Below are positions 1 to 64,000 of a stretch of DNA of 64,000 nucleotides, in pieces. Positions within the stretch are counted from its first letter, which is position 1, and each line of letters opens with the position of its first letter. Source of the DNA: Arachidicoccus sp. (GTDB lineage Bacteria; Bacteroidota; Bacteroidia; Chitinophagales; Chitinophagaceae). The notes beneath the pieces were generated by a model, which ran no database searches, was not told the DNA's origin, and saw nothing but the letters and a program-made list of their open reading frames with translations. Both the position numbers and the translations under genes were made by a program. The stretch covers positions 186,001 to 250,000 of the forward strand of contig JAPWKH010000014.1 in NCBI GenBank assembly GCA_028283605.1, in the 5' to 3' direction.

Positions 1-436
1 GCGTTTGTAAAGAATGAAAATTATTTCAATTTGGAACAGGATGAGCAATATATACCTCATTTGTCCGTTACATGCATCCTCAGTTAGAGCATTTTTCTTA
101 TTATTACCCTGCGTTGAGCAATAGGATCGCAAACATTTGCAAATGATTAAAATTAATTCTCGTAATAGTTTTAGTTTATTTATTTTCGAATATATATGCA
201 TGTCATGCTCTTTTTGAATTTTTAAACTTTTCTTCAGCCAAATTCACAGCATAATTCAGCTGTTTATTTAGATTTTCAGAAAGACTCTGTTGGCATAATT
301 TATAAGTGTATAGTTGAGAGGGAATTATGAAAATATGCTGAATTGCGTGCCTACGGGACTAAGGCTTATCGAACTCGGAATATTTTACAATTCAGGAAAT
401 AAAAGGTTGTTTGTGCCAAATATCAACCTGCATACA

Positions 437-1966
437 TCATTTATAAATATTCATGCTTTCATCATAGACAGGGCTTTGTATGCCTAAGAAATGTGAAACG
501 CTGTGAAACACATTATACTGGGTCAGATCTTTATACGGCTTCAGCTGTTTTGTGCTGTCGGATACCCAGACTATAAACGGAATCTCATATTGTACTTTGG
601 GTGCAATGCTTTTGGGAACGCCGTGCATGTATAAATTATCTTCTCCCAACGACTCTCCATGATCCGATACAAATATCATTGTACTGTTATATCCTTTCAG
701 CTGTTTCAAATCTTCAATTATGTTGTGCAGAATATAATCCGTATAAACAATCGTATTGTCATAGGCATTGTATAGTTCTTCTTTAGAACATTCACCTAAT
801 TCAACACTATTGCAAACGGGTTTAAATGTTTCAAATTGAGGTGGATATTTTTTACTATAGGTAGGTCCGTGGCTTGTGCTTGTATGTAATATAATAAATA
901 TTTTATTCTTCTTACTGGCTAATATTTCCTCCTTTAATCCGGTCAAAAGAACTTCATCGTAATGGCAATCAGCGCTCTTGCATTCGGATTCTAATTTTTG
1001 TTTGGTTTCATAATGGTCTTTGATGTGAACCGGAGGCTCTCCCCAATTGTCCGTTCTCCAGTAAACATCTACGCCTGTCCTATATAAATAATTAGGTAAT
1101 ATTTCGTATAACTTACTTGACTTCTTGTATTCTAAAATACTTTTTACGCCCGCTGTTGTATAGGTCGCGCTGGATGTTGCATCAAACCAGAACAAATTTT
1201 TAGTTTTGGAAAGAAACGGATTAGTATTCTTTTTATATCCGTATAAAGAAAAATTTGCCCTTCTTGCGGATTCTCCTATTACCAATACAACAACAGCTTT
1301 TGTGCTGTCTTTTATTGTGGCGTTGGGTAATAAGATTTCTTTTTCATTTTGCTGGTGTTTATGAATATAAAACAGAGAAAGATTTACCGAATATGACCAG
1401 GGCATTGCCAGCCCGCCCAATTGCTTTGAGTTTTTATCGATCCATGTCCAGTTCTTAGCGTTGGCAAACCCTACGATTATTATAAGCAGCAACGTGAATG
1501 AAGATGTTACAAAAAACCTCTTTGGTCTTGGATAGAGAATTTTGGTTCTGACGATATAGATAGCGGGAAGCATGCCAAGAAAAATCACATAAAGTATTAA
1601 TTGTGCCGAGAAAAAGCTGCTTGCTTCTGAATATCTAGTGTCAAGAACGTTGCCGATCATACTTTCATCTACGATGATGCTATAAGTATGAATGAAGTAC
1701 ACCGCAGCTGCGTTTAAAACAAAAGTCAAAGCCAATAGCCATTTGCCCGCCTTTCGCGTCAGGAAGAGAACCACATAAAAAGCAAAAGCATTTGCTACCG
1801 GCATCAAAATGATTAAGCTGGCGATGATGATAATTCCGTTCCAACTCTGATAATCAACATTTTTAAAAACAAAGGCAAAAAAAGGATAATGATATAAAAA
1901 GAAATTGAGCACGCTCATTATCGCTGCAAAGCGGCCTAAACTTATATTATTTTTTATCTTGAACAC
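437..1966 (-). CDS. eptA-like: Phosphoethanolamine transferase, EptA/sulfatase superfamily
   Basis: N-terminal TM helices followed by VIGESARRANFSLYGYKKNTNP, SATYTTAGVKSIL and FVSDHGESLGE motifs. Confidence 0.9.
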   Translation of the reverse strand: MFKIKNNISLGRFAAIMSVLNFFLYHYPFFAFVFKNVDYQSWNGIIIIASLIILMPVANAFAFYVVLFLTRKAGKWLLALTFVLNAAAVYFIHTYSIIVDESMIGNVLDTRYSEASSFFSAQLILYVIFLGMLPAIYIVRTKILYPRPKRFFVTSSFTLLLIIIVGFANAKNWTWIDKNSKQLGGLAMPWSYSVNLSLFYIHKHQQNEKEILLPNATIKDSTKAVVVLVIGESARRANFSLYGYKKNTNPFLSKTKNLFWFDATSSATYTTAGVKSILEYKKSSKLYEILPNYLYRTGVDVYWRTDNWGEPPVHIKDHYETKQKLESECKSADCHYDEVLLTGLKEEILASKKNKIFIILHTSTSHGPTYSKKYPPQFETFKPVCNSVELGECSKEELYNAYDNTIVYTDYILHNIIEDLKQLKGYNSTMIFVSDHGESLGEDNLYMHGVPKSIAPKVQYEIPFIVWVSDSTKQLKPYKDLTQYNVFHSVSHFLGIQSPVYDESMNIYK

Positions 1967-2033
1967 TAATTAATGTATGAAGAAGTAATTAAAATAGTTG
2001 ATTGAAATAAGCATATGTCCATATAAAGCAAAA

Positions 2034-2705
2034 TTATGTCAATCCTCTTTTCGTCAACCCGATAAATAAATATTGAACAGCAATAAAGGTACAAACAGCA
2101 ATCAGCACTCCTAACATAGAGCCGAACCATATATCTTCCAAAAAGTGCTCGCCTAAATAAATTCTTGAATAAGCTGTCAGACACGCACCTGCAAAGCTGA
2201 TAAAAATTGTGTACTTATTGCGACTGAAACACAATGAAAGATAAGCTGCAATACAAAATGCCGTTGTGGTATGGCCGGATGGAAAAGAATATTTACTGTA
2301 TAACGGAATCCAAGCCGCCGTTTCTACTACATTTTTTCCATAACAGGCTAAGGGCCTCGGATGGTTGAAAGCGTGTTTTAACCACGCAACCATTAGTGAA
2401 ACGATCAATGCACCGAGAAGCATGCCAATTAGTATGCGATAATTTTTCTTGATTAAAAACAAAATTGAAAGCGGTATTAAAATAATACCATTCCCAATAT
2501 CTGTGAATGCGGTAAAGAAGACATCTGCCTGCAAACTTCTGAAATGATTAATCGATATGAAAAAAGTATATTTAGAAGTAAATAACAATAAAAAAGAGAT
2601 TATTGCCATCCAACATCCAAAGCACACGAAAAAAGGATTCGTTTTTATCGTGCAGCCACACTTATTCTTTATTGTGTCAAGCGAAGCAACCAAATTCTTT
2701 ATCAT
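2034..2705 (-). CDS. PAP2-family phosphatase (LpxE/LpxF-like)
   Basis: PAP2 signature KHAFNHPRP / SFPSGHTT / SRIYLGEHFLEDIWFG plus TM segments. Confidence 0.9.
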   Translation of the reverse strand: MIKNLVASLDTIKNKCGCTIKTNPFFVCFGCWMAIISFLLLFTSKYTFFISINHFRSLQADVFFTAFTDIGNGIILIPLSILFLIKKNYRILIGMLLGALIVSLMVAWLKHAFNHPRPLACYGKNVVETAAWIPLYSKYSFPSGHTTTAFCIAAYLSLCFSRNKYTIFISFAGACLTAYSRIYLGEHFLEDIWFGSMLGVLIAVCTFIAVQYLFIGLTKRGLT

Positions 2706-2990
2706 ATTTTACTGATTTGCGGGAGTTGTTTAACGAAAGATTATTTGTGATTTTAATTATGGCGCGAAAACTTTTTGAGCACATAGTTAGGCAGGCATTC
2801 TGAAAACATACTGAATTTAGCGGCCTCCCTATTGTGCGTGTTTGTTAAATTTTGAATATTTAACAATTAGGAAAACGAAAAATAGAGATTGTCATCAGCA
2901 AGAATATCTATGACATTTGTTTAAGAGCAACTCCTGGTTTATCTTCTGGTTTTTTTCAGAATCGCTTCTAATTTTTGTAAAAAATAAATC

Positions 2991-3167
2991 ATGAAAACAC
3001 TCAAAAATATCAAATGGGGCGTGCCGATTCCCGATGGATCCGATCCTAAAGTATGGTTTCACGACCTATTGAGAAAAGATGGAACGCCTTTTAGCGAAGA
3101 TGAGGTGATTTTAATAAAACAATTGACAAGTGCAAGTGAAAAAGAGCATCAAAGCAATGCGCATTAA
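2991..3167 (+). CDS. Small protein, 58 aa, unknown
   Basis: ATG-to-TAA ORF MKTLKNIKWGVPIPDGSDPKVWFHDLLRKDGTPFSEDEVILIKQLTSASEKEHQSNAH; below the size cut-off of the ORF track; coding-like composition. Confidence 0.5.
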   Translation: MKTLKNIKWGVPIPDGSDPKVWFHDLLRKDGTPFSEDEVILIKQLTSASEKEHQSNAH

Positions 3168-3274
3168 ATAAAAACTGTTTTCATCAGAGAGAATTAAATA
3201 GTTGACAACTTCAAATCAAGTCGGTCAAAATTACTCTTTTACAATTACCATTTTAGTCGTATCGTTGTATAGTC

Positions 3275-4156
3275 ATGCCTTCTCAAAACATAAAGAATAT
3301 TCAGTTCGATGATAAAATATCCATCGGTGTAGAAATCATACCCGTTGATAAAAATTATGTAGCGCAAAGTGCCAACCTGACAACAGCTCACAGAGCTTCA
3401 TTTTATTGTATATTATGGTTTCAGGAAGGCTATCCGACGCATCAGGTAGATTTCGTACCAATAAAAGTGCGTCCCGGAAGTTTGCTTTTTGTAGGAAAAG
3501 ACAGCGTACAGTTTTTTGACCAGACAAATAACTTCAAGGCGAAAGTGCTACTTTTTACGGATGCGTTTTTCTGTAAAAATGATAATGACATAAAGTATTT
3601 GAACAGGACTCCTTTATTCCATACGTTCGACAGTTCCTTGCAATGTATATTGAGTGTTTCTGAAAAATTGAACACACTTTGGACATTCATGGAACATGAA
3701 GAAAAAGCACCGCATGACAGATTCAAGCCAATCCTTTTAAGGAATTATCTTGAGAGTTTTTTATTGCAGGCAGAAAGGACAATCGGAGATAAAGTAAACA
3801 CACCCTCAGCTAACGAAAACTACAAGGAAATATTTTTTAGTTTTAAGGAATTGGCAGAAAAGCATTTTAAAGAACAAAAGCCTGTTTCCTATTATTCAGA
3901 AAAATTATACATATCTGCTAAAGTCCTCTCCCGAACCACCCAAAAACTCTCAGGCAAAACACCAAAACATATATTGGACGAAAGGCTGCTGCTCGAAGCA
4001 AAACGATTACTAATGCACGATACAAGCGCAGGCAAAGAAATCGGTTATTCACTCGGGTTTACAGAACCGACAAATTTTATCAAATTCTTTCGGAAGCACG
4101 CAGGCAAAACGCCTCTCGCGTTTCGTGCGCATTATCGTCAGTCAAAAGGGCAATAA
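3275..4156 (+). CDS. AraC-family transcriptional regulator
   Basis: C-terminal AraC HTH: YSEKLYISAKVLSRTTQKLSGKTPKHILDERLLLEAKRLL...IGYSLGFTEPTNFIKFFRKHAGKTPLAFR. Confidence 0.92.
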   Translation: MPSQNIKNIQFDDKISIGVEIIPVDKNYVAQSANLTTAHRASFYCILWFQEGYPTHQVDFVPIKVRPGSLLFVGKDSVQFFDQTNNFKAKVLLFTDAFFCKNDNDIKYLNRTPLFHTFDSSLQCILSVSEKLNTLWTFMEHEEKAPHDRFKPILLRNYLESFLLQAERTIGDKVNTPSANENYKEIFFSFKELAEKHFKEQKPVSYYSEKLYISAKVLSRTTQKLSGKTPKHILDERLLLEAKRLLMHDTSAGKEIGYSLGFTEPTNFIKFFRKHAGKTPLAFRAHYRQSKGQ

Positions 4157-4239
4157 GTTATCATCAAAAGGCATTTCTTTACCTTTCCCGACTTCCGCAT
4201 GTAATAGACCTTTGCACTGTAAACCAAAAACAAAAAATC

Positions 4240-5010
4240 ATGTTTTATCAAGTAAACGATATTCAATTATTCGTAGCCGATGAAGGAGAAAAGTCTCCTA
4301 CTTTATTATTTATCCATTTTTGGGGTGGATCATCCAATACCTGGAAACCGGTAACAGACATACTCCACGCAAAATACCGTTGTATCAGGTACGACCAACG
4401 CGGATGGGGCAAATCAGATAAACCAAAATCAGGCTATGATATTCAGTCTTTGGCTGATGACGTAGTGGCGTTGGTTGAAGCACTGCAATTGGAGGAATAT
4501 ATTTTAGTAGGACATTCCATGGGCGGAAAAATTGCACAGGCTGTTGCCGGACGTAACCCTAAAGGACTTAGGAAGTTAATCCTCATTGCACCTTCGCCTG
4601 CTACGCCAACAATAGTTCTTACAGAAATGAAACAAGGAATGATCGCTGCCTATACTTCTTTAGAAAACATTAATGGAATAATTGAGCAAGTCTTTAAAGC
4701 ATCTGATTTATCCTTAGAAAGCAAACAACAGGTTATTGAAGATATGCAGCATCACAGCGCAGAATCCCGGTGTGCATGGCCCGAGTTGGCTTTGGAAGAA
4801 GACGTTTCCGAATGTTTGCCAAATATCAAAATTCCAACGTTGGTTATTGCCGGTGAAAATGATATTGTTGATGCTCCGGCTCGCTTAAAACAAGAGGTTG
4901 CACAGAAAATACATAATGCCGAAATGGCTGTTATTCCTAATGTCGGACATCTTATAATGCTTCAGGCTCCGAAGAAAGTAGCTGAACTAATAAATGTTTT
5001 TTGTAAATAG
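4240..5010 (+). CDS. Alpha/beta hydrolase
   Basis: GHSMGG nucleophile elbow, RYDQRGWGKSDKP, C-terminal NVGHLIMLQAP. Confidence 0.92.
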   Translation: MFYQVNDIQLFVADEGEKSPTLLFIHFWGGSSNTWKPVTDILHAKYRCIRYDQRGWGKSDKPKSGYDIQSLADDVVALVEALQLEEYILVGHSMGGKIAQAVAGRNPKGLRKLILIAPSPATPTIVLTEMKQGMIAAYTSLENINGIIEQVFKASDLSLESKQQVIEDMQHHSAESRCAWPELALEEDVSECLPNIKIPTLVIAGENDIVDAPARLKQEVAQKIHNAEMAVIPNVGHLIMLQAPKKVAELINVFCK

Positions 5011-5271
5011 CATAATTATTTTAGTTCATTTATTTCATACGCTCGTTAAGATGCTCGGCATCAGGTCAATAACGAGCGTTCCTACTTATGCTACCAGTGT
5101 GAGCCAAATATCGTTTCATTATCGGTCAAGATGAATATTTTGTTCTGACTCCGCACTTATTATTTCTATCATTCACCTTGCAATATGCATAATTTTTGGT
5201 AAGCAATAGTTTAGTAAGTCGGTCGTACAAATTTATCGTTTAATTGAAGGCAGATAATCTCTTTCTTGTGG

Positions 5272-6192
5272 TCAGTTAATTCCTAAAACTATTTTGCCGT
5301 TTACTCCTCCCTTTGAAACCAAATCTTGTGCCTCCGCTGCCTGTTCTAATTGCATGATTCTAGATATTTGAGCTTTTATTTTCCCTTCTAAAATATATGG
5401 CTCACAATAATCTAATTTTTTATAAGATGGATTTGACATGATAAACTGGGATGTCACTTCATATTTTTCAGCGAGTTCGACAGAAGGAGGCATTACAACG
5501 CTTATTAACTTTCCGTCTTTTTTTAATACTTCAAAAGATTTGGTTTGTGTTTCGCCGCCTACTAAATCTGCAACAATATCAACGTCTTTTACAATCGCAG
5601 TGAAATCTTGTGTCATATAATCAATAATTTCATCTGCGCCAAGAGTTTTAACTCTGTCAAGTTCGGCTCCTGAAGTTGTTCCCGATACATAAGCGCCAAG
5701 TACCTTTGCCATTTGTACCATTATGCTGCCTACCCCTCCAGAAGCGCCATGTATCAAAATTTTCTGCCCTGAATGCAATTGCCCTGCTTCTACTAAAAGT
5801 GTATATGCGGTAGTAAGTGGTGTGGCTAAAGCAGCAGCTTCAGTTAGTGAAATCAAGTTTGGGATTATTGCCGCCTGTTCTTCATTAAGAGAAATATATT
5901 CGGCATAGGTCCCACCATAGTTTGTGGCATAAACCCTGTCTCCAACTTTAATACGGTTTACTTTATTTCCAACTGCTTCAACAATTCCCGAAACATCCGA
6001 ACCAGGAATGTATGGAAAAGTGATAGGCATCACTTGTTGTAAATACCCTTCCCGTATTTTTATCTCCAAAGGATTCACCGTGGTAGCTGCAATTTTTATC
6101 AACACTTCATTTTCCTGAACCATCGGTTTATATGTTTGGTTTAGTTGTAGAACATCTGAATGACCAAATGCTTTGTATTGTATCGCTTTCAT
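5272..6192 (-). CDS. NADP-dependent oxidoreductase, quinone oxidoreductase/MDR family
   Basis: MKAIQYKAFGHSDVLQL..., PGSDVSGIVEAVG, GASGGVGSIMVQMAK Rossmann motif. Confidence 0.9.
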   Translation of the reverse strand: MKAIQYKAFGHSDVLQLNQTYKPMVQENEVLIKIAATTVNPLEIKIREGYLQQVMPITFPYIPGSDVSGIVEAVGNKVNRIKVGDRVYATNYGGTYAEYISLNEEQAAIIPNLISLTEAAALATPLTTAYTLLVEAGQLHSGQKILIHGASGGVGSIMVQMAKVLGAYVSGTTSGAELDRVKTLGADEIIDYMTQDFTAIVKDVDIVADLVGGETQTKSFEVLKKDGKLISVVMPPSVELAEKYEVTSQFIMSNPSYKKLDYCEPYILEGKIKAQISRIMQLEQAAEAQDLVSKGGVNGKIVLGIN

Positions 6193-6305
6193 TTTATTTT
6201 TTTTAGTGTTTTAATTTATCGTTTAATAGTCGCATACTACTTGCCCTTTTATTTCTTAAACTTCTTGTAACAGTAGCATCATATCTTTGTTTTATAATTT
6301 AAATT

Positions 6306-6812
6306 TTAATATTTATCATTTGTAAAATAGTCTGCCGGAAAAACTTCCAATTCGTGTTTGAACGCAATCGTTTTAAGTGATGCAGCATCTTCTTCATTCA
6401 TCAGGAGTGTTGGTAGAAACTCTCTGTAACCAACGGGTTGCCCTATTTCTTTAAAAAATTCTTCCAGCCCTGACGCCACAACGATGCATAAGATATGTAC
6501 ATTTGAATTCGTCTCATTTTTAAAAGAATGGATAGCACCGCCTATTGGAATGGTCACAAACGAACCCCGTTTTGCAACATACGCTTGTGACTCAGTTCGC
6601 ACTACAATTTCCCCTTCTATAACATAAAATGATTCATAAAATTTTGGGTGTGCGTGTGGCGAAGGTCCTCCTTTGGGCGGAATCAACATGTCAATTACGG
6701 CAAACGCATTTTCTGTTTCTTTGCCGGTGATAAGTAATCTGTAATTGTCCCCTACTACCGATAAATCCTGCCCTTCACGGGGATTTACGGTTATGATTTT
6801 TGTCGGTCTCAT
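6306..6812 (-). CDS. Cupin-domain protein
   Basis: GGPSPHAHPKFYESFYVIEGEIVV cupin motif. Confidence 0.85.
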   Translation of the reverse strand: MRPTKIITVNPREGQDLSVVGDNYRLLITGKETENAFAVIDMLIPPKGGPSPHAHPKFYESFYVIEGEIVVRTESQAYVAKRGSFVTIPIGGAIHSFKNETNSNVHILCIVVASGLEEFFKEIGQPVGYREFLPTLLMNEEDAASLKTIAFKHELEVFPADYFTNDKY

Positions 6813-6838
6813 TTTTAAATTTTTAGTAGTTGAAAATA

Positions 6839-7924
6839 TTACTTTTGTAAAGTTGGATAGTCTGTATAACCTATTGCATCAGGTGTTGCATACAGTGTTT
6901 TAAAGTCAACAGGATTTAAAGCAGCACCCGTTTCTATTCGTTTATCAAAATCAGGGTTGGCTAAAAAAGCTTTGCCAAAAGCAGCTAAATCAGCAGAGCC
7001 GTTTACTAATGCTTGTTCAGCTGTTTCGGGGGTAAAGCCACCTGCCTTGATAATTGTTCCATCGAAGTTTGAGCGAATGGCATCTATGGTTGCTTGTGGA
7101 ATTAGCGGGTTCAAAACAATGTGTATGTATGCAACTTTCATTTTGTTTAATTCAGTTGCCAAAAAAGCATAAGTGTCGTGAACTTCACTTTCATCATACG
7201 GTTGCAAATCGCCTGTTTTTGAAAAAGGAGATAGGCGGATTCCCACTTTATTGTTGCCGATTGTGGTAACAGTTTTTTCAGCAACTTCGAGTGTTAGCCT
7301 TGTCCTGTTCTTAATGTTTCCTCCATAGGCATCGGTCCTATTGTTTACATTAGGGTTTAAGAATTGTTCTAATAAGTATCCATTAGCGCCATGCAATTCT
7401 ATTCCGTCAAAGCCCGTCGCCATTGCATTTTTAGCAGCGTTTACATAACCTTGAACAACGGCTTCTACCTCTTTTATCGTTAATGCCTTAGGGGTTGAAA
7501 AATCCTGTAATCCGTTGATATCTGTTTGAATTTGTCCTGTAGCTTTTATACTAGAAGCACCCACAAGCATTGCTCCTGCAGGCAAATTGTGAAAATGCCC
7601 CATACGTCCTGTGTGCATTATCTGAAGAAAAATTTTCGTACCATCCTTATGTACTGCTGCTGTGGTTTTTTTCCAACCTTCAATTTGTGGTTTACTGAAT
7701 ATGCCGGGGATCCGAGCATAACCTAAAGCATCGGGAGATGGTGCTGTGCCTTCGGTAATGATAAGGCCTGCGCCCGTTCGCTGTCCATAATATTCAGCCA
7801 TTAAATCATTGGGTAAATTATTGACAGCTCTGCTTCTTGTCATAGGAGCCATTACTAAATGATTTTTAAGATCAAGATTGCCTTTTGAATAAGGCGTTAG
7901 GAGTGTTATTATCTTGCTTTGCAT
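6839..7924 (-). CDS. Alkene reductase, Old Yellow Enzyme family (NemA-like)
   Basis: NHLVMAPMTRSRA, GFDGIELHGANGYLLEQFLNPNVNNRTDAYGG. Confidence 0.93.
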   Translation of the reverse strand: MQSKIITLLTPYSKGNLDLKNHLVMAPMTRSRAVNNLPNDLMAEYYGQRTGAGLIITEGTAPSPDALGYARIPGIFSKPQIEGWKKTTAAVHKDGTKIFLQIMHTGRMGHFHNLPAGAMLVGASSIKATGQIQTDINGLQDFSTPKALTIKEVEAVVQGYVNAAKNAMATGFDGIELHGANGYLLEQFLNPNVNNRTDAYGGNIKNRTRLTLEVAEKTVTTIGNNKVGIRLSPFSKTGDLQPYDESEVHDTYAFLATELNKMKVAYIHIVLNPLIPQATIDAIRSNFDGTIIKAGGFTPETAEQALVNGSADLAAFGKAFLANPDFDKRIETGAALNPVDFKTLYATPDAIGYTDYPTLQK

Positions 7925-8000
7925 TTGTTTTATTATTTAATAATGCAAAGATGCTATGAACATCAAGTATAAAATAGCGATATAAGACCGTAAAATAGTC

Positions 8001-8984
8001 CTATCCGACAACGGAATATTTCTTTGGCGTAATGCCAAACTGCTTTTCAAACAACCTGCTAAAATGACTGAGATTGGAAAAGCCCAGTTGGTAACCAACA
8101 TGGGAAACAGAATATCCTGCTTGCTTTAATAAAAATGCGGCTTCTTCCATTCTTTTTTTTTGATAGTAGTTGTAAATGGTATCACCGAATGTTTGTTTAA
8201 ACAGTTGTTTCATTTTGGTTTTACTCATACCAATCAATTTAGAAAGTGTTGCTAACACTGGTGGTTTGCTTAAATCTTCTAAAATGAGATTTCGCAACAC
8301 AAGTAATTTTTCTGCATCGGCATTATTTATAAGTTGGTGTGGCTTGTTGTCCCTCTTTTGCAATTCGCTGAACAAATTGTACAACAATTGCTGCACCTTT
8401 ATTTTGTAATAGAAATTACTTAAACTGGTTTGCACATTTATTTCTGCAAGTTTTTTTAAGTCTTTTTTTGTTTCTTGATTCATACTTTCAAAATACACAA
8501 AAGACTTTTGGCCACCTATGATATCTTGGATTAGCGAATTTGGTTTTTCAATGTTCAAAAGGATTGAAAGTTTTGATGCCGGCATTCCTACAACGCAATA
8601 ATGTGTTTTGCTATTGGCAGGAAATTTTATTACAGAATTCATATCACTGGAAGTAATTTGAATGGCCGAATCGTTGGTTTGGGAAAACTTAACTGGCTTA
8701 CCGTCATTATAAACCAAATTAATCGGCTGTTCGTTATTGTAGAAAAAGATGCTTACTAAATCGTTGCTTACAATTGCAGCATTTCTTTTGATCGTAAAAT
8801 CTTTTATTAAATTATAATGATGAATTAATAACTTAAAACCTTCTCCAAATTCTATTTTTTTTATGTAGCCTTCACCAATAGAGGCGGGGATTGAGATACT
8901 GTTGTCCCTTATAGGGGTCTTGAATTTCGCTGAAAATTCTGCAATGAAATCAAAGTCAGGTTTAGATGTAAATTCAAAAATCAT
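8001..8984 (-). CDS. AraC-family transcriptional regulator
   Basis: C-terminal HTH LSKLIGMSKTKMKQLFKQTFGDTIYNYYQKKRMEEAAFLL...VGYQLGFSNLSHFSRLFEKQFGITPKKY. Confidence 0.92.
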   Translation of the reverse strand: MIFEFTSKPDFDFIAEFSAKFKTPIRDNSISIPASIGEGYIKKIEFGEGFKLLIHHYNLIKDFTIKRNAAIVSNDLVSIFFYNNEQPINLVYNDGKPVKFSQTNDSAIQITSSDMNSVIKFPANSKTHYCVVGMPASKLSILLNIEKPNSLIQDIIGGQKSFVYFESMNQETKKDLKKLAEINVQTSLSNFYYKIKVQQLLYNLFSELQKRDNKPHQLINNADAEKLLVLRNLILEDLSKPPVLATLSKLIGMSKTKMKQLFKQTFGDTIYNYYQKKRMEEAAFLLKQAGYSVSHVGYQLGFSNLSHFSRLFEKQFGITPKKYSVVG

Positions 8985-9351
8985 TTTTTCAGAAATTAGG
9001 CGTGTTCATGATTTTTTTTCTCTATGGAAAAACTGCTAACTTTCGTTTCGAAAGTTAGCATATATTTTCTAATAAGCCTATTTTTGAAATTTTTGTTTTG
9101 ATCCTTTCGCGCGTTATACAAAAGGTATTTGAAAAATTGAGATGAATTTAAAGTTTAAAAATTTTATCATGAGCGGCTAATTTTGGTTGCTCCCGTATTT
9201 AGAGAGGTAAGAAATCCGTATCTCAGGTCGGAATAACCATTCCTCATTGCGATTCATTTCGCACTATATACGTCAAGGTTCAATCACCTGCCATCGTGTG
9301 ATCAAACCTTGATATACAATTTTCAATATTTATTATTAAAATTTGAAAAGA

Positions 9352-9978
9352 TTATTGAAAAGCTGCTTTTAACGTCTGCGCTGCTTTCGCAGGATCTTCG
9401 GCTCCGTATATCGCTCCCCCTGCCACTGCCACTAAAGCACCTGCTGCTAATACTTCTGAAATATTATTAATATTTACGCCCCCCGCGATAGAAAAAGGAA
9501 CACCTGCTTCTTTACCTTCGTTAATAAGTTTTTGGATGGAATATCCAGGTAAGGCCTGCTCATCCAAACCTGCATGAAGTTCCACAAAATCAATGCCGAA
9601 AGCCGTAACTTCCTTTGCTCTTTTTACACGGTCCTTGACTCCGATAGTATCCACCACTACTTTTTTTCCGTATTTTTTAGCAGCTTCAACAGCACCCTTT
9701 ACTGTTGCATCATCCACTGTTCCCATTACCGTAACCAAATCCGCGCCTGCCTTAAAAGCCATCTCTGCTTCAAGAGCGCCGGTATCGGCAGTTTTCATAT
9801 CTGCGAAAACGAGTTTATCGGGATGGGCTTCTTTCATAGCCGTTACTACTTTTAATCCCTCTTGTTTAATTAAGGGTGTACCTAATTCAATAATATCTAC
9901 ATAAGGTGCTACTTTTTCGGCCAACTGTAATGCCGCTTCCGTTGACAACAGGTCTATTGCCACTTGTAATTTTGCCAT
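9352..9978 (-). CDS. hxlA: 3-hexulose-6-phosphate synthase
   Basis: OMPDC-like barrel: MAKLQVAIDLLSTEAAL, IIELGTPLIKQEG, FADMKTADTGALEAEMAFKAGAD, AGGVN; adjacent PHI gene. Confidence 0.88.
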   Translation of the reverse strand: MAKLQVAIDLLSTEAALQLAEKVAPYVDIIELGTPLIKQEGLKVVTAMKEAHPDKLVFADMKTADTGALEAEMAFKAGADLVTVMGTVDDATVKGAVEAAKKYGKKVVVDTIGVKDRVKRAKEVTAFGIDFVELHAGLDEQALPGYSIQKLINEGKEAGVPFSIAGGVNINNISEVLAAGALVAVAGGAIYGAEDPAKAAQTLKAAFQ

Positions 9979-10009
9979 AGTTTTATTTTTAAATTAAAAT
10001 GAAAAAAGA

Positions 10010-10576
10010 TTATTCGAGATTAGCATGGCGGGGCCACAAATCTTCTTTTGTTTTACCGGAATGCGACCAGAGTGTCATAAAAATTCCATCGAACAGCATC
10101 AGAATAAATTGTTCGAACAAACTGCCTGCGTATTGTTTTGAAACATGGTAGGAAAAATCTGTTTTTCCTGCTGCCGGTATAAGAATAAGCTGATCGGATT
10201 CTTTTGCCAAAGGGCTGTTCAAATCTGTAGTTAAGCTCAAAACTTTCGCTTTCACTTTCTTTGCTTTTTGTGCAGAAGTCAATACCGTAGCTGTGGTACC
10301 GGATCCTGATGCGGTGATTAACAAATCTCCTTCTGTGATTGCTGGCGTTACAATTTCACCCACAATAAAAACATGATAACCCAAGTGCATAAAACGCATG
10401 GCAGCCATCTTTAAAGCAAGGCCGCTTCTGCCGGTACCTATAAAAAAAATCCTATCTGCTTTTTGAATATATGTAATGCCTGCATTTATTTGATTTATAT
10501 CAATTTTTTCTTTTAAAGATCTATTTTCACTAATAATTAAATCAATGTTCTGCGCTGTTTCTTCTCCGTAATACAT
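10010..10576 (-). CDS. hxlB: 6-phospho-3-hexuloisomerase
   Basis: SIS domain FFIGTGRSGLALKMAAMRFMHLGYHVFIVGE..ITASGSGTTATV; adjacent to hxlA. Confidence 0.88.
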   Translation of the reverse strand: MYYGEETAQNIDLIISENRSLKEKIDINQINAGITYIQKADRIFFIGTGRSGLALKMAAMRFMHLGYHVFIVGEIVTPAITEGDLLITASGSGTTATVLTSAQKAKKVKAKVLSLTTDLNSPLAKESDQLILIPAAGKTDFSYHVSKQYAGSLFEQFILMLFDGIFMTLWSHSGKTKEDLWPRHANLE

Positions 10577-10751
10577 AAATAATTTCTTTTCGATGCTGCA
10601 AAGTTATCTGCACTGCAATAAACAAATCTGCACAATCCTTTCTATATGTAGCAGTATTATACCATGACTTATGAACCCGAATTTTTAAGTAATTTTGTAT
10701 TAGCAAAAAGCTGTTCTACTTCAGCTTAAATGATAACACAAAAGAAGAAGT

Positions 10752-11624
10752 ATGAGTAACCTTTTAACAACGAACGTGGACAGAAAACAAAGTTTTGCGA
10801 TGGATTCATTCGAGTTATCTGTTCTAGAAACTTTTGAAAAAGCAACTGTACGTCAAGTATTTCCAGAACCTATATTCTACAATTTATTACGAGGCAAAAA
10901 AATAATGACATTCGGGAATGAAAATTCTTTTGATTTCTTGCCCGGCAAAACAATGATTGTGCCTGCAAAGATGCAAATGGAAGTTTTTTTTCCAGAATCA
11001 TCCCATCAAAATCCTACGGAATGTCTCTCGCTGACCATTGACCGTTTTAAAATAGCAGAATCGCTGGCGCTTCTTAATGAAAGATATCCTCGACTTGACG
11101 GAAGGCTTTGGCAGTTATCCATGAAAAACTACAGTCTTATAAATAGTGTTGAGATAAGCAAACTAATCTTTAAGTTGTATAAACTGGCTCCGCAAAATTC
11201 GCAGGAAGCGCGTATCATTGCTGAATTGACGCTTACTGAAATTCTCATATTATTATTTCAAAACCAGAATCTTACCGAAGATGAGGCGCTTAATGCTTCG
11301 GTAAGTGGCAGCACCTTGCAACATTTATTGGTTTTTATTCATGATAACCTTGACTGTAATCTTACGATAAGCATGCTTGCAAAACAAACTTCGATGAGCA
11401 ACACCTCTCTCTTTCGAATATTTAAGAAAGAATTTAATGTATCTCCCGTTGAATACATAAATAAAGCGCGTATAAATAAGGCGAAACAATTGCTCAAAAA
11501 CTGTCCAGATATGAACATATCTGCTATATCCTATGCGGTAGGATTTAACAACCCCAACTATTTTACGCGTACTTTCAAACAGCATAATCTTATCAGCCCG
11601 ATGGATTTCAGAAAACAATTATAG
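10752..11624 (+). CDS. AraC-family transcriptional regulator, divergent from hxlB-hxlA
   Basis: C-terminal HTH LAKQTSMSNTSLFRIFKKEFNVSPVEYINKARINKAKQLL...ISYAVGFNNPNYFTRTFKQHNLISPMDFRKQ. Confidence 0.92.
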   Translation: MSNLLTTNVDRKQSFAMDSFELSVLETFEKATVRQVFPEPIFYNLLRGKKIMTFGNENSFDFLPGKTMIVPAKMQMEVFFPESSHQNPTECLSLTIDRFKIAESLALLNERYPRLDGRLWQLSMKNYSLINSVEISKLIFKLYKLAPQNSQEARIIAELTLTEILILLFQNQNLTEDEALNASVSGSTLQHLLVFIHDNLDCNLTISMLAKQTSMSNTSLFRIFKKEFNVSPVEYINKARINKAKQLLKNCPDMNISAISYAVGFNNPNYFTRTFKQHNLISPMDFRKQL

Positions 11625-12286
11625 AATTACATTATGATGGGTGCTATAATCTGCAATATCTCTACCGGTTCATCATACGCATTGATACAGCTATGAGATA
11701 ATTGCTGCCGGTTATTTAGAAGAATGCGCAAACACATAATTATTCTTTTTTAAATATGTTGCAATTTATACCATGGTCGATTAATGTGGGTGATTAAATT
11801 CCTTAATCCATTGTTTGCCCTAACAGTTTATATTATGAAACAATATAGATATTACTCTTGTTGCCTTAAATTAAGAACTTAAAAAATAAGATAAATTCCG
11901 AACGGCACTGCGCGTTTTGACCGTTTTTGAAAGAAATGACCACTTGCGTGCAAGTATCCTGCCATTATCCCTTACGGAAATTGCGCAAACATAGAACCTA
12001 CTTATTTTTGCCAGAGATTTAGAGGAGGATTAAAAGCAAAAAGCGACTTAAGATGTATTGTTTCTTATTTTATTTGTCGTGAGCGGTGTAAAGTTGAGCA
12101 TTCGGAATTACAAATTCAGAATAGCGTGGCTGTATGATTTTGTTGGTGCGCTACTGCAACACCATCAACGGCGAAAAAGCTAACTGCTTATCAGAAATAT
12201 TTTATGGTAATTATACCTGTACTAATAGCCAAACGATAAATTCTTTTACTTATTACCATGCATTGCCGAAGCGAATGTGTATACTT

Positions 12287-12898
12287 TTATAATTCAGTTG
12301 TGGTCAGCCCGAATTTTTGCTTAAAAGAAAAATAAAAATGAGATAAATTCTCAAAGCCTAAATCAATATAAAAATTTGCTGGTTTTTCCTTTTTCTGTTT
12401 GATGCGGTACATTGCTTCGTCAAGCCGTCTTTCCCTCAACCATTGTTTAGGCGTAGTATTGAAAACCTTGGCAAAGTCTCTTTTAAAAGACGATATGCTT
12501 CTCCCCGTAAGTTTTGCAAATTCCTCTATAGGAACATTGAACATATAATTTTGGTTCATGAATTCTTCCAAATCCATTTTATATGGTTCAGAAAAATCAA
12601 ATAAGACGTTCTTTAAAGCAGAATTGCTTTGAAGCAACAATTCAATAGCTTCTCTTATTTTTAAGTTTGCAAGTTTGGGCGTAGCTTCTTTTGTTTTGTT
12701 GATATAAGGACTGAGGGAAAGAAAATAAGCATTCAAAAAATCGTCGGGTTCAAAAAATAACTTCTCTTTTGTGCCGTGTCGACTGTCAATGACAATTTTG
12801 TTCTCTAATGCATACTGACGAAGTGTCTCGGCATCCAAAGTGATAGAAATAAATTGATATTTACCCGATTTTGAAGGGTACTTAATTGTACGTATCAA
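12287..12898 (-). CDS. AraC-family transcriptional regulator
   Basis: FAKLTGRSISSFKRDFAKVFNTTPKQWLRERRLDEAMYRI...LGFENLSHFYFSFKQKFGLTTTEL. Confidence 0.85.
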   Translation of the reverse strand: MIRTIKYPSKSGKYQFISITLDAETLRQYALENKIVIDSRHGTKEKLFFEPDDFLNAYFLSLSPYINKTKEATPKLANLKIREAIELLLQSNSALKNVLFDFSEPYKMDLEEFMNQNYMFNVPIEEFAKLTGRSISSFKRDFAKVFNTTPKQWLRERRLDEAMYRIKQKKEKPANFYIDLGFENLSHFYFSFKQKFGLTTTEL

Positions 12899-12913
12899 CT
12901 GATTTTTCCTAAC

Positions 12914-13052
12914 CTATACGATAGTATTTTCTCTGATGACGATATTTCCATCTGCATAAGAAGCATGGGTTTCGCCCGATAACTGAAACCCTAAAAAATG
13001 CTCGGGTATAACTCTTCATACCCTCTGTATTTTTCAAATGCACAGGAATAAA
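12914..13052 (-). pseudogene. Degenerate coding remnant, family not recognised
   Basis: Minus-strand reading TNWFIPVHLKNTEGMK [frameshift] RVIPEHFLGFQLSGETHASYADGNIVIRENTIV*; protein-like but split over two frames with no start. Confidence 0.35.
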
Positions 13053-13060
13053 CCAGTTTG

Positions 13061-13638
13061 TCAAATATGATCTTCTGTTTCTTTCGGATGGACATTTCTG
13101 AAGTTGGAATGATCATCCAATGCAACGTTTACAATACATTCAGCCATTGATTGCGGGTCTAACTGATGTTTCAGCGAGTCCGCTGCTCCGGCAAATGCCG
13201 CAGACGATGTGAAGTTTTTCTTCGGATCATACCAGCGAAAAATAGAATCCACACCGCGATCGTTAAAACCCGCACCGAATACACCAGGATTACATTTAGC
13301 AATCTTAATATTGAAATCAGCCAGCTCTGTTTTCAAGCCTTCGGCAATGGCTTCCATTGCATGTTTGGATGAGCAATATGCTGCAACGTAAGGAACCGTC
13401 CAAAGTCCGCCCATAGAAATAGTGAATACAATTTTGGCCGCTTTCTTTTGGTCTACCCATTTTTTGATAAAACCTTGTGCTAATTGTAATCCGCCGAAAA
13501 CATTGACATCAAGCATATAGCGGATTAAATCCAAAGGTTGTTCGGCAATAGGGCCGCCTTCCATAATGCCCGCATTGCTGATAAGAATATCAATGTCGTA
13601 TTTGTTGACGATGTAGTCAATATCACGCGTGTTGGCTA
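13061..13638 (-). pseudogene. SDR-family oxidoreductase, 5'-truncated by IS630 copy 1
   Basis: Retains NNAG-type motif (ISNAGIMEGG) and YCSSKHAMEAIAEGLK active site but lacks the N-terminal GxxxGIG NAD(P)-binding motif; ORF runs into the IS left end at 13639. Confidence 0.8.
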
Positions 13639-14533
13639 TAGTTAAATCATAATAATTTGTCACATTATTTGTATTTTTGTATTATGTCGTATTCTATAGA
13701 TTTCCGCAAACAATTATTTAAGATTAAGCGTCAGGAAAATCTCACATTTCAAGAAACTGCAGAAAGATTTGGTATTCCCATAAGGACGTTGTTTAGATGG
13801 CAAAAATGTATAAATCCTAAAACAAAGCGGAACAAACCTTCAACAAAAATAGATATGGAAGCATTGCGAAAAGATGTTGAGCAACATCCGGATCATTATC
13901 AATATGAGAGAGCGAGGAAGTTTGGGGTAGGGCAAAGCACGATATTTTATGCCCTAAAGCGTTTGGGAATCAGTTGTAAAAAAAACGCTGTTTCATCCCA
14001 AAGCAGATGAACTCTCCAGGCTTATCTTCCAACTTAAATTATTGCGCTATGAGCGGATCGAAAAAAGACCTGTTGTTTATTTAGATGAAAGTGGGTTTTC
14101 GGCAGATGCGCCCAGAGGAAATGGCTACAGTCAAAAAGGAAAGAAATGTTATGGCTGTAAAGACTGGCACGCAAGAGGAAGGCTAAACGCTATCGGAGCG
14201 ATAACAAACTTCAAGCTACTCAATGTATGTTTATTTGATTGTAACATAGATGCCGATGTATTCTATGGCTGGCTTACACAGCAATTATTACCTGCTATTG
14301 CTCCAAACTCGGTTATTGTACTTGACAATGCAACATTTCACAAGCGGGATGATGCTTTGCGGGCTGTGCAAAAGCAAGGACATATTTTGGAGTTTCTTCC
14401 ACCTTACAGCCCCGACCTTAATCCAATAGAAAAGAAATGGGCACAGGCCAAAAGTATCAGAAGGAAATTTGGATGTACTCCTGAAGAACTTTTTATTTAC
14501 ACTGATTTATGACGGGTTATTCTGATTTAACTA
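13639..14533 (+). mobile_element. IS630-family insertion sequence, copy 1 (895 bp)
   Basis: Terminal inverted repeats TAGTTAAATCA(T)AATAA / TTATTCTGATTTAACTA, flanking TA (13637-13638 and 14534-14535), DDE transposase; same length as copy 2. Confidence 0.93.
13684..14512 (+). CDS. IS630-family transposase, two overlapping frames (orfA 13684-14010; orfB frame through 14512)
   Basis: HTH ETAERFGIPIRTLFRWQKC; after a +1 shift at A8 (13978-13985) frame 2 reads KKTLFHPKADELSRLIFQLKLLRYERIEKRPVVYLDESGF...VIVLDNATFHK...LPPYSPDLNPIEKKW. Confidence 0.88.
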
Positions 14534-14535
14534 TA

Positions 14536-14650
14536 TGCTACACGTCAACGGTAAAAGCAGTAGTCTTTCCGTAATTGACCCTAATAATGAAAAGTTATTC
14601 ATACCGTTCAACTTGGTGGCAAACCTGAAACAATCGCCTTTGACGTTAAA
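14536..14650 (+). pseudogene. Remnant of a YVTN/YncE-type beta-propeller repeat protein
   Basis: Two frames give MLHVNGKSSSLSVIDPNNEK then VIHTVQLGGKPETIAFDVKG, which join into one propeller repeat across a frameshift. Confidence 0.5.
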
Positions 14651-15343
14651 GGAATCCTTCTGCCGAACACATGACTGCCGATGAACTTTATTGCTACACT
14701 GGCAAAAGCTTTCTGGTTTCCGCTATCGATCATCAGGCTTGTTATATCGGTTTTAAGCTGCTTTATGCTAATGCTGCCCGTCTCTCAAAAAACTCATCGT
14801 CTTCTAAACTTTTAATGACTTTTGTTTACTTTAAAATAGCATTGGCATAACTTAATGCTGTTTCAAATTAGTCTTTGGTAACTTTATTTGGGCTGTTAAA
14901 ATTTGAGGCATCTGATCAATTAACATATAGCCCATTATTTTTTGTATCGTTTGCTTTTTTAAGCCAATCGAAAAAAGCAGTTTTTTCTATTTCCGGAATA
15001 TTTATCTCACGGAATGGAATATTTAAAAAGTACCCCATTCTTTGAACCTGATTTTCTCAATAGATAAATGTTTTTCTTCTAATACCTTTCCGGAAGCTTT
15101 ATGAAGAAGATAATCTTGAAAGCCGGTTAGAAGTTTTCCGAAACAGCTTGTTCGAACTCTTTTATCAGGTCCATGTTTCTTTAGGTGAGTTCTGAATATA
15201 GAATCGCTGTTTGCCAGATTTACTTCTTTGTCCGCAAATAAAGTATTGTCTGCAAAATAAGTTTGCACGACTTGGTGTTTCATTAATTCTTCAATACCTA
15301 AATCTGTTGAGAAATAGCAAATTCGAACATGTAATAAATACAC
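14650..15343 (-). pseudogene. Degenerate minus-strand gene with several frameshifts and stops, family not recognised
   Basis: 106-aa ORF (15023-15343) continues after a frameshift as WGYFLNIPFREINIPEIEKTAFFDWLKKANDTKNNG..., then ...KSLEDDEFFE[fs]TGSISIKQLKTDITSLMIDSGNQKAFASVAIKFIGSH. Confidence 0.5.
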
Positions 15344-15423
15344 GTACAGCGGTAAAAAATCACAAGAAGATCTGTATTGTTACCATCGTTTAAAATTCTA
15401 TACATGAAAATTATACAATTAGC

Positions 15424-17976
15424 TTATTTTAAATATATTTCATTTATATTTCGACTTGATGCCTGTTCTGCCTGAATTTTTACATCATCGGGCTTTGCGC
15501 CATATTCATCATAAATTACAACTTCGTTGCTGCCTTCTTTCAGCCATGCTTCAGGAATATATAAACTATTGATAGGTACTGTTTCTGGAAATGCGCCTAA
15601 ATTGTGTCCATTCACCCAGATGAAGCCGTGCGAGAGCCCATCAATGGTAACTCGCCAAATTGGATGCTCATTCGAGTTTGAATTTTTCATTTCAAAATAA
15701 TTTTTAAAAAATGTCGGTCTGTCAAAGGTGTCGGAAGAGGAAACCGACTTCCATCCGTCGGTTGAAGCAAATTCTCCAGGGCCGCCTTTTAGTTTCCAAT
15801 TCAACAATTTAAATTCTTTATTGCCGTCAAGCGTTATTTTCCCTGCAATGCCTTTTGGATTTGCCTTTGCAAGTTCCCGCGTAAAATTGTACAATTTGTC
15901 TCTTCCATCATGCGCCGTATAAATTGTTAATTGATGATGCCCGGCAGTTGTTACAAACGAAAGATTTTTCAATCCGCCTGCTGTCACCTTTTCCCCATCA
16001 ACAAAAACGATAAAACGATTACCCCCTTTTTCAATATTCAACTTATACTCTCCAGTAGAATCTACATCAAAATTTGTTCTATACCATGCATCTTCACTCA
16101 AGTCTCCGTCAGCTCCCATTTCGAGCGGGTTTTGGTTTGTGAGCCATTTACTATCATCAAAACCGGGTTGCGCAGGTGCGGAAGCGTCTTTAGCCTGCCA
16201 AGTTGAGAGACTTAATTCCGCTGTATGATTGATGGCAGGGAAAATATTCTGTAAGTTTACGGTTGCTTTATCACCGTATACCCAAACTTGTTTTTCAATA
16301 TCACCACGATTCCAAAACTGTTCTGTTTCAAATTGCAAATGTTTTTCTGCCATTTGTATGTCACCAATGTATTGAGGTCCTACAATAATTTTATTAAGCC
16401 TATTTTCATCGATAAACCAAGTATGGTCTGAAAGTTCTGCATTCAACGTGAGCACACGAATGGTTATATTGTCGTCTTTGAAACTATATTCAATAGGTTT
16501 TTTGGCATGAAACGACCACTTTAGTTTTAATATATTATTTTCTTTTTCGAATGCATTATTTCCTTCTTTTACAATTGCATTTCCATTTACAGAAAACCAT
16601 ATCTCTCCTGCGGAATTTGATTGCCCGTATACAACAATTGTTTTTGTATTTCCTTCTTGTTGAATGCCCAGTATTCTCGTAACTGCCCAGTTAATAGAAA
16701 CATTTTTTGTCAAAGAAAAATTATGAATTATCGGTATAAATTCCCAACGATTAAGTATCAATGTTCCGTTCGATGGCAATAGCTGATTATTTATTTTCAC
16801 TTGAGTTATTGTGTTTATGCTATCGGGATTTTCAAGGAAAATAATATCGCCTGCATTGCTTGCACGTGTATTTGTAATGACAGACTTATTTATTGCGAAA
16901 TCTCCTGACAGCGAATCCGTTCCTATACTGTTTTCTAAAATATCCTGAAAACTTCTTGCAAATAGCGCATTCCGTTTGAATTGATAATAAATTGGACGCA
17001 AATCTCCGGTTTGTCCAACCGCCGCTCCATAGTCATAAGAAGCAGCATCTTCATGACCGTTGGTATAGCCAAAGTTTGTACCGCCGTGTGCCATGTAGTA
17101 ATTATATCCATTACCACCATGGGATATTATTTTCCACGTTCTATTGCCATACTCATCGGCGTCTCTCTGAGTTGAACCATAAAGATTATACCAAACGCTC
17201 CAAAATTCTGTTGTAAACCAAGGATTAGGTCGAGCCGAATCATCCAAGTTCATTTTCTTTCCTGCAGGGTCGCTGCCATGATTCAATCCGCTGAAAAAAT
17301 ACGGGACTTCCAAACCTAATGAAAGCGCCGTTTTTTGCAAATGCTCAAAATATTCATTAGGAATATAAGTTCCCCATGATAAAGGATGTTCATTCTCCAA
17401 TTGAACCAATACAACAGCGCCGCCATGATTGATTTGATTTTTTGCAACAATTGGAATGAGCTTTGCAAAGAACCTGTCGACATATTTCTCAAATTCCGCA
17501 TTCGGGGAACGTACAACCACGCCAGGCTTGAACTTCAGCCAGTGAGGATAACCGCCTAAATCCCACTCGGCACAATAATATGGACCAACTCTTACTATTG
17601 CGTACATATCCAACTTATGTACTTCTTGTAAAAAAGCATTCAAATCATGGTCGCCGCTGAAATCGAATTTTCCTTCTTCCGGCTCATGAAAATTCCAGAA
17701 TGTATAAATTTCAATGCAATCAAACCCTGCTCTCTTTAATCGTAATAATCTATCATGCCACAATTCATGTGGAATGCGTGCATATTCTAATCCTGCAGAA
17801 GCCAGAAATGTTCTTTTGCCCTTAATGATAAATCCGCGTGAATCAAAATTGATATATGGCTTTGCTGCCGCAGCCGCAGGAAAAATGTGGTCGTTGGACT
17901 GCGCAAAGCCATTGGAAAAAAGGCTTATAAAAATAGCCGTTGCCAAAGCGATTTTATTTAAAAATAATTTCTTCAT
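15424..17976 (-). CDS. Glycoside hydrolase family 35 beta-galactosidase, 850 aa
   Basis: GH35 motifs YTFWNFHEPEEGKFDF, RVGPYYCAEWDLGGYPHWL, VQLENEH, TTEFWSVW, MAHGGTNFGYTNG; signal peptide. Confidence 0.92.
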   Translation of the reverse strand: MKKLFLNKIALATAIFISLFSNGFAQSNDHIFPAAAAAKPYINFDSRGFIIKGKRTFLASAGLEYARIPHELWHDRLLRLKRAGFDCIEIYTFWNFHEPEEGKFDFSGDHDLNAFLQEVHKLDMYAIVRVGPYYCAEWDLGGYPHWLKFKPGVVVRSPNAEFEKYVDRFFAKLIPIVAKNQINHGGAVVLVQLENEHPLSWGTYIPNEYFEHLQKTALSLGLEVPYFFSGLNHGSDPAGKKMNLDDSARPNPWFTTEFWSVWYNLYGSTQRDADEYGNRTWKIISHGGNGYNYYMAHGGTNFGYTNGHEDAASYDYGAAVGQTGDLRPIYYQFKRNALFARSFQDILENSIGTDSLSGDFAINKSVITNTRASNAGDIIFLENPDSINTITQVKINNQLLPSNGTLILNRWEFIPIIHNFSLTKNVSINWAVTRILGIQQEGNTKTIVVYGQSNSAGEIWFSVNGNAIVKEGNNAFEKENNILKLKWSFHAKKPIEYSFKDDNITIRVLTLNAELSDHTWFIDENRLNKIIVGPQYIGDIQMAEKHLQFETEQFWNRGDIEKQVWVYGDKATVNLQNIFPAINHTAELSLSTWQAKDASAPAQPGFDDSKWLTNQNPLEMGADGDLSEDAWYRTNFDVDSTGEYKLNIEKGGNRFIVFVDGEKVTAGGLKNLSFVTTAGHHQLTIYTAHDGRDKLYNFTRELAKANPKGIAGKITLDGNKEFKLLNWKLKGGPGEFASTDGWKSVSSSDTFDRPTFFKNYFEMKNSNSNEHPIWRVTIDGLSHGFIWVNGHNLGAFPETVPINSLYIPEAWLKEGSNEVVIYDEYGAKPDDVKIQAEQASSRNINEIYLK

Positions 17977-18013
17977 TATATAACTAATTTTTTAATTTAG
18001 ATAGGCTAAAATT

Positions 18014-19852
18014 TTATTGCAATTTGTTTAATACAGGCGTTTTAATTCCATTTAATTTATTTTGTTCGGGCTTTAATAATTCCAGCACTTCAATTTCATT
18101 ATTTCCCTTTTTCAGCCATTCCGCAGGAAGATAAATCGTTTGCTGCGGACCCACATACCAATAACGACCGAGATTATGACCATTTACCCACACAACGCCT
18201 TTGCCCCAATTCGTCATATCCAGATAAGTATCGTCAACGCTGTCCAAATCAAATGAACCTTTGCGTAAAACAGGAGCATTGCTTTCTGTAAAATTGTTGT
18301 TGAAATGAACGGAATGAATATCGCTGAAGGGAAGCGAATATTGTTGCCAATTAATCAGTTCCTTTCCGTCGAACAAGACAGCTTGTGTAATGCCTTTAAG
18401 ATTGTGTAAAAGATTAGGACCGAAATTTATTCGTCCTAAATTTTCTACTAAAATATCCAACGTATCTTTTCCTGCGGGAAAAGATATTTGCAAACTGTCT
18501 TTCCTGAAACGCCTGTCCGGCAAGCCTTTGCGCTTGCCGTTAATCATGATGACAGCGTAATCGCGCAAGTCTTTTATCTTCAGTAAACCGCTTTTCCCAC
18601 CTTCGATAATTGTTCTGTACAATACAAATCCGTAAGCCTGATGCAAATCTTCAAACGTCAACGGATGCACGCTTTCCACTGCTTTTGGAAGAATATTTAG
18701 AATGGAAACAGCACTGTCAAAATGAATATTATTGATTCCCTTCGTCGGCTTAATGGCAGATACAGGCGGCAATGTTTCGCCCTTCGGCAAATGCTTTTCG
18801 ATTATGGAACGAAATGCCCAAAACTTTGCCGTAGGATTTCCTGCTTCATCCAGCGGCGCATCGTAATCATAGCTGCTTACCTGTGGCTCAAAGGGCGTTG
18901 TATCTTTGTCATTCGCACCATTCATAAATCCTCTCGTAGTGCCGCCATGAAACATATACATATTAATAGACAACCCCGCACTCAATACCGCATCGAGCCG
19001 CTTTGCATACTCTTCCGCAGGCACAGTATGATGCTGTGTTCCCCACCAGTCAAACCATGCAGGATACCATTCTGAAATTAAGTATGGACCTTTGCCGTCA
19101 TGATATTTGTTGATGCTGTCTTTCACAGCAGCAGGATTATCCAATGCATTCATACCGGGAAGCAATCCCGGCAAATATCCTTTTGACATATCGGCTGGCG
19201 GGTCGCAAGTATAAAGTAATCCGTCAAAGCCTGCATCGCGAAACATTTTTTCATTTAAGGCAAGATAATCCTTGTCGCTGCCGTAAGAGCCGTATTCATT
19301 TTCAATTTGCACCATTAAAATATTTCCGCCATGATTGATTTGCAAAGGCGCGAGTTGCTTGCCTACTTCATTGATATATTTTTTATATTCTTTCAGATAT
19401 CGCTTTTCCTTGCTGCGCACCACCAATCCTTTTTCATTTTGCAGCCAATACGGGTAACCGCCAAATTCCCACTCGGCACACACATACGGACTTGGACGAA
19501 GAATGACCCACAAATCCTCGTCCTGCGCGGCTTTCACAAAAGCGGCGATATCATTATTACCTGTAAAATCGAACTTGCCTTTTTCCGGCTCGTTCACATT
19601 CCAGAACACATACGTGCTGATGGTATTCAATCCCATTGCTTTTGCCGCTTTCATGCGCGCGCGCCATGCTTCGCGCGGAATGCGCGGATAGTGCATTTCG
19701 CCGGAAATGATTTGAAAAGGTTTGCCGTCTAATAAAAATGCCGAATCGCTTAAAGCGAAACTATGCTGTTCTTTGCATGACTGAAATGAGCAACATAAAC
19801 CATAATAAATAACAAGTATTGATACAAGATGATTGATTTGTCTTAGCTTCAT
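18014..19852 (-). CDS. Glycoside hydrolase family 35 beta-galactosidase, 612 aa
   Basis: STYVFWNVNEPEKGKFDF, RPSPYVCAEWEFGGYPYWL, VQIENEYGSYG, LISEWYPAWFDWWG, MFHGGTTRGFMNGAN. Confidence 0.94.
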   Translation of the reverse strand: MKLRQINHLVSILVIYYGLCCSFQSCKEQHSFALSDSAFLLDGKPFQIISGEMHYPRIPREAWRARMKAAKAMGLNTISTYVFWNVNEPEKGKFDFTGNNDIAAFVKAAQDEDLWVILRPSPYVCAEWEFGGYPYWLQNEKGLVVRSKEKRYLKEYKKYINEVGKQLAPLQINHGGNILMVQIENEYGSYGSDKDYLALNEKMFRDAGFDGLLYTCDPPADMSKGYLPGLLPGMNALDNPAAVKDSINKYHDGKGPYLISEWYPAWFDWWGTQHHTVPAEEYAKRLDAVLSAGLSINMYMFHGGTTRGFMNGANDKDTTPFEPQVSSYDYDAPLDEAGNPTAKFWAFRSIIEKHLPKGETLPPVSAIKPTKGINNIHFDSAVSILNILPKAVESVHPLTFEDLHQAYGFVLYRTIIEGGKSGLLKIKDLRDYAVIMINGKRKGLPDRRFRKDSLQISFPAGKDTLDILVENLGRINFGPNLLHNLKGITQAVLFDGKELINWQQYSLPFSDIHSVHFNNNFTESNAPVLRKGSFDLDSVDDTYLDMTNWGKGVVWVNGHNLGRYWYVGPQQTIYLPAEWLKKGNNEIEVLELLKPEQNKLNGIKTPVLNKLQ

Positions 19853-19864
19853 AGTTAGTTTTAT

Positions 19865-21724
19865 TTATTGCGGTTTGCCGTGTAATTGAATGTCTTTATA
19901 AAAATTTTGAAGAATATAAAATGCCTTTTTCTTGTTGCCTTTATCATCATACAAACCTTTGCGATTCCAGCCTTCCTGATACAAAGGATTGTTGCGCTTG
20001 GGCGAACGAAAATCCGCCATTATCCAAGGCGACATGCCAACCCAATTATTAGGCATACGCCTCAACATATTAATTTGCTCTTTATAATACCATGCCTGAT
20101 ATTCTTCACTAAACCGTGTCAGCGAATCGGCATGAAAACCATACTTCGCGCCCGCGCCCGTTTCGCTGATGAATAAAGGCTTTTCGTAAGGCGTAGTCCA
20201 ATTTGTTGTTCTGCATTTATCCGGTGTTCCGCCATACCAGCCAAGATATTCGTTGAACGAAACCAAGTCTACATATTGTCCAAGCGGGTCGTCAATTTCA
20301 TTGATATTTTTTCCCGAATTATAATTCACTTCCAACGCGGCAGATACCATGCGCGTGCTATCCAAACTATGCGCATGATTAATTAATGAGTGCATAAAGT
20401 TTGTCCGCGCTTCACTCACGGGCGTTTCATTGCCAACAGACCAAACAATGACGCTTGCGCGATTGTGGTCGCGCGTAATCATTTCGTGTAACTGCGTTTC
20501 GGCTTTTTGATACACGTCTTTGCTGGAAAAATCTATCGTCCAATAGACGGGAATTTCCGACCAAACAAGCATGCCCAAAGAATCGGCAAGCCTTGTCATT
20601 GTTTCATCGTGCGGATAATGTGCAAGACGAACCATGTTGCAGTTCAATTCTTTTGCCTGATGCAACAAATATTCCGCATCTTCTTTGCTCCAAGCTCTGC
20701 GAACATCCTGCGGAATTTCTTCGTGAATAGCAATGCCGCGCAGGAAAACAGGTTTGCCGTTTAATAAGATTTGCTTGTTGTATGCTTCAATTGTTCGGAA
20801 ACCGATTTTGTCTTTCAGTGTATCAGTTTTGGTTGATATAATCACTTCATACAGTTTCGGATTTTCCGGAGACCAAAGTTTAATTTTCGGAAGCGTGAAA
20901 TTGATATTTGTTTTTTGCGCTGTTGTAATAAATTGCTTTTTAAAGTTCAGTTCTGGAATGGAAACCGTGATGCTCTCTGCATTTTCGGGAATTTTGTTTA
21001 AGGCTATCCAACCTTCGACTTCTGCATTTTTAGTTGAAGGAATGCTCCCCGGTTTTTCTTTTTTAAGATGAATAAAAAAATCCTGCACATAAGTTTGCGG
21101 CTCTTCAATCAACAATACGCTGCGAGTGATGCCGCCATAATTCCACCAATCTGTATTCAAAGTCGGCACGTCATCTTTATGCCGCACATTGTTTACGCGG
21201 ACGATGAGATGATTATTTTTTTCTTTCAGAATATTGTCCGGAATTTCAAAATCAAAAGGTGTGAAACCACCTTCATGCGCGCCTAACTTTTTTCCGTTGA
21301 GGTAAACATCGGCACGATAATTAACCGCGCCGAAATACAAAAACACTTTATCATTTTTTGCGCGCTTTTTATAATCAAAAGATTTTTTGTACCACACCGT
21401 TCCTTCGTAATAAACGAATTGCCTGTCTTGGTGATTCCAGTCGCCGGGAACGCTTAAACTATATTTATCGTTATATCCAAATTCTACAAGGTCGGTCTTG
21501 TTTTTAGGTTCATCAGAGTTCCAATATGCCGCAGGATTATTTTCAGATAATTCTTTATAACGATAATCATAAAATCCCGTTTCATAAGGGTCTATAATGT
21601 ATTGCCATTTGCCGTCAAGGCTTGTGGCGCGGCGGTTCGGAACATCCGTGAGCAACGGCGCTTGTGCAAAAGAAACGCCGCAATACAACAATAATAAAAT
21701 GATTATTCCTGTTTTTTTATTCAT
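19865..21724 (-). CDS. Glycoside hydrolase family 2 (beta-glucuronidase/beta-galactosidase type)
   Basis: GH2 sugar-binding, immunoglobulin-like and TIM domains; VWSVGNETPVSEA and FISETGAGAKYGFH active-site motifs; start set at MNKKTG. Confidence 0.88.
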   Translation of the reverse strand: MNKKTGIIILLLLYCGVSFAQAPLLTDVPNRRATSLDGKWQYIIDPYETGFYDYRYKELSENNPAAYWNSDEPKNKTDLVEFGYNDKYSLSVPGDWNHQDRQFVYYEGTVWYKKSFDYKKRAKNDKVFLYFGAVNYRADVYLNGKKLGAHEGGFTPFDFEIPDNILKEKNNHLIVRVNNVRHKDDVPTLNTDWWNYGGITRSVLLIEEPQTYVQDFFIHLKKEKPGSIPSTKNAEVEGWIALNKIPENAESITVSIPELNFKKQFITTAQKTNINFTLPKIKLWSPENPKLYEVIISTKTDTLKDKIGFRTIEAYNKQILLNGKPVFLRGIAIHEEIPQDVRRAWSKEDAEYLLHQAKELNCNMVRLAHYPHDETMTRLADSLGMLVWSEIPVYWTIDFSSKDVYQKAETQLHEMITRDHNRASVIVWSVGNETPVSEARTNFMHSLINHAHSLDSTRMVSAALEVNYNSGKNINEIDDPLGQYVDLVSFNEYLGWYGGTPDKCRTTNWTTPYEKPLFISETGAGAKYGFHADSLTRFSEEYQAWYYKEQINMLRRMPNNWVGMSPWIMADFRSPKRNNPLYQEGWNRKGLYDDKGNKKKAFYILQNFYKDIQLHGKPQ

Positions 21725-21816
21725 TTTAGTATCCATTTATAAATGGCAAGCAATCGTCGCTGCATGAAGCGTCCTCGCTTCACACAAATATTCTATCGGC
21801 TCTTGTCGATTATCTT

Positions 21817-23360
21817 TTATTTCAAGCTCAGCAAAACAATGCTGTGCTTAGGCAACGTAACATTCAGTTGATTGCCTTGTTTTTTCGATACAACGAATGA
21901 TTTAGTTATTACTTTATTTTTATCGGTAAAATCGTTGATATCGGCTAATTTATCGGAAGAAAGAATTTGCCCTTTGATGGAATTATAACTTTTGCCGTCA
22001 ATATTTGTGCTTACGGTTATATCATGCGTTGCATCTAAATTTACAAATGTGATATTGATAGTTCCTGTTGAATCGAGCGAAGCTGAAGCATTTATGGCGG
22101 CAATGCTGTCATTACCTGATTTATATTCAGGCGCGGAAAATTGTAACGGAATCAGCTTTGCATCCTGATGAACTTTGTACAAATCAAACACATAATAAGT
22201 AGGCGTGAGCAACATCGCATTGCCTTTTGTGAGAATCAAAGATTGCAATACATTCACGGTTTGCGCAAGGTTTGCCATCCGTACCCTGTCCGCATGATTG
22301 TTGAAAATGTTCAATGTCGTTGCAGCAATCAACGCATCGCGCAGACTGTTTTGCTGATACAGAAAAGACGGATTTGTTCCGGGTTCAGGGTCTGTCCACA
22401 CGCCCCATTCATCAACAACCAAGGCGACTTTCTTCTGGGGGTCGTACTTATCCATGATAGCGGAATGTTTTGTAATCAATTCTTCCATCTTCAAACAATT
22501 TTTCATGGTATTGAAATATTCCTTTTCATCAAACGCAGTGGCAGAGCCTTTCTTGCTCCAATTGCCTGTCGGTATGGTGTAATAATGCAAACTTAGCCCC
22601 CACATCATGTTGTGCGGAATTTCTCTCATCAGCACATCTGTCCAATGATAATCATCGGCATTGGGCCGCTTGCAATTCTTTTCAGCGGCGCGTTTTTATA
22701 GTTCTTGGTAAATGTTGCATAGCGACGAAACAAATCGGCATAATATTCGGGTGTCATATTGCCGCCGCAACCCCAGCTTTCATTGCCGACACCGAAAAAC
22801 TGTCCATTCCAGGGTTCGGTTCTTCCATTCTTTTTTCTCAATTCCGTCATCGGGCTGATGCCGTCGAAATTCAGGTATTCCACCCATTGCGACATTTCCT
22901 GCACCGTGCCGCTGCCTAAATTTCCCGTGATGTATGGCTGCGTATTCAACAAGCTGCATAGCTCCAGAAATTCATGCGTGCCAAAGCTGTTATCTTCCGT
23001 AACGCCACCCCAATTGGTATTGACCATTTTCGGTCTTTTGGATGGTTCGCCAACGCCGTCCTGCCAATGATATTCATCTGCAAAACAGCCGCCGGGCCAA
23101 CGCAGATTCGGAATCTTAATTTCGCGCAGCGCATCTACAACATCCAAACGAATACGGTCTTGTTTTTTCACGGTAACAGCACTATCCGTCCACAAACCAT
23201 CATAAATACCACGTCCGAGATGCTCGGAAAACATTCCGTAAATGTTACGATTGATGATAGTTTTTGCGCCATCAATATTTGCAGAAATTGTTGCTGTTTC
23301 CTGTGAATAGCTAAGAACAATTATTGAACAAAATGTAAATGCAAAAAGGATTTTTTTCAT
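21817..23360 (-). pseudogene. Glycoside hydrolase family 51 alpha-L-arabinofuranosidase, split by a frameshift
   Basis: N-part 22629-23360 carries [15 protein letters not shown] (acid/base Glu); C-part 21817-22635 carries [10 protein letters not shown] (nucleophile Glu). Junction AGCGGCCCAATGCC reads [12 protein letters not shown] in one frame and [16 protein letters not shown] in the other. Confidence 0.88.
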
Positions 23361-23393
23361 GACCGATTTTTAGAAAGACGAGGAACAGATTTA

Positions 23394-24389
23394 CTACTTA
23401 TCAAAGACATCAAGATTCCACGTATCAAGCCAATCAATGTGGACATCATCGCCGGAAATTTCTATCGGAAGAAACTGATACCTGCTGTCTTCAAGGTTTT
23501 GCGGATTCCATTTATCGCCTACATAAATGAACTTATTTTCTTTGTGCGGAAGCGGAAGTATGAATGCGGGCTGACCACCGAAAGTTGTTTTATTGTCCTT
23601 GCCACGCATCGGATTACCGATAGCTTTCCATTCGCCGTACAAGCTATCCGCAACGCGCGATACGGCTTCGTTCGGCGCCCAGCCTGTACAAGCGCTTGTG
23701 ATAAGATAATATTTTTTGTTGTATTTAAAAACAGCCGGCGCCTCGCGGTGTGCGGAAAACAGCAGCGAATCTTTTGTAGTTACGTTTAGATAATCATCGG
23801 TCAGTTTTACAATGCGCATATCATAATTTTCTCTGGACGAATAAATTTCATAGGCGCTCCCGTCTTCGTCCACATACACCGTCATATCTCTTGACATATT
23901 GCCGTTTGGACGAAAACTATTTACAAATTTGTAAGGTCCTGTGATGCGATCGCTCACGGCAACACCCACTTTTGCCGCGCCATAGCCTTTGCCTCTCACT
24001 TCCACATGAAACCACATAACGAACTTTTTAGTCTTTTTATTAAAAACCACTTTTGGACGTTCCATAATGCCGCCCCAGGCAATATCGCTCGTGGTATCAT
24101 CGGAATGCGCCAGCGCAAGCCCTTCGGGCTTCCAGTTATACAGGTCTTTGGAAGAATACACATTCACGCCCAATGACTGATACGCATTTCTTTTCTCGCC
24201 AAACCAATAATATGTTTTGTTGTAATGCATTATGTTTCCGCCATGCGCATTGATGGTGTCGCCGTTGGTATCGAGCCAAACGTTACCGACTTCAAAAGAT
24301 GATAATTTCTTTGTTGTATGATTTTGGGCTGATAACTTATTCGTAATAATGATTATTACAGAAAGCAGAATAGAACCAATGTGTTTCAT
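23394..24389 (-). CDS. Glycoside hydrolase family 43, exo-beta-1,3-galactanase-like
   Basis: INAHGGNIMHYNKTYYWFGEKRNAYQSLGVNVYSSKDLYNWKPEG, MERPKVVFNKKTKKFVMWFHVE, RPNGNMSRDMTVYVDEDGSAYEI, AHREAPAVFKYNKKYYLITS. Confidence 0.82.
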   Translation of the reverse strand: MKHIGSILLSVIIIITNKLSAQNHTTKKLSSFEVGNVWLDTNGDTINAHGGNIMHYNKTYYWFGEKRNAYQSLGVNVYSSKDLYNWKPEGLALAHSDDTTSDIAWGGIMERPKVVFNKKTKKFVMWFHVEVRGKGYGAAKVGVAVSDRITGPYKFVNSFRPNGNMSRDMTVYVDEDGSAYEIYSSRENYDMRIVKLTDDYLNVTTKDSLLFSAHREAPAVFKYNKKYYLITSACTGWAPNEAVSRVADSLYGEWKAIGNPMRGKDNKTTFGGQPAFILPLPHKENKFIYVGDKWNPQNLEDSRYQFLPIEISGDDVHIDWLDTWNLDVFDK

Positions 24390-24476
24390 ATATAAAATTT
24401 TATAAAAAATGTTCCATTATAATTAAATGCAGTAATAAAAAATCCTCAAAACAGCCTACTAAGAGATAAATAAGAC

Positions 24477-25310
24477 TTATTCTTTTTGATAAACTCTGAC
24501 ATAATCTATTTCATATCGCTTTGGAAATTCAGTGCTTTCGGGAGTTCCGCCATTGTCACCGCCAATTGCAAGATTCAGCAAAATATAATGCGGTTGCATA
24601 AATGGATTACTTCCGTCTGGATTATACAAACTTTCCAACGGTGTTTCGTTCATTAAAAAATCATCTACATACAATTTAATTTCTTTCTTATCCCAATCCA
24701 TTCGCCAGATATGAAATTTGCTGCTCCAGTCTTTTGTATTGAATGAGCTGATTAGTTTTTTCTTGCTGTACCATTTGGCAACGGAAGGCTTATTTGTTCC
24801 GCACGCAATGTTTGCCAAAAGATGCTGACGGTAATATTCCATAATATCAATTTCTCCGTTCGAGGGCCATGGTTTGCTTACGCCGAGCGTCCAAAACGCG
24901 GGCCACAACCCGCCTGAAGTATCGAACCTTGCGCGCATTACAAACCTGCCGTATTGCCAGCTTTTATGTCCGCGCGTATTGAGGCTCGCAGATGTATAAT
25001 TTATCCATTCGCTACTGGTTTTCCAATTGTTGCTTCCTTCTTTGTAAGAAGGGTTTTTCAGATGCACACGCTTCGCCTCTATTATCAATTTACCGTTTTC
25101 GCACCTTGCATTTTGCGGCTGATACCATTGATTTTCATGATTGCGTACAAATCCTTTTTCAAAGCCCCATACCGAAGAATCGGGCGCACCGTCTTTGTTG
25201 AATTCATCAGCCCATACAAGCTTATATCCACCATGATTAACGCGATTAAAAGAATAAATAATGATGGTAAACAATAAGGCAAAAAATAAAATAATATTTC
25301 TGTTTAACAT
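24477..25310 (-). CDS. Glycoside hydrolase family 16
   Basis: GH16 catalytic motif GEIDIMEYY, WPAFWTLG, LNLAIGGDNGG. Confidence 0.93.
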   Translation of the reverse strand: MLNRNIILFFALLFTIIIYSFNRVNHGGYKLVWADEFNKDGAPDSSVWGFEKGFVRNHENQWYQPQNARCENGKLIIEAKRVHLKNPSYKEGSNNWKTSSEWINYTSASLNTRGHKSWQYGRFVMRARFDTSGGLWPAFWTLGVSKPWPSNGEIDIMEYYRQHLLANIACGTNKPSVAKWYSKKKLISSFNTKDWSSKFHIWRMDWDKKEIKLYVDDFLMNETPLESLYNPDGSNPFMQPHYILLNLAIGGDNGGTPESTEFPKRYEIDYVRVYQKE

Positions 25311-25412
25311 TATTCAAAATTAAAATTACCTTACTTATTAGCCTTCCTGTATTTTACTAATTATACCCATGATTTTACCTGGAAGAAATTTAATTTGCTT
25401 TAATTAAACATC

Positions 25413-27434
25413 TTAATTAGTCGCTCCTGTTCCGGCCTTCATGGACCATCCGGGATTCTGATAAATGGTCGATGTTGAAAGCTCGCCGTTTTGCGATGTT
25501 ATAGTAAAGTGTTCAGCAGCGATAGGATTTAGATAATGTGCCATTGTCCATTTCACTCCGCTGTAGCCTGTTGAATTTCCGAGTATTTCATAAGGCCTTA
25601 AATAAAGACTAAGTGCCGGGTCAGACACCACAGCATTGGAATTTTGAGCGCCATAAACGAGTTCAGAACTTGTGTACCAGTTTTTCATTGGCCCCCATAG
25701 TTTGAATCCTTCAATATGGGCTGGAGTTGTAATTAATTGATCTAAAGACCGCCAACGTTTTAAATCCATGAATCGCAGCCCTTCAGCCATTAATTCATCC
25801 CGGCGCTCCCTACGTATGTTGTACAATGTAGGGCTTACTAAAGAACCTGCCGAATATGCGCCCCAATCGCCGGTTTCCTTGGACATAACGGTAGCAGCGA
25901 CTGTTTTATCAATATCGGTACTAACTTTTGCCCTTGATCTTATTTGAGTCCAATAATTTCTCGCGTCTGCGTCTAAAGTGCCATTTTTTTCATACTCGGC
26001 TTCTATATAGTTCAGGTAAGCTTCCGTCGCTCTGAAAATAATGCAGCCTGTATATCCATTTCCATTTGAAGCATGGACGCCATCATAATTAAGCCCTTTC
26101 CTGATCGCGTAACCGGTAGTGTATTTCGATTCGGCGCTCGATACCCATATTTCGGGAATAGGTTCAATTACCGTTGCATGATCCGCTGTTGTATTTAATA
26201 AAACATTGACTTGTCCCGGCTGCTTTAAGAATAATTGCAGCCTGTCATCCCTGTCGGCTCTTACCGATGGGATGGAGTCATCTCCTTCATATCCGCTGCC
26301 GGATGCATAAATCGGCAATCCGTTAGCCATCAAAAAACTTTCTACCATGCTCCGTGTAGTTCCCACGCCATCGTTTCCCAATTCTTCATACACCTGAACA
26401 TTATGAGTGATGCCAAGCGCTTTGCTGTATTGTTGCCAAAGCAGCACTTCGCTGTAACCCGACATATCTACGGCGCCAAACATGCTGAAATATGGATTTT
26501 CGTTGTTGGGAGATTGTATGATGCCCGTATTTTGCACCAACGGTACCGCATCGGCTACCAGTTTTGCAGATGACATTGCCTCTCCAAGAAAATATTGAAT
26601 TTCATTATCAATACTGCCAGACTGAAATTGATAGTTCGCATTGTAATCTTTGCCCGCTCCGGGCCAGTTAGGCCCATTAGGCACAAAAGCCGTTCCCTTA
26701 AAATATTTCAGCCAGGTTCCTTCATATAAAGCAACGCGGGATTTAATCAATTCGGCACAGGCTTTAGATATTCTGTTTTTATTCCCGTCGGGCGCTACAT
26801 CTTTTAGTAACATAATGGCAGAGTCTAGATCCGAAAGTATAAAACGGGCTACTTCCGTACTTGGCTGCCGTTTACTTTCTTCAGTCAGAATATCCTTATT
26901 ATCGGTTAAAGTAGTCCTTACAATCGGAAAATCGCCCAATGCCTGTAACTTTTTAAAATATTCATAAGCGCGCAAAAAATAGATTTCGCCGATATAATGT
27001 TTAATATTATCTGCATCGCCGGTAATTTGCCCGGCTGCCCATCTAGGCAAAACGGTTTCCAGAAAATAATTTATGTTGTAGATATTACTAAAACTCCAAT
27101 CGCCTCCGGTAGCGCCTACTAGCCATAAACCGGGCGCATATTTATTATCCATGCTCATTCCGGACATATTATCTGTATTTGCATCGATACCAAAAGTGCC
27201 GAATGAGTAATTACTTATTGCCGGCAATATATTATTAGAATTACCGGGATCACTAGGATCCTGATATTGTCGGATTGCATAAGCCGCTAGCTGGGACTCA
27301 TCATTGAGGTAATCCTGTGGCGTTATGTTCGACAATGGAGCCTTATCAAGGAACTTTTTGCAGGATGATATTGCGACTAAAGTAATCGTCATAACCGGTA
27401 ACAATAAGCTGGTTATTTTATTAAAACATTTCAT
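25413..27434 (-). CDS. susD-like: SusD/RagB-family nutrient-binding lipoprotein
   Basis: Lipoprotein signal (SSCKKFLDKAPLSNITPQDYL), RRERRDELMAEGLRFMDLKRW; start set at MKCFNK. Confidence 0.94.
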   Translation of the reverse strand: MKCFNKITSLLLPVMTITLVAISSCKKFLDKAPLSNITPQDYLNDESQLAAYAIRQYQDPSDPGNSNNILPAISNYSFGTFGIDANTDNMSGMSMDNKYAPGLWLVGATGGDWSFSNIYNINYFLETVLPRWAAGQITGDADNIKHYIGEIYFLRAYEYFKKLQALGDFPIVRTTLTDNKDILTEESKRQPSTEVARFILSDLDSAIMLLKDVAPDGNKNRISKACAELIKSRVALYEGTWLKYFKGTAFVPNGPNWPGAGKDYNANYQFQSGSIDNEIQYFLGEAMSSAKLVADAVPLVQNTGIIQSPNNENPYFSMFGAVDMSGYSEVLLWQQYSKALGITHNVQVYEELGNDGVGTTRSMVESFLMANGLPIYASGSGYEGDDSIPSVRADRDDRLQLFLKQPGQVNVLLNTTADHATVIEPIPEIWVSSAESKYTTGYAIRKGLNYDGVHASNGNGYTGCIIFRATEAYLNYIEAEYEKNGTLDADARNYWTQIRSRAKVSTDIDKTVAATVMSKETGDWGAYSAGSLVSPTLYNIRRERRDELMAEGLRFMDLKRWRSLDQLITTPAHIEGFKLWGPMKNWYTSSELVYGAQNSNAVVSDPALSLYLRPYEILGNSTGYSGVKWTMAHYLNPIAAEHFTITSQNGELSTSTIYQNPGWSMKAGTGATN

Positions 27435-27453
27435 CTGTTTAGTTTTTATTTTT

Positions 27454-30400
27454 TTAGAATGTAACACTTAAACCTCCGGAAAATACTTTTTGTAACGGAT
27501 AAACATCTCCACCGGAGCCTCCGTCAACAGTTTCCGGGTCGAACATTTTTGCCATTTTTGTTCCTGTCCATAAATTTTCCCCAGATATATAAAAACGAAC
27601 GCTTTCTATGCTCCATTTTTTTACCAATGAAACCGGCAAAGTGTAACCGATCTGCAGGTTTTTCAAACGTATATAAGCGGCATTTTGTAAATAGCGGGTT
27701 TGTACTTGCTCATTTTTATTATCAAACAATGGGCGTGGGTAATAAGCGTTCAGGTTTTCGCCAAGCGGATCATCGGGATCATTACGAAAATAGTTTTCAT
27801 GCTGTACAAATCCGTCTGCCCACCATTGGCCGGATCCCGTTACTCCCCAGAAAAAAGGACTTCCCTGCCAGTAATCTCTTTTCATTACGCCCTGCAAAAA
27901 CATATTGATGTCAAAGCCCTTCCAGCTCGCATTTGCTGTAAATCCAAACATATACCGGGGGGTATTATTACCTATTACGTGCATATCGCCAGGATTTTTT
28001 ACTGTGCCGTCGCCGGTGTTTAATTTCCCGTCTTTATTGTAATCTTTATACATTATATCGCCGGCTGCCCATTTCGAACCCAGAGAATTTTGTCCGCCAT
28101 CCAAAGTAGCCAAATGCGTGTCCATTTCTGCCTGTGTCTTGGCAATCCCGATTGTAGTGTAGCCCCATATCTCGCCCAACTTGCGACCTTGCAAATAAGT
28201 AGTCAGGAATTCGTCGGGGTTTGGATATTTTGTAACGATCGTTTGATTATCTGAAAGCTGAAGACCAAAATTGTAACTAAGCCCGTTCTTCAAGTGATCT
28301 CCCCATGCAATTTGAGCTTCAAAACCATAAGTTTTTAAATTTGTATTGTTTGTCTGAGGGACGGCGGTTCCAAGTATGGCAGGTAATTTTGGTGCAGGCC
28401 CTACCATGTTCAGCGTTTTTCTGATAAAGTAATCAAAAGAACCTGTAAGCCGATTATTGAACATTCCTATATCTAATCCTAAATTGGAACTTTTAATACT
28501 CTCCCAGGTAAGGGTAGAACTTACAAGCCCCGGAGCATTTGCTGTATTCGGTCTGGCACCATTTACAAGCCAGCTTCCGTTTGCTGTTCCGACCGGCATG
28601 GTAACATAAGTGGGGTACCAATCATTGGTATTCTCATTTCCCAATTTGCCATAAGAGGCCCTGATCTTAAAAGTGTTTAAAATATTTTCATATTTTTTCC
28701 AAAAATATTCTTTAGCTACATTCCATCCTACAGAAAAGGATGGAGACAAAATCCATCTGTCATTTGAGCGGAAACGGGAGGAACCGTCATAGCGAATATC
28801 GCCTTCAAACAGATATTTTCCCATATAGTCATAATTTAGGCGGCCAAAAAAACCGGCAGTTGCCCATGCCTGATATTGTCCTGTAACAGCAGGGGAGATT
28901 GCTACCCCATTGGGATCTGTTCCGGATGTCGTATTTATCGTCGAAATTGCGGGCACAATGATTCCATCACGTTGAGCGCTTACATCCCTGTATTTAGTTG
29001 ACTCGGATTGGAAGCCTCCCATAATTTTAAAATTATGTTTGTCATTAAAACTCTTGTTATATTCCGAATAAAAATTAGTATTAAAATAATCTTCTTTATA
29101 CCCATATTCATACACATTTGAACTGGTAGAATAGAGATAAGGCACACTATTTACATCATGATTATATAATTGTTGAGAATCCCAATGATGGAAAATTATT
29201 TGCGAACGATAATCGCCTATGGCATATATTTTCCATCCTTTCAAAGGCTCAATCGTTAATTGCAATTGCTGATAGTCCCAATCGGTTTGTGTGTTATCCT
29301 TACCGCCTTGGGCCATAGCTAAGGCTGGAGAAGGCGAGCTGTATAAAAAACCGTTAGGATCGTAAAGCGGTAAAGTTGGCCAACCCTGTCTTGCCAAATC
29401 TTGATAGAAAGTCGTCGTCAGGGCAGAAGGCCTTTGGTAACTCTCGTGCAGGTATCGGTTGCTGTAACTTGCAGAAACGTAATCGCTGATCTTTGTATTG
29501 ATTTTTGCTGTAACGCCGTACCGGTCATAAAAATCCTGATTGAACTGCATCAACCCTTTCTTGCCCATGTAATTGCCGGAAACATAATATGTAGTATTTT
29601 GATTTCCGCCGCTAACGCTGATATTATGCTCTTGCGAAAAAGACTGGTCTCGGTACATGGCCTTATACCAATTTACATTGGCATTTCCCGTTGCATAACC
29701 ATCGCCCCAGTGTGAAGGATTGTTGGGGTCAGGTATAATACTCGTCGTTATTTTACCTGACTGATAATCCTGTATCCGCTGAAGCTGGTCCGCTCCAAAA
29801 AAAGCAGAACTTCCGCCGTTTACATTCGCGGCATTAATGTAAAGCGCCCAAGTGTAAGAATCCATTTGTTGCGGCAACAACACAGGACGGGAAGAATTAA
29901 AATTATCGTTATAATTTACTCTGATCTTTCCCACGCTTCCTTTTTTTGTGGTAATAAGTATCACACCGAATGCAGCGCGGCTGCCGTAAATAGCCGAAGC
30001 GCTCGCATCCTTCAGCACCGAAATACTTTCAACATCTTGCGGATTAATTGCAGTAATGGAGGCCTCCATTCCATCAATAAGAACTAAGGGGGCTGAGGAA
30101 GAAGTCCCTATTGTACCCGTTCCCCGAATATTTATAGTAGGAGAGGATTCAAGTGAACCATTGTTTTGCGAAATATTTAAACCAGGTGCCACCCCTTCCA
30201 GTGCTTGCGCCATATTTTGAACAGGGCGATTGGCGAGTTGTTTCATATCCACAGTACTAATGGCCCCTGTTACGTTAACTTTTTTCTGACTACCGTAGCC
30301 GACTACAACTATATCGTTTAAGGAGGGAAGATCGCTTTCGTTCAGTGATATATCTATGATTGCCTTTTCCCCTACGGTAATTTCCCGTATATGATATCCG

Positions 30401-30690
30401 ATAGCAGAGAATCGTAGCGTGTTTATCGGTGCTGCTTGAATTTCATAATTTCCGGCACTGTCGGTTACAGTACCAACATTTTGTCCGCTGATCGTTACGC
30501 TTACACCGGGAAGGGCTATACTTTTTGAATTAGTAACAGTGCCTTTTACCAGATGCCGATTTTGAGCAAATGTCATGGCAGGAAGCAGCACAAGTGCAAA
30601 GAACATCCATGCACATACGACTTTTCGGGGCAAAGCTATAAACTGCTGCCTGTAAAAGAAGTGAAAAAGTGAAAATGTAATTTTAATCAT
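27454..30690 (-). CDS. susC-like: SusC/RagA-family TonB-linked outer membrane protein
   Basis: Carboxypeptidase-regulatory-like domain, plug VVVGYGSQKKVNVTGAISTVD, LEGVAPGLNISQ, C-terminal barrel. Confidence 0.95.
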   Translation of the reverse strand: MIKITFSLFHFFYRQQFIALPRKVVCAWMFFALVLLPAMTFAQNRHLVKGTVTNSKSIALPGVSVTISGQNVGTVTDSAGNYEIQAAPINTLRFSAIGYHIREITVGEKAIIDISLNESDLPSLNDIVVVGYGSQKKVNVTGAISTVDMKQLANRPVQNMAQALEGVAPGLNISQNNGSLESSPTINIRGTGTIGTSSSAPLVLIDGMEASITAINPQDVESISVLKDASASAIYGSRAAFGVILITTKKGSVGKIRVNYNDNFNSSRPVLLPQQMDSYTWALYINAANVNGGSSAFFGADQLQRIQDYQSGKITTSIIPDPNNPSHWGDGYATGNANVNWYKAMYRDQSFSQEHNISVSGGNQNTTYYVSGNYMGKKGLMQFNQDFYDRYGVTAKINTKISDYVSASYSNRYLHESYQRPSALTTTFYQDLARQGWPTLPLYDPNGFLYSSPSPALAMAQGGKDNTQTDWDYQQLQLTIEPLKGWKIYAIGDYRSQIIFHHWDSQQLYNHDVNSVPYLYSTSSNVYEYGYKEDYFNTNFYSEYNKSFNDKHNFKIMGGFQSESTKYRDVSAQRDGIIVPAISTINTTSGTDPNGVAISPAVTGQYQAWATAGFFGRLNYDYMGKYLFEGDIRYDGSSRFRSNDRWILSPSFSVGWNVAKEYFWKKYENILNTFKIRASYGKLGNENTNDWYPTYVTMPVGTANGSWLVNGARPNTANAPGLVSSTLTWESIKSSNLGLDIGMFNNRLTGSFDYFIRKTLNMVGPAPKLPAILGTAVPQTNNTNLKTYGFEAQIAWGDHLKNGLSYNFGLQLSDNQTIVTKYPNPDEFLTTYLQGRKLGEIWGYTTIGIAKTQAEMDTHLATLDGGQNSLGSKWAAGDIMYKDYNKDGKLNTGDGTVKNPGDMHVIGNNTPRYMFGFTANASWKGFDINMFLQGVMKRDYWQGSPFFWGVTGSGQWWADGFVQHENYFRNDPDDPLGENLNAYYPRPLFDNKNEQVQTRYLQNAAYIRLKNLQIGYTLPVSLVKKWSIESVRFYISGENLWTGTKMAKMFDPETVDGGSGGDVYPLQKVFSGGLSVTF

Positions 30691-30815
30691 ATAACAGGTT
30701 TAAAAATCATTAATAATATTGTAAACAATCAGTTTTTCGGATGATGCGCACTGCCGTTGTTTTTTTTCATTTGAAGCATAAAATGTTTTTATTTGTTTTA
30801 AATTTTTTGAATCAT

Positions 30816-30829
30816 TACTAACGTTAGTA
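30816..30829. promoter_or_regulatory. 14-bp perfect palindrome TACTAACGTTAGTA upstream of susC (candidate operator)
   Basis: Sequence equals its own reverse complement; about 125 bp upstream of the susC start. Confidence 0.4.
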
Positions 30830-30930
30830 CAAAATAACACATTCCCGATAGCCTGAATCGGGGTAAAAACGGTAAAAAAGGAGGTAATTTTTAGGATTTA
30901 TTAAGAATAAAGGGGGAAATGTTAATTATA

Positions 30931-31825
30931 TAGTTAAATCATAATAATTTGTTATATTCTTTGTATTTTTGTATTATGTCGTATTCTATAGATTTCCGCA
31001 AACAATTATTTAAGATTAAGCGTCAGGAAAAGCTCACATTTCAAGAAACTGCAGAAAGATTTGGTATTCCCATAAGGACGTTGTTTAGATGGCAAAAATG
31101 TATAAATCCTAAAACAAAGCGGAACAAACCTTCAACAAAAATAGATATGGAGGCATTGCGAAAAGATGTTGAGCAACATCCGGATCATTATCAATATGAG
31201 AGAGCGAGGAAGTTTGGGGTGGGACAAAGCACGATATTTTATGCCCTAAAGCGTTTGGGAATCAGTTGTAAAAAAAACGCTGTTTCATCCCAAAGCAGAT
31301 GAACTCTCCAGGCTTATCTTCCAACTTAAATTATTGCGCTATGAGCGGATCGAAAAAAGACCTGTTGTTTATTTAGATGAAAGTGGGTTTTCGGCAGATG
31401 CGCCCAGAGGAAATGGCTACAGTCAAAAAGGGAAGAAATGTTATGGCTGTAAAGGCTGGCACGCAAGAGGAAGGCTAAACGCTATCGGAGCGATAACAAA
31501 CTTCAAGCTACTCAATGTATGTTTATTTGATTGTAACATAGATGCCGATGTATTCTATGGCTGGCTTACACAGCAATTATTACCTGCTATTGCTCCAAAC
31601 TCGGTTATTGTACTTGACAATGCAACATTTCACAAGCGGGATGATGCTTTGCGGGCTGTGCAAAAGCAAGGACATATTTTGGAGTTTCTCCCACTTTACA
31701 GCCCCGACCTTAATCCAATAGAAAAGAAATGGGCACAGGCCAAAAGTATCAGAAGGAAATTTGGATATACTCCTGAAGAACTTTTTATTTACACTGATTT
31801 ATGACGGTTTATTCTGATTTAACTA
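30931..31825 (+). mobile_element. IS630-family insertion sequence, copy 2 (895 bp)
   Basis: Same TIRs, TA at 30929-30930 and 31826-31827, same length as copy 1 with about a dozen substitutions by eye. Confidence 0.93.
30976..31804 (+). CDS. IS630-family transposase, two overlapping frames
   Basis: Same frame structure as copy 1; A8 run at 31270-31277 at the frame change; LDESGF / LDNATFHK / YSPDLNPIEKKW. Confidence 0.87.
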
Positions 31826-31847
31826 TATCTCAAGAAAGATTAAACTT

Positions 31848-34800
31848 CTATTTAGAAACACTGTCTCCTAACGAAAAAGATTTTTGAAAAGGCTTTCTAT
31901 ACTTTTTAATATAGGCCGAGGGGGGTAGCCCGAAAAGTTTCTGAAATTGGGTGCGGAAATATTTCACATCGTTAAAACCGACCATAATTGCGGTTTCATT
32001 TACATTATTAGTAGTATTTATGAAAAGCTCTGCTGCTTTTCTCAAACGAACGAATCTTACAAAACCACTGACAGAATAACCGGAGATATGATGTATCTTT
32101 TTATACAAGTTTGAATGGCTCATGTACATTTCATCTGCCAGTTTTTTAATTTCAAACTGGTCATCGTCCAGATGCTCTTCGACAAAAAATATACATTTAT
32201 CTAAAAATTCCTTGTCTTCTGGAGAGATGTATTGATTATTTTGCTGTAAGGTGATTTCGTTATAAAAATATTTTTGCAGGTTGTTTTTGATTTTCAAAAG
32301 GTTATTAACCCGTGCAATAAGCAATTCTTTTTCAAAAGGCTTGATAATATAATCATCCGCGCCGGATTCCACGCATCTCAATTTAACTTCCGAAGAAACT
32401 TCGGCCGTAAGCATGATGACCGGAATATGGCTGAAATTTTCGTCATTCTTAATTAAACCACAAATTTCATCGCCATACATGCCCGGCATTACCAAATCCA
32501 AAATGACCAAATCAGGAAGATACTTTTTGATTTTTTCTACGACAATTTTTCCGTTATCGGCTTCGATTATTTTAAAGTCTTTTTCAAATATCGTTTTTAC
32601 ATAATTTCTTATTTCTTCATTATCATCTGCTATTAATATTTTCTTTTTGATTACAAGCAATTCATTTTGTTCCGGAAGCTTGTCGGGAACAACACCTACT
32701 TTTATCGCTTCCGTCAATTCATCCTCCGGCAATATATCTTCCATAATACCTTTTTCTGTTGTTTCACTTTCGACGATCTGAATATTCCCGAAATGCGCTT
32801 TCCCCTTTTTTAATTCAATGGTAAAAGTCGTGCCTTTTCCTATTTCGCTTGTGAAACTTATTTGCCCTTGATGCTTGTCGATAAAATCCTTTACCAAAAA
32901 TAATCCGATACCGAAACCTGTTCTGGCGTGGCTTTCCAGTGAATGAATCTGGTAATATTTTTTAAATACTTTTTCGCCCGTTTCTTTAGGGATACCTTGA
33001 CCTGAATCTGCGATTAAAATTTTTACCGTTTCATCTGACTCTTCGATCTTTAATTCGATGCGGCCTTTTTCCGGAGTGTATTTCATGGCATTGGATAGCA
33101 AATTGAAGAGCGCTATTTCTAATTTTTCATAATCGCCGTAAACAAATATGCATTCATTTTCACAACTAAGTTTATAGTTAATATTTTTTATTCTCGCCTG
33201 ATAAGCAAAACTGTCATATACTTCTTTTGTCAAGTGAGACAGATTAATTTTTCGTACATCCAATTCGATTTGTTCCACATCGGCTTTTCTGAACATCAGC
33301 AACTGGCCGGCCAAAGAAAGCATTCTCCTGGAGTTTTTATATACGGTTTTAATTTCTTCCGGATGATTATCCTCGTCCACATTCCTCATCATTTCCTTGA
33401 CCGGATTGATGATAAGCGTAAGCATGGTGCGGAATTCATGAGAGATATTGGTAAAGAATGATATCTTTCTTTCGGTCAATTCTTTTTCCGCTTCGGCATT
33501 CATGCGCGTAAGTTTCATCTCGTATTCAAGTTTGGTCTGTCGTTGCTTGTATTTTAAATAAAAATAAATGGCGGAAGCAAATGCCAATGTATATAAAAAA
33601 TATGCCCACCACGTACGGTACCACGGCGGAAGAATTTTTATATGAATGATTCTTTCCTTGCCGCTCCAGCTCCCATCAACATTTGTAGCTTTGATATGTA
33701 AAGTATAATTGCCTTCGTATAAACGTGAATAATTAGCAATACGAGTCTTACTGACATAACTCCAATTTTTGTCCCATCCTTCCAGAAAATAAGAATATAC
33801 TAGGCTGCCCGGCGCTGAATAACCCAGACCCGCGAAACTGATTGACAACGTAGCTTTATTAAACGGAATACTGACGGATTCCACATCGACAGGGGTATAG
33901 CCATACTTTAAATAAGGCGTATTTTCGATAGGTACATCATTAATCTTAAAATCGGTTATTAATAATGGCGGATGCACAATGATTTTTTTGATCGCTTCGG
34001 GATTAAATTTATTGAAGCCGCCGACGCCACCAAACAAAAGCTCTCCATCACTTAACTTAAGTGCGGCATTATAATTGAATTGGTTGCTTTGCAACCCATC
34101 ATTTGCACTGAAATTTGTAAATGAATGTGTCAGAATATCAAGTTTGGATAGTCCGTTAAAAGTGCTACACCACAAGTTTCCTTCTGCATCTTCTATAATA
34201 TTAAGTACGGAATTGCTTTGCAATCCATCGGCTTCTGTATAATGTTTAAATGTTTTGTTTGCTGCATTGTACAACATTAAGCCGCCGCCTTCTGTGCCTA
34301 CCCATAATTGATGATTTTTATCTTCAATAATTGCACGTACGGGATAGTCGGTGTTTATATATAAATGATGCTTGTAAAGTGTATCTATTTTTATGAGCTG
34401 ATTGTAATTACCTGCCCACAGATTGCTTTTTGAATCTTCGTACAATGTATGAATATTGGTAAGTGAATTATCAAATAATTCAAATTCATTTTTCGATTCA
34501 TTAAAAAGAAAAAGTGCATCGTCTTTGGTGCTACCTGCCCATATATGATGATGCGAATCTTCATAAAGTTTCCACAAGTTGATATTGTATTTTCTTCTTA
34601 TCGGATTATAACAGGGATAATGAATGAAGTCGTTTGTAACTCTATTGAACAAATCTATTCCGCCACTGAATGATGCCACCCAAAGCCTGTTCTTATAATC
34701 ACGCAAAATACTTACCACATAGTTGCTCGAGAGAGATTTGGGGTTGTTTGGGTGGTGCGTATAATTGGTAAATGTATTCGTTGCAGGATTCCAATAACTC

Positions 34801-35921
34801 AGCCCGCCGCCGTCGGTTCCGATCCAGATATTGTTTTTTTCGTCTTCACAAAAAGAAAGAGCGAAATTGCTCACAAGCGTGTTCTTTGCAAAGAGATCTC
34901 GTTTTATCGTATGAAATAAATCGGGCTTTTCGTTTATAATGCTGACGCCGCCCCTTAATGTTGCTATCCATTTTCTATGGTTGTTGTCTTCATATACTGC
35001 GTAAACTGCATTGCTTTTAAGATTGTTATCTTCGCTTTGCACGATAGAACAAACTTTATTCCCGTTTGCGCAAACTTCGGCCAAGCCATCGCCATCTGTG
35101 GATATCCAGATATTACCTCCTTTATCTTGTAACAAATTTGTGATATTACTATGTGTAAATTTTAGATAAGGATATGATATTTGATTAGTAGTAATACTGT
35201 ATTCAAAAAGTCCGTTCTCTGTCCCTATTAAAAGATTGTTTTGTTTAGATAGATAAAGCAGTTTTGTTGCATCATTAATATTGTCAGAGAGTAATCTTAT
35301 GGAATTATCTGCAAGATTAAATATATATAAACCTTTATTCTTGATAAATAACAGCAACATATTATCTTTATATAGACAAATAGCAGATGCATTATACTTC
35401 ACTAAATGATTAAAAGCAATTTGTTCAAAAATAGTTTTACTTTTTCTCAATACAAGCAACCCGTTGTCTTCCGTTGCAATAAAGGCATTTCCATTTTCAT
35501 CAACTTCTATTTCTTTTACCCGTGAATCTATCTCGCGTGCCTTTTTCTCGCCAAAAGGCAAATAATAAACCCTATGAAATTGGAGATTATTGTAATCAAA
35601 TAGGCTTAATCCTTTGAGTGTGCCTACCCAAATAGAGTGGGCGTTGTTTTCTTTTAACGCAACAATATGATTATTAATCAGTGAAGTAGAATCTTGCCAT
35701 TTGTTGCGAAAAACTTTAAATTCATAACTATCATACCTGTTAAGTCCATCGTAAGTTCCCATCCACATAAAGCCATATTTGTCCTGTAGTAAACAAGTAA
35801 CGGAGTTGTTGGACAATCCTTCAGTTACGTCAATATTTGTTAGAGACAAAGAATCGTTCTGAGCCTTAGAACTTGTAATTAAAAAAAAGACAGAAGCAAC
35901 AAAAGCAAAAAATTTACACAT
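31848..35921 (-). CDS. Hybrid two-component system sensor/regulator (HTCS) of the PUL
   Basis: Two-component beta-propeller repeats (YGFMWMGTYDGLNRYD, NIWISTDGDGLAEV), Y_Y_Y domain, HisKA ISFFTNISHEFRTMLTLI, HATPase, receiver ILIADDNEEIRNYV, C-terminal AraC HTH. Confidence 0.95.
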   Translation of the reverse strand: MCKFFAFVASVFFLITSSKAQNDSLSLTNIDVTEGLSNNSVTCLLQDKYGFMWMGTYDGLNRYDSYEFKVFRNKWQDSTSLINNHIVALKENNAHSIWVGTLKGLSLFDYNNLQFHRVYYLPFGEKKAREIDSRVKEIEVDENGNAFIATEDNGLLVLRKSKTIFEQIAFNHLVKYNASAICLYKDNMLLLFIKNKGLYIFNLADNSIRLLSDNINDATKLLYLSKQNNLLIGTENGLFEYSITTNQISYPYLKFTHSNITNLLQDKGGNIWISTDGDGLAEVCANGNKVCSIVQSEDNNLKSNAVYAVYEDNNHRKWIATLRGGVSIINEKPDLFHTIKRDLFAKNTLVSNFALSFCEDEKNNIWIGTDGGGLSYWNPATNTFTNYTHHPNNPKSLSSNYVVSILRDYKNRLWVASFSGGIDLFNRVTNDFIHYPCYNPIRRKYNINLWKLYEDSHHHIWAGSTKDDALFLFNESKNEFELFDNSLTNIHTLYEDSKSNLWAGNYNQLIKIDTLYKHHLYINTDYPVRAIIEDKNHQLWVGTEGGGLMLYNAANKTFKHYTEADGLQSNSVLNIIEDAEGNLWCSTFNGLSKLDILTHSFTNFSANDGLQSNQFNYNAALKLSDGELLFGGVGGFNKFNPEAIKKIIVHPPLLITDFKINDVPIENTPYLKYGYTPVDVESVSIPFNKATLSISFAGLGYSAPGSLVYSYFLEGWDKNWSYVSKTRIANYSRLYEGNYTLHIKATNVDGSWSGKERIIHIKILPPWYRTWWAYFLYTLAFASAIYFYLKYKQRQTKLEYEMKLTRMNAEAEKELTERKISFFTNISHEFRTMLTLIINPVKEMMRNVDEDNHPEEIKTVYKNSRRMLSLAGQLLMFRKADVEQIELDVRKINLSHLTKEVYDSFAYQARIKNINYKLSCENECIFVYGDYEKLEIALFNLLSNAMKYTPEKGRIELKIEESDETVKILIADSGQGIPKETGEKVFKKYYQIHSLESHARTGFGIGLFLVKDFIDKHQGQISFTSEIGKGTTFTIELKKGKAHFGNIQIVESETTEKGIMEDILPEDELTEAIKVGVVPDKLPEQNELLVIKKKILIADDNEEIRNYVKTIFEKDFKIIEADNGKIVVEKIKKYLPDLVILDLVMPGMYGDEICGLIKNDENFSHIPVIMLTAEVSSEVKLRCVESGADDYIIKPFEKELLIARVNNLLKIKNNLQKYFYNEITLQQNNQYISPEDKEFLDKCIFFVEEHLDDDQFEIKKLADEMYMSHSNLYKKIHHISGYSVSGFVRFVRLRKAAELFINTTNNVNETAIMVGFNDVKYFRTQFQKLFGLPPSAYIKKYRKPFQKSFSLGDSVSK

Positions 35922-36600
35922 ACAATTTATAAATCTTTCTCTGAATTTTGAGAGTGTAAAGTAAGTATTTCCTAACTAATATTAATTATTGATAGGTAAA
36001 TAAGCAGGCAGTAGGATAAGCACCAAAATTCTCATTATTGCGATGAATTAATCTTCTTATAACAGAAACAAGATTTTTATTTGTTATAAAGATGCTAGAA
36101 GTAAATAGAGCTATACAATATTCCTCAAGATATTACCTGCATTAACATAACAAAAGACCACTCTTAAATAAATTTCCCCGCATCAAACTCCAGACACTCT
36201 TTTGTGTTTACATATCCTAATTTATTACTTAAAATCCTTGAGTTCCTAATATTGAATGTCGGGATATTTCTGATATATCCAATAATGAATTTTACTCGAT
36301 TCAATAAAAGTGCTTAAGTCTGCAACGAATCCATTGTTTATATGACTGTTGATAAATTCTGTTGGATAATTTTTCAAAGTAAGAATATGACGCATCACTA
36401 CAAATTGTTTCGCCTTCACAGGTGTTTGTACTGATTCTTGCAGAAAGTAAAATCTTCTTCAAACATGTCATTGTATTGTTCCGCTGTTCAGGTAGCAGAT
36501 TAAAAATTTAACACACTAAATTTTCAATCCTCGACTTTTTAATTATATACTTATTAGAGATACTCCCGTACATCAGAAAAATAGCTATGTAAAACTCCTT

Positions 36601-38235
36601 TCATCTCCTGTCTCTTATAGCTTTGAATTCAGAACCTTGTTTCCATTGAGGGAATGTGCTTTCGTTGGCTAATTTTTTTCCTATTAAAAAGAGCATTTGT
36701 AAATCTTCAATTCCGCCTTCAAAAGTCCACGAAGGATTGTATTCGTCGCTGGGACGGTGATAGCGGTTGGCAGTATAATCATCTTCCAGATGCTTGCCAT
36801 ATTCTTTGCCTTTGCCTATTACATCAATGCCGCTTTTCGCATCTAAAGCAGGTACGCCTACTTTCGCAAAACTGAAATGATCAGACCGGAAATAATGCCC
36901 TGCTTCGGGATGAGCTTCCTGAGCCAAATATCGGTTTTGTTTTTTGGCAACCTCTGCAACATAGTCTTCCAAATCATTTTGCCCTGCACCGGTTATTACA
37001 ATATCCTTGGTTTTTTCAAAAGCATTTATAACATCCATATTCAAATCTGCAACCGTTTTGTTTAAGGGATAAACCGGATGTGCCGCATAATAAGCAGCGC
37101 CCAATAAACCTTGCTCTTCTGCCGTCACGGCTAAAAATACAATAGTGCGTTCCGGCTTTTCTTTTAAACTTTTAAATGCTCTGGCTATTTCAAGTAAACC
37201 CGCCGTGCCGCTCGCATTGTCTAAAGCGCCATTGTATATGCTGTCTCCTTTTTCATCTTTGTTGCCGATACCGAAATGATCCCAATGCGCAGTGTAAATA
37301 ATATATTCATCGGGCCGTTTGCTGCCGGTAATTTTTGCAATTAGATTGTGGGATACATTGCGTTCCGTTTTCACTTTTACATTCAAGGATAATTTTTCGT
37401 TTAATGCAACGGCTTTAAAATCTCTTTTATTGGCGCTTACCAACAGCGATGTATCCTTGCCGGCAGCGGCCAACAATTTTTTGGCGCCATCAGCGGACAA
37501 CCATCCGTTCAATGCTAAGTGCCGTTTGTTTTGCTCATCCAAAAACAATTTAGATCCTGTATTGGAATTTTGTATTACACTGAAAGGATAAGAGGCCGAT
37601 TCCGTATTGTGAATAATAAAACAAGCTTTGGCGCCTTGTCTTGCAGCTTCTTCGTATTTATATGTCCATCTTCCATAGTATGTTTCTGTTTTGCCTTTGA
37701 AGATGGTTGTATCCACTCCAAAGCCCGGATCATTTACCATGACCAATACAACTTTCCCTTTTACATCAATATTTGCATAGTCATTCCAATTGTATTCAGG
37801 AGCTACTACGCCGTACCCGGCAAAAATTATTTCGTCATTATTTAATGAAATAACAGAATCTGTTTTCTCGGTAAATACTACAAAATCGCTTTGATTTTTC
37901 AGTTCAAAATTGCCTTTGGCCGATTGCACTTTCATGGTAGGATCGGGAGTTGCGGTAATATTTACCAAAGGAACATCTTGCAAATAACTATTGCCATTAC
38001 CGGGTTCCAGCCCTAAATTTTTAAATTGTGTTTGTATATAATCGATCGTTTTTGTTTCGCCGATGGTAAAAGGTTTGCGTCCTTGAAACGAATCCGAAGC
38101 CAATACTTTTATGTGCTCTAGTATGCTGTCTTTGTTGAAAGATGAAAGCCCTTCATCGTCGCTTTTATTAGGTTTGCACGAATGAAATAATACAACACAT
38201 ATTATTACGGAAGTATAAAAAACAAATCTTTTCAT
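36601..38235 (-). CDS. M28-family metallopeptidase
   Basis: Lipoprotein signal; YTAHWDHFGIG, GALDNASGTAGLLEIARAF, AVTAEEQGLLGA, RSDHFSFAKVGVPAL. Confidence 0.9.
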   Translation of the reverse strand: MKRFVFYTSVIICVVLFHSCKPNKSDDEGLSSFNKDSILEHIKVLASDSFQGRKPFTIGETKTIDYIQTQFKNLGLEPGNGNSYLQDVPLVNITATPDPTMKVQSAKGNFELKNQSDFVVFTEKTDSVISLNNDEIIFAGYGVVAPEYNWNDYANIDVKGKVVLVMVNDPGFGVDTTIFKGKTETYYGRWTYKYEEAARQGAKACFIIHNTESASYPFSVIQNSNTGSKLFLDEQNKRHLALNGWLSADGAKKLLAAAGKDTSLLVSANKRDFKAVALNEKLSLNVKVKTERNVSHNLIAKITGSKRPDEYIIYTAHWDHFGIGNKDEKGDSIYNGALDNASGTAGLLEIARAFKSLKEKPERTIVFLAVTAEEQGLLGAAYYAAHPVYPLNKTVADLNMDVINAFEKTKDIVITGAGQNDLEDYVAEVAKKQNRYLAQEAHPEAGHYFRSDHFSFAKVGVPALDAKSGIDVIGKGKEYGKHLEDDYTANRYHRPSDEYNPSWTFEGGIEDLQMLFLIGKKLANESTFPQWKQGSEFKAIRDRR

Positions 38236-38457
38236 CTGTATATTTTTTATTATTTTTCAATTGCAGGTTGGAAACAACCATATTTACTATGGTTCATTTC
38301 ATTACAGCATATTTTTAAGGAAGATAATATATTAATGTGAGAATGTATTACATATAGCTGTAAATTTTTATCGACGAGAAGGGAACATGATATTTTTCAC
38401 GCTTATAGAAATGTATAAGCGTAGTTTAGTCCGATGATTGATAAAGTTAGGATTAAT

Positions 38458-39672
38458 CTAAATGCCTTTTACCACCGCACGGGGTAACTCTTTATTCAGA
38501 TAAGTACATATAAGCAAACCAATAAAAACGATTCCTGTGGAGAAAGCAAATATATATTGTATTCCAAAAGTCTGGATTACGCCTCCGATTACAGGTCCGG
38601 TAATACCTAACGAAATATCGATAAACAAACCGTAAGCTGCTATGGCAGCGCCGCTTCGTTCATCAGAAAATAATTTTACAGCTTCTGTGCCGAGCGCAGG
38701 AAATACTAATGAAAATCCAAGCCCGGTAATAGCTGCGCCTATCAATGCATAAGCCGGAAGATATAATACGGATAAGATAAATAAGCCGATAGTTTCACAT
38801 ATAAGGCAACCGATGGCTACTTTAATGCCGCCGTATTTATCAATAGCGTTGGAGAAAAATAATCTTCCCGTGATGAATAAAATACTAAAAACCGAAAGAC
38901 ACAGAGCAGCATCGCTCCAATGAAAATGATCGTAGTATAAAGTAATAAAATTGGAAATGGTACCGAAACCCATGCCGGCTGTCAATAAACCAATTCCATA
39001 AGGGGACACTTTTTTTAATACGGATAAAAAAGAAATATGCGGCGTATTACCCGGCTCTTTTTTCAATACAATATTCTTTTTACTCCGGGCAATTGTGTAG
39101 CCTGAAATACCGAGTAAAAGAATCAGTAAAGAAATAGCATCTAATCCAAATGCCTGATTCAGTAATACACCTAATGGCGCACCTACCGCTAAAGCGCCAT
39201 AAGATGCAATACCGTTGTACGAAATGATAGTAGCCGTATATTTTTTCCCGACATCCGTCATTGCCCATGTAATCGGTGAAGCACCGATAAATCCTTCTGC
39301 GCACCCGGTAATTAACCTGCCGGCAATCAATACCCAAAGACTTATCGCAGTATGATGCCTGCATAAATAAGTAATGTATAATAAAGCGCCATTCAGCATA
39401 AAACAAATCATGCTGGTAAATACCGATTGTTTCGGGCCGTATTTATCGATCAGATTTCCCGATAAGCCACGTGTGATAAAAGTTGTAACATATTGTAAGC
39501 TGATAACTATACCTGCAACAATTGCACTGTAACCCAAACCTTTAGTTACAAAAATAGGTAATACCGCTAATGGCAGCCCTATGCACACATATCCTAAAAA
39601 TGTAAATAATACATAACCTACAATTGTAAGACGGGTTGAGCTTTTATTTTCAGAAGTTTCGATTCCCTTCAT
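38458..39672 (-). CDS. MFS transporter
   Basis: 12-TM MFS topology, GLSGNLIDKYGPK, GRLITGCAEGFIGASPITWAM; start set at MKGIETSENKS. Confidence 0.88.
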   Translation of the reverse strand: MKGIETSENKSSTRLTIVGYVLFTFLGYVCIGLPLAVLPIFVTKGLGYSAIVAGIVISLQYVTTFITRGLSGNLIDKYGPKQSVFTSMICFMLNGALLYITYLCRHHTAISLWVLIAGRLITGCAEGFIGASPITWAMTDVGKKYTATIISYNGIASYGALAVGAPLGVLLNQAFGLDAISLLILLLGISGYTIARSKKNIVLKKEPGNTPHISFLSVLKKVSPYGIGLLTAGMGFGTISNFITLYYDHFHWSDAALCLSVFSILFITGRLFFSNAIDKYGGIKVAIGCLICETIGLFILSVLYLPAYALIGAAITGLGFSLVFPALGTEAVKLFSDERSGAAIAAYGLFIDISLGITGPVIGGVIQTFGIQYIFAFSTGIVFIGLLICTYLNKELPRAVVKGI

Positions 39673-39785
39673 ATAAAATCGCTTGAATTTGCGGTGCAAA
39701 GTTACAACGAATATCAAGCAAAAAACGCTAAAGAACACTTGTTATCATGCGCTTTAGCGGTTAAGAAATTTTTATAGTCTGAATT

Positions 39786-42701
39786 TTACTTGCTCAACAA
39801 ACCATCAAATGTAAATGATATATAGTATAATGCGCTTAATGTAGGGCCTGCGGCATATTGAATATACTTATGGTTTAAAAGATCTGTGCCGCCAAGCTTG
39901 ATAACAGCTTTATAAGCGGGAACGCGCAAACTTACCTGTGCATCTATGTTTTGAGCTGCAGGAACCGTTCCGTTTGCCAACGGACTTTGCCATAAGTAAG
40001 AAGTTTGCCAATGCCATACAATATTAAATCCAAGGTTTCTTACCACTTCTCTATTGCCAAAAGACAAATTGGTAGCCCATTTCGGCGTGTTAAAACCGGT
40101 TACAAATACATCTGTATTTTTATTGTTGCTTATGTTGTTATAATTGATATTGCCTGATAAAGTATAGGACCGATAAAAGTTATACGATACACCCAGTGAA
40201 CTTCCATAGCTGTTGTATTTGTTCTTCGCATTGGTATAAACCCTGTATCTCGTTTGCTTTGCCGAATTGGTAGAAAGCATATCCAATACTGCCTGATCGG
40301 TTCCTATTTTTATGGTATTTTTTTCAGGGACATACACATCTACTTGTCCAAGAAAACCATCGTAAACATTGGAATATGCATCGAAATCTATAAACAATTT
40401 ATTCTCCAATAAACTGCTTTTGTAACCAAATTCAAATGAATTGATGTGTTCAGGTTTTGTAGGACTAAGAGCTGTAGGAACCAGCAAATTTTTATTGTTT
40501 AATGCTGCCTGGTTTTGAGTAAGCGTAGGATCTGCATTTACATCTTGATTTACTTTTGTATTGAATTTTGTAATAGAAGACAGCGTATAAGAATTATCCA
40601 AATAACCCAAACCATTCGCTATAAAAGGCAAGCCGCCTACACGGCGCACGCCGCCGTTGTTTACAAAAGATACTGCTTCGAATAAGGATGGAAACCTATA
40701 ACCGTTTTGGAAAGAGATTCTGAAATTGTGATTTTTGGCTAATGTATAAACTGCAGCTACTCTGGGATTAAACTTGGTAGGGAAATATGGATTTCTATCT
40801 ACACGCAACGAAGCAGTTAATTTTAATTTTTCATCCAAAAATGTTTTAGTGCCTTGTATGAAAGCGCCGTATTTTTTATACAAAACATTTTTACCGAAAT
40901 CACTTGAATCAGGCACAACACCATTTACAGATACCGGCAAGTTTCTTACAGAATCGGGACGTGAAAAATCTACGAAGTTATTGCCATCGGGCTTTATTAC
41001 ATATTCTCTGAAATCAGCGCCCACCAATACATCGACCACTTTTACATACCTTGTTAAATCCCATTGTCCGTCTACGTTGTAGGTAGTGCTCATTTGGTGC
41101 AGCCAGGCGCCGCCTGTAGCGGGAGCGTGCGCAGGAACAGGGCTCATATTTGGATTGTCCCAATCGTTTATATGGATAATCGTATTTTTTAAAGCTTTAA
41201 ATGCGGGGGTTCCGGGTTCAACTCTTCCGGCATCTGCAGCTGCGCGAGCCGCTTGGTTTGCGGCAATAATATCAGCGCCATTTTCTAATTGCTGTGCCAA
41301 TGCAGCGCCATATTTTTGACCCCACGCGCTATTGGATAAATGATCTAAATCCAGATTATCTGCCAAAGGTTTTATATTGTATGAGTTGCCTGTATTTTCC
41401 AAAGAAGCATACGCTTTAATATCGAAATCGCGGCCTTTCAATTCAATCTTATGGTTTTGAACATGTGCATTATCCAAACGGATTTTATTACCTCTTTGGA
41501 AAGTTCCGTCCAATCTTCCGTAACGATAAGAATAAGAAAGTTCGGTATTGGGATTGATACGATAATTCAAACTTGCATCTGCTTTGATGTTTGTAGAAAC
41601 AGGGTCAGTTAAGTCTGTCTCCCAATAACCTGTTCTTCTTACGGCAAATTGCTTACTGCGAAATTCCTGAGGAATTAGTGGATCGTTACCCAATTTTACA
41701 GTAACATTATTATTGCTTTCATCGCCGTATTTATTCCATGCGTCCCATGCAGGATTATTTTCGCCGGGCGTAAATTCCGGAAAACCGGGATTGGCTGCTG
41801 TGTTTTGATCATTGCGTGAATAAGAAGCCCAGTCTGTTGCTCTGAAATAGCCAACATTTACTTTGAAAGCGAATTTATTGTTGAATGCTTTCGCGTAGCG
41901 CAATGCAAACTCGCCTAAAGCTTTTGTATTAAATCCTGTTTCTGATATATGATTGATGCCGCCCTTTGCATAAATACTCAAGCCTTGGTATTGAAAAGGA
42001 TTTTTGGTTATGAGATTTGACAATCCGTTAATGGCATTTGCGCCATACAACGCCGAAGCCGCGCCGGGCGTAATTTCTACACTTTCTATGTCCAATTCGG
42101 TAGGCCCGATGGCATTGCCTAACGGCACACCCAATGTGGCGGATTGAATATCTATACCATCGTCCAGTTGTACAAAGCGGAAGTTGTTCGGATTATTAAA
42201 ACCGCGCGTGTTCGGAACCTGAAAAGCTATGCTTGAAGTAATCATTTGCACGCCTTTCACATTCGCCAATCCGCTATAAAAATCCGGAGCGGGAGATTCT
42301 TTCAAGGCTTTCAGGCTTAGTTTTTCAATGGCAACCGGAGATTGCATCAGCTTTTCTTCCTTTCGGCTTGCCGTTACAACTACTTCATTCGCAATATAAG
42401 TTTGCGATTGTAGTTTAACTGAAAGATTATCCGTATAATTTTTAATAGTTATTTCCTGAGGGGTAAAACCTATTGATGAAATCACAATCGTGAACGGAAG
42501 TTTTTGATTGATGACCAAAGAAAATTTTCCTGCTGAATCTGCAATTGTTCCTTTTTTGCCGCCCTTAATATTTATAGATGCATTAGGAATGCCTTCGTTA
42601 TTTTCATTGACTATTTTCCCGCTCAATATAGCAGAGCCATTTAATTGTGCGTGCAACAGTATAGGCAAAATGATGCCCGTAAGCAATATTAGCTTTTTCA
42701 T
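39786..42701 (-). CDS. TonB-dependent outer membrane receptor with carboxypeptidase-like regulatory domain
   Basis: NSDG-like N-domain, plug EVVVTASRKEEKLMQSPVAIEKLS, ITPGAASALYGANAINGLSNLITKNPF; C-terminal beta-barrel. Confidence 0.9.
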   Translation of the reverse strand: MKKLILLTGIILPILLHAQLNGSAILSGKIVNENNEGIPNASINIKGGKKGTIADSAGKFSLVINQKLPFTIVISSIGFTPQEITIKNYTDNLSVKLQSQTYIANEVVVTASRKEEKLMQSPVAIEKLSLKALKESPAPDFYSGLANVKGVQMITSSIAFQVPNTRGFNNPNNFRFVQLDDGIDIQSATLGVPLGNAIGPTELDIESVEITPGAASALYGANAINGLSNLITKNPFQYQGLSIYAKGGINHISETGFNTKALGEFALRYAKAFNNKFAFKVNVGYFRATDWASYSRNDQNTAANPGFPEFTPGENNPAWDAWNKYGDESNNNVTVKLGNDPLIPQEFRSKQFAVRRTGYWETDLTDPVSTNIKADASLNYRINPNTELSYSYRYGRLDGTFQRGNKIRLDNAHVQNHKIELKGRDFDIKAYASLENTGNSYNIKPLADNLDLDHLSNSAWGQKYGAALAQQLENGADIIAANQAARAAADAGRVEPGTPAFKALKNTIIHINDWDNPNMSPVPAHAPATGGAWLHQMSTTYNVDGQWDLTRYVKVVDVLVGADFREYVIKPDGNNFVDFSRPDSVRNLPVSVNGVVPDSSDFGKNVLYKKYGAFIQGTKTFLDEKLKLTASLRVDRNPYFPTKFNPRVAAVYTLAKNHNFRISFQNGYRFPSLFEAVSFVNNGGVRRVGGLPFIANGLGYLDNSYTLSSITKFNTKVNQDVNADPTLTQNQAALNNKNLLVPTALSPTKPEHINSFEFGYKSSLLENKLFIDFDAYSNVYDGFLGQVDVYVPEKNTIKIGTDQAVLDMLSTNSAKQTRYRVYTNAKNKYNSYGSSLGVSYNFYRSYTLSGNINYNNISNNKNTDVFVTGFNTPKWATNLSFGNREVVRNLGFNIVWHWQTSYLWQSPLANGTVPAAQNIDAQVSLRVPAYKAVIKLGGTDLLNHKYIQYAAGPTLSALYYISFTFDGLLSK

Positions 42702-42939
42702 TTTTTGTATAAATTTTTTAAATAAAAACAACCGGGAATTTGTTGCCTGAATTCACTGAATCTGCAACACGGAATTTTTAAATCATCAACATCGGTCGAA
42801 TAAATACAACATTAAATAAGAATATAAATAATTAAATGGTTTAATTAGAATGAGTGCAAAGAAAAGGAAAAAATAAAAGCCTACAAAATTTATAGACTTT
42901 TATTTTATAAAAAAATTAGGAGTTATTATCGCAGATAAT

Positions 42940-43368
42940 TTATTGCACGTCTTTTATAAGATGATGAAACCATACTTCATCTTTCTTATCCGGAACTCCG
43001 TTGTAATTAATGCATAATTCTTCTCCTTTTTTTACCGGCTTCACAGTTGTGATGGTCATTATATCTTCATCATAATCCATCTCATATTCGCAGTTGGCAT
43101 CATAACTGTGATTGTACATGGATATGTAACCAAGCGCCAGAATGGCTTTGCGCTTAGAGTTGCCCCATTCGAAAATATAATTGGTAAGAACAGATTGTTC
43201 GATAATCGCACGGTCTTTTACAGATAATACAATTACCGGCGATATTTCTATAACTGTTCCTTTCGCAATATTTTTGGTTGCAAATACACCTCTTCCTTTT
43301 TGGCCTGCCGGAGCAATAGTTAAGCTGGGTAAAATCATATTATAACGCAATATTTTTGTGATTCGCAA
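42940..43368 (-). CDS. SET-domain protein
   Basis: GRGVFATKNIAKGTVIEISPV ... YNHSYDANCEYEMDYDEDIMTITTVKPVKKGEELCINYNG. Confidence 0.85.
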   Translation of the reverse strand: MRITKILRYNMILPSLTIAPAGQKGRGVFATKNIAKGTVIEISPVIVLSVKDRAIIEQSVLTNYIFEWGNSKRKAILALGYISMYNHSYDANCEYEMDYDEDIMTITTVKPVKKGEELCINYNGVPDKKDEVWFHHLIKDVQ

Positions 43369-43404
43369 ATGTAAGGCAAGAATAATTTAAATCTTTTATT
43401 TATA

Positions 43405-43442
43405 ACAAAAAGAAAGCCTTGCAATTTTTTTGCAAGGCTTTC
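43405..43442 (-). terminator. Rho-independent terminator downstream of pirin
   Basis: 13-bp stem GAAAGCCTTGCAA/TTGCAAGGCTTTC (43412-43424/43430-43442), 5-nt loop, T-tract on minus strand. Confidence 0.8.
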
Positions 43443-43462
43443 CTGAACAGATGAAATGGTTA

Positions 43463-44182
43463 TTACAATTGCATCGGAACTTCTATTAATAATATTTCTG
43501 CGTCCTGTGTTTTTGAAGTGATTGTGATTTTATCGGCATCTTTAATTCCCAAACCATCCCTTTCATTCAGTTCTTCTCCGTTTACATCAAAACTTCCTTT
43601 TACTACGAAAGCATATACGCCATTTCCTTGCTTCTTCAAATTATACACTGTAGAAAAATCTTTATCGAAACTACCGATATGCAGCCATGCATCCTGATGA
43701 ATCCAAACGCCCGCATCATCAGCATTTGGGGATACTATTTGTTGTAGTTTATTATGCCTTTCATTTACATCAAGCGTAATCTGATCATAACGCGGCGTTA
43801 CATTTTTCTTATTCGGAAAAATCCAGATTTGGAAGAGTTTTACAGGTATGTCTTTATTCTTATTATATTCACTATGACGAATGCCTGTACCTGCGCTCAT
43901 AACCTGAATATCGCCATGTTTAATTACGCCTACATTGCCCATGCTGTCACGATGTTCCAAATCGCCCTCCAACGGAATAGTGATGATTTCCATATTATCG
44001 TGCGGATGCATGCCAAAGCCCATACCGCCTGCCACAAAGTCGTCGTTTAACACACGCAATGCACCGAAATGTATTTTTTGTGGGTCATAAAAATTCGCAA
44101 AACTGAAACTATGATAAGTATCAAGCCAGCCATGATCGGCATGGCCTCTTTCATTTGCTTTATGTAATATTGTTATTGCCAT
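43463..44182 (-). CDS. Pirin family protein
   Basis: MAITILHKANERGHADHGWLDTYHSFSFANFYDP, GMHPHDNMEIITIPLEGDLEHRDSMGN; start corrected from the ORF track. Confidence 0.93.
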   Translation of the reverse strand: MAITILHKANERGHADHGWLDTYHSFSFANFYDPQKIHFGALRVLNDDFVAGGMGFGMHPHDNMEIITIPLEGDLEHRDSMGNVGVIKHGDIQVMSAGTGIRHSEYNKNKDIPVKLFQIWIFPNKKNVTPRYDQITLDVNERHNKLQQIVSPNADDAGVWIHQDAWLHIGSFDKDFSTVYNLKKQGNGVYAFVVKGSFDVNGEELNERDGLGIKDADKITITSKTQDAEILLIEVPMQL

Positions 44183-44471
44183 GGTTTGTTTCTCCTTTTT
44201 TGTTTTTACAAAGGTGCAATTTTGAACATGGCTATACAAATAATGTAGATTAAGCGTGAAATAATTACAAATGACTAATAAATTCAACTTGTAAAAGCGC
44301 GTTAATAATACTTGTTAATTGTTATTAATGAATAATTCGTCATATCTTGAACAAGTCATATAAAATATATGCTTGCGAAAAATTACTTTACTGTTTTAAA
44401 AAATATTCAATATAATAAATGGCCTTGATTTTTACTCTTTTTCACAAACGCATCATCTTTAAAACCATTAA

Positions 44472-45518
44472 ATGTCATTTATTAAAAAAGTATTAGACCC
44501 GCCTTCTTATGGCTGGACAGATAATTATGGAAATCTTTACAAGCCATCGAACAAACAAATTATTCAGGAATTTTTCAAAAGAACAAATGTATTTAAGAGC
44601 CGTAAAAACTGGCTGCCGTTTTTCTCATGGATTTCGTTGCTGTGTTTCTTTCCGTTTTTTATTTTCTTCATTATTCATCAAAGTTTGCATTTTAATGCAT
44701 GGCAACTTGTATTTGTATTTTTGTACAGCATGGTGCTGATGGGAACGCACGGCACTATTTGGTATCATCGCTACTGCACGCATGGCGCATATACTTTTCG
44801 AAATAAGTTTTGGAAAGTAGTAACGCAGAATCTTGTTATAAAAATTATTCCCGAAGAAATTTATGTAATCTCTCATCATGTGCATCATGCGGTTTCCGAT
44901 ATGCCCGGCGATCCTTACAATGCTTCCGGTGGATTTCTGTATTGCTTTTTGGCAGACACAAATCATCAGCCGATTGCAAAAAATTTAACAGAAGATGAGT
45001 TTCATAATGTACAAAAACTGATGCGTCATACCGGCGTGAAATCCAACAGCTATAAGGCTTATCTCAAATGGGGTTCATTTGCCAAGCCGTTTTATACTAT
45101 TTTATTTACTTGCCTTAACTGGGTTTTCTGGTACGGCGTTTTTTATCTGATAGGAGGGCATCATTTTGCGATTGCCATTTTTGCCGGTGCTTTTTTATGG
45201 GCGTTGGGTGTGCGAACGTTTAACTATGAAGGCCACGGTAAAGGAAAAGATAAAAGGAGAGAAGGTGTTGATTATAATACGGAAGATATGTCCATCAATC
45301 AAATTTGGCCGGGTTTTGTTGCCGGTGAATGGCATAATAATCATCATCTTTATCCGGGCAGCGCACGTTCCGGATTTTTAAAATATCAGATAGATTTTGC
45401 CTGGTGCTATATCAAAATGATGAATGTCTTTGGCGCCGTAAGTTCTTACCATGATTCCAAAAAACAATTTATAGAAAATTACAGGAAGCCATATCTCAAC
45501 AATAAAGAAAGTGAGTGA
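44472..45518 (+). CDS. Fatty acid desaturase (acyl-CoA desaturase type)
   Basis: Histidine boxes HGTIWYHRYCTHGAY, HHVHHAVSD, EWHNNHHLYPGSARSGF. Confidence 0.88.
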   Translation: MSFIKKVLDPPSYGWTDNYGNLYKPSNKQIIQEFFKRTNVFKSRKNWLPFFSWISLLCFFPFFIFFIIHQSLHFNAWQLVFVFLYSMVLMGTHGTIWYHRYCTHGAYTFRNKFWKVVTQNLVIKIIPEEIYVISHHVHHAVSDMPGDPYNASGGFLYCFLADTNHQPIAKNLTEDEFHNVQKLMRHTGVKSNSYKAYLKWGSFAKPFYTILFTCLNWVFWYGVFYLIGGHHFAIAIFAGAFLWALGVRTFNYEGHGKGKDKRREGVDYNTEDMSINQIWPGFVAGEWHNNHHLYPGSARSGFLKYQIDFAWCYIKMMNVFGAVSSYHDSKKQFIENYRKPYLNNKESE

Positions 45519-45632
45519 TTGAATGATTTTTCTTACTTCTTGCTACATTTCTTCACCTAAATAAAAATGGCGCGTGCAGACTACGTGCCATTGAGGTGGA
45601 ATATAGAATGAGTATAGCTAATCTTTTAAATC

Positions 45633-46439
45633 TTATTTTACAACCCATGCAAGCCTTTGATAAAAAGGTGTTGCGCTTTCTTCGGTTTTTGGTTTGTATT
45701 CTCCCGCAATAATCGGGAAATATATTACGCGCCTCCTGCTTGCCTCGCCTCTTAGCGAAGACTGCGCAACACGATGCCACAACCTTCCGTCGTGAACAGT
45801 TAAATCTCCGGCTTCCGGCAGAATGGCAACTTCATTTTTGTCCGGATTATTATCCAGAAAATATTTTTTCCTGAAGAGAAATTGAAACAAATTTTGTCTG
45901 TGTGTGCCGGGAATAATTCGCAAGCCGCCATTTTCAATGGTTTGCGTATTTAAATGCAGTCCGATGTTGAGCATAGGATTTAATTTTTTGCCCAGAAAAA
46001 TATCGCGCAAGCCATCGGTATGCCAACCCATTTTGGTAAACTTACTATGCTCACTATTGATATAATGGTTGAACACCATGCCGTCTTTTTCGTGCGTGCC
46101 GATACGCGCATCAAATCCTATAAAAAAGCGAAGCGCCTGTATCCTTTCATCGGTAAGGATATTGGCAAGCAATGAAGCATGTTGATTGATGAATGCAAAC
46201 CTTTGTACGATGGGTTTGCCGTCTACATCTTTTCCGTATTTGATAGGAACACCGTTTATTTTTTCCACTCCGTCAGCGAGCCAAGCCCGCTGTACATCTT
46301 CTGAAGCTTTAATGATAGCTTCCACTTCGTGGGTCGCAAGAAAATTCTTGAAATGTATAAACCCTTTTTCTCTGAAAAATTCGTATTGATTTGGAGATAA
46401 CGTGTCTGATAAATGAAAAGTAGGATAAGCATAAGGCAT
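45633..46439 (-). CDS. Phytanoyl-CoA dioxygenase (PhyH) family protein
   Basis: MGWHTDGLRDIFLG ... GGLRIIPGTHRQNLFQFLF ... GDLTVHDGRLWHRVA; start set at MPYAYP. Confidence 0.85.
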   Translation of the reverse strand: MPYAYPTFHLSDTLSPNQYEFFREKGFIHFKNFLATHEVEAIIKASEDVQRAWLADGVEKINGVPIKYGKDVDGKPIVQRFAFINQHASLLANILTDERIQALRFFIGFDARIGTHEKDGMVFNHYINSEHSKFTKMGWHTDGLRDIFLGKKLNPMLNIGLHLNTQTIENGGLRIIPGTHRQNLFQFLFRKKYFLDNNPDKNEVAILPEAGDLTVHDGRLWHRVAQSSLRGEASRRRVIYFPIIAGEYKPKTEESATPFYQRLAWVVK

Positions 46440-46679
46440 AGTGGTCTTCTTTTTTGTACGTTTTTTAATATGTTTTTTTGGATATAGAGGCGCAAGCATT
46501 TGCCCCGGTGATAGTTTGTGTTATTTACAGCAACAGCTTGTCCATAAACACGGACAGGCGTTTCTTGTCAGGAATAATATGGTGTAGTTTAATAGCATTC
46601 TATTAGTCTATCATTTTGGTAGGATAAAAGTATATTAATTATTTTATCTGACAAATTTTTTTCTGTTTATTTTCAAAAA

Positions 46680-47459
46680 TTATTTTTTGTAAAGGCTGGA
46701 GGAGATATATTCTATGAATCGTTTAGGCAATATTGAAGCGCTTTTTGCGGAAAATTTATTCGTAAAGCCGGGTATAATTTCTGCCTTGCCTTTAAGTAAT
46801 CCATCTATGGCAATTTTTGCAACTTCCTCAGGTTGCATTTCAAATTTTTCGGCGGCTTTTGCGATGGCCTGCATTCCTGCGCGTTCAATAAAGCCTGTGG
46901 CAACCGGGCCCGGAGAGCAGCAACTCACTATAATATTTTTTTTCTTTAATTCCAAGCGCAGGCTTCTTGTGAAAACCAATACAAAAGCTTTTGATGCAGC
47001 ATAAAGGCTTAACGTAGGTATTGCCTGATAAGCTGCCGTGCTGGCAATATTTAAAATGTAAGATGGTGTTTGTTGTCTCAAATGCGGAATAAATTTATAC
47101 GCAAGCGCTACAGGAATTTCTACATTTAACTGTAACATATTTTGCTGGTCGGCAAACGGCAAATCTTCAAAGTTTCCCCAAAGCCCGTAACCTGCATTAT
47201 TCACAAGCATATTTATTTGCCAATTATTTTGTAGAGTCCAATCGTATATTTTTTGTACTGCATTTTCTGAGGTAAGATCAATTGCTATAAACTCCGCATC
47301 TACACTGTATTTCGTACTTATATCTTTAGCTATTGTTGATAATTCATTTTCTTTTCGCGCAACTAAAAGTAAATTCCTACCGCGTTTCGCAAGCTCATAA
47401 GCAATGGCTTTTCCAATGCCGCCACTTGCTCCTGTAATTAATGCGTATTTATTATTCAT
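46680..47459 (-). CDS. SDR-family NAD(P)-dependent oxidoreductase
   Basis: ALITGASGGIGKAIAYELAKRG, NNAGYG, YAASKAFVLVFTRSLRLEL. Confidence 0.93.
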   Translation of the reverse strand: MNNKYALITGASGGIGKAIAYELAKRGRNLLLVARKENELSTIAKDISTKYSVDAEFIAIDLTSENAVQKIYDWTLQNNWQINMLVNNAGYGLWGNFEDLPFADQQNMLQLNVEIPVALAYKFIPHLRQQTPSYILNIASTAAYQAIPTLSLYAASKAFVLVFTRSLRLELKKKNIIVSCCSPGPVATGFIERAGMQAIAKAAEKFEMQPEEVAKIAIDGLLKGKAEIIPGFTNKFSAKSASILPKRFIEYISSSLYKK

Positions 47460-47462
47460 AAG

Positions 47463-49007
47463 TTAGTGTTTGGTTTGCAAAAACCTTTCCCTTATCACTT
47501 CCTGCACAGGCACATTTCTTATTTTGCTTTCAAGCCAGCCTTTAATATCAAGATAAAGAAACGAACGTGTTTCCAGCGGATTATTTTCTAATTTTTCCAG
47601 CTCTGTTTTCAGTTTTTTAAATTCTGCCAAAACCTTTGCCGGCGACAGTTTGAACGATTTCTTTAAGAAAGAAAATATGGCTTCTTCCACTATGCTCAGG
47701 TTCTTCATTTTAGCCATGAACCGATACACAGATTTTAGCAGATATTCCAGCAAATCATAATTGCCCAGTTCATAATGCGCTATCAAATGAAGCAGTCGCG
47801 CATAACATTGCAAATCTGTTCTTAAATCAGATTTTTGATGAATGATTTTATGAAGATAATCAATCGCTTTTTCATTATCTCCGCTTCCGAAATACAGGCA
47901 TGCGATTTTGTAATAGAAAACAAGTACGCGGTGCATATCCAAATGCAATTTGTATTCCCTCAGTTTTTCTTCGATGTAAGGAACAATTTTTATTCCTTCG
48001 GAAAACCTTCCTTCCAAAAAATACTTATTTATTTTCGCGGTATATAAATACATAAACACCTGAACGCGAATGTTGGCGCTGCTTTCAGCCAGCTTCGTTT
48101 CGCTGAAGGCTTCAAACTGTTCTAATACTTCGTTGAATTTTTCAAAATTATTGGTATCAAAATGCGCGCTCAATAAGTTATGCAATCCCTTTATGTAAAG
48201 CACAGGTTCTACCTTTTGCATTGCCGGATTTTCCACAAAAACGTTTACCCATTTTTGTGTATAACGGTAATACATCGGCAAGTTTTGTAAAATAAAATTG
48301 TACCACGAATAAGCTTGGTACAAATACATTTTTTCATAAAAAGAGAGTTCCAATCCTTTTACATTCGGCAAGTTGGTTTTAAAGAAAAGTTCTATTGCAG
48401 TAATATCTTTCTCATCGCGAACATGCCCCAGGCGGATATACCATCCGTACAATTCCAATGCTAAATTGGACAATTTATTCTGCAATTCTATATGCCTGTT
48501 TGTATTGTCCACTTCTTCCGAAAGTAGCTCTGCTTTATCGCGCATGCTTCTCGTAATGTGCAACAGCTCAATTTTTTTCTCAAGTTCCAAAGCAAGCAAC
48601 AGGGAAGTATTTTGTTGATGAACGGCCGATATTTGCTTTATCCTTTCTATCGTTTTCAGGCTTTGCATATACAATCCTTTGCTGTAAAGAATACGTGCAT
48701 AAGCCATCCATTCGTTGATCTGCATTTCCACATTCTTATCATCATTCAGCATACGGAGCGATGCCAAAATTTGTTTATACAAATGCGCTTTCATATTAGA
48801 AAGCTGCTGCTTTTTGATAGACCTGTTTCTCTTCAGCAAAATTTCTTCATCATACTCATCCGCCTTATCAATCGCATCAAAAAGCTGCACTATTTTCAAA
48901 TCATCATCGCCCGACATGCGCTTAATAAAGAGCTTAAAATTTCTCTTTTCACTCTTTTCCAAAGATTTTATCAGTTGAAATAATTCGTCCGAACTCTTGT
49001 TGGGCAT
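47463..49007 (-). CDS. Conserved hypothetical protein, helical-repeat-like, 514 aa
   Basis: Long intact ORF, SDELFQLIKSLEKSEKRNFKLF N-terminus, all-helical composition. Confidence 0.7.
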   Translation of the reverse strand: MPNKSSDELFQLIKSLEKSEKRNFKLFIKRMSGDDDLKIVQLFDAIDKADEYDEEILLKRNRSIKKQQLSNMKAHLYKQILASLRMLNDDKNVEMQINEWMAYARILYSKGLYMQSLKTIERIKQISAVHQQNTSLLLALELEKKIELLHITRSMRDKAELLSEEVDNTNRHIELQNKLSNLALELYGWYIRLGHVRDEKDITAIELFFKTNLPNVKGLELSFYEKMYLYQAYSWYNFILQNLPMYYRYTQKWVNVFVENPAMQKVEPVLYIKGLHNLLSAHFDTNNFEKFNEVLEQFEAFSETKLAESSANIRVQVFMYLYTAKINKYFLEGRFSEGIKIVPYIEEKLREYKLHLDMHRVLVFYYKIACLYFGSGDNEKAIDYLHKIIHQKSDLRTDLQCYARLLHLIAHYELGNYDLLEYLLKSVYRFMAKMKNLSIVEEAIFSFLKKSFKLSPAKVLAEFKKLKTELEKLENNPLETRSFLYLDIKGWLESKIRNVPVQEVIRERFLQTKH

Positions 49008-49096
49008 TGTAATTTAAATTTCTTGAAACTATTGCTGCTACTGCATTTCATACAAAACAATTGCCATTTACTGGCGTAAAACACCACCCTTTTTGA

Positions 49097-49128
49097 TTTG
49101 CATTACAACAATATGCAAGATACATTTG
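49097..49128 (+). promoter_or_regulatory. Putative Bacteroidota-type promoter for leuA (TTTG-N20-TACATTTG)
   Basis: TTTG at 49097-49100 and TACATTTG at 49121-49128, 20-nt spacer; consensus TTTG / TAnnTTTG. Confidence 0.6.
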
Positions 49129-49234
49129 AAAGAATAAATAAAACACTCAAATATACTCACAATTGTTTGTATTAATTTAGTGTATTTAAATATCCGCATT
49201 TCAATGAACGATTCATATGTTTCTTTTCTCTTTT

Positions 49235-49345
49235 GGACGCGTCCCTCCGGGTCGGGCTATTCAGGGCTGCGCTTCGCTACGGCGCTCCGTTACACTTCGC
49301 GCTGCTCCTTCGTCGCACCCTTACTATCCCTCGCGCGCTGCCGCA
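49235..49345. repeat. GC-rich intergenic element (candidate REP/MITE-like sequence)
   Basis: About 110-bp GC-rich block GGACGCGTCCCTCCGGGTCGGGCTATTCAGGGCTGCGCTTCGCTACGGCGCTCC...CTATCCCTCGCGCGCTGCC inside AT-rich spacer; no second copy seen in the window. Confidence 0.45.
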
Positions 49346-49420
49346 ATGCTAAGTTCATTAAATATATTATACATTATCCAACAATGAAGTTTTCACCATT
49401 CATTTATTAACTTATACAAT

Positions 49421-50599
49421 ATGTCAGAAGAAAAAATTTATATTTTCGATACTACACTCCGCGATGGCGAACAAGTTCCGGGCTGTAAACTTAATCCAGA
49501 TGAAAAAGTAAAGCTCGCCATTAAGCTCGAAGAGCTTGGCGTAGATATTATCGAAGCAGGATTTCCGATCTCAAGTCCCGGCGATTTTCAATCCGTCGAA
49601 GAAATTTCCAAAGTCGTCAAAAACGCTACTGTTTGCGGACTCACGCGCGCAGTTCCAAAAGACATTGAAGTAGCTGCCGAAGCATTAAAAAAAGCCGTTC
49701 GCCCGCGCATTCATACAGGCATTGGCGCGAGCGACAATCATATTAAATACAAGTTCAATACCACGCGCGAAAACATTATTGAACGCGCAATTGCAGCCGT
49801 AAAATTTGCACGCAACTTTGTTCCCGATGTAGAATTTTATGCGGAAGATGCAGGACGTGCAGATTTAGTTTTTTTGGCACAACTCATCGAAGCCGTAATT
49901 GCCGCAGGCGCAACAGTTGTGAATATTCCTGATACTACAGGTTTTTGTTTGCCGCATCAATACGGAGATAAAATTGCTTATTTAGTAAATAATGTAAAAG
50001 ACATCGACAAAGCCATCATCTCTTGTCATTGTCATAACGATTTGGGCTTGGCAACCGCAAACTCGCTCTCAGGTGCAATTGCAGGTGCAAGACAGATTGA
50101 ATGTACCATCAACGGATTGGGCGAACGCGCAGGAAACACTTCTCTGGAAGAAGTTGCAATGGCAATTAAGAAACATCCGGAAATTGGTTTTAACACAAGC
50201 ATCGATTCTACAAAATTACTTTCATTAAGCAAGCTGGTTTCCGACACAATGCGTATGCCTGTACAACCGAATAAAGCGATTGTTGGCGATAATGCTTTTT
50301 CGCACTCATCCGGCATTCATCAGGATGGATTTTTGAAAGAAGCAACCACTTACGAAATCATCGATCCAATAGAAGTTGGCGCAGATATTTCCAAAATTGT
50401 TTTAACTGCCCGCAGCGGAAGAAGCGCACTGGCATTTCGTTTCCGCAAATTAGGATTTGATTTTACAAGAGATGAAGTAGACGAATTATACGCGCGTTTC
50501 CTTGAAGTAGCTGATGCGAAAAAAGAAGTAGGCGATGAAGATTTGCAGGAGCTTGCGGGAATATTCAATAAGCAATATTCAACAGACAATATTCAATAA
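49421..50599 (+). CDS. leuA: 2-isopropylmalate synthase, short form
   Basis: [54 protein letters not shown]; 392 aa. Confidence 0.93.
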
Positions 50600-50994
50600 T
50601 GAACGAGCGTGTTTTTGATTTAGAAGATAGATTAATAGATTTTGCATCAAGGATAATTGATATTGTCGAAGCATTGCCAAACACGCGGGCAGGAATCTAT
50701 ATCGCAAATCAATTAGTGCGTTGCGGGCTTGCTCCGGCTTTGCTTTACGGCGAAGCGCAGGCAGCTGAATCAAGAGATGATTTTATTCATAAAATGAAAA
50801 TCGCTTTAAAAGAATTAAAAGAAACAAGAGTTTGTTTAAAATTAATTTTAAGAAAAGAGATGATTAAACCTATCACAAGACCAAGTGAAGTGATGAAAGA
50901 AAATGAAGAATTAATCGCTATCAGCTCAAAAAGCATTAATACGGCAAGACAAAATATTATAAAGTCAAAAAAAAGAGAACTCTCAATAAAATGA
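50599..50994 (+). CDS. Four-helix-bundle protein (23S rRNA intervening-sequence/S23 family)
   Basis: IANQLVRCGLAPALLYGEAQAAESRDDFIHKMKIALKELKETRVCLKLI. Confidence 0.8.
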   Translation: MNERVFDLEDRLIDFASRIIDIVEALPNTRAGIYIANQLVRCGLAPALLYGEAQAAESRDDFIHKMKIALKELKETRVCLKLILRKEMIKPITRPSEVMKENEELIAISSKSINTARQNIIKSKKRELSIK

Positions 50995-51040
50995 ATATTG
51001 AATATTTATTATTGAGTATTTTTTATTTAAAAAAAGTGAT

Positions 51041-52438
51041 ATGGCAAAAACATTATTCGACAAAATTTGGGAAAAGCATATTGTAAAAGAAATCGAAGGT
51101 GGTCCTTCGGTCTTGTATATTGATACGCACTTTATTCATGAAGTTACAAGTCCGCAAGCGTTCAAAGGTCTGGAAAAGCGTGGTCTGCCTTTGTTTCGAC
51201 CAAAACAAATCGTAGCAACCGCCGATCACAATGTTCCTACATTGCATCAGGAATTACCGATTAAAGAAGAACTTTCAAGAATACAAGTGCAAACATTGAA
51301 AGATAATTGCGAAAAATTCGGCGTTGAATTATACGGTTTGGGACATCCATATCAAGGCATCGTTCATGTGATTGGTCCCGAACTCGGTGTTACACAACCG
51401 GGCAGCACGTATGTTTGCGGCGATAGCCACACATCAACGCATGGCGCATTTGGAAGCATTGCATTCGGCATTGGAACAAGCGAAGTGGAAATGGTAATGG
51501 CAACGCAATGCTTGCTGCAAAGCCATCCGAAATTGATGCGTATAAGCGTTGATGGGGAATTGCATAAAGGCGTTACATCAAAAGACATTGTTTTATATGT
51601 TATAGCACAAATTTCTGCAAGCGGCGCAACAGGTTATGCCGTTGAGTTTGCGGGTTCTGCCATTCGTTCGTTGAGCATGGAAGCTCGTATGACGATTTGC
51701 AACATGAGCATCGAAATGGGCGCACGTTGCGGAATGATTGCACCCGATGAAATTACTTTTGATTATATCAAAGGTCGTGAGTTTGCACCCAAAGGCGAAG
51801 AATGGGAAAAGAAATTAGCGTTTTGGAAAACATTGTATTCCGATGATGAAGCAACATTCGATAAAGAGTATCATTTCAAAGCAGAGGACATCGAACCGAT
51901 GATTACTTACGGAACGAATCCGGGAATGGGCATCGGCGTAAGCGGACAAGTGCCGGAGTTTTCCACTATTGATGAACGCGATAAGCCTTCATTTGAAAAG
52001 TCCATTCATTACATGGGGTTGCATGCAGGCGAAAAAATCAAAGGACATAAAGTTGATTATGTATTTATCGGAAGCTGTACCAATAGCCGTATTGAGGATT
52101 TAAGACAAGTTGCGGCATTTGTAAAAGGCAAGAAGAAATCAGACGATGTTACCGTTTGGATTGTTCCGGGCAGCAAGCAAGTGGAAGCGCAGGCAAAAGA
52201 AGAAGGTATTGATAAAATATTTGAAGAAGCAGGCTTTCAATTGCGTCAACCTGGTTGTAGTGCATGTTTGGGCATGAATGAAGATAAAATTCCGGCAGGA
52301 AAATATTGCATTTCTACATCCAACAGAAACTTTGAAGGAAGACAAGGGCCAAACGCAAGAACCATGCTCGCAAGTCCGCTTACAGCCGCAGCCGCAGCAA
52401 TTACAGGTGTTATAAGCGATGTGAGGGAACTCTTTTGA
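51041..52438 (+). CDS. leuC: 3-isopropylmalate dehydratase large subunit
   Basis: Aconitase motifs [40 protein letters not shown]. Confidence 0.95.
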
Positions 52439-52483
52439 TTTATGATTTTGGATTTATGATTTGTGATTTAATCAAACGATGTC

Positions 52484-52763
52484 GTGGATAAAATAGAATT
52501 GCAAAAACGAACACAAGCGTTTCAGATTAATGTACAGAACATTGCCAAGAGCAAAATCAACAGACGATTTTATTAATAAAGTTGCGATAATTATTGAAGA
52601 AGCAGATGAATCGTTGTATTGTTTAGAAATTATTCACGAAGTAAAATTGATTGATAAAAATTCAATGATTAAAAATTTAATAAAGGAAGCAAATGAACTT
52701 ACGGCAATTTTTGTAGCAATCAGTAAAACCACAAAAGCAAAAAAAGCAAATCATAATTCATAA
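52484..52763 (+). pseudogene. Four-helix-bundle (S23-type) protein, internally deleted and frameshifted
   Basis: Frame 1 VDKIELQKRTQAFQIN then frame 2 YRTLPRAKSTDDFINKVAIIIEEADESLYCLEIIHEV; the helix-1/2 segment between RTLP and RAKSTDDF is missing. Confidence 0.65.
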
Positions 52764-52777
52764 TTCACAAATTATAA

Positions 52778-53452
52778 ATGAATAAGATAGCACAATCATT
52801 CGATGCAGTATCTGAAAAATACGATAAGCAAAGACCTTTACTCATTCCTTGCTTTGACGATTTCTATGGTATCGCATTGGAATTATCCAATGAAGCAAAG
52901 GATGTAAAAAACATTTTAGACATTGGTGCGGGCACAGGATTGATGAGCGCTTTCTTCGCAGAGAAATATCCCGATGCCGAAATTACGCTTGTAGATTTTT
53001 CAGAAGATATGTTGAATAAAGCAAAAGACAGGTTTAAAGGAAATGATAAGATTCATTACCTGCAAGCAGATTTTTCAACTGTAGAATTTGAAGATAATCA
53101 TTATGATTTAGTCGTTTCAGGTTTGGCAATTCATCACTTAAAACACAACTTGAAGAAGCTGTTGTTCGAAAAAATTTATTATGCGTTAAAAATAAACGGA
53201 ATCTTCATCAACGCAGACCAAGTGAAAGGAGCAACAGAATTTGCTGAAAGAATTTATACAGAAAAATGGCGCAATCATGTATTGAACGCACCGTTGAGTG
53301 AAGAAGATAAACAGAATACTTTTAAAAGAGTATCGCTCGATATTATGGCGCCGTTGAAAACACAATTAGATTGGCTAAGGGGAGCTGGTTTTCTTGAGGC
53401 AAATTGTTTTTATCAATATTTCAACTTTGTGGTTTTTGCCGCAAAAAAATAA
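52778..53452 (+). CDS. Class I SAM-dependent methyltransferase
   Basis: ILDIGAGTGLMSAFFAEKYPDAEITLVDFSEDML. Confidence 0.92.
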   Translation: MNKIAQSFDAVSEKYDKQRPLLIPCFDDFYGIALELSNEAKDVKNILDIGAGTGLMSAFFAEKYPDAEITLVDFSEDMLNKAKDRFKGNDKIHYLQADFSTVEFEDNHYDLVVSGLAIHHLKHNLKKLLFEKIYYALKINGIFINADQVKGATEFAERIYTEKWRNHVLNAPLSEEDKQNTFKRVSLDIMAPLKTQLDWLRGAGFLEANCFYQYFNFVVFAAKK

Positions 53453-53519
53453 TAAAAGTTAAGTTTTAGGTTATAAGTGGATTTTTTAAAATCAGACATT
53501 ATATAAATAATAAACTATT

Positions 53520-54170
53520 ATGGGCATTATAGTAAATCTCGAAGAAGATAAAAAGAAAGCAGGCGCGGCAAAGTTTCAGTCCGAAAGAAAAATTATTCAG
53601 TCAGCGGCAGTTCCTATTGAACTGGAAAATATCGATACAGACCAAATTATTCCTGCGCGTTTTCTGAAAGCTACTACACGCGAAGGTTTTGGAAAAAATT
53701 TGTTTCGTGACTGGCGTTACGAAAACGATGATGAAACAAAACCTGTGAAAGATTTTGCATTGAACAATAAAATTTATTCAGGCAAAATTCTTGTTGCTGG
53801 AAAAAATTTCGGTTGCGGTTCTTCACGCGAACATGCTGCTTGGGCAATTAAAGATTACGGCTTCGATGCAGTCGTTTCGAGCTTTTTCGCAGACATCTTT
53901 AAAAACAATGCATTAAATAATTTCTTGTTGCCTGTGCAAGTGAGCGAAGATTTTTTACAAAAATTATTCGACGCTATTCATAAAGACACAAACGCAGCCA
54001 TTGAAATCAATCTTGAAGAGCAATACATCAAAATCGTTGCTACAGGCGATCAGGAAAGTTTTGATATTAATCAGTACAAAAAGACTTGTTTGTTGAATGG
54101 CTTTGATGATATTGATTACTTGCTGAATATGCGTGAAGAAATAGAAGCATTTGAAAAAAATAAAGTCTAA
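53520..54170 (+). CDS. leuD: 3-isopropylmalate dehydratase small subunit
   Basis: [48 protein letters not shown]. Confidence 0.95.
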
Positions 54171-54718
54171 TGAAATTAGTATATATCATTCATGGATACA
54201 AAGCTTCCGCAGATCATCATTGGTTTGGCTGGCTAAAAAATGAATTGGGAAAAAGAAATATTACTGCAATTATTCTTTCTATGCCCAATTCTGAAAATCC
54301 TTTGAAAGATGAGTGGGTAAGTTATTTGCAAAAAAACATTATTATAGGTAGAAACACTTTTATTGTTGCGCACAGTTTGGGCTGCATAGCTACTTTATTA
54401 TTTATAAATAAAACAAATGCTAAGATTGGCGGTTTTATTGGAGTATCAGGTTTTGATGAGAAACTGAAAGGTATGCCTGATCTTGATAATTTTATTGACA
54501 ATGATATAGTTTATGAAAAAATCATTGCCAACGTTTCGAAACGTATTGTATTTGCTTCTCCTGAAGATTACATTGTTCCATTTCAACTTTCAGAAAAGTT
54601 GGCTAAGGATATAAAAGCACCGCTAATCAGCGTTCCCAATGCAGGACATTTTATGGCAGATGATGGGTATGTGTCTTTTCCTGAATTATTAAAAGAAATT
54701 AAAAAAATAATAGAGTAA
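54170..54718 (+). CDS. Alpha/beta hydrolase, RBBP9/YdeN family
   Basis: YIIHGYKASADHHWFGWLKNELG, AHSLGCIATLLF, PNAGHFMADDGY. Confidence 0.88.
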   Translation: MKLVYIIHGYKASADHHWFGWLKNELGKRNITAIILSMPNSENPLKDEWVSYLQKNIIIGRNTFIVAHSLGCIATLLFINKTNAKIGGFIGVSGFDEKLKGMPDLDNFIDNDIVYEKIIANVSKRIVFASPEDYIVPFQLSEKLAKDIKAPLISVPNAGHFMADDGYVSFPELLKEIKKIIE

Positions 54719-54723
54719 TAATA

Positions 54724-56190
54724 GTGCAAATAATAGCCAATTATATCACCGTAAAGCAAAATAATTTTGAAATAAAGGATATATTATTTTCTTTAAAAGA
54801 TAATGAAAACCTTGTAATTACAGGCCCATCGGGAAGTGGCAAAACTTCTCTTGCAAAGGCTTTTTGTGGTCAATTATTTATTACAGGTGATTTAAAAATT
54901 GTATATAATAAAGAAAATAATTTACTTGCGAAAGCCGTGTATGTTGAGCAACGCTATTCTATAAAAAATAGAAGTAATACAATTGATGGTTATTACCAGC
55001 AACGATATAATAGTTCTGACAATGAAGACAGTTATACGGTTTTGGAAGAATTGAAATTTATATTGGATGATGAACAAAGAGTAGATTTTTTGCTAAATGA
55101 ATTATCCATTGCTTATTTGAAAAACAAGCCATTACTTCAATTATCAAGCGGGGAACACAAACGTTTCCAATTAATCAAGGCTCTGCTGAACCCGGCACAA
55201 TTGATGATTTTGGATGAACCGTTTATAGGGTTAGATGTTGCAAGTAGAAAAAAACTAAACGATATTTTAAGTAACGTTTCTGAAAAGGGAACGAAATTTA
55301 TTATTATTGCGGGTGCACATCATCATTTTCCCGATTGCGTTACACATGTTTTGGAATTGGAAAATGGCAGGCAAAAAACTTTTATCAAGAAAGAAAATTT
55401 TGTTGCCACGCATCAGGCCGCCACATATTTCTTTGATAGTTCATCTTTGCCTCTGCAACACAATAATTGGAATTTTGAGAATGCAATTTTAATAAAAAAT
55501 GCTACGGTAAAATATGGTGAAAGAACAATCTTAAATAATATTAACTGGCAGGTAAAGAGAGGAGAGCGTTGGTTGTTGAAAGGCAAAAATGGCGCGGGCA
55601 AATCAACTCTAATGAGTTTGGTTTCCGGCGATAATCCGCAGGCTTATGCGAATGAAATTTATTTGTTCGATAAACGTAGAGGTTCGGGCGAAAGCATTTG
55701 GGATATTAAGAAAAATATTGGTTTTGTTTCACCTGAGTTATATGCATTTTTCGACAAGAACATTTCTTGTTTCGATACGGTGGCATCAGGCTATTTTGAT
55801 ACCATAGGCTTGTATAAAAAATTGTCGCAGGAGCAGATCAATCATATCAACGATTGGATGAAAGCCTTGAACGTAGCGGATTTGGCGCAAAAACGTTTAG
55901 CAAATGTTTCTTCGGGAATGCAACGCTTATTTTTATTAATCCGTGCCTTTATCAAAAATCCGCCGCTCTTGATTTTCGACGAACCTTGTCAGGGGTTGGA
56001 CGAATTTCAAACAGAAGCATTTGTGAAATTGGTAGATGATATTTGTGAACGGACAGATACGAGCGTTGTGTACATCAGTCATTATGAAAATGAAATTCCA
56101 AATTGTGTAACACAGGTTTTGGAATTAGAAAATGGGAATCAAAAAATTTATTTTTTCAATAAAAAACATTCAACACAATTAACTCAATAA
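54724..56190 (+). CDS. Dual-NBD ABC ATPase (ModF/PhrA-like)
   Basis: Two Walker A (GPSGSGKTS, GKNGAGKST), signatures LSSGEHKR and VSSGMQRL, Walker B LMILDEPF and LLIFDEPC; no TM domains; GTG start. Confidence 0.85.
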   Translation: MQIIANYITVKQNNFEIKDILFSLKDNENLVITGPSGSGKTSLAKAFCGQLFITGDLKIVYNKENNLLAKAVYVEQRYSIKNRSNTIDGYYQQRYNSSDNEDSYTVLEELKFILDDEQRVDFLLNELSIAYLKNKPLLQLSSGEHKRFQLIKALLNPAQLMILDEPFIGLDVASRKKLNDILSNVSEKGTKFIIIAGAHHHFPDCVTHVLELENGRQKTFIKKENFVATHQAATYFFDSSSLPLQHNNWNFENAILIKNATVKYGERTILNNINWQVKRGERWLLKGKNGAGKSTLMSLVSGDNPQAYANEIYLFDKRRGSGESIWDIKKNIGFVSPELYAFFDKNISCFDTVASGYFDTIGLYKKLSQEQINHINDWMKALNVADLAQKRLANVSSGMQRLFLLIRAFIKNPPLLIFDEPCQGLDEFQTEAFVKLVDDICERTDTSVVYISHYENEIPNCVTQVLELENGNQKIYFFNKKHSTQLTQ

Positions 56191-56191
56191 A

Positions 56192-57307
56192 ATGGAAAAG
56201 AACATAACAGTAATTTTTGGCGATGGCATTGGGCCAGAAGTTACGCAGCAATCAATTAAAATATTAAATGCAATTGCGGAGCAATTCGGGCATAAATTTA
56301 ATTACGATCCTCAATTGATGGGAGCTATTGCCATTGATGAAACAGGAAATCCTTTACCGGATGCAACTATAGAAAGTGCATTGAAAAGCGATGCTGTATT
56401 ATTTGGAGCAATTGGGCATCCGAAATACGACAACGACCCAACTGCTAAAGTGCGTCCCGAACAAGGCTTACTAAAGCTTCGTAAGTCATTACAGTTGTTT
56501 GCAAACCTACGTCCCATCAATGCTTATCCTGCATTAAATCATTTATCTCCATTGAAACCGGAAAGAATGGAAGGTGCAGATTTTGTTATTTTTCGTGAAC
56601 TCACGGGTGGCATTTATTTCGGCGAAAAGAAAATCAACGATGAAAAAACTTTCGCTTCAGATTTGTGTGCATATTCAAAAGAAGAGATTGAACGCATCAC
56701 GCACCTTGCCTTTCAATTAGCACAGAAAAGAAAGAAAAAAATAACGTTGGTCGATAAAGCCAATGTTTTAGAAACATCACGGTTATGGCGCAAAGTAGTG
56801 CAAGAAATTTCACAGCAATACAATGATGTTGCAGTTGATTATATGTTCGTAGATAATGCTTCGATGCAAATCATCGTAAATCCGAAGCAATTTGATGTTA
56901 TATTAACAGAAAATATGTTTGGCGATATCATCAGCGACGAAGCAAGTGTACTTAGTGGTTCTCTTGGCTTGTTGCCGTCTTCGTCCATCGGTACGGGAAC
57001 TGCCTTGTTCGAGCCGATTCACGGTTCATATCCGCAAGCGGCAGGAAAAGACATCGCGAACCCAATCGGATCAATACTTTCGGCTGCTATGATGCTTGAA
57101 TATTTTGGTATGAGCGAAGAAGCTACTTTAGTCCGCAAGGCTGTTGCATGGACATTGGCAAACGGTTTTGTAACACAGGATATTGACCCGACTAATAACT
57201 ATGCAACAAGCGTAATCGGTGATTTGATCAAAGATTTTGTAGAACAAAAATCTCCGGCTGAAATCAATAAAAAATACGTTGAATTAGGAAAATCAACAAT
57301 TATTTAA
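56192..57307 (+). CDS. leuB: 3-isopropylmalate dehydrogenase
   Basis: VIFGDGIGPEVT, FRELTGGIYFGE, ENMFGDIISDEASVLSGSLGLLPSSSIG. Confidence 0.95.
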   Translation: MEKNITVIFGDGIGPEVTQQSIKILNAIAEQFGHKFNYDPQLMGAIAIDETGNPLPDATIESALKSDAVLFGAIGHPKYDNDPTAKVRPEQGLLKLRKSLQLFANLRPINAYPALNHLSPLKPERMEGADFVIFRELTGGIYFGEKKINDEKTFASDLCAYSKEEIERITHLAFQLAQKRKKKITLVDKANVLETSRLWRKVVQEISQQYNDVAVDYMFVDNASMQIIVNPKQFDVILTENMFGDIISDEASVLSGSLGLLPSSSIGTGTALFEPIHGSYPQAAGKDIANPIGSILSAAMMLEYFGMSEEATLVRKAVAWTLANGFVTQDIDPTNNYATSVIGDLIKDFVEQKSPAEINKKYVELGKSTII

Positions 57308-57418
57308 TCATTGAAACGCTATTGGGTATTGTAATATTAATTTGCTGAAACCTTCATTATTATTGAGTTTCATAAAATTTACTAAATGTTCATCAGCGTA
57401 AAAGCCATTACATTTTAA

Positions 57419-57450
57419 TTTGAATAAAAAAAATTGTATAAATACATTTG
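57419..57450 (+). promoter_or_regulatory. Putative Bacteroidota-type promoter P1 for the ilv leader (TTTG-N20-TACATTTG)
   Basis: TTTG 57419-57422, TACATTTG 57443-57450; same boxes and spacer as the leuA promoter candidate. Confidence 0.6.
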
Positions 57451-57537
57451 ACGCGTAGACGGTAGAAAATAAAAGAATGTATTTTATGACGGATTTATCA
57501 GATTAAAATAAATAGTTCTTTAAAAAATATTATTTTC

Positions 57538-57545
57538 TACATTTG
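57538..57545 (+). promoter_or_regulatory. Possible second promoter -7 box TACATTTG (P2), poor -33 match
   Basis: TACATTTGACG is a direct repeat of 57443-57453; 16 nt upstream of the leader ATG. Confidence 0.35.
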
Positions 57546-57561
57546 ACGTCTCGTAAAGATC

Positions 57562-57660
57562 ATGGACAAAAGTGTAAAAAATAAAATCAGTATATCAGTC
57601 ATCCTAATTATAGCGGTGGTTGTCATTATTCCTTCATCAGGAAGTGGTTTTATTTTGTAA
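57562..57660 (+). CDS. BCAA leader peptide, 32 aa
   Basis: [32 protein letters not shown]; 15 of 32 residues are Ile/Val/Leu, 10 of 11 in the run V13-I23; directly upstream of an antiterminator/terminator pair and ilvD. Confidence 0.85.
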
Positions 57661-57692
57661 ACATTCAAAATAAAGTTTTGAAAACCACTTCC
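57640..57692 (+). promoter_or_regulatory. Antiterminator hairpin (2:3 pairing) of the ilv attenuator
   Basis: GGAAGTGGTTTT (57640-57651, inside the leader ORF) is an exact 12-nt reverse complement of AAAACCACTTCC (57681-57692). Confidence 0.82.
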
Positions 57693-57715
57693 GAAACGAA
57701 GTGGTTTTTTGTTTT
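57681..57715 (+). terminator. Attenuator terminator (3:4 pairing) upstream of ilvD
   Basis: AAAACCACTTC - CGAAAC - GAAGTGGTTTT perfect 11-bp stem, 6-nt loop, followed by TTGTTTT. Confidence 0.9.
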
Positions 57716-57746
57716 AAAAGATTACTATTCAAATAAAAAATATGAA

Positions 57747-59435
57747 ATGAGCGAATTAAACAAATATTCCAAAACGCTTACGCAGGATGAAACACAGCCT
57801 GGCGCGCACGCACAATATTATGCAATTGGGTTTACTGATGAAGATTTCAACAAAGCGCAGATCGGAATTGTAAGCATGGGATGGGACGGTAATCCGTGCA
57901 ATATGCATCTAAATGACTTGGCAACTAAAGTGCGTGAAAGTGTGAATGATACGGAAGGTTTATTGGGACTTCGTTTTTATACAATTGGTGTAAGTGATGG
58001 CATGAGCAACGGCACGCCCGGCATGCGATACAGCCTCGTAAGCCGCGACTTAATCGCAGACAGCATAGAAACTGTTGCAGGCGCACAATACTATGACGGA
58101 CTTATTACCATTCCCGGCTGCGATAAAAATATGCCTGGTTCATTGATGGCGATGGCGCGTTTAAACAGGCCTTCTATTATGTTGTACGGAGGCACCATTG
58201 CAACCGGACATTATAAAGATAAACATGATTTAAATATAGTATCTGCATTTGAAGCTTTAGGACAAAAGATTGCAGGCAACATTAGTCAGGAAGATTTTAA
58301 AGGAATTATTCGCAATTCCTGTCCCGGCGCCGGCGCTTGCGGTGGCATGTACACTGCTAATACAATGGCAAGCGCTGCCGAAGCATTAGGAATGAGTTTG
58401 CCTTATTCTTCCTCCAATCCTGCACTAAGTGAAGATAAGCAAAATGAATGTATTGCAGCAGGCAAAGCCATACGGCTTTTGTTGGAAAAAGATATTAAGC
58501 CTAAAGATATTATGACCCGTAAAGCATTTGAAAATGCTGTAACCGTTATCATGGTATTGGGCGGAAGCACAAATGCGGTATTGCATTTATTGGCTGTTGC
58601 AAAAGCGGCAGGTGTAGATTTCAAGATTGATGACTTTCAGAAAATCAGCGATAAAATTCCTATGTTGGCAGACTTTAAGCCAAGCGGCAAATACCTTATG
58701 GAAGATTTGCATCAATACGGTGGTATTCCGGCAGTGATGAAATATTTATGGAAGAATGGTTTACTGCATGGAGATTGCTTAACTGTAACAGGAAAAACAG
58801 TTGCGGAGAATTTGGAAGAAGCAAAAGACTTGGATTTTAATGAACAAAAAATAGTGCAACCTTTGGAAAATCCTATCAAGAAAACCGGTCACTTACAAAT
58901 ATTGTACGGCAATCTTGCAGAAAAAGGAAGCGTTGCAAAAATTACCGGTAAAGAAGGAGAGCGCTTTGAAGGAACTGCGCGAGTATTCGACGGCGAACAT
59001 GATTTAATACAAGGGCTTTCAAGCGGACGCGTTCGCGCAGGCGATGTAGTTGTAATAAAAAATATCGGACCGAAAGGCGCGCCCGGAATGCCGGAAATGC
59101 TGAAACCTACCAGCGCCATCATTGGTTCAGGTTTGGGTAAATCAGTAGCATTGATTACAGACGGGCGTTTCAGCGGCGGTACGCACGGTTTTGTTGTAGG
59201 GCATATTACGCCGGAAGCTGTTGAAGGCGGATTAATTGGCTTGGTTAATGATGATGATATCATTGAAATAGATGCCACAAAAAATACAATCACTTTAAAA
59301 GTATCGGAAGAAGAAATTGCAAAACGAAGAGCTGCATGGAAAAAGCCTGAACCGAAAGCAAGAAATGGTGTGTTGTATAAATATGCAAAATTCGTAAAAT
59401 CAGCAAGCGAAGGTTGTGTAACGGATGAGGATTAA
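57747..59435 (+). CDS. ilvD: Dihydroxy-acid dehydratase
   Basis: [58 protein letters not shown]; start at MSELNKYSK, not the track's 57678 which lies beside the terminator. Confidence 0.95.
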
Positions 59436-59462
59436 TATTTTCAAAAAATACATTGATTCAAT

Positions 59463-61208
59463 ATGGAAACTTTAGATATTACAAAAGAAACAACAGCTGA
59501 AAAGCCGCAGCCCGCAAAGGTTTCGCTCAGCGGCAGTCAAGCCGTTTTGGAAGCATTGATTGCGGAAAATGTAAAAACAGTTTTCGGTTATCCCGGCGGC
59601 GCTATCATGCCTATATACGATGCGCTATATGATTATAAAGATAAGCTTGAGCACATACTGGTGCGTCACGAACAAGGCGGAATCCACGCTGCACAAGGCT
59701 TTGCACGTGCATCCGGAGAAGTCGGTGTAGTATTTGCAACAAGCGGCCCTGGCGCAACCAATCTGGTTACGGGCATTGCAGATGCAATGATCGACAGTAC
59801 GCCATTGGTATGTATAACAGGACAAGTATTTGCTCATCTTTTGGGTACGGATGCTTTTCAGGAAACAGATGTGATAAACATAACAACGCCGGTTACCAAA
59901 TGGAATTATCAGGTAACGGAAGCGTCGGAAATTCCAAGTGTTTTGGCGAAAGCCTTTTACATCGCGCGTTCCGGCCGTCCCGGCCCAGTGTTGGTAGATA
60001 TTACCAAAAATGCACAAGTCGAAAAATTCGATTACAAAGGTTACATTCCTTGCAATCATATTCGCAGTTATTTGCCAAAGCCGAAAGTGAGAAAAAAATT
60101 TATTGCTGAAGCGGCAAAACTTATTAATGAAGCAAAGAAACCATTCGTATTATTTGGACAAGGAATTATTTTAGGCGAAGCAGAAAAAGAATTTCAAACA
60201 TTTATTGAGAAAGCCGGTCTTCCTTCTGCATTTACCATTATGGGCGAAAGCGCTATTCCTTCCGATCATCCGTTAAATGTGGGAATGCTGGGTATGCATG
60301 GCAATTATGCACCGAATGTTTTGACGAATGAATGCGATGTGTTAATAGCTATTGGTATGCGCTTCGATGATCGCGTTACCGGGAGATTGGATAAATATGC
60401 GAAGCAGGCAAAAATTATTCATCTGGATATTGACCCTGCTGAAATTGATAAGAACGTGAAAACAACTGTTCCTGTTTGGGGCGATTGTAAAGAAACATTG
60501 CCTTTGCTTACCGAATTAATCAATAAAACAGAACACACGGCATGGCTGCAGCGTTTTCGTGATTTGGAACAAGAAGAAATAAAACAAGTTATCAACGAAG
60601 AATTAAATCCGTCCACAGAAATTATGTCGATGGGCGAGGTGATTAAAGTGTTGAATAAATTGACGAATGAAGATGCAATAATTGTAACCGATGTAGGGCA
60701 GCATCAAATGGTAGCTTGCCGCTATGCGAAGTTTAAAAATTCGCGCAGCAATATTACTTCCGGCGGATTGGGAACAATGGGTTTTGGTTTGCCCGCAGCT
60801 ATTGGTGCAAAATACGGTGCACCAGAAAGAACAGTTGTTTCAATCAGCGGCGACGGTGGCTTTCAAATGACGATACAAGAGTTGGGAACAATTATGCAAT
60901 TCGGTGCAGATGTAAAAATTCTTATTTTAAACAATCAGTTTTTAGGAATGGTGCGTCAATGGCAGGAATTATTTAACGACAGAAGATATTCTTTCGTAAA
61001 CATTACTTCGCCCGATTATATAACAGTTGCGAAAGGTTACGGCATTGCAGGCAAAAGAATCGACAAGAGAGAAGATTTGGAAAGTTCGTTACAAGAAATG
61101 TTGAGTTATAAGGGTTCTTATCTTTTGGAAGTAATGGTTGGGAAAGAAAATAATGTATTTCCAATGGTACCGCAAGGTTGCAGCGTAAGTGAGATCAGAT
61201 TAAAGTAA
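59463..61208 (+). CDS. ilvB: Acetolactate synthase large subunit
   Basis: TPP enzyme: VFGYPGGAIMPIYDAL, RHEQGGIHAAQGFARASG, GDGGFQMTIQELGT. Confidence 0.96.
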   Translation: METLDITKETTAEKPQPAKVSLSGSQAVLEALIAENVKTVFGYPGGAIMPIYDALYDYKDKLEHILVRHEQGGIHAAQGFARASGEVGVVFATSGPGATNLVTGIADAMIDSTPLVCITGQVFAHLLGTDAFQETDVINITTPVTKWNYQVTEASEIPSVLAKAFYIARSGRPGPVLVDITKNAQVEKFDYKGYIPCNHIRSYLPKPKVRKKFIAEAAKLINEAKKPFVLFGQGIILGEAEKEFQTFIEKAGLPSAFTIMGESAIPSDHPLNVGMLGMHGNYAPNVLTNECDVLIAIGMRFDDRVTGRLDKYAKQAKIIHLDIDPAEIDKNVKTTVPVWGDCKETLPLLTELINKTEHTAWLQRFRDLEQEEIKQVINEELNPSTEIMSMGEVIKVLNKLTNEDAIIVTDVGQHQMVACRYAKFKNSRSNITSGGLGTMGFGLPAAIGAKYGAPERTVVSISGDGGFQMTIQELGTIMQFGADVKILILNNQFLGMVRQWQELFNDRRYSFVNITSPDYITVAKGYGIAGKRIDKREDLESSLQEMLSYKGSYLLEVMVGKENNVFPMVPQGCSVSEIRLK

Positions 61209-61224
61209 TGATGATTTAATAAAA

Positions 61225-61512
61225 ATGATAACGGAAATAGCCATATTAAATATTAAGCAAAATCAATCGGAAGAATATTTAAAATCTTTCGCGAAAGCAG
61301 CGTCAATCATTACTGCAAGCGAAGGATATATTTCTCATGAACTACAAAAATGTGTTGAGCATGAAGATAAATTTTTGCTTACCGTAAAATGGCAAACATT
61401 AGAAAATCATACGGAAGGTTTCAGAAAAAGTGAAGCTTATCAGGAATGGAAGAGATTGTTACATCATTACTATGATCCATTTCCGGAAGTAGAACATTAT
61501 TCTCTATTATAA
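61225..61512 (+). CDS. Antibiotic biosynthesis monooxygenase (ABM)-domain protein
   Basis: About 95 aa, ITASEGYISHELQKCVEHEDKFLLTVKWQTLENHTEGFRKSEAYQEW. Confidence 0.82.
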   Translation: MITEIAILNIKQNQSEEYLKSFAKAASIITASEGYISHELQKCVEHEDKFLLTVKWQTLENHTEGFRKSEAYQEWKRLLHHYYDPFPEVEHYSLL

Positions 61513-61550
61513 ACATATCACGTATTACTCAGAACTTATTACCAAATAAA

Positions 61551-62141
61551 ATGAACAAACAAGAATTCACAATATCTGTATATACCGAAAACCAAATCGG
61601 CTTGCTCAACCGCATTGCCATCATGTTTTCGCGCAGAAAAATCAATGTCGAGAGTCTTAATGTTTCTCCTACGGAAATTGAAGGCATCTCTCGCTTTACC
61701 ATCGTTATCAACGAAGCCGAAGATGTAGTTAGAAAACTTGCAAGACAAATTGAAAAGCAAATCGAAGTATTGAAAGTTTATTACAATACCAATGAAGAAG
61801 TTATTTGGCAGGAGTTGGCTTTATACAAAGTGCCTACCGATGTGATTTCCGAAAAAGCAAAAGTGGAGCGGCTTTTACGCGAATATGGTGCGCAGGCTGT
61901 TGTTATTCGCAGTGATTATACAGTGTTTGAAACTGTTGGTCATCGTGAAGAAATCGATGGATTACTCGAAGCGTTAGCGCCCTATGGATTGATTGAATTT
62001 GTACGCAGCGCACGCGTAGCTATTATCAAAGATAGCGAAGGGTTTCACAATAAATTAAAAGAATTCGAAAACAGAGAACCTTCAGAAGCGGTTATCGAAA
62101 ACGAATTTTTAAATAAACAAAGCGAAGTATTTACGATGTAA
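61551..62141 (+). CDS. ilvN: Acetolactate synthase small subunit
   Basis: ACT domain FTISVYTENQIGLLNRIAIMFSRRKINVESLNVSPTE. Confidence 0.94.
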   Translation: MNKQEFTISVYTENQIGLLNRIAIMFSRRKINVESLNVSPTEIEGISRFTIVINEAEDVVRKLARQIEKQIEVLKVYYNTNEEVIWQELALYKVPTDVISEKAKVERLLREYGAQAVVIRSDYTVFETVGHREEIDGLLEALAPYGLIEFVRSARVAIIKDSEGFHNKLKEFENREPSEAVIENEFLNKQSEVFTM

Positions 62142-62166
62142 TTTGTTCTAGCTTTAAGATTTCACA

Positions 62167-62634
62167 ATGCAGTATTCTATAAAATATATCAGAAAAAACA
62201 GAGAATTATTTTTAAAATTACTTGACGGTTTAACCATTGAACAACTTAATAAAATACCGACAGGATTTAATAATAATATTATATGGAATTTCGGTCACAT
62301 TATTGTTTCCACGCAATTATTAGCGTACGTTCGCTCCGGCGTACAAGTCGATTTTGAAGTAAGCTTCCAAGAAAAATTCAAAAGCGGAACAAGGCCGGAA
62401 AGTTTTATTACACAAGAAGAAATTGAAGAATTAAAAGAACTGTTATACTCAACTTTGGATCTAATAGAAGAAAATGAAAAAAAGAATTATTTTGACAAAG
62501 TAATTCCTTTTTCAACTCAAACGTACGGATTTGAAATGAATACATTTGAAGAAGTTTTGGCTTGCATTCAATCGCACGAATCGTTGCATTACGGATACGC
62601 TTTGGCTCAAAAAAGATTAGTAAATAATTTATAA
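62167..62634 (+). CDS. DinB-family protein
   Basis: LLDGLTIEQLNKIPTGFNNNIIWNFGHIIVSTQLL ... HESLHYGYALAQKRLV; DinB metal-site-like His positions. Confidence 0.82.
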   Translation: MQYSIKYIRKNRELFLKLLDGLTIEQLNKIPTGFNNNIIWNFGHIIVSTQLLAYVRSGVQVDFEVSFQEKFKSGTRPESFITQEEIEELKELLYSTLDLIEENEKKNYFDKVIPFSTQTYGFEMNTFEEVLACIQSHESLHYGYALAQKRLVNNL

Positions 62635-62690
62635 TCGATTACTTTTTAAACCATATTCAAAAACAATAAATCTTAATTAAAAAACAAACA

Positions 62691-63737
62691 ATGGCAAAAT
62701 TAAATTTCGGCGGTGTTGAAGAAAATGTAGTAACACGCGAAGAATTTCCGCTTGCGAAAGCACAGGAAGTATTACAGAATGAAACAGTAGCAGTTATCGG
62801 TTACGGTGTTCAAGGACCGGGACAAGCATTGAATCAAAGAGATAACGGTATCAATGTAATCGTTGGTCAAAGAAAAAACTCAAAAACATGGGATAAAGCT
62901 ATCGCTGACGGATTTGTTGAAGGACAAACTTTATTCGAAATAGAAGAAGCATTGGAAAAAGGAACAATCATCTGTTACCTATTGAGCGATGCTGCCCAAA
63001 TCGAATTGTGGCCTACCGTAAAAAAGCATTTGACTGCCGGGAAAGCTTTGTATTTCTCTCACGGTTTCGGTATTACATTCAACGAGCAAACAGGCATTAT
63101 TCCGCCTGCAGATGTTGATGTATTCTTAGTTGCACCAAAAGGCTCGGGAACATCTTTACGCAGAATGTTTTTGCAAGGCCGCGGCTTGAACAGTTCGTTC
63201 GCAATTTTCCAGGATGCCACAGGCAAAGCGAAAGACAGAGTAATTGCTTTAGGCATTGCAGTAGGAAGCGGTTATTTGTTCGAAACCGATTTCAGAAAAG
63301 AAGTATTCAGCGATTTAACCGGCGAACGCGGAACTTTGATGGGTGCAATACAGGGAATTTTTGCTGCACAATATCAGGTATTGCGCGACAAAGGTCATAC
63401 GCCTTCTGAGGCATTCAACGAAACAGTAGAAGAATTGACACAGTCATTGATGCCGTTGGTTGCGGAGAACGGGATGGATTGGATGTATGCGAACTGTTCA
63501 ACAACAGCACAACGCGGCGCGTTGGATTGGTGGAAAAAATTCCGCGATGCTACATTGCCGGTCTTTACCGAATTATATGAAAGCGTAGCAACCGGTAAAG
63601 AATCTAAGCGTTCTATCGACAGCAATTCTCAACCCGATTATCGCGAAAAACTAAATGAAGAATTGAAAGAGCTTCGTGAAAGCGAATTATGGCAGGCAGG
63701 TAAAACGGTAAGAAGTTTAAGACCCGAGAATAATTAG
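62691..63737 (+). CDS. ilvC: Ketol-acid reductoisomerase (class I size)
   Basis: VAVIGYGVQGPGQALNQRDNGINVIVGQRKNSKTW, FSHGFGITF, VAPKGSGTSLRRMF, EVFSDLTGERGTLMGAIQG. Confidence 0.95.
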   Translation: MAKLNFGGVEENVVTREEFPLAKAQEVLQNETVAVIGYGVQGPGQALNQRDNGINVIVGQRKNSKTWDKAIADGFVEGQTLFEIEEALEKGTIICYLLSDAAQIELWPTVKKHLTAGKALYFSHGFGITFNEQTGIIPPADVDVFLVAPKGSGTSLRRMFLQGRGLNSSFAIFQDATGKAKDRVIALGIAVGSGYLFETDFRKEVFSDLTGERGTLMGAIQGIFAAQYQVLRDKGHTPSEAFNETVEELTQSLMPLVAENGMDWMYANCSTTAQRGALDWWKKFRDATLPVFTELYESVATGKESKRSIDSNSQPDYREKLNEELKELRESELWQAGKTVRSLRPENN

Positions 63738-63765
63738 TTAGTTTAAGGATTTTACATTAGATAAT

Positions 63766-63800
63766 AAAGGTTTGGGATAAATGTCTCAAACCTTTTTATT
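63766..63800 (+). terminator. Rho-independent terminator after ilvC
   Basis: AAAGGTTTGGGA/TCTCAAACCTTT stem (one G:U), 6-nt loop, T-tract. Confidence 0.78.
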
Positions 63801-63803
63801 TTA

Positions 63804-64000
63804 TAGTTAAATCATAATAATTTGTCATATTATTTGTATTTTTGTATTATGTCGTATTCTATAGATTTCCGCAAACAATTATTTAAGATTAAGCGTCAGG
63901 AAAATCTCACATTTCAAGAAACTGCAGAAAGATTTGGTATTCCCATAAGGACGTTGTTTAGATGGCAAAAATGTATAAATCCTAAAACAAAGCGGAACAA
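63804..64000 (+). mobile_element. IS630-family insertion sequence, copy 3 (left end; continues beyond window)
   Basis: TAGTTAAATCATAATAATTTGTC... followed by the same orfA start ATGTCGTATTCTATAGATTTCCGC; TA at 63802-63803. Confidence 0.93.

Follow-up and report, generated by a model that had tools for sequence, protein, structure and literature searches.

In front of ilvD, the stretch of 64,000 nucleotides of Arachidicoccus sp. analysed here (the window) very probably carries a ribosome-mediated transcription attenuator, which senses charged Ile/Val(/Leu) tRNA. The locus contains a short ORF with a run of Ile, Val and Leu codons, alternative RNA arms, an intrinsic terminator and a promoter-like box. 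The layout recurs in relatives, the arms co-vary, and in other operons the leader codons match the amino acid made. A preliminary description from the sequence had read the region as an attenuator of the enterobacterial ilv kind. This reading is supported by the conserved ORF, the co-varying arms, the promoter box and the match of codons and operon.

Layout of the attenuator locus

The leader ORF, its Ile/Val/Leu run and segments 2, 3 and 4 (Table 1) agree with the preliminary description in every coordinate, base for base. Segment 3 is the exact 12-nt complement of segment 2. The perfect 11-bp terminator 3:4 with U-tract was also seen as claimed; its stem comprises 12 bp including a flanking G-T pair and is followed by the T-rich tail TTTGTTTT. 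As expected of an attenuator, the window locus combines a short ORF rich in codons for the product amino acids of the operon, an intrinsic terminator after this ORF and ahead of the first structural gene, and a mutually exclusive antiterminator, which uses the 5' arm of the terminator and is kept by co-variation. Counting both strands, the 64-kb window contains six terminator-like hairpins whose stems reach 9 bp or more. A third exact copy of an arm (12 nt) lies upstream in this one alone.

Table 1 Features of the attenuator locus and the ilv operon, with further leaders of the same genome
Feature	Position or locus	Strand	Basis or remark
Predicted Bacteroidota-type promoter: GTTCTTT (about -33) and TACATTTG (-7 box, TAnnTTTG, 57538-57545)	57515..57545	+	
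Leader ORF, ilvL-like, 32 aa	57562..57660	+	ATG 57562, stop TAA 57658-57660
Possible segment 1, partner of segment 2 without ribosome	57578..57590	+	fold of 57552-57660; weak
Sensor run, Ile/Val/Leu codons 13-23	57598..57630	+	translation; codon-position entropy across loci
Segment 2, antiterminator 5' arm, GGAAGTGGTTTT	57640..57651	+	Gly-Ser-Gly-Phe codons within leader ORF; 2:3 co-variation
Segment 3, common to antiterminator (2:3) and terminator (3:4), AAAACCACTTCC	57681..57692	+	co-variation in both helices
Segment 4, GAAGTGGTTTT (57698-57708), with U-rich tract: terminator 3' arm	57698..57716	+	folding; 3:4 co-variation
ilvD, dihydroxy-acid dehydratase, first structural gene past the attenuator	57747..59435	+	TIGR00110, 746 bits
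ilvB, acetolactate synthase large subunit	59463..61208	+	TIGR00118
ilvN, acetolactate synthase small subunit	61551..62141	+	TIGR00119
ilvC, ketol-acid reductoisomerase	62691..63737	+	TIGR00465
His leader of the same genome, MNKKSHTHHHHFLSEG	L158		start GTG; before hisG
Phe leader of the same genome, MFNSPAYYFRFYFAFEFGSKRIGLCKN	L219		before prephenate dehydratase gene
Trp leader of the same genome, MFINKVNNFWWWQTNSTSGMFE	L244		before trpE

Folding of the RNA, proposed earlier as a check, placed the attenuator region 3.35 sd below dinucleotide shuffles, and none of 200 shuffles was as stable. By the same kind of shuffling, z was -4.3 for 2:3 alone and -3.8 for 3:4 alone. With segments 2-4 only, 2:3 is favoured (-18 vs -14.9 kcal/mol for 3:4). 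For the pairing of segments 1 and 2, the fold of 57552-57660 gave a z of only -1.2; own against swapped partners across loci gave z = -6.0, a figure that still contains the kinship among the loci.

The predicted -7 box sits 24 nt 5' of the leader ATG. TAnnTTTG is described as the -7 element of Bacteroidota in a transcriptome paper (PMC9723704). Of 55 loci, 30 have it no more than 90 nt 5' of the start of the leader, compared with 6.6% of shuffled upstream regions, and in related leaders the motif (A)GTTCTTT(G), i.e. GTTCTTTG, mostly lies about 23 nt 5' of it. A second TACATTTG box, likewise followed by GACG, is located at 57444-57451, 118 nt 5' of the leader ATG, and is a possible second promoter.

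Downstream, the preliminary description had given the operon as ilvD-ilvB-ilvN-ilvC. These genes and their order were found again, but two interposed genes had been missed, encoding an ABM-domain protein (between ilvB and ilvN) and a DinB_2 protein (between ilvN and ilvC). On the 5' side, the leader is preceded by leuA, leuC, leuD and leuB with a few inserted genes. The stretch from leuB to the leader showed no intrinsic terminator, so that transcription of the leu genes may also run into the attenuator. Searches for a leader 5' of leuA in the window and for a plasmid copy of the attenuator region were negative.

Other elements of the window were recorded as well. Just 5' of leuA lies a GC-rich element (49235-49350, CCCTCCGGGTCGGGCTATTCAGGGCTGCGCTTCGCTACGGCGCTCCG...) with 19 further partial copies in the genome (67-93% identity, both orientations), and between leuA and leuC a gene for a 23S rRNA-intervening-sequence (four-helix) protein (50599-50994, PF05635). 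Two near-identical DDE_3 transposase ORFs (14042-14512 and 31334-31804) bracket a gene block for glycoside hydrolases and SusC/D-like proteins.

Conservation and co-variation in relatives

The conserved Ile/Val-rich ORF that the preliminary description had proposed to look for in relatives was detected. Scanning of relatives yielded 80 ilvD loci, 38 of which have an Ile/Val-rich ORF followed by a terminator; in about half of the 80 loci no leader was found in the stretches scanned. The combination of a short ILV-rich ORF and a terminator occurs 54 times in 977 kb (window and ilvD loci), compared with two to three times in order-2 Markov resamples. A few of the scan rows are not true leaders (L003 minus, L073 minus, L061, the first of L030 and the first of L079). 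Segment 2 was scored in relatives by duplex energies, as an exact-match scan was too strict.

A typical related leader reads ...IIIVVVVIIIPALHGGG. Among five sampled congeners, four have the leader (L089, L093, L094, L095), ending ...G(S/G)GF(I/V)L or similar; for the fifth, G002, none was found in the stretch examined. Niastella populi (L014), a cultivated relative, likewise has a leader of its own. In most relatives the leader stands between leuB and ilvE, with ilvE preceding ilvD, and the operon behind it is ilvE-ilvD-ilvB-ilvN-ilvC. In the lineage of the window the leader lies directly 5' of ilvD and ilvE is not at this place; ilvE-type matches elsewhere in this genome are below the family cut-off.

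For 49 distinct sensor runs, the mean codon entropy at positions 1, 2 and 3 was 1.00, 0.25 and 1.40 bits. Position 2 is almost always T, and positions 1 and 3 are variable. Judged from these codons, selection on the leader keeps the I/V/L class and not the nucleotides. The run VVVIIIP (GTGGTGGTGATTATTAT[T/C]CC) is near-identical in E. coli ilvL (L270, 523-621) and in Chitinophagaceae leaders (L020), a likeness which is probably convergence of codon choice.

Compensatory changes, which the preliminary description had suggested for arms 2, 3 and 4, were found in an alignment of 44 leaders, in both helices. Relatedness of the loci inflates the shuffle statistics, so that the following are supportive figures and not probabilities: the 2:3 core is paired in 87.1% of the cells, compared with 44-58% after sliding and 83.6% after shuffling (0/500), its covariation score is 0.140 against 0.096 for shuffles (0/500), and the 3:4 helix shows changes on both sides at 10 of 11 pairs, with 60 such cells against 16.5 shuffled. 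Segment 3 pairs with its own partners at -14.1 kcal/mol and with swapped ones at -11.3 kcal/mol (z = -9.6, 0/20000), an average cost of 2.8 kcal/mol for a swap among loci. The false leaders L003 minus and L073 minus stayed in this test, which should make it slightly conservative. Within the genus of the window, alignment columns 55/113/127 changed jointly from G-C-G to A-U-A. The arms read GGAAGTGG/CCACTTCC/GAAGTGG in this genus, GGAGGATAGG/GCCTTCCTCC/GAGGAAGGC in Chitinophaga, AGAAGCGGC/AGCCGTTTCA/TGAAGCGGCT in Chryseobacterium, AGGGGCGA/CCGCCCCG/TCGGGGCGG in Chryseolinea and GGAGGTGG/CCGCCTCC/AGGCGG in one further clade.

These data bear on the question whether the hairpin is a constitutive terminator, which ends readthrough from leuB or a small RNA, the ORF and the third arm being there by chance or for another use. 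An intrinsic terminator is indeed present between leuB and ilvD. A simple terminator, however, needs neither a third arm nor an ILV ORF, whereas in dozens of loci the third arm changes together with the arms of the terminator and occupies a constant position within a conserved ILV ORF. An always-on terminator between promoter and ilvD would furthermore silence the operon. We regard this explanation as very unlikely.

A tandem arrangement was observed in ten Flavobacteriia-type loci (L074 4616-4875, L077 4620-4878, L080 4615-4874; L126, L127, L128, L133, L279, L282, L293). There, a first Ile/Val leader and its terminator are followed by a second leader with a terminator of its own, ahead of ilvE, of ilvD or of an ilvN-like gene. 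For tandem leader attenuators, a literature search returned chiefly the mgtCBR case of Salmonella.

Proposed mechanism

We infer that the leader is translated, that ribosomes stall in it and that readthrough changes as a consequence. Transcription would start about 10-15 nt 5' of the leader ATG, and a ribosome would trail RNA polymerase through the leader. When Ile and Val are plentiful, it would reach the stop at 57658 and mask segment 2, so that 3:4 pairs and transcription ends near 57710. With Ile/Val-tRNA in short supply, it would stall in codons 13-23. Segment 2 would then emerge first and capture segment 3 as antiterminator, the terminator would be blocked, and ilvD-ilvB-ilvN-ilvC would be transcribed.

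The two states were compared by folding the RNA transcribed so far, up to the terminator loop, with a ribosome footprint of 30 nt blocked. In this model, segment 3 is paired upstream with a mean probability of 0.74 (window 0.78) for a ribosome in the sensor run and of 0.02 (window 0.00) for a ribosome at the stop. Segment 2 of the window is thus predicted to be masked by the ribosome at the stop and not by the one in the run. The switch between both states was obtained for 51 of 54 loci and the opposite switch for none; L100, whose terminator had been mis-set in the equilibrium run, was left out. Folding of the complete RNA to equilibrium favours the terminator in most relatives, even when the ribosome is stalled, and only 20 of 55 loci shift. 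Hence, the switch must be kinetic. Without a ribosome, the co-transcriptional model gives antitermination (0.80 for the window); the classical state, in which lack of translation leads to termination, is not well supported by it.

The leader might instead act mainly by translation, by coupling to or unmasking the initiation of ilvD, or its peptide might act in trans. Translation of a leader near a gene is suggested to increase re-initiation in several phyla including Bacteroidetes (PMC4833913), and a trans-acting leader peptide is reported for Sinorhizobium (PMC7298713). At the window locus, however, 86 nt and a U-tailed terminator separate the leader stop from the start of ilvD, and what is kept across loci is the I/V/L class alone, not the peptide sequence. 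A mainly translational action is as improbable as a constitutive terminator.

Leaders of other amino acid operons

Leaders consisting of ORF and terminator before biosynthetic genes were also surveyed in a wider, evenly sampled set of Bacteroidia genomes. His runs precede hisG in 14 of 28 cases, Phe/Tyr runs pheA in 8 of 17 and Trp runs trpE in 14 of 21; the thresholds for His and Phe were fixed after a first look, the one for Trp before. None of 66 in-gene control stretches had a leader, and combinations of codon and operon off the diagonal are almost empty. For thrA, a matching Thr/Ile leader was found in only one of 14 sampled loci. The genome of the window itself has all four leader types (ilv, his, phe, trp; Table 1).

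A covariance model of the ilv leader matched 63 of 300 Bacteroidota genomes at E <= 0.01. Of the best matches inspected outside the family, some lie before ilvE, ilvD and ilvN-like genes, and further ones before genes read as ilvA and thrA from their first residues. Other matches of the R1 model in the genome of the window (E >= 0.048) gave no convincing leader in the loci examined. Two leaders found by the model, MTTNNTIIITIITTGINLGGR and MYNSTIIITIIITTGRNLAEE (L135 minus strand 1492; L142 1495), precede an aspartokinase-type gene; they resemble E. coli ThrL in Thr/Ile content and ending.

It is likely that attenuators specific for single amino acids form a phylum-wide set in Bacteroidota, for the most part uncatalogued (ilv, his, phe, trp, ilvA and occasionally thr), including tandem ilv attenuators in Flavobacteriaceae-like families.

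Comparison with known systems

With ilvL/ilvXGMEDA of E. coli the locus shares its logic, the leader length of 32 aa, a V/I run closed by Pro and a terminator that precedes the ilv genes. In contrast to E. coli ilvL, the Bacteroidota leader would control leu-adjacent ilv(E)DBNC, has a predicted TAnnTTTG promoter and lies outside the sequence family PF08046 (IlvGEDA_leader). The window leader reached 8.7 bits (E = 1.8) at a cut-off of 25 bits, and E. coli IlvL, scored in the same search, 61.5 bits.

Bacteroid-trp RNA (RF01692; Weinberg 2010, PMC2864571) is likewise a Bacteroidetes leader RNA, located before trp genes. It differs by Trp instead of Ile/Val codons and by its sequence; it matched L225, where a Trp leader (MNNTWWWK...) is present, and left the window unmatched. 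No Rfam family, T-box and RF01692 included, scored above its gathering threshold in 50000-64000, and membership in T-box, riboswitch or Bacteroid-trp families was rejected on this ground. The ilv, his and phe leader loci did not match Rfam either. That segment 3 is exposed by another sensor (T-box, riboswitch or RNA-binding protein), with the ORF incidental, is the least credible explanation, since, although such sensors too use the antiterminator/terminator exchange present here, no Rfam family matched at threshold in 50000-64000, the leader is short and kept only as I/V/L codons and arms, and the codons in other operons change with the amino acid made.

BCAA leaders or uORFs with attenuators before ilv genes are described for ilvB of Actinobacteria in three papers (PMC1262725; Corynebacterium PMC10272879, PMC11857589); they are likened here by description and not by sequence, the phylum being unrelated and the operon order another. 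According to a study of 2010, leader systems had been known from Proteobacteria and Actinobacteria alone, apart from the Firmicutes case that it described itself (PMC2965389). For Bacteroides thetaiotaomicron, short ORFs reminiscent of leader peptides were reported (PMC7366714). Leader-peptide attenuators were noted in Flavobacterium psychrophilum in 2021 (PMC9723704), in a main text that names neither a family nor arms nor an ilv case. The preliminary description had supposed attenuators of this type to be sparsely documented in Bacteroidota. Sparse they are, but not undocumented, as RF01692 (PMC2864571) and the F. psychrophilum cases (PMC9723704) came earlier.

Our literature search found no prior ilv attenuators in Bacteroidetes. 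The 2004 FEMS comparative study of Vitreschak and others is said to be one that may include Bacteroidetes cases. This kind of attenuator is known, and the predicted ilv family in Bacteroidota appears new with regard to the sources consulted.

The control of amino acid operons in Bacteroidota is poorly described, and the ilv, his and phe leaders have no Rfam or Pfam family. As an example of ribosome-controlled transcription termination in this phylum, the locus is clean and testable, and the leaders can also help to annotate operons by the amino acid to which they respond. If the predicted action is true, polymerase and ribosome would be close enough for stalling to decide termination. Bacteroidota mostly initiate translation without Shine-Dalgarno sequences. 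If the phylum-wide set is true, transcription and translation would be closely coupled despite the mostly missing Shine-Dalgarno initiation.

Follow-up and report, generated by a model that had tools for sequence, protein, structure and literature searches.

Does the short stretch of DNA in front of ilvD in Arachidicoccus sp. (family Chitinophagaceae) act as a transcription attenuator, in which a ribosome reading a leader peptide sets the expression of the genes for branched-chain amino acids (BCAA)? The locus lies in the window, the whole 64,000-nucleotide stretch that was analysed. An earlier note, made from the sequence alone, had proposed such a device and had given the gene order behind it as ilvD-ilvB-ilvN-ilvC. 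This order holds: NCBIfam profiles identify ilvB, ilvN, and ilvC, and homology identifies ilvD (Table 1). The profiles also place leuC, leuD, and leuB upstream, with the end of leuB about 250 nt 5' of the leader open reading frame (ORF). At window 54724-56190 and 52778-54718 the leu genes are split by an ORF for a ModF-like double ABC ATPase, a methyltransferase-like ORF, and a 182-aa ORF that has no NCBIfam match. Further ORFs lie between ilvB, ilvN, and ilvC (window 61225-61512 and 62167-62634); the second of these (155 aa) has no match in NCBIfam.

Table 1. Features of the ilvD leader and of the genes behind it, in window positions
Feature	Position	Strand	Basis
Weak element GTTCTTT upstream of the -7 box	57515-57521	+	sequence
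Promoter -7 box TACATTTG	57538-57545	+	sequence compared with the Bacteroidota consensus TAnnTTTG
Leader peptide ORF, 32 codons	57562-57660	+	sequence; homologous leaders in relatives
Regulatory codon run, leader codons 13-23 (11 codons)	57598-57630	+	sequence; I/V/L class kept in relatives
Arm 2 GGAAGTGGTTTT, within the final codons of the leader ORF	57640-57651	+	12/12 complementary to arm 3
Small hairpin ATTTTG/CAAAAT in the 2:3 loop	57652-57671	+	folds; sequences of genus members
Arm 3 AAAACCACTTCC, common to antiterminator and terminator	57681-57692	+	sequence, relatives
Arm 4 GAAGTGGTTTT, closing the terminator hairpin	57698-57708	+	forms 11 perfect base pairs with arm 3
Terminator T-tract TTTTTTGTTTT, overlapping the end of arm 4	57705-57715	+	sequence
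ilvD, dihydroxy-acid dehydratase, first gene controlled (predicted)	57747-59435	+	homology across Bacteroidota
ilvB, acetolactate synthase large subunit	59463-61208	+	TIGR00118, 723.7 bits
ilvN, acetolactate synthase small subunit	61551-62141	+	TIGR00119, above cut-off
ilvC, ketol-acid reductoisomerase	62691-63737	+	TIGR00465, above cut-off

The element was verified to the base. The leader ORF, its regulatory codons, and arms 2, 3, and 4 all lie where the earlier note had put them and have the sequences it gave; the exact complementarity of arms 2 and 3 and the perfect 11-bp terminator with its U-tract, also claimed there, agree with the sequence. The codon run consists of Ile and Val codons with one Leu codon. 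The leader stop codon is at 57658, and arm 3 begins 20 nt beyond it. Arm 4 is separated from arm 3 by a short loop and is followed by the T-tract, 37 nt upstream of ilvD. The 2:3 and 3:4 pairings are mutually exclusive, and the latter gives the U-tailed terminator. Two parts are absent from the earlier note: a promoter box immediately 5' of the leader ORF, which resembles the Bacteroidota -7 consensus TAnnTTTG named in PMC9723704, and a genus-specific helix within the 2:3 loop. No Shine-Dalgarno sequence is seen at the start of the leader ORF. About 95 nt upstream of the promoter box, a second promoter-like pair, TTTG..TACATTTG (window 57419-57450), repeats the string TACATTTGACG and is a possible second start site.

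From this layout we infer that the leader ORF is translated, that its ribosome is coupled to the RNA polymerase transcribing it, and that the 3:4 hairpin functions as a terminator. When the supply of charged Ile- or Val-tRNA runs low, the ribosome would stall within the regulatory codons, leaving arm 2 free to pair with newly made arm 3; the terminator would not form, and the operon would be transcribed. When amino acids are plentiful, the ribosome would instead reach the stop codon and cover much of arm 2, arm 3 would pair with arm 4, and transcription would end near 57710-57715. With a ribosome footprint of the usual size, the geometry fits control by stalling: a ribosome at the stop codon reaches arm 2 and not arm 3, while one on the codon run keeps clear of arm 2.

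Predicted folds are in line with this scheme. RNA from 57550 to 57716 folds much better than shuffled sequence (z -4.0, 0/200). The folding suggested in the earlier note gives the 3:4 terminator for the full-length leader RNA and the 2:3 hairpin when the RNA is cut before arm 4. The terminator ranks in the top two by strength among the hairpin/T-tract sites of a 14-kb region; that region holds 13 such sites versus 12.1 in shuffles and thus no excess of them. In the window the predicted stability of 2:3 (-19.2 kcal/mol, internal helix included) exceeds that of 3:4 (-13.2 kcal/mol); some relatives (L061, L068, L051) have a weaker 2:3 pairing, at -8.5 to -10.5 kcal/mol. A weak UUCCU/AGGAA hairpin (57629-57633 with 57639-57643) is a candidate for a protecting 1:2 structure in the window, but across relatives a 1:2 protector hairpin is no better than in shuffled sequence (mean z -0.14). 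Since 2:3 is predicted to be the stabler hairpin and there is no significant 1:2 pairing, the outcome should be a matter of timing, and one may conjecture that readthrough would be the default of an untranslated leader, in contrast to the trp leader of E. coli.

The device recurs in relatives, more often than chance would give. A naive search confined to the 600 nt 5' of ilvD recovered leaders at roughly one locus in five: at least 9 Ile, Leu, or Val residues within 11 codons occurred in 23 of 109 ilvD upstream regions, compared with 0.6% of shuffles. This search missed many leaders at loci where ilvE precedes ilvD, as a covariance model revealed. That model (R1), built from 17 leaders, found 57 leaders among the 99 loci scanned around ilvD, and a second model (R2), run on genomes of the family, matched 153 of 249 genomes and 69 of 95 genera at E <= 0.001. 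The window's own genome contains one full-strength match (E 2.8e-14), the next best having an E of 0.3. For all of the best 30 family matches, ilvD or ilvE starts 9-343 nt downstream; thus, the element sits before the opening gene of the operon, which is ilvD in some species and ilvE in others. Among the 36 family genomes common to both surveys, a full match to the element is present in 22 of 28 with ilvD and in none of 8 without it (p 1e-4; there was one partial, weak match), although the model was trained in part on those same genomes. Tallies at E <= 0.01 (123 of 398 phylum genomes; 69 of 81 in one family) are inflated by terminator-only partial matches and were excluded; only matches with a checked downstream gene were counted. 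One family genome (G010) has a full-strength leader-terminator (L149) without a BCAA gene behind it, the next ORF lying about 275 nt on; its ilvD is located elsewhere.

The earlier note had named conservation of the leader ORF and of the complementary arms in relatives as the check on its attenuator interpretation. When this check was run, both proved to be conserved, with compensatory changes. What is kept is the leader ORF, the codon class, the spacing, the terminator, and the 2:3 complementarity. An in-frame ATG is present in 54 of the 57 leaders. Arm 2 starts 18 nt 5' of the stop codon in the window and in most relatives, and the arm 3 core lies about 22-29 nt 3' of the relatives' stop codons. 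The same promoter box lies no more than 160 nt 5' of the codon run in 30 of the 57 relatives, compared with 10% of shuffles, and is usually 16-29 nt upstream of the ATG.

The arms change together as RNA. Within the 57 relatives, 9 of the 10 pairs of the 3:4 helix show changes on both sides, and 87% of its pairs are standard, in an alignment that was itself fitted to 3:4. The 2:3 helix was left out of the fitting; it has 82% standard pairs, versus 45-61% when one arm is slid along the other. Double-changed cells in 2:3 number 12, compared with 5.0 in shuffles, and 1 shuffle in 500 equalled its covariation score; the count of 2:3 pairs that carry double changes (2) does not exceed that in shuffles. 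Because MAFFT misregistered some arms (L005, L014, L040), the pairs were counted again on a model-fitted alignment, and an alignment-free permutation test was added. In this test each leader's own 2:3 duplex averaged -14.8 kcal/mol versus -13.5 with swapped arms, a value beyond all 5000 permutations. In all of these tests the related sequences are not independent, so that significance is overstated. The arms fall into three types, CCACTTCC in the window's genus, CGCCTC in most of the family, and CTTCCTCC in Chitinophaga and its relatives, and each type pairs best with its own arm 2. Even so, it is hard to account in another way for three such concerted types within one family.

The coding side of the leader behaves differently. 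The codon run is kept as a residue class (III/VVV/III, with the order changing) and not residue by residue. The two Gly codons within arm 2, in contrast, are nearly fixed as GGA-GGT, apparently because base pairing requires them. Val is written GTG in 46% and GTC in 35% of the leader Val codons, compared with 16% and 3% in six genes of the window.

Similar leaders are found elsewhere in the phylum, and their codons follow the pathway of the gene behind them. Among the best 20 model matches outside the home family, 18 lie before ilvE, ilvD, an ilvN-like gene, ilvA, or thrA. In these other families Ile/Val runs precede ilvE, ilvD, and ilvN; the ilvA leaders (MKNFNNIIIAIISIIAIQQ) contain Ile codons, with Val absent or rarely present once; and the thrA leader (MTINNTTIITIITTGINFGGR) contains Thr and Ile codons. 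No argument speaks more strongly for a ribosome reading the leader as a sensor than this agreement between codons and pathway.

Other arrangements were seen as well. Tandem pairs of leader-terminator modules, complete or nearly so, occur in one flavobacterial family at up to six loci, before ilvE (L157, L165), an ilvN-like ACT gene (L161, L164, L166), or ilvD (L307). At L165, for example, MNTRILNIISIIVVVIIISQG is followed by MNILVNIIISVVIISSSPS, with a terminator behind each; at L164 and L166 the second terminator falls under the stem threshold used. His-rich ORFs precede hisG in about two thirds of 30 Bacteroidota loci. One of these is in the window's own genome (L246, on C23, minus strand), where a GTG-start ORF, MNKKSHTHHHHFLSEG, is followed by a GC-rich hairpin and a T-tract. 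Thr/Ile-rich leader ORFs precede thrA at five loci (L191, which is in the window's own genome on C19, minus strand, and L202, L205, L197, and L180), and their stop codons lie within a short hairpin (like ACAACCCCNTARGGGGT). In three of the five, a conserved stretch like ATATCGCCAC-TGG comes next, and an intrinsic terminator is not evident. Leu-rich leaders before leuA were absent from all 30 loci examined. The tandem ilv modules and the hisG and thrA leaders suggest a phylum-wide habit of attenuation. In its full form this would comprise one Ile/Val leader family before the ilv opening gene, leaders with Ile codons (ilvA), Thr/Ile codons (thrA), and His codons (hisG), and a flavobacterial double gate before ilvE, ilvD, or ilvN; whether so broad a picture is right could at present go either way.

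For the window itself the case is far firmer. It is highly likely that a ribosome-mediated transcription attenuator controls ilvD-ilvB-ilvN-ilvC, and since the device is kept in most of the relatives examined and its parts change together, the leader very probably works, in the classic Escherichia coli manner, as a sensor of starvation. Several classes of attenuator combine a terminator with a competing antiterminator, and the sensor could in principle be a riboswitch, a T-box, or an RNA-binding protein, with the ORF incidental. This is very improbable: no structured aptamer is found 5' of the arms, where the conserved part is instead an ORF whose codons (Ile/Val, Ile, or Thr/Ile) match the pathway, and Rfam yields no T-box or riboswitch match even at E <= 1. 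The T-box covariance model likewise had no match at E <= 1, either in the 2 kb surrounding the element or at any of 16 related loci.

Slimmer still is the chance that the hairpin constitutively terminates transcription of the upstream leu genes, beside an unregulated gene for a small membrane peptide. The leader peptide is indeed hydrophobic, and leuB ends nearby. However, a promoter box and an ORF stand between leuB and the terminator, the residues vary within I/V/L while the arms covary as RNA, and this explanation gives no reason for the complementarity of arm 2 inside the ORF. We give equally little weight to the idea that leader translation acts through Rho or through translation of ilvD and not through the intrinsic terminator. 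Some thrA leaders, with a similar codon run and no obvious intrinsic terminator, indicate that other outputs may exist in the Bacteroidota, but the terminator here is strong, covaries, and lies directly upstream of ilvD.

How does this putative attenuator relate to known ones? No Rfam family covers the element. Phe_leader (RF01859) scores 23 bits in the window against a gathering threshold of 55, and relatives likewise stay below gathering for Thr_leader (RF00506; at most 40.6 versus 55) and Leu_leader (RF00512; 28.1 versus 50). The architecture is like that of these three families, and some Bacteroidota leaders match them weakly, but they are not members. When the Bacteroidota model was applied to four E. 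coli attenuator regions, it gave 43.7 bits for ilvL, 22.8 for thrL, 20.4 for ivbL, and 11.4 for leuL, making ilvL the closest relative by sequence of the four. The ilvL leader, which precedes the ilvXGMEDA operon, also has 32 residues, a VVVIII run followed by Pro, and a terminator with a T-tract; its codons are GTG GTG GTG ATT ATT ATC, compared with a Bacteroidota leader consensus of GTGGTNGTCATTATTATT. It is led by a Shine-Dalgarno sequence and forms further alternative hairpins, whereas in the Bacteroidota leader arm 2 lies in the last codons, a Shine-Dalgarno sequence is not seen, and a 1:2 hairpin lacks statistical support. The likeness to ilvL may reflect common descent or convergence, and the shared codon pattern could give 43.7 bits by convergence.

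The likeliest prior comparative-genomics prediction is reportedly that of Lopatovskaya et al. 2010, which may have predicted some such attenuators. The earlier note's belief that they are sparsely documented in Bacteroidota is a fair one, going by the following literature. For Flavobacterium psychrophilum, leader-peptide attenuation of amino-acid operons is suspected from transcriptome and structure data; this is the same phylum and the same proposed mechanism, given one sentence in the main text (PMC9723704). A remark on leader-like sORFs exists for Bacteroides thetaiotaomicron (PMC7366714), and the Rfam motif Bacteroid-trp is an earlier hint (PMC2864571). Outside the phylum, the ilvBNC operon of Corynebacterium is described as having an attenuator/uORF with a BCAA leader before the ilv genes (PMC10272879, PMC11857589); compared by description only, it is similar in placing a BCAA leader before ilv and different in phylum, leader, and genes. 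The kind of mechanism is therefore already known, and the Bacteroidota leader adds to it a covariance model and sets of leaders that Rfam lacks.

The leaders bear on a large phylum, with members in soil, water, and the gut, in which leaders lack Shine-Dalgarno sequences and the control of amino-acid synthesis has been little studied. The leader sets predict which codons sense which amino acid there, and the likeness to E. coli ilvL prompts one to ask whether the two share an origin or have converged. The element also offers a concrete and well-conserved test case for transcription-translation coupling in Bacteroidota. If attenuation is as wide as the broader picture has it, coupling would be tight enough for leader sensing in a phylum largely without Shine-Dalgarno sequences.
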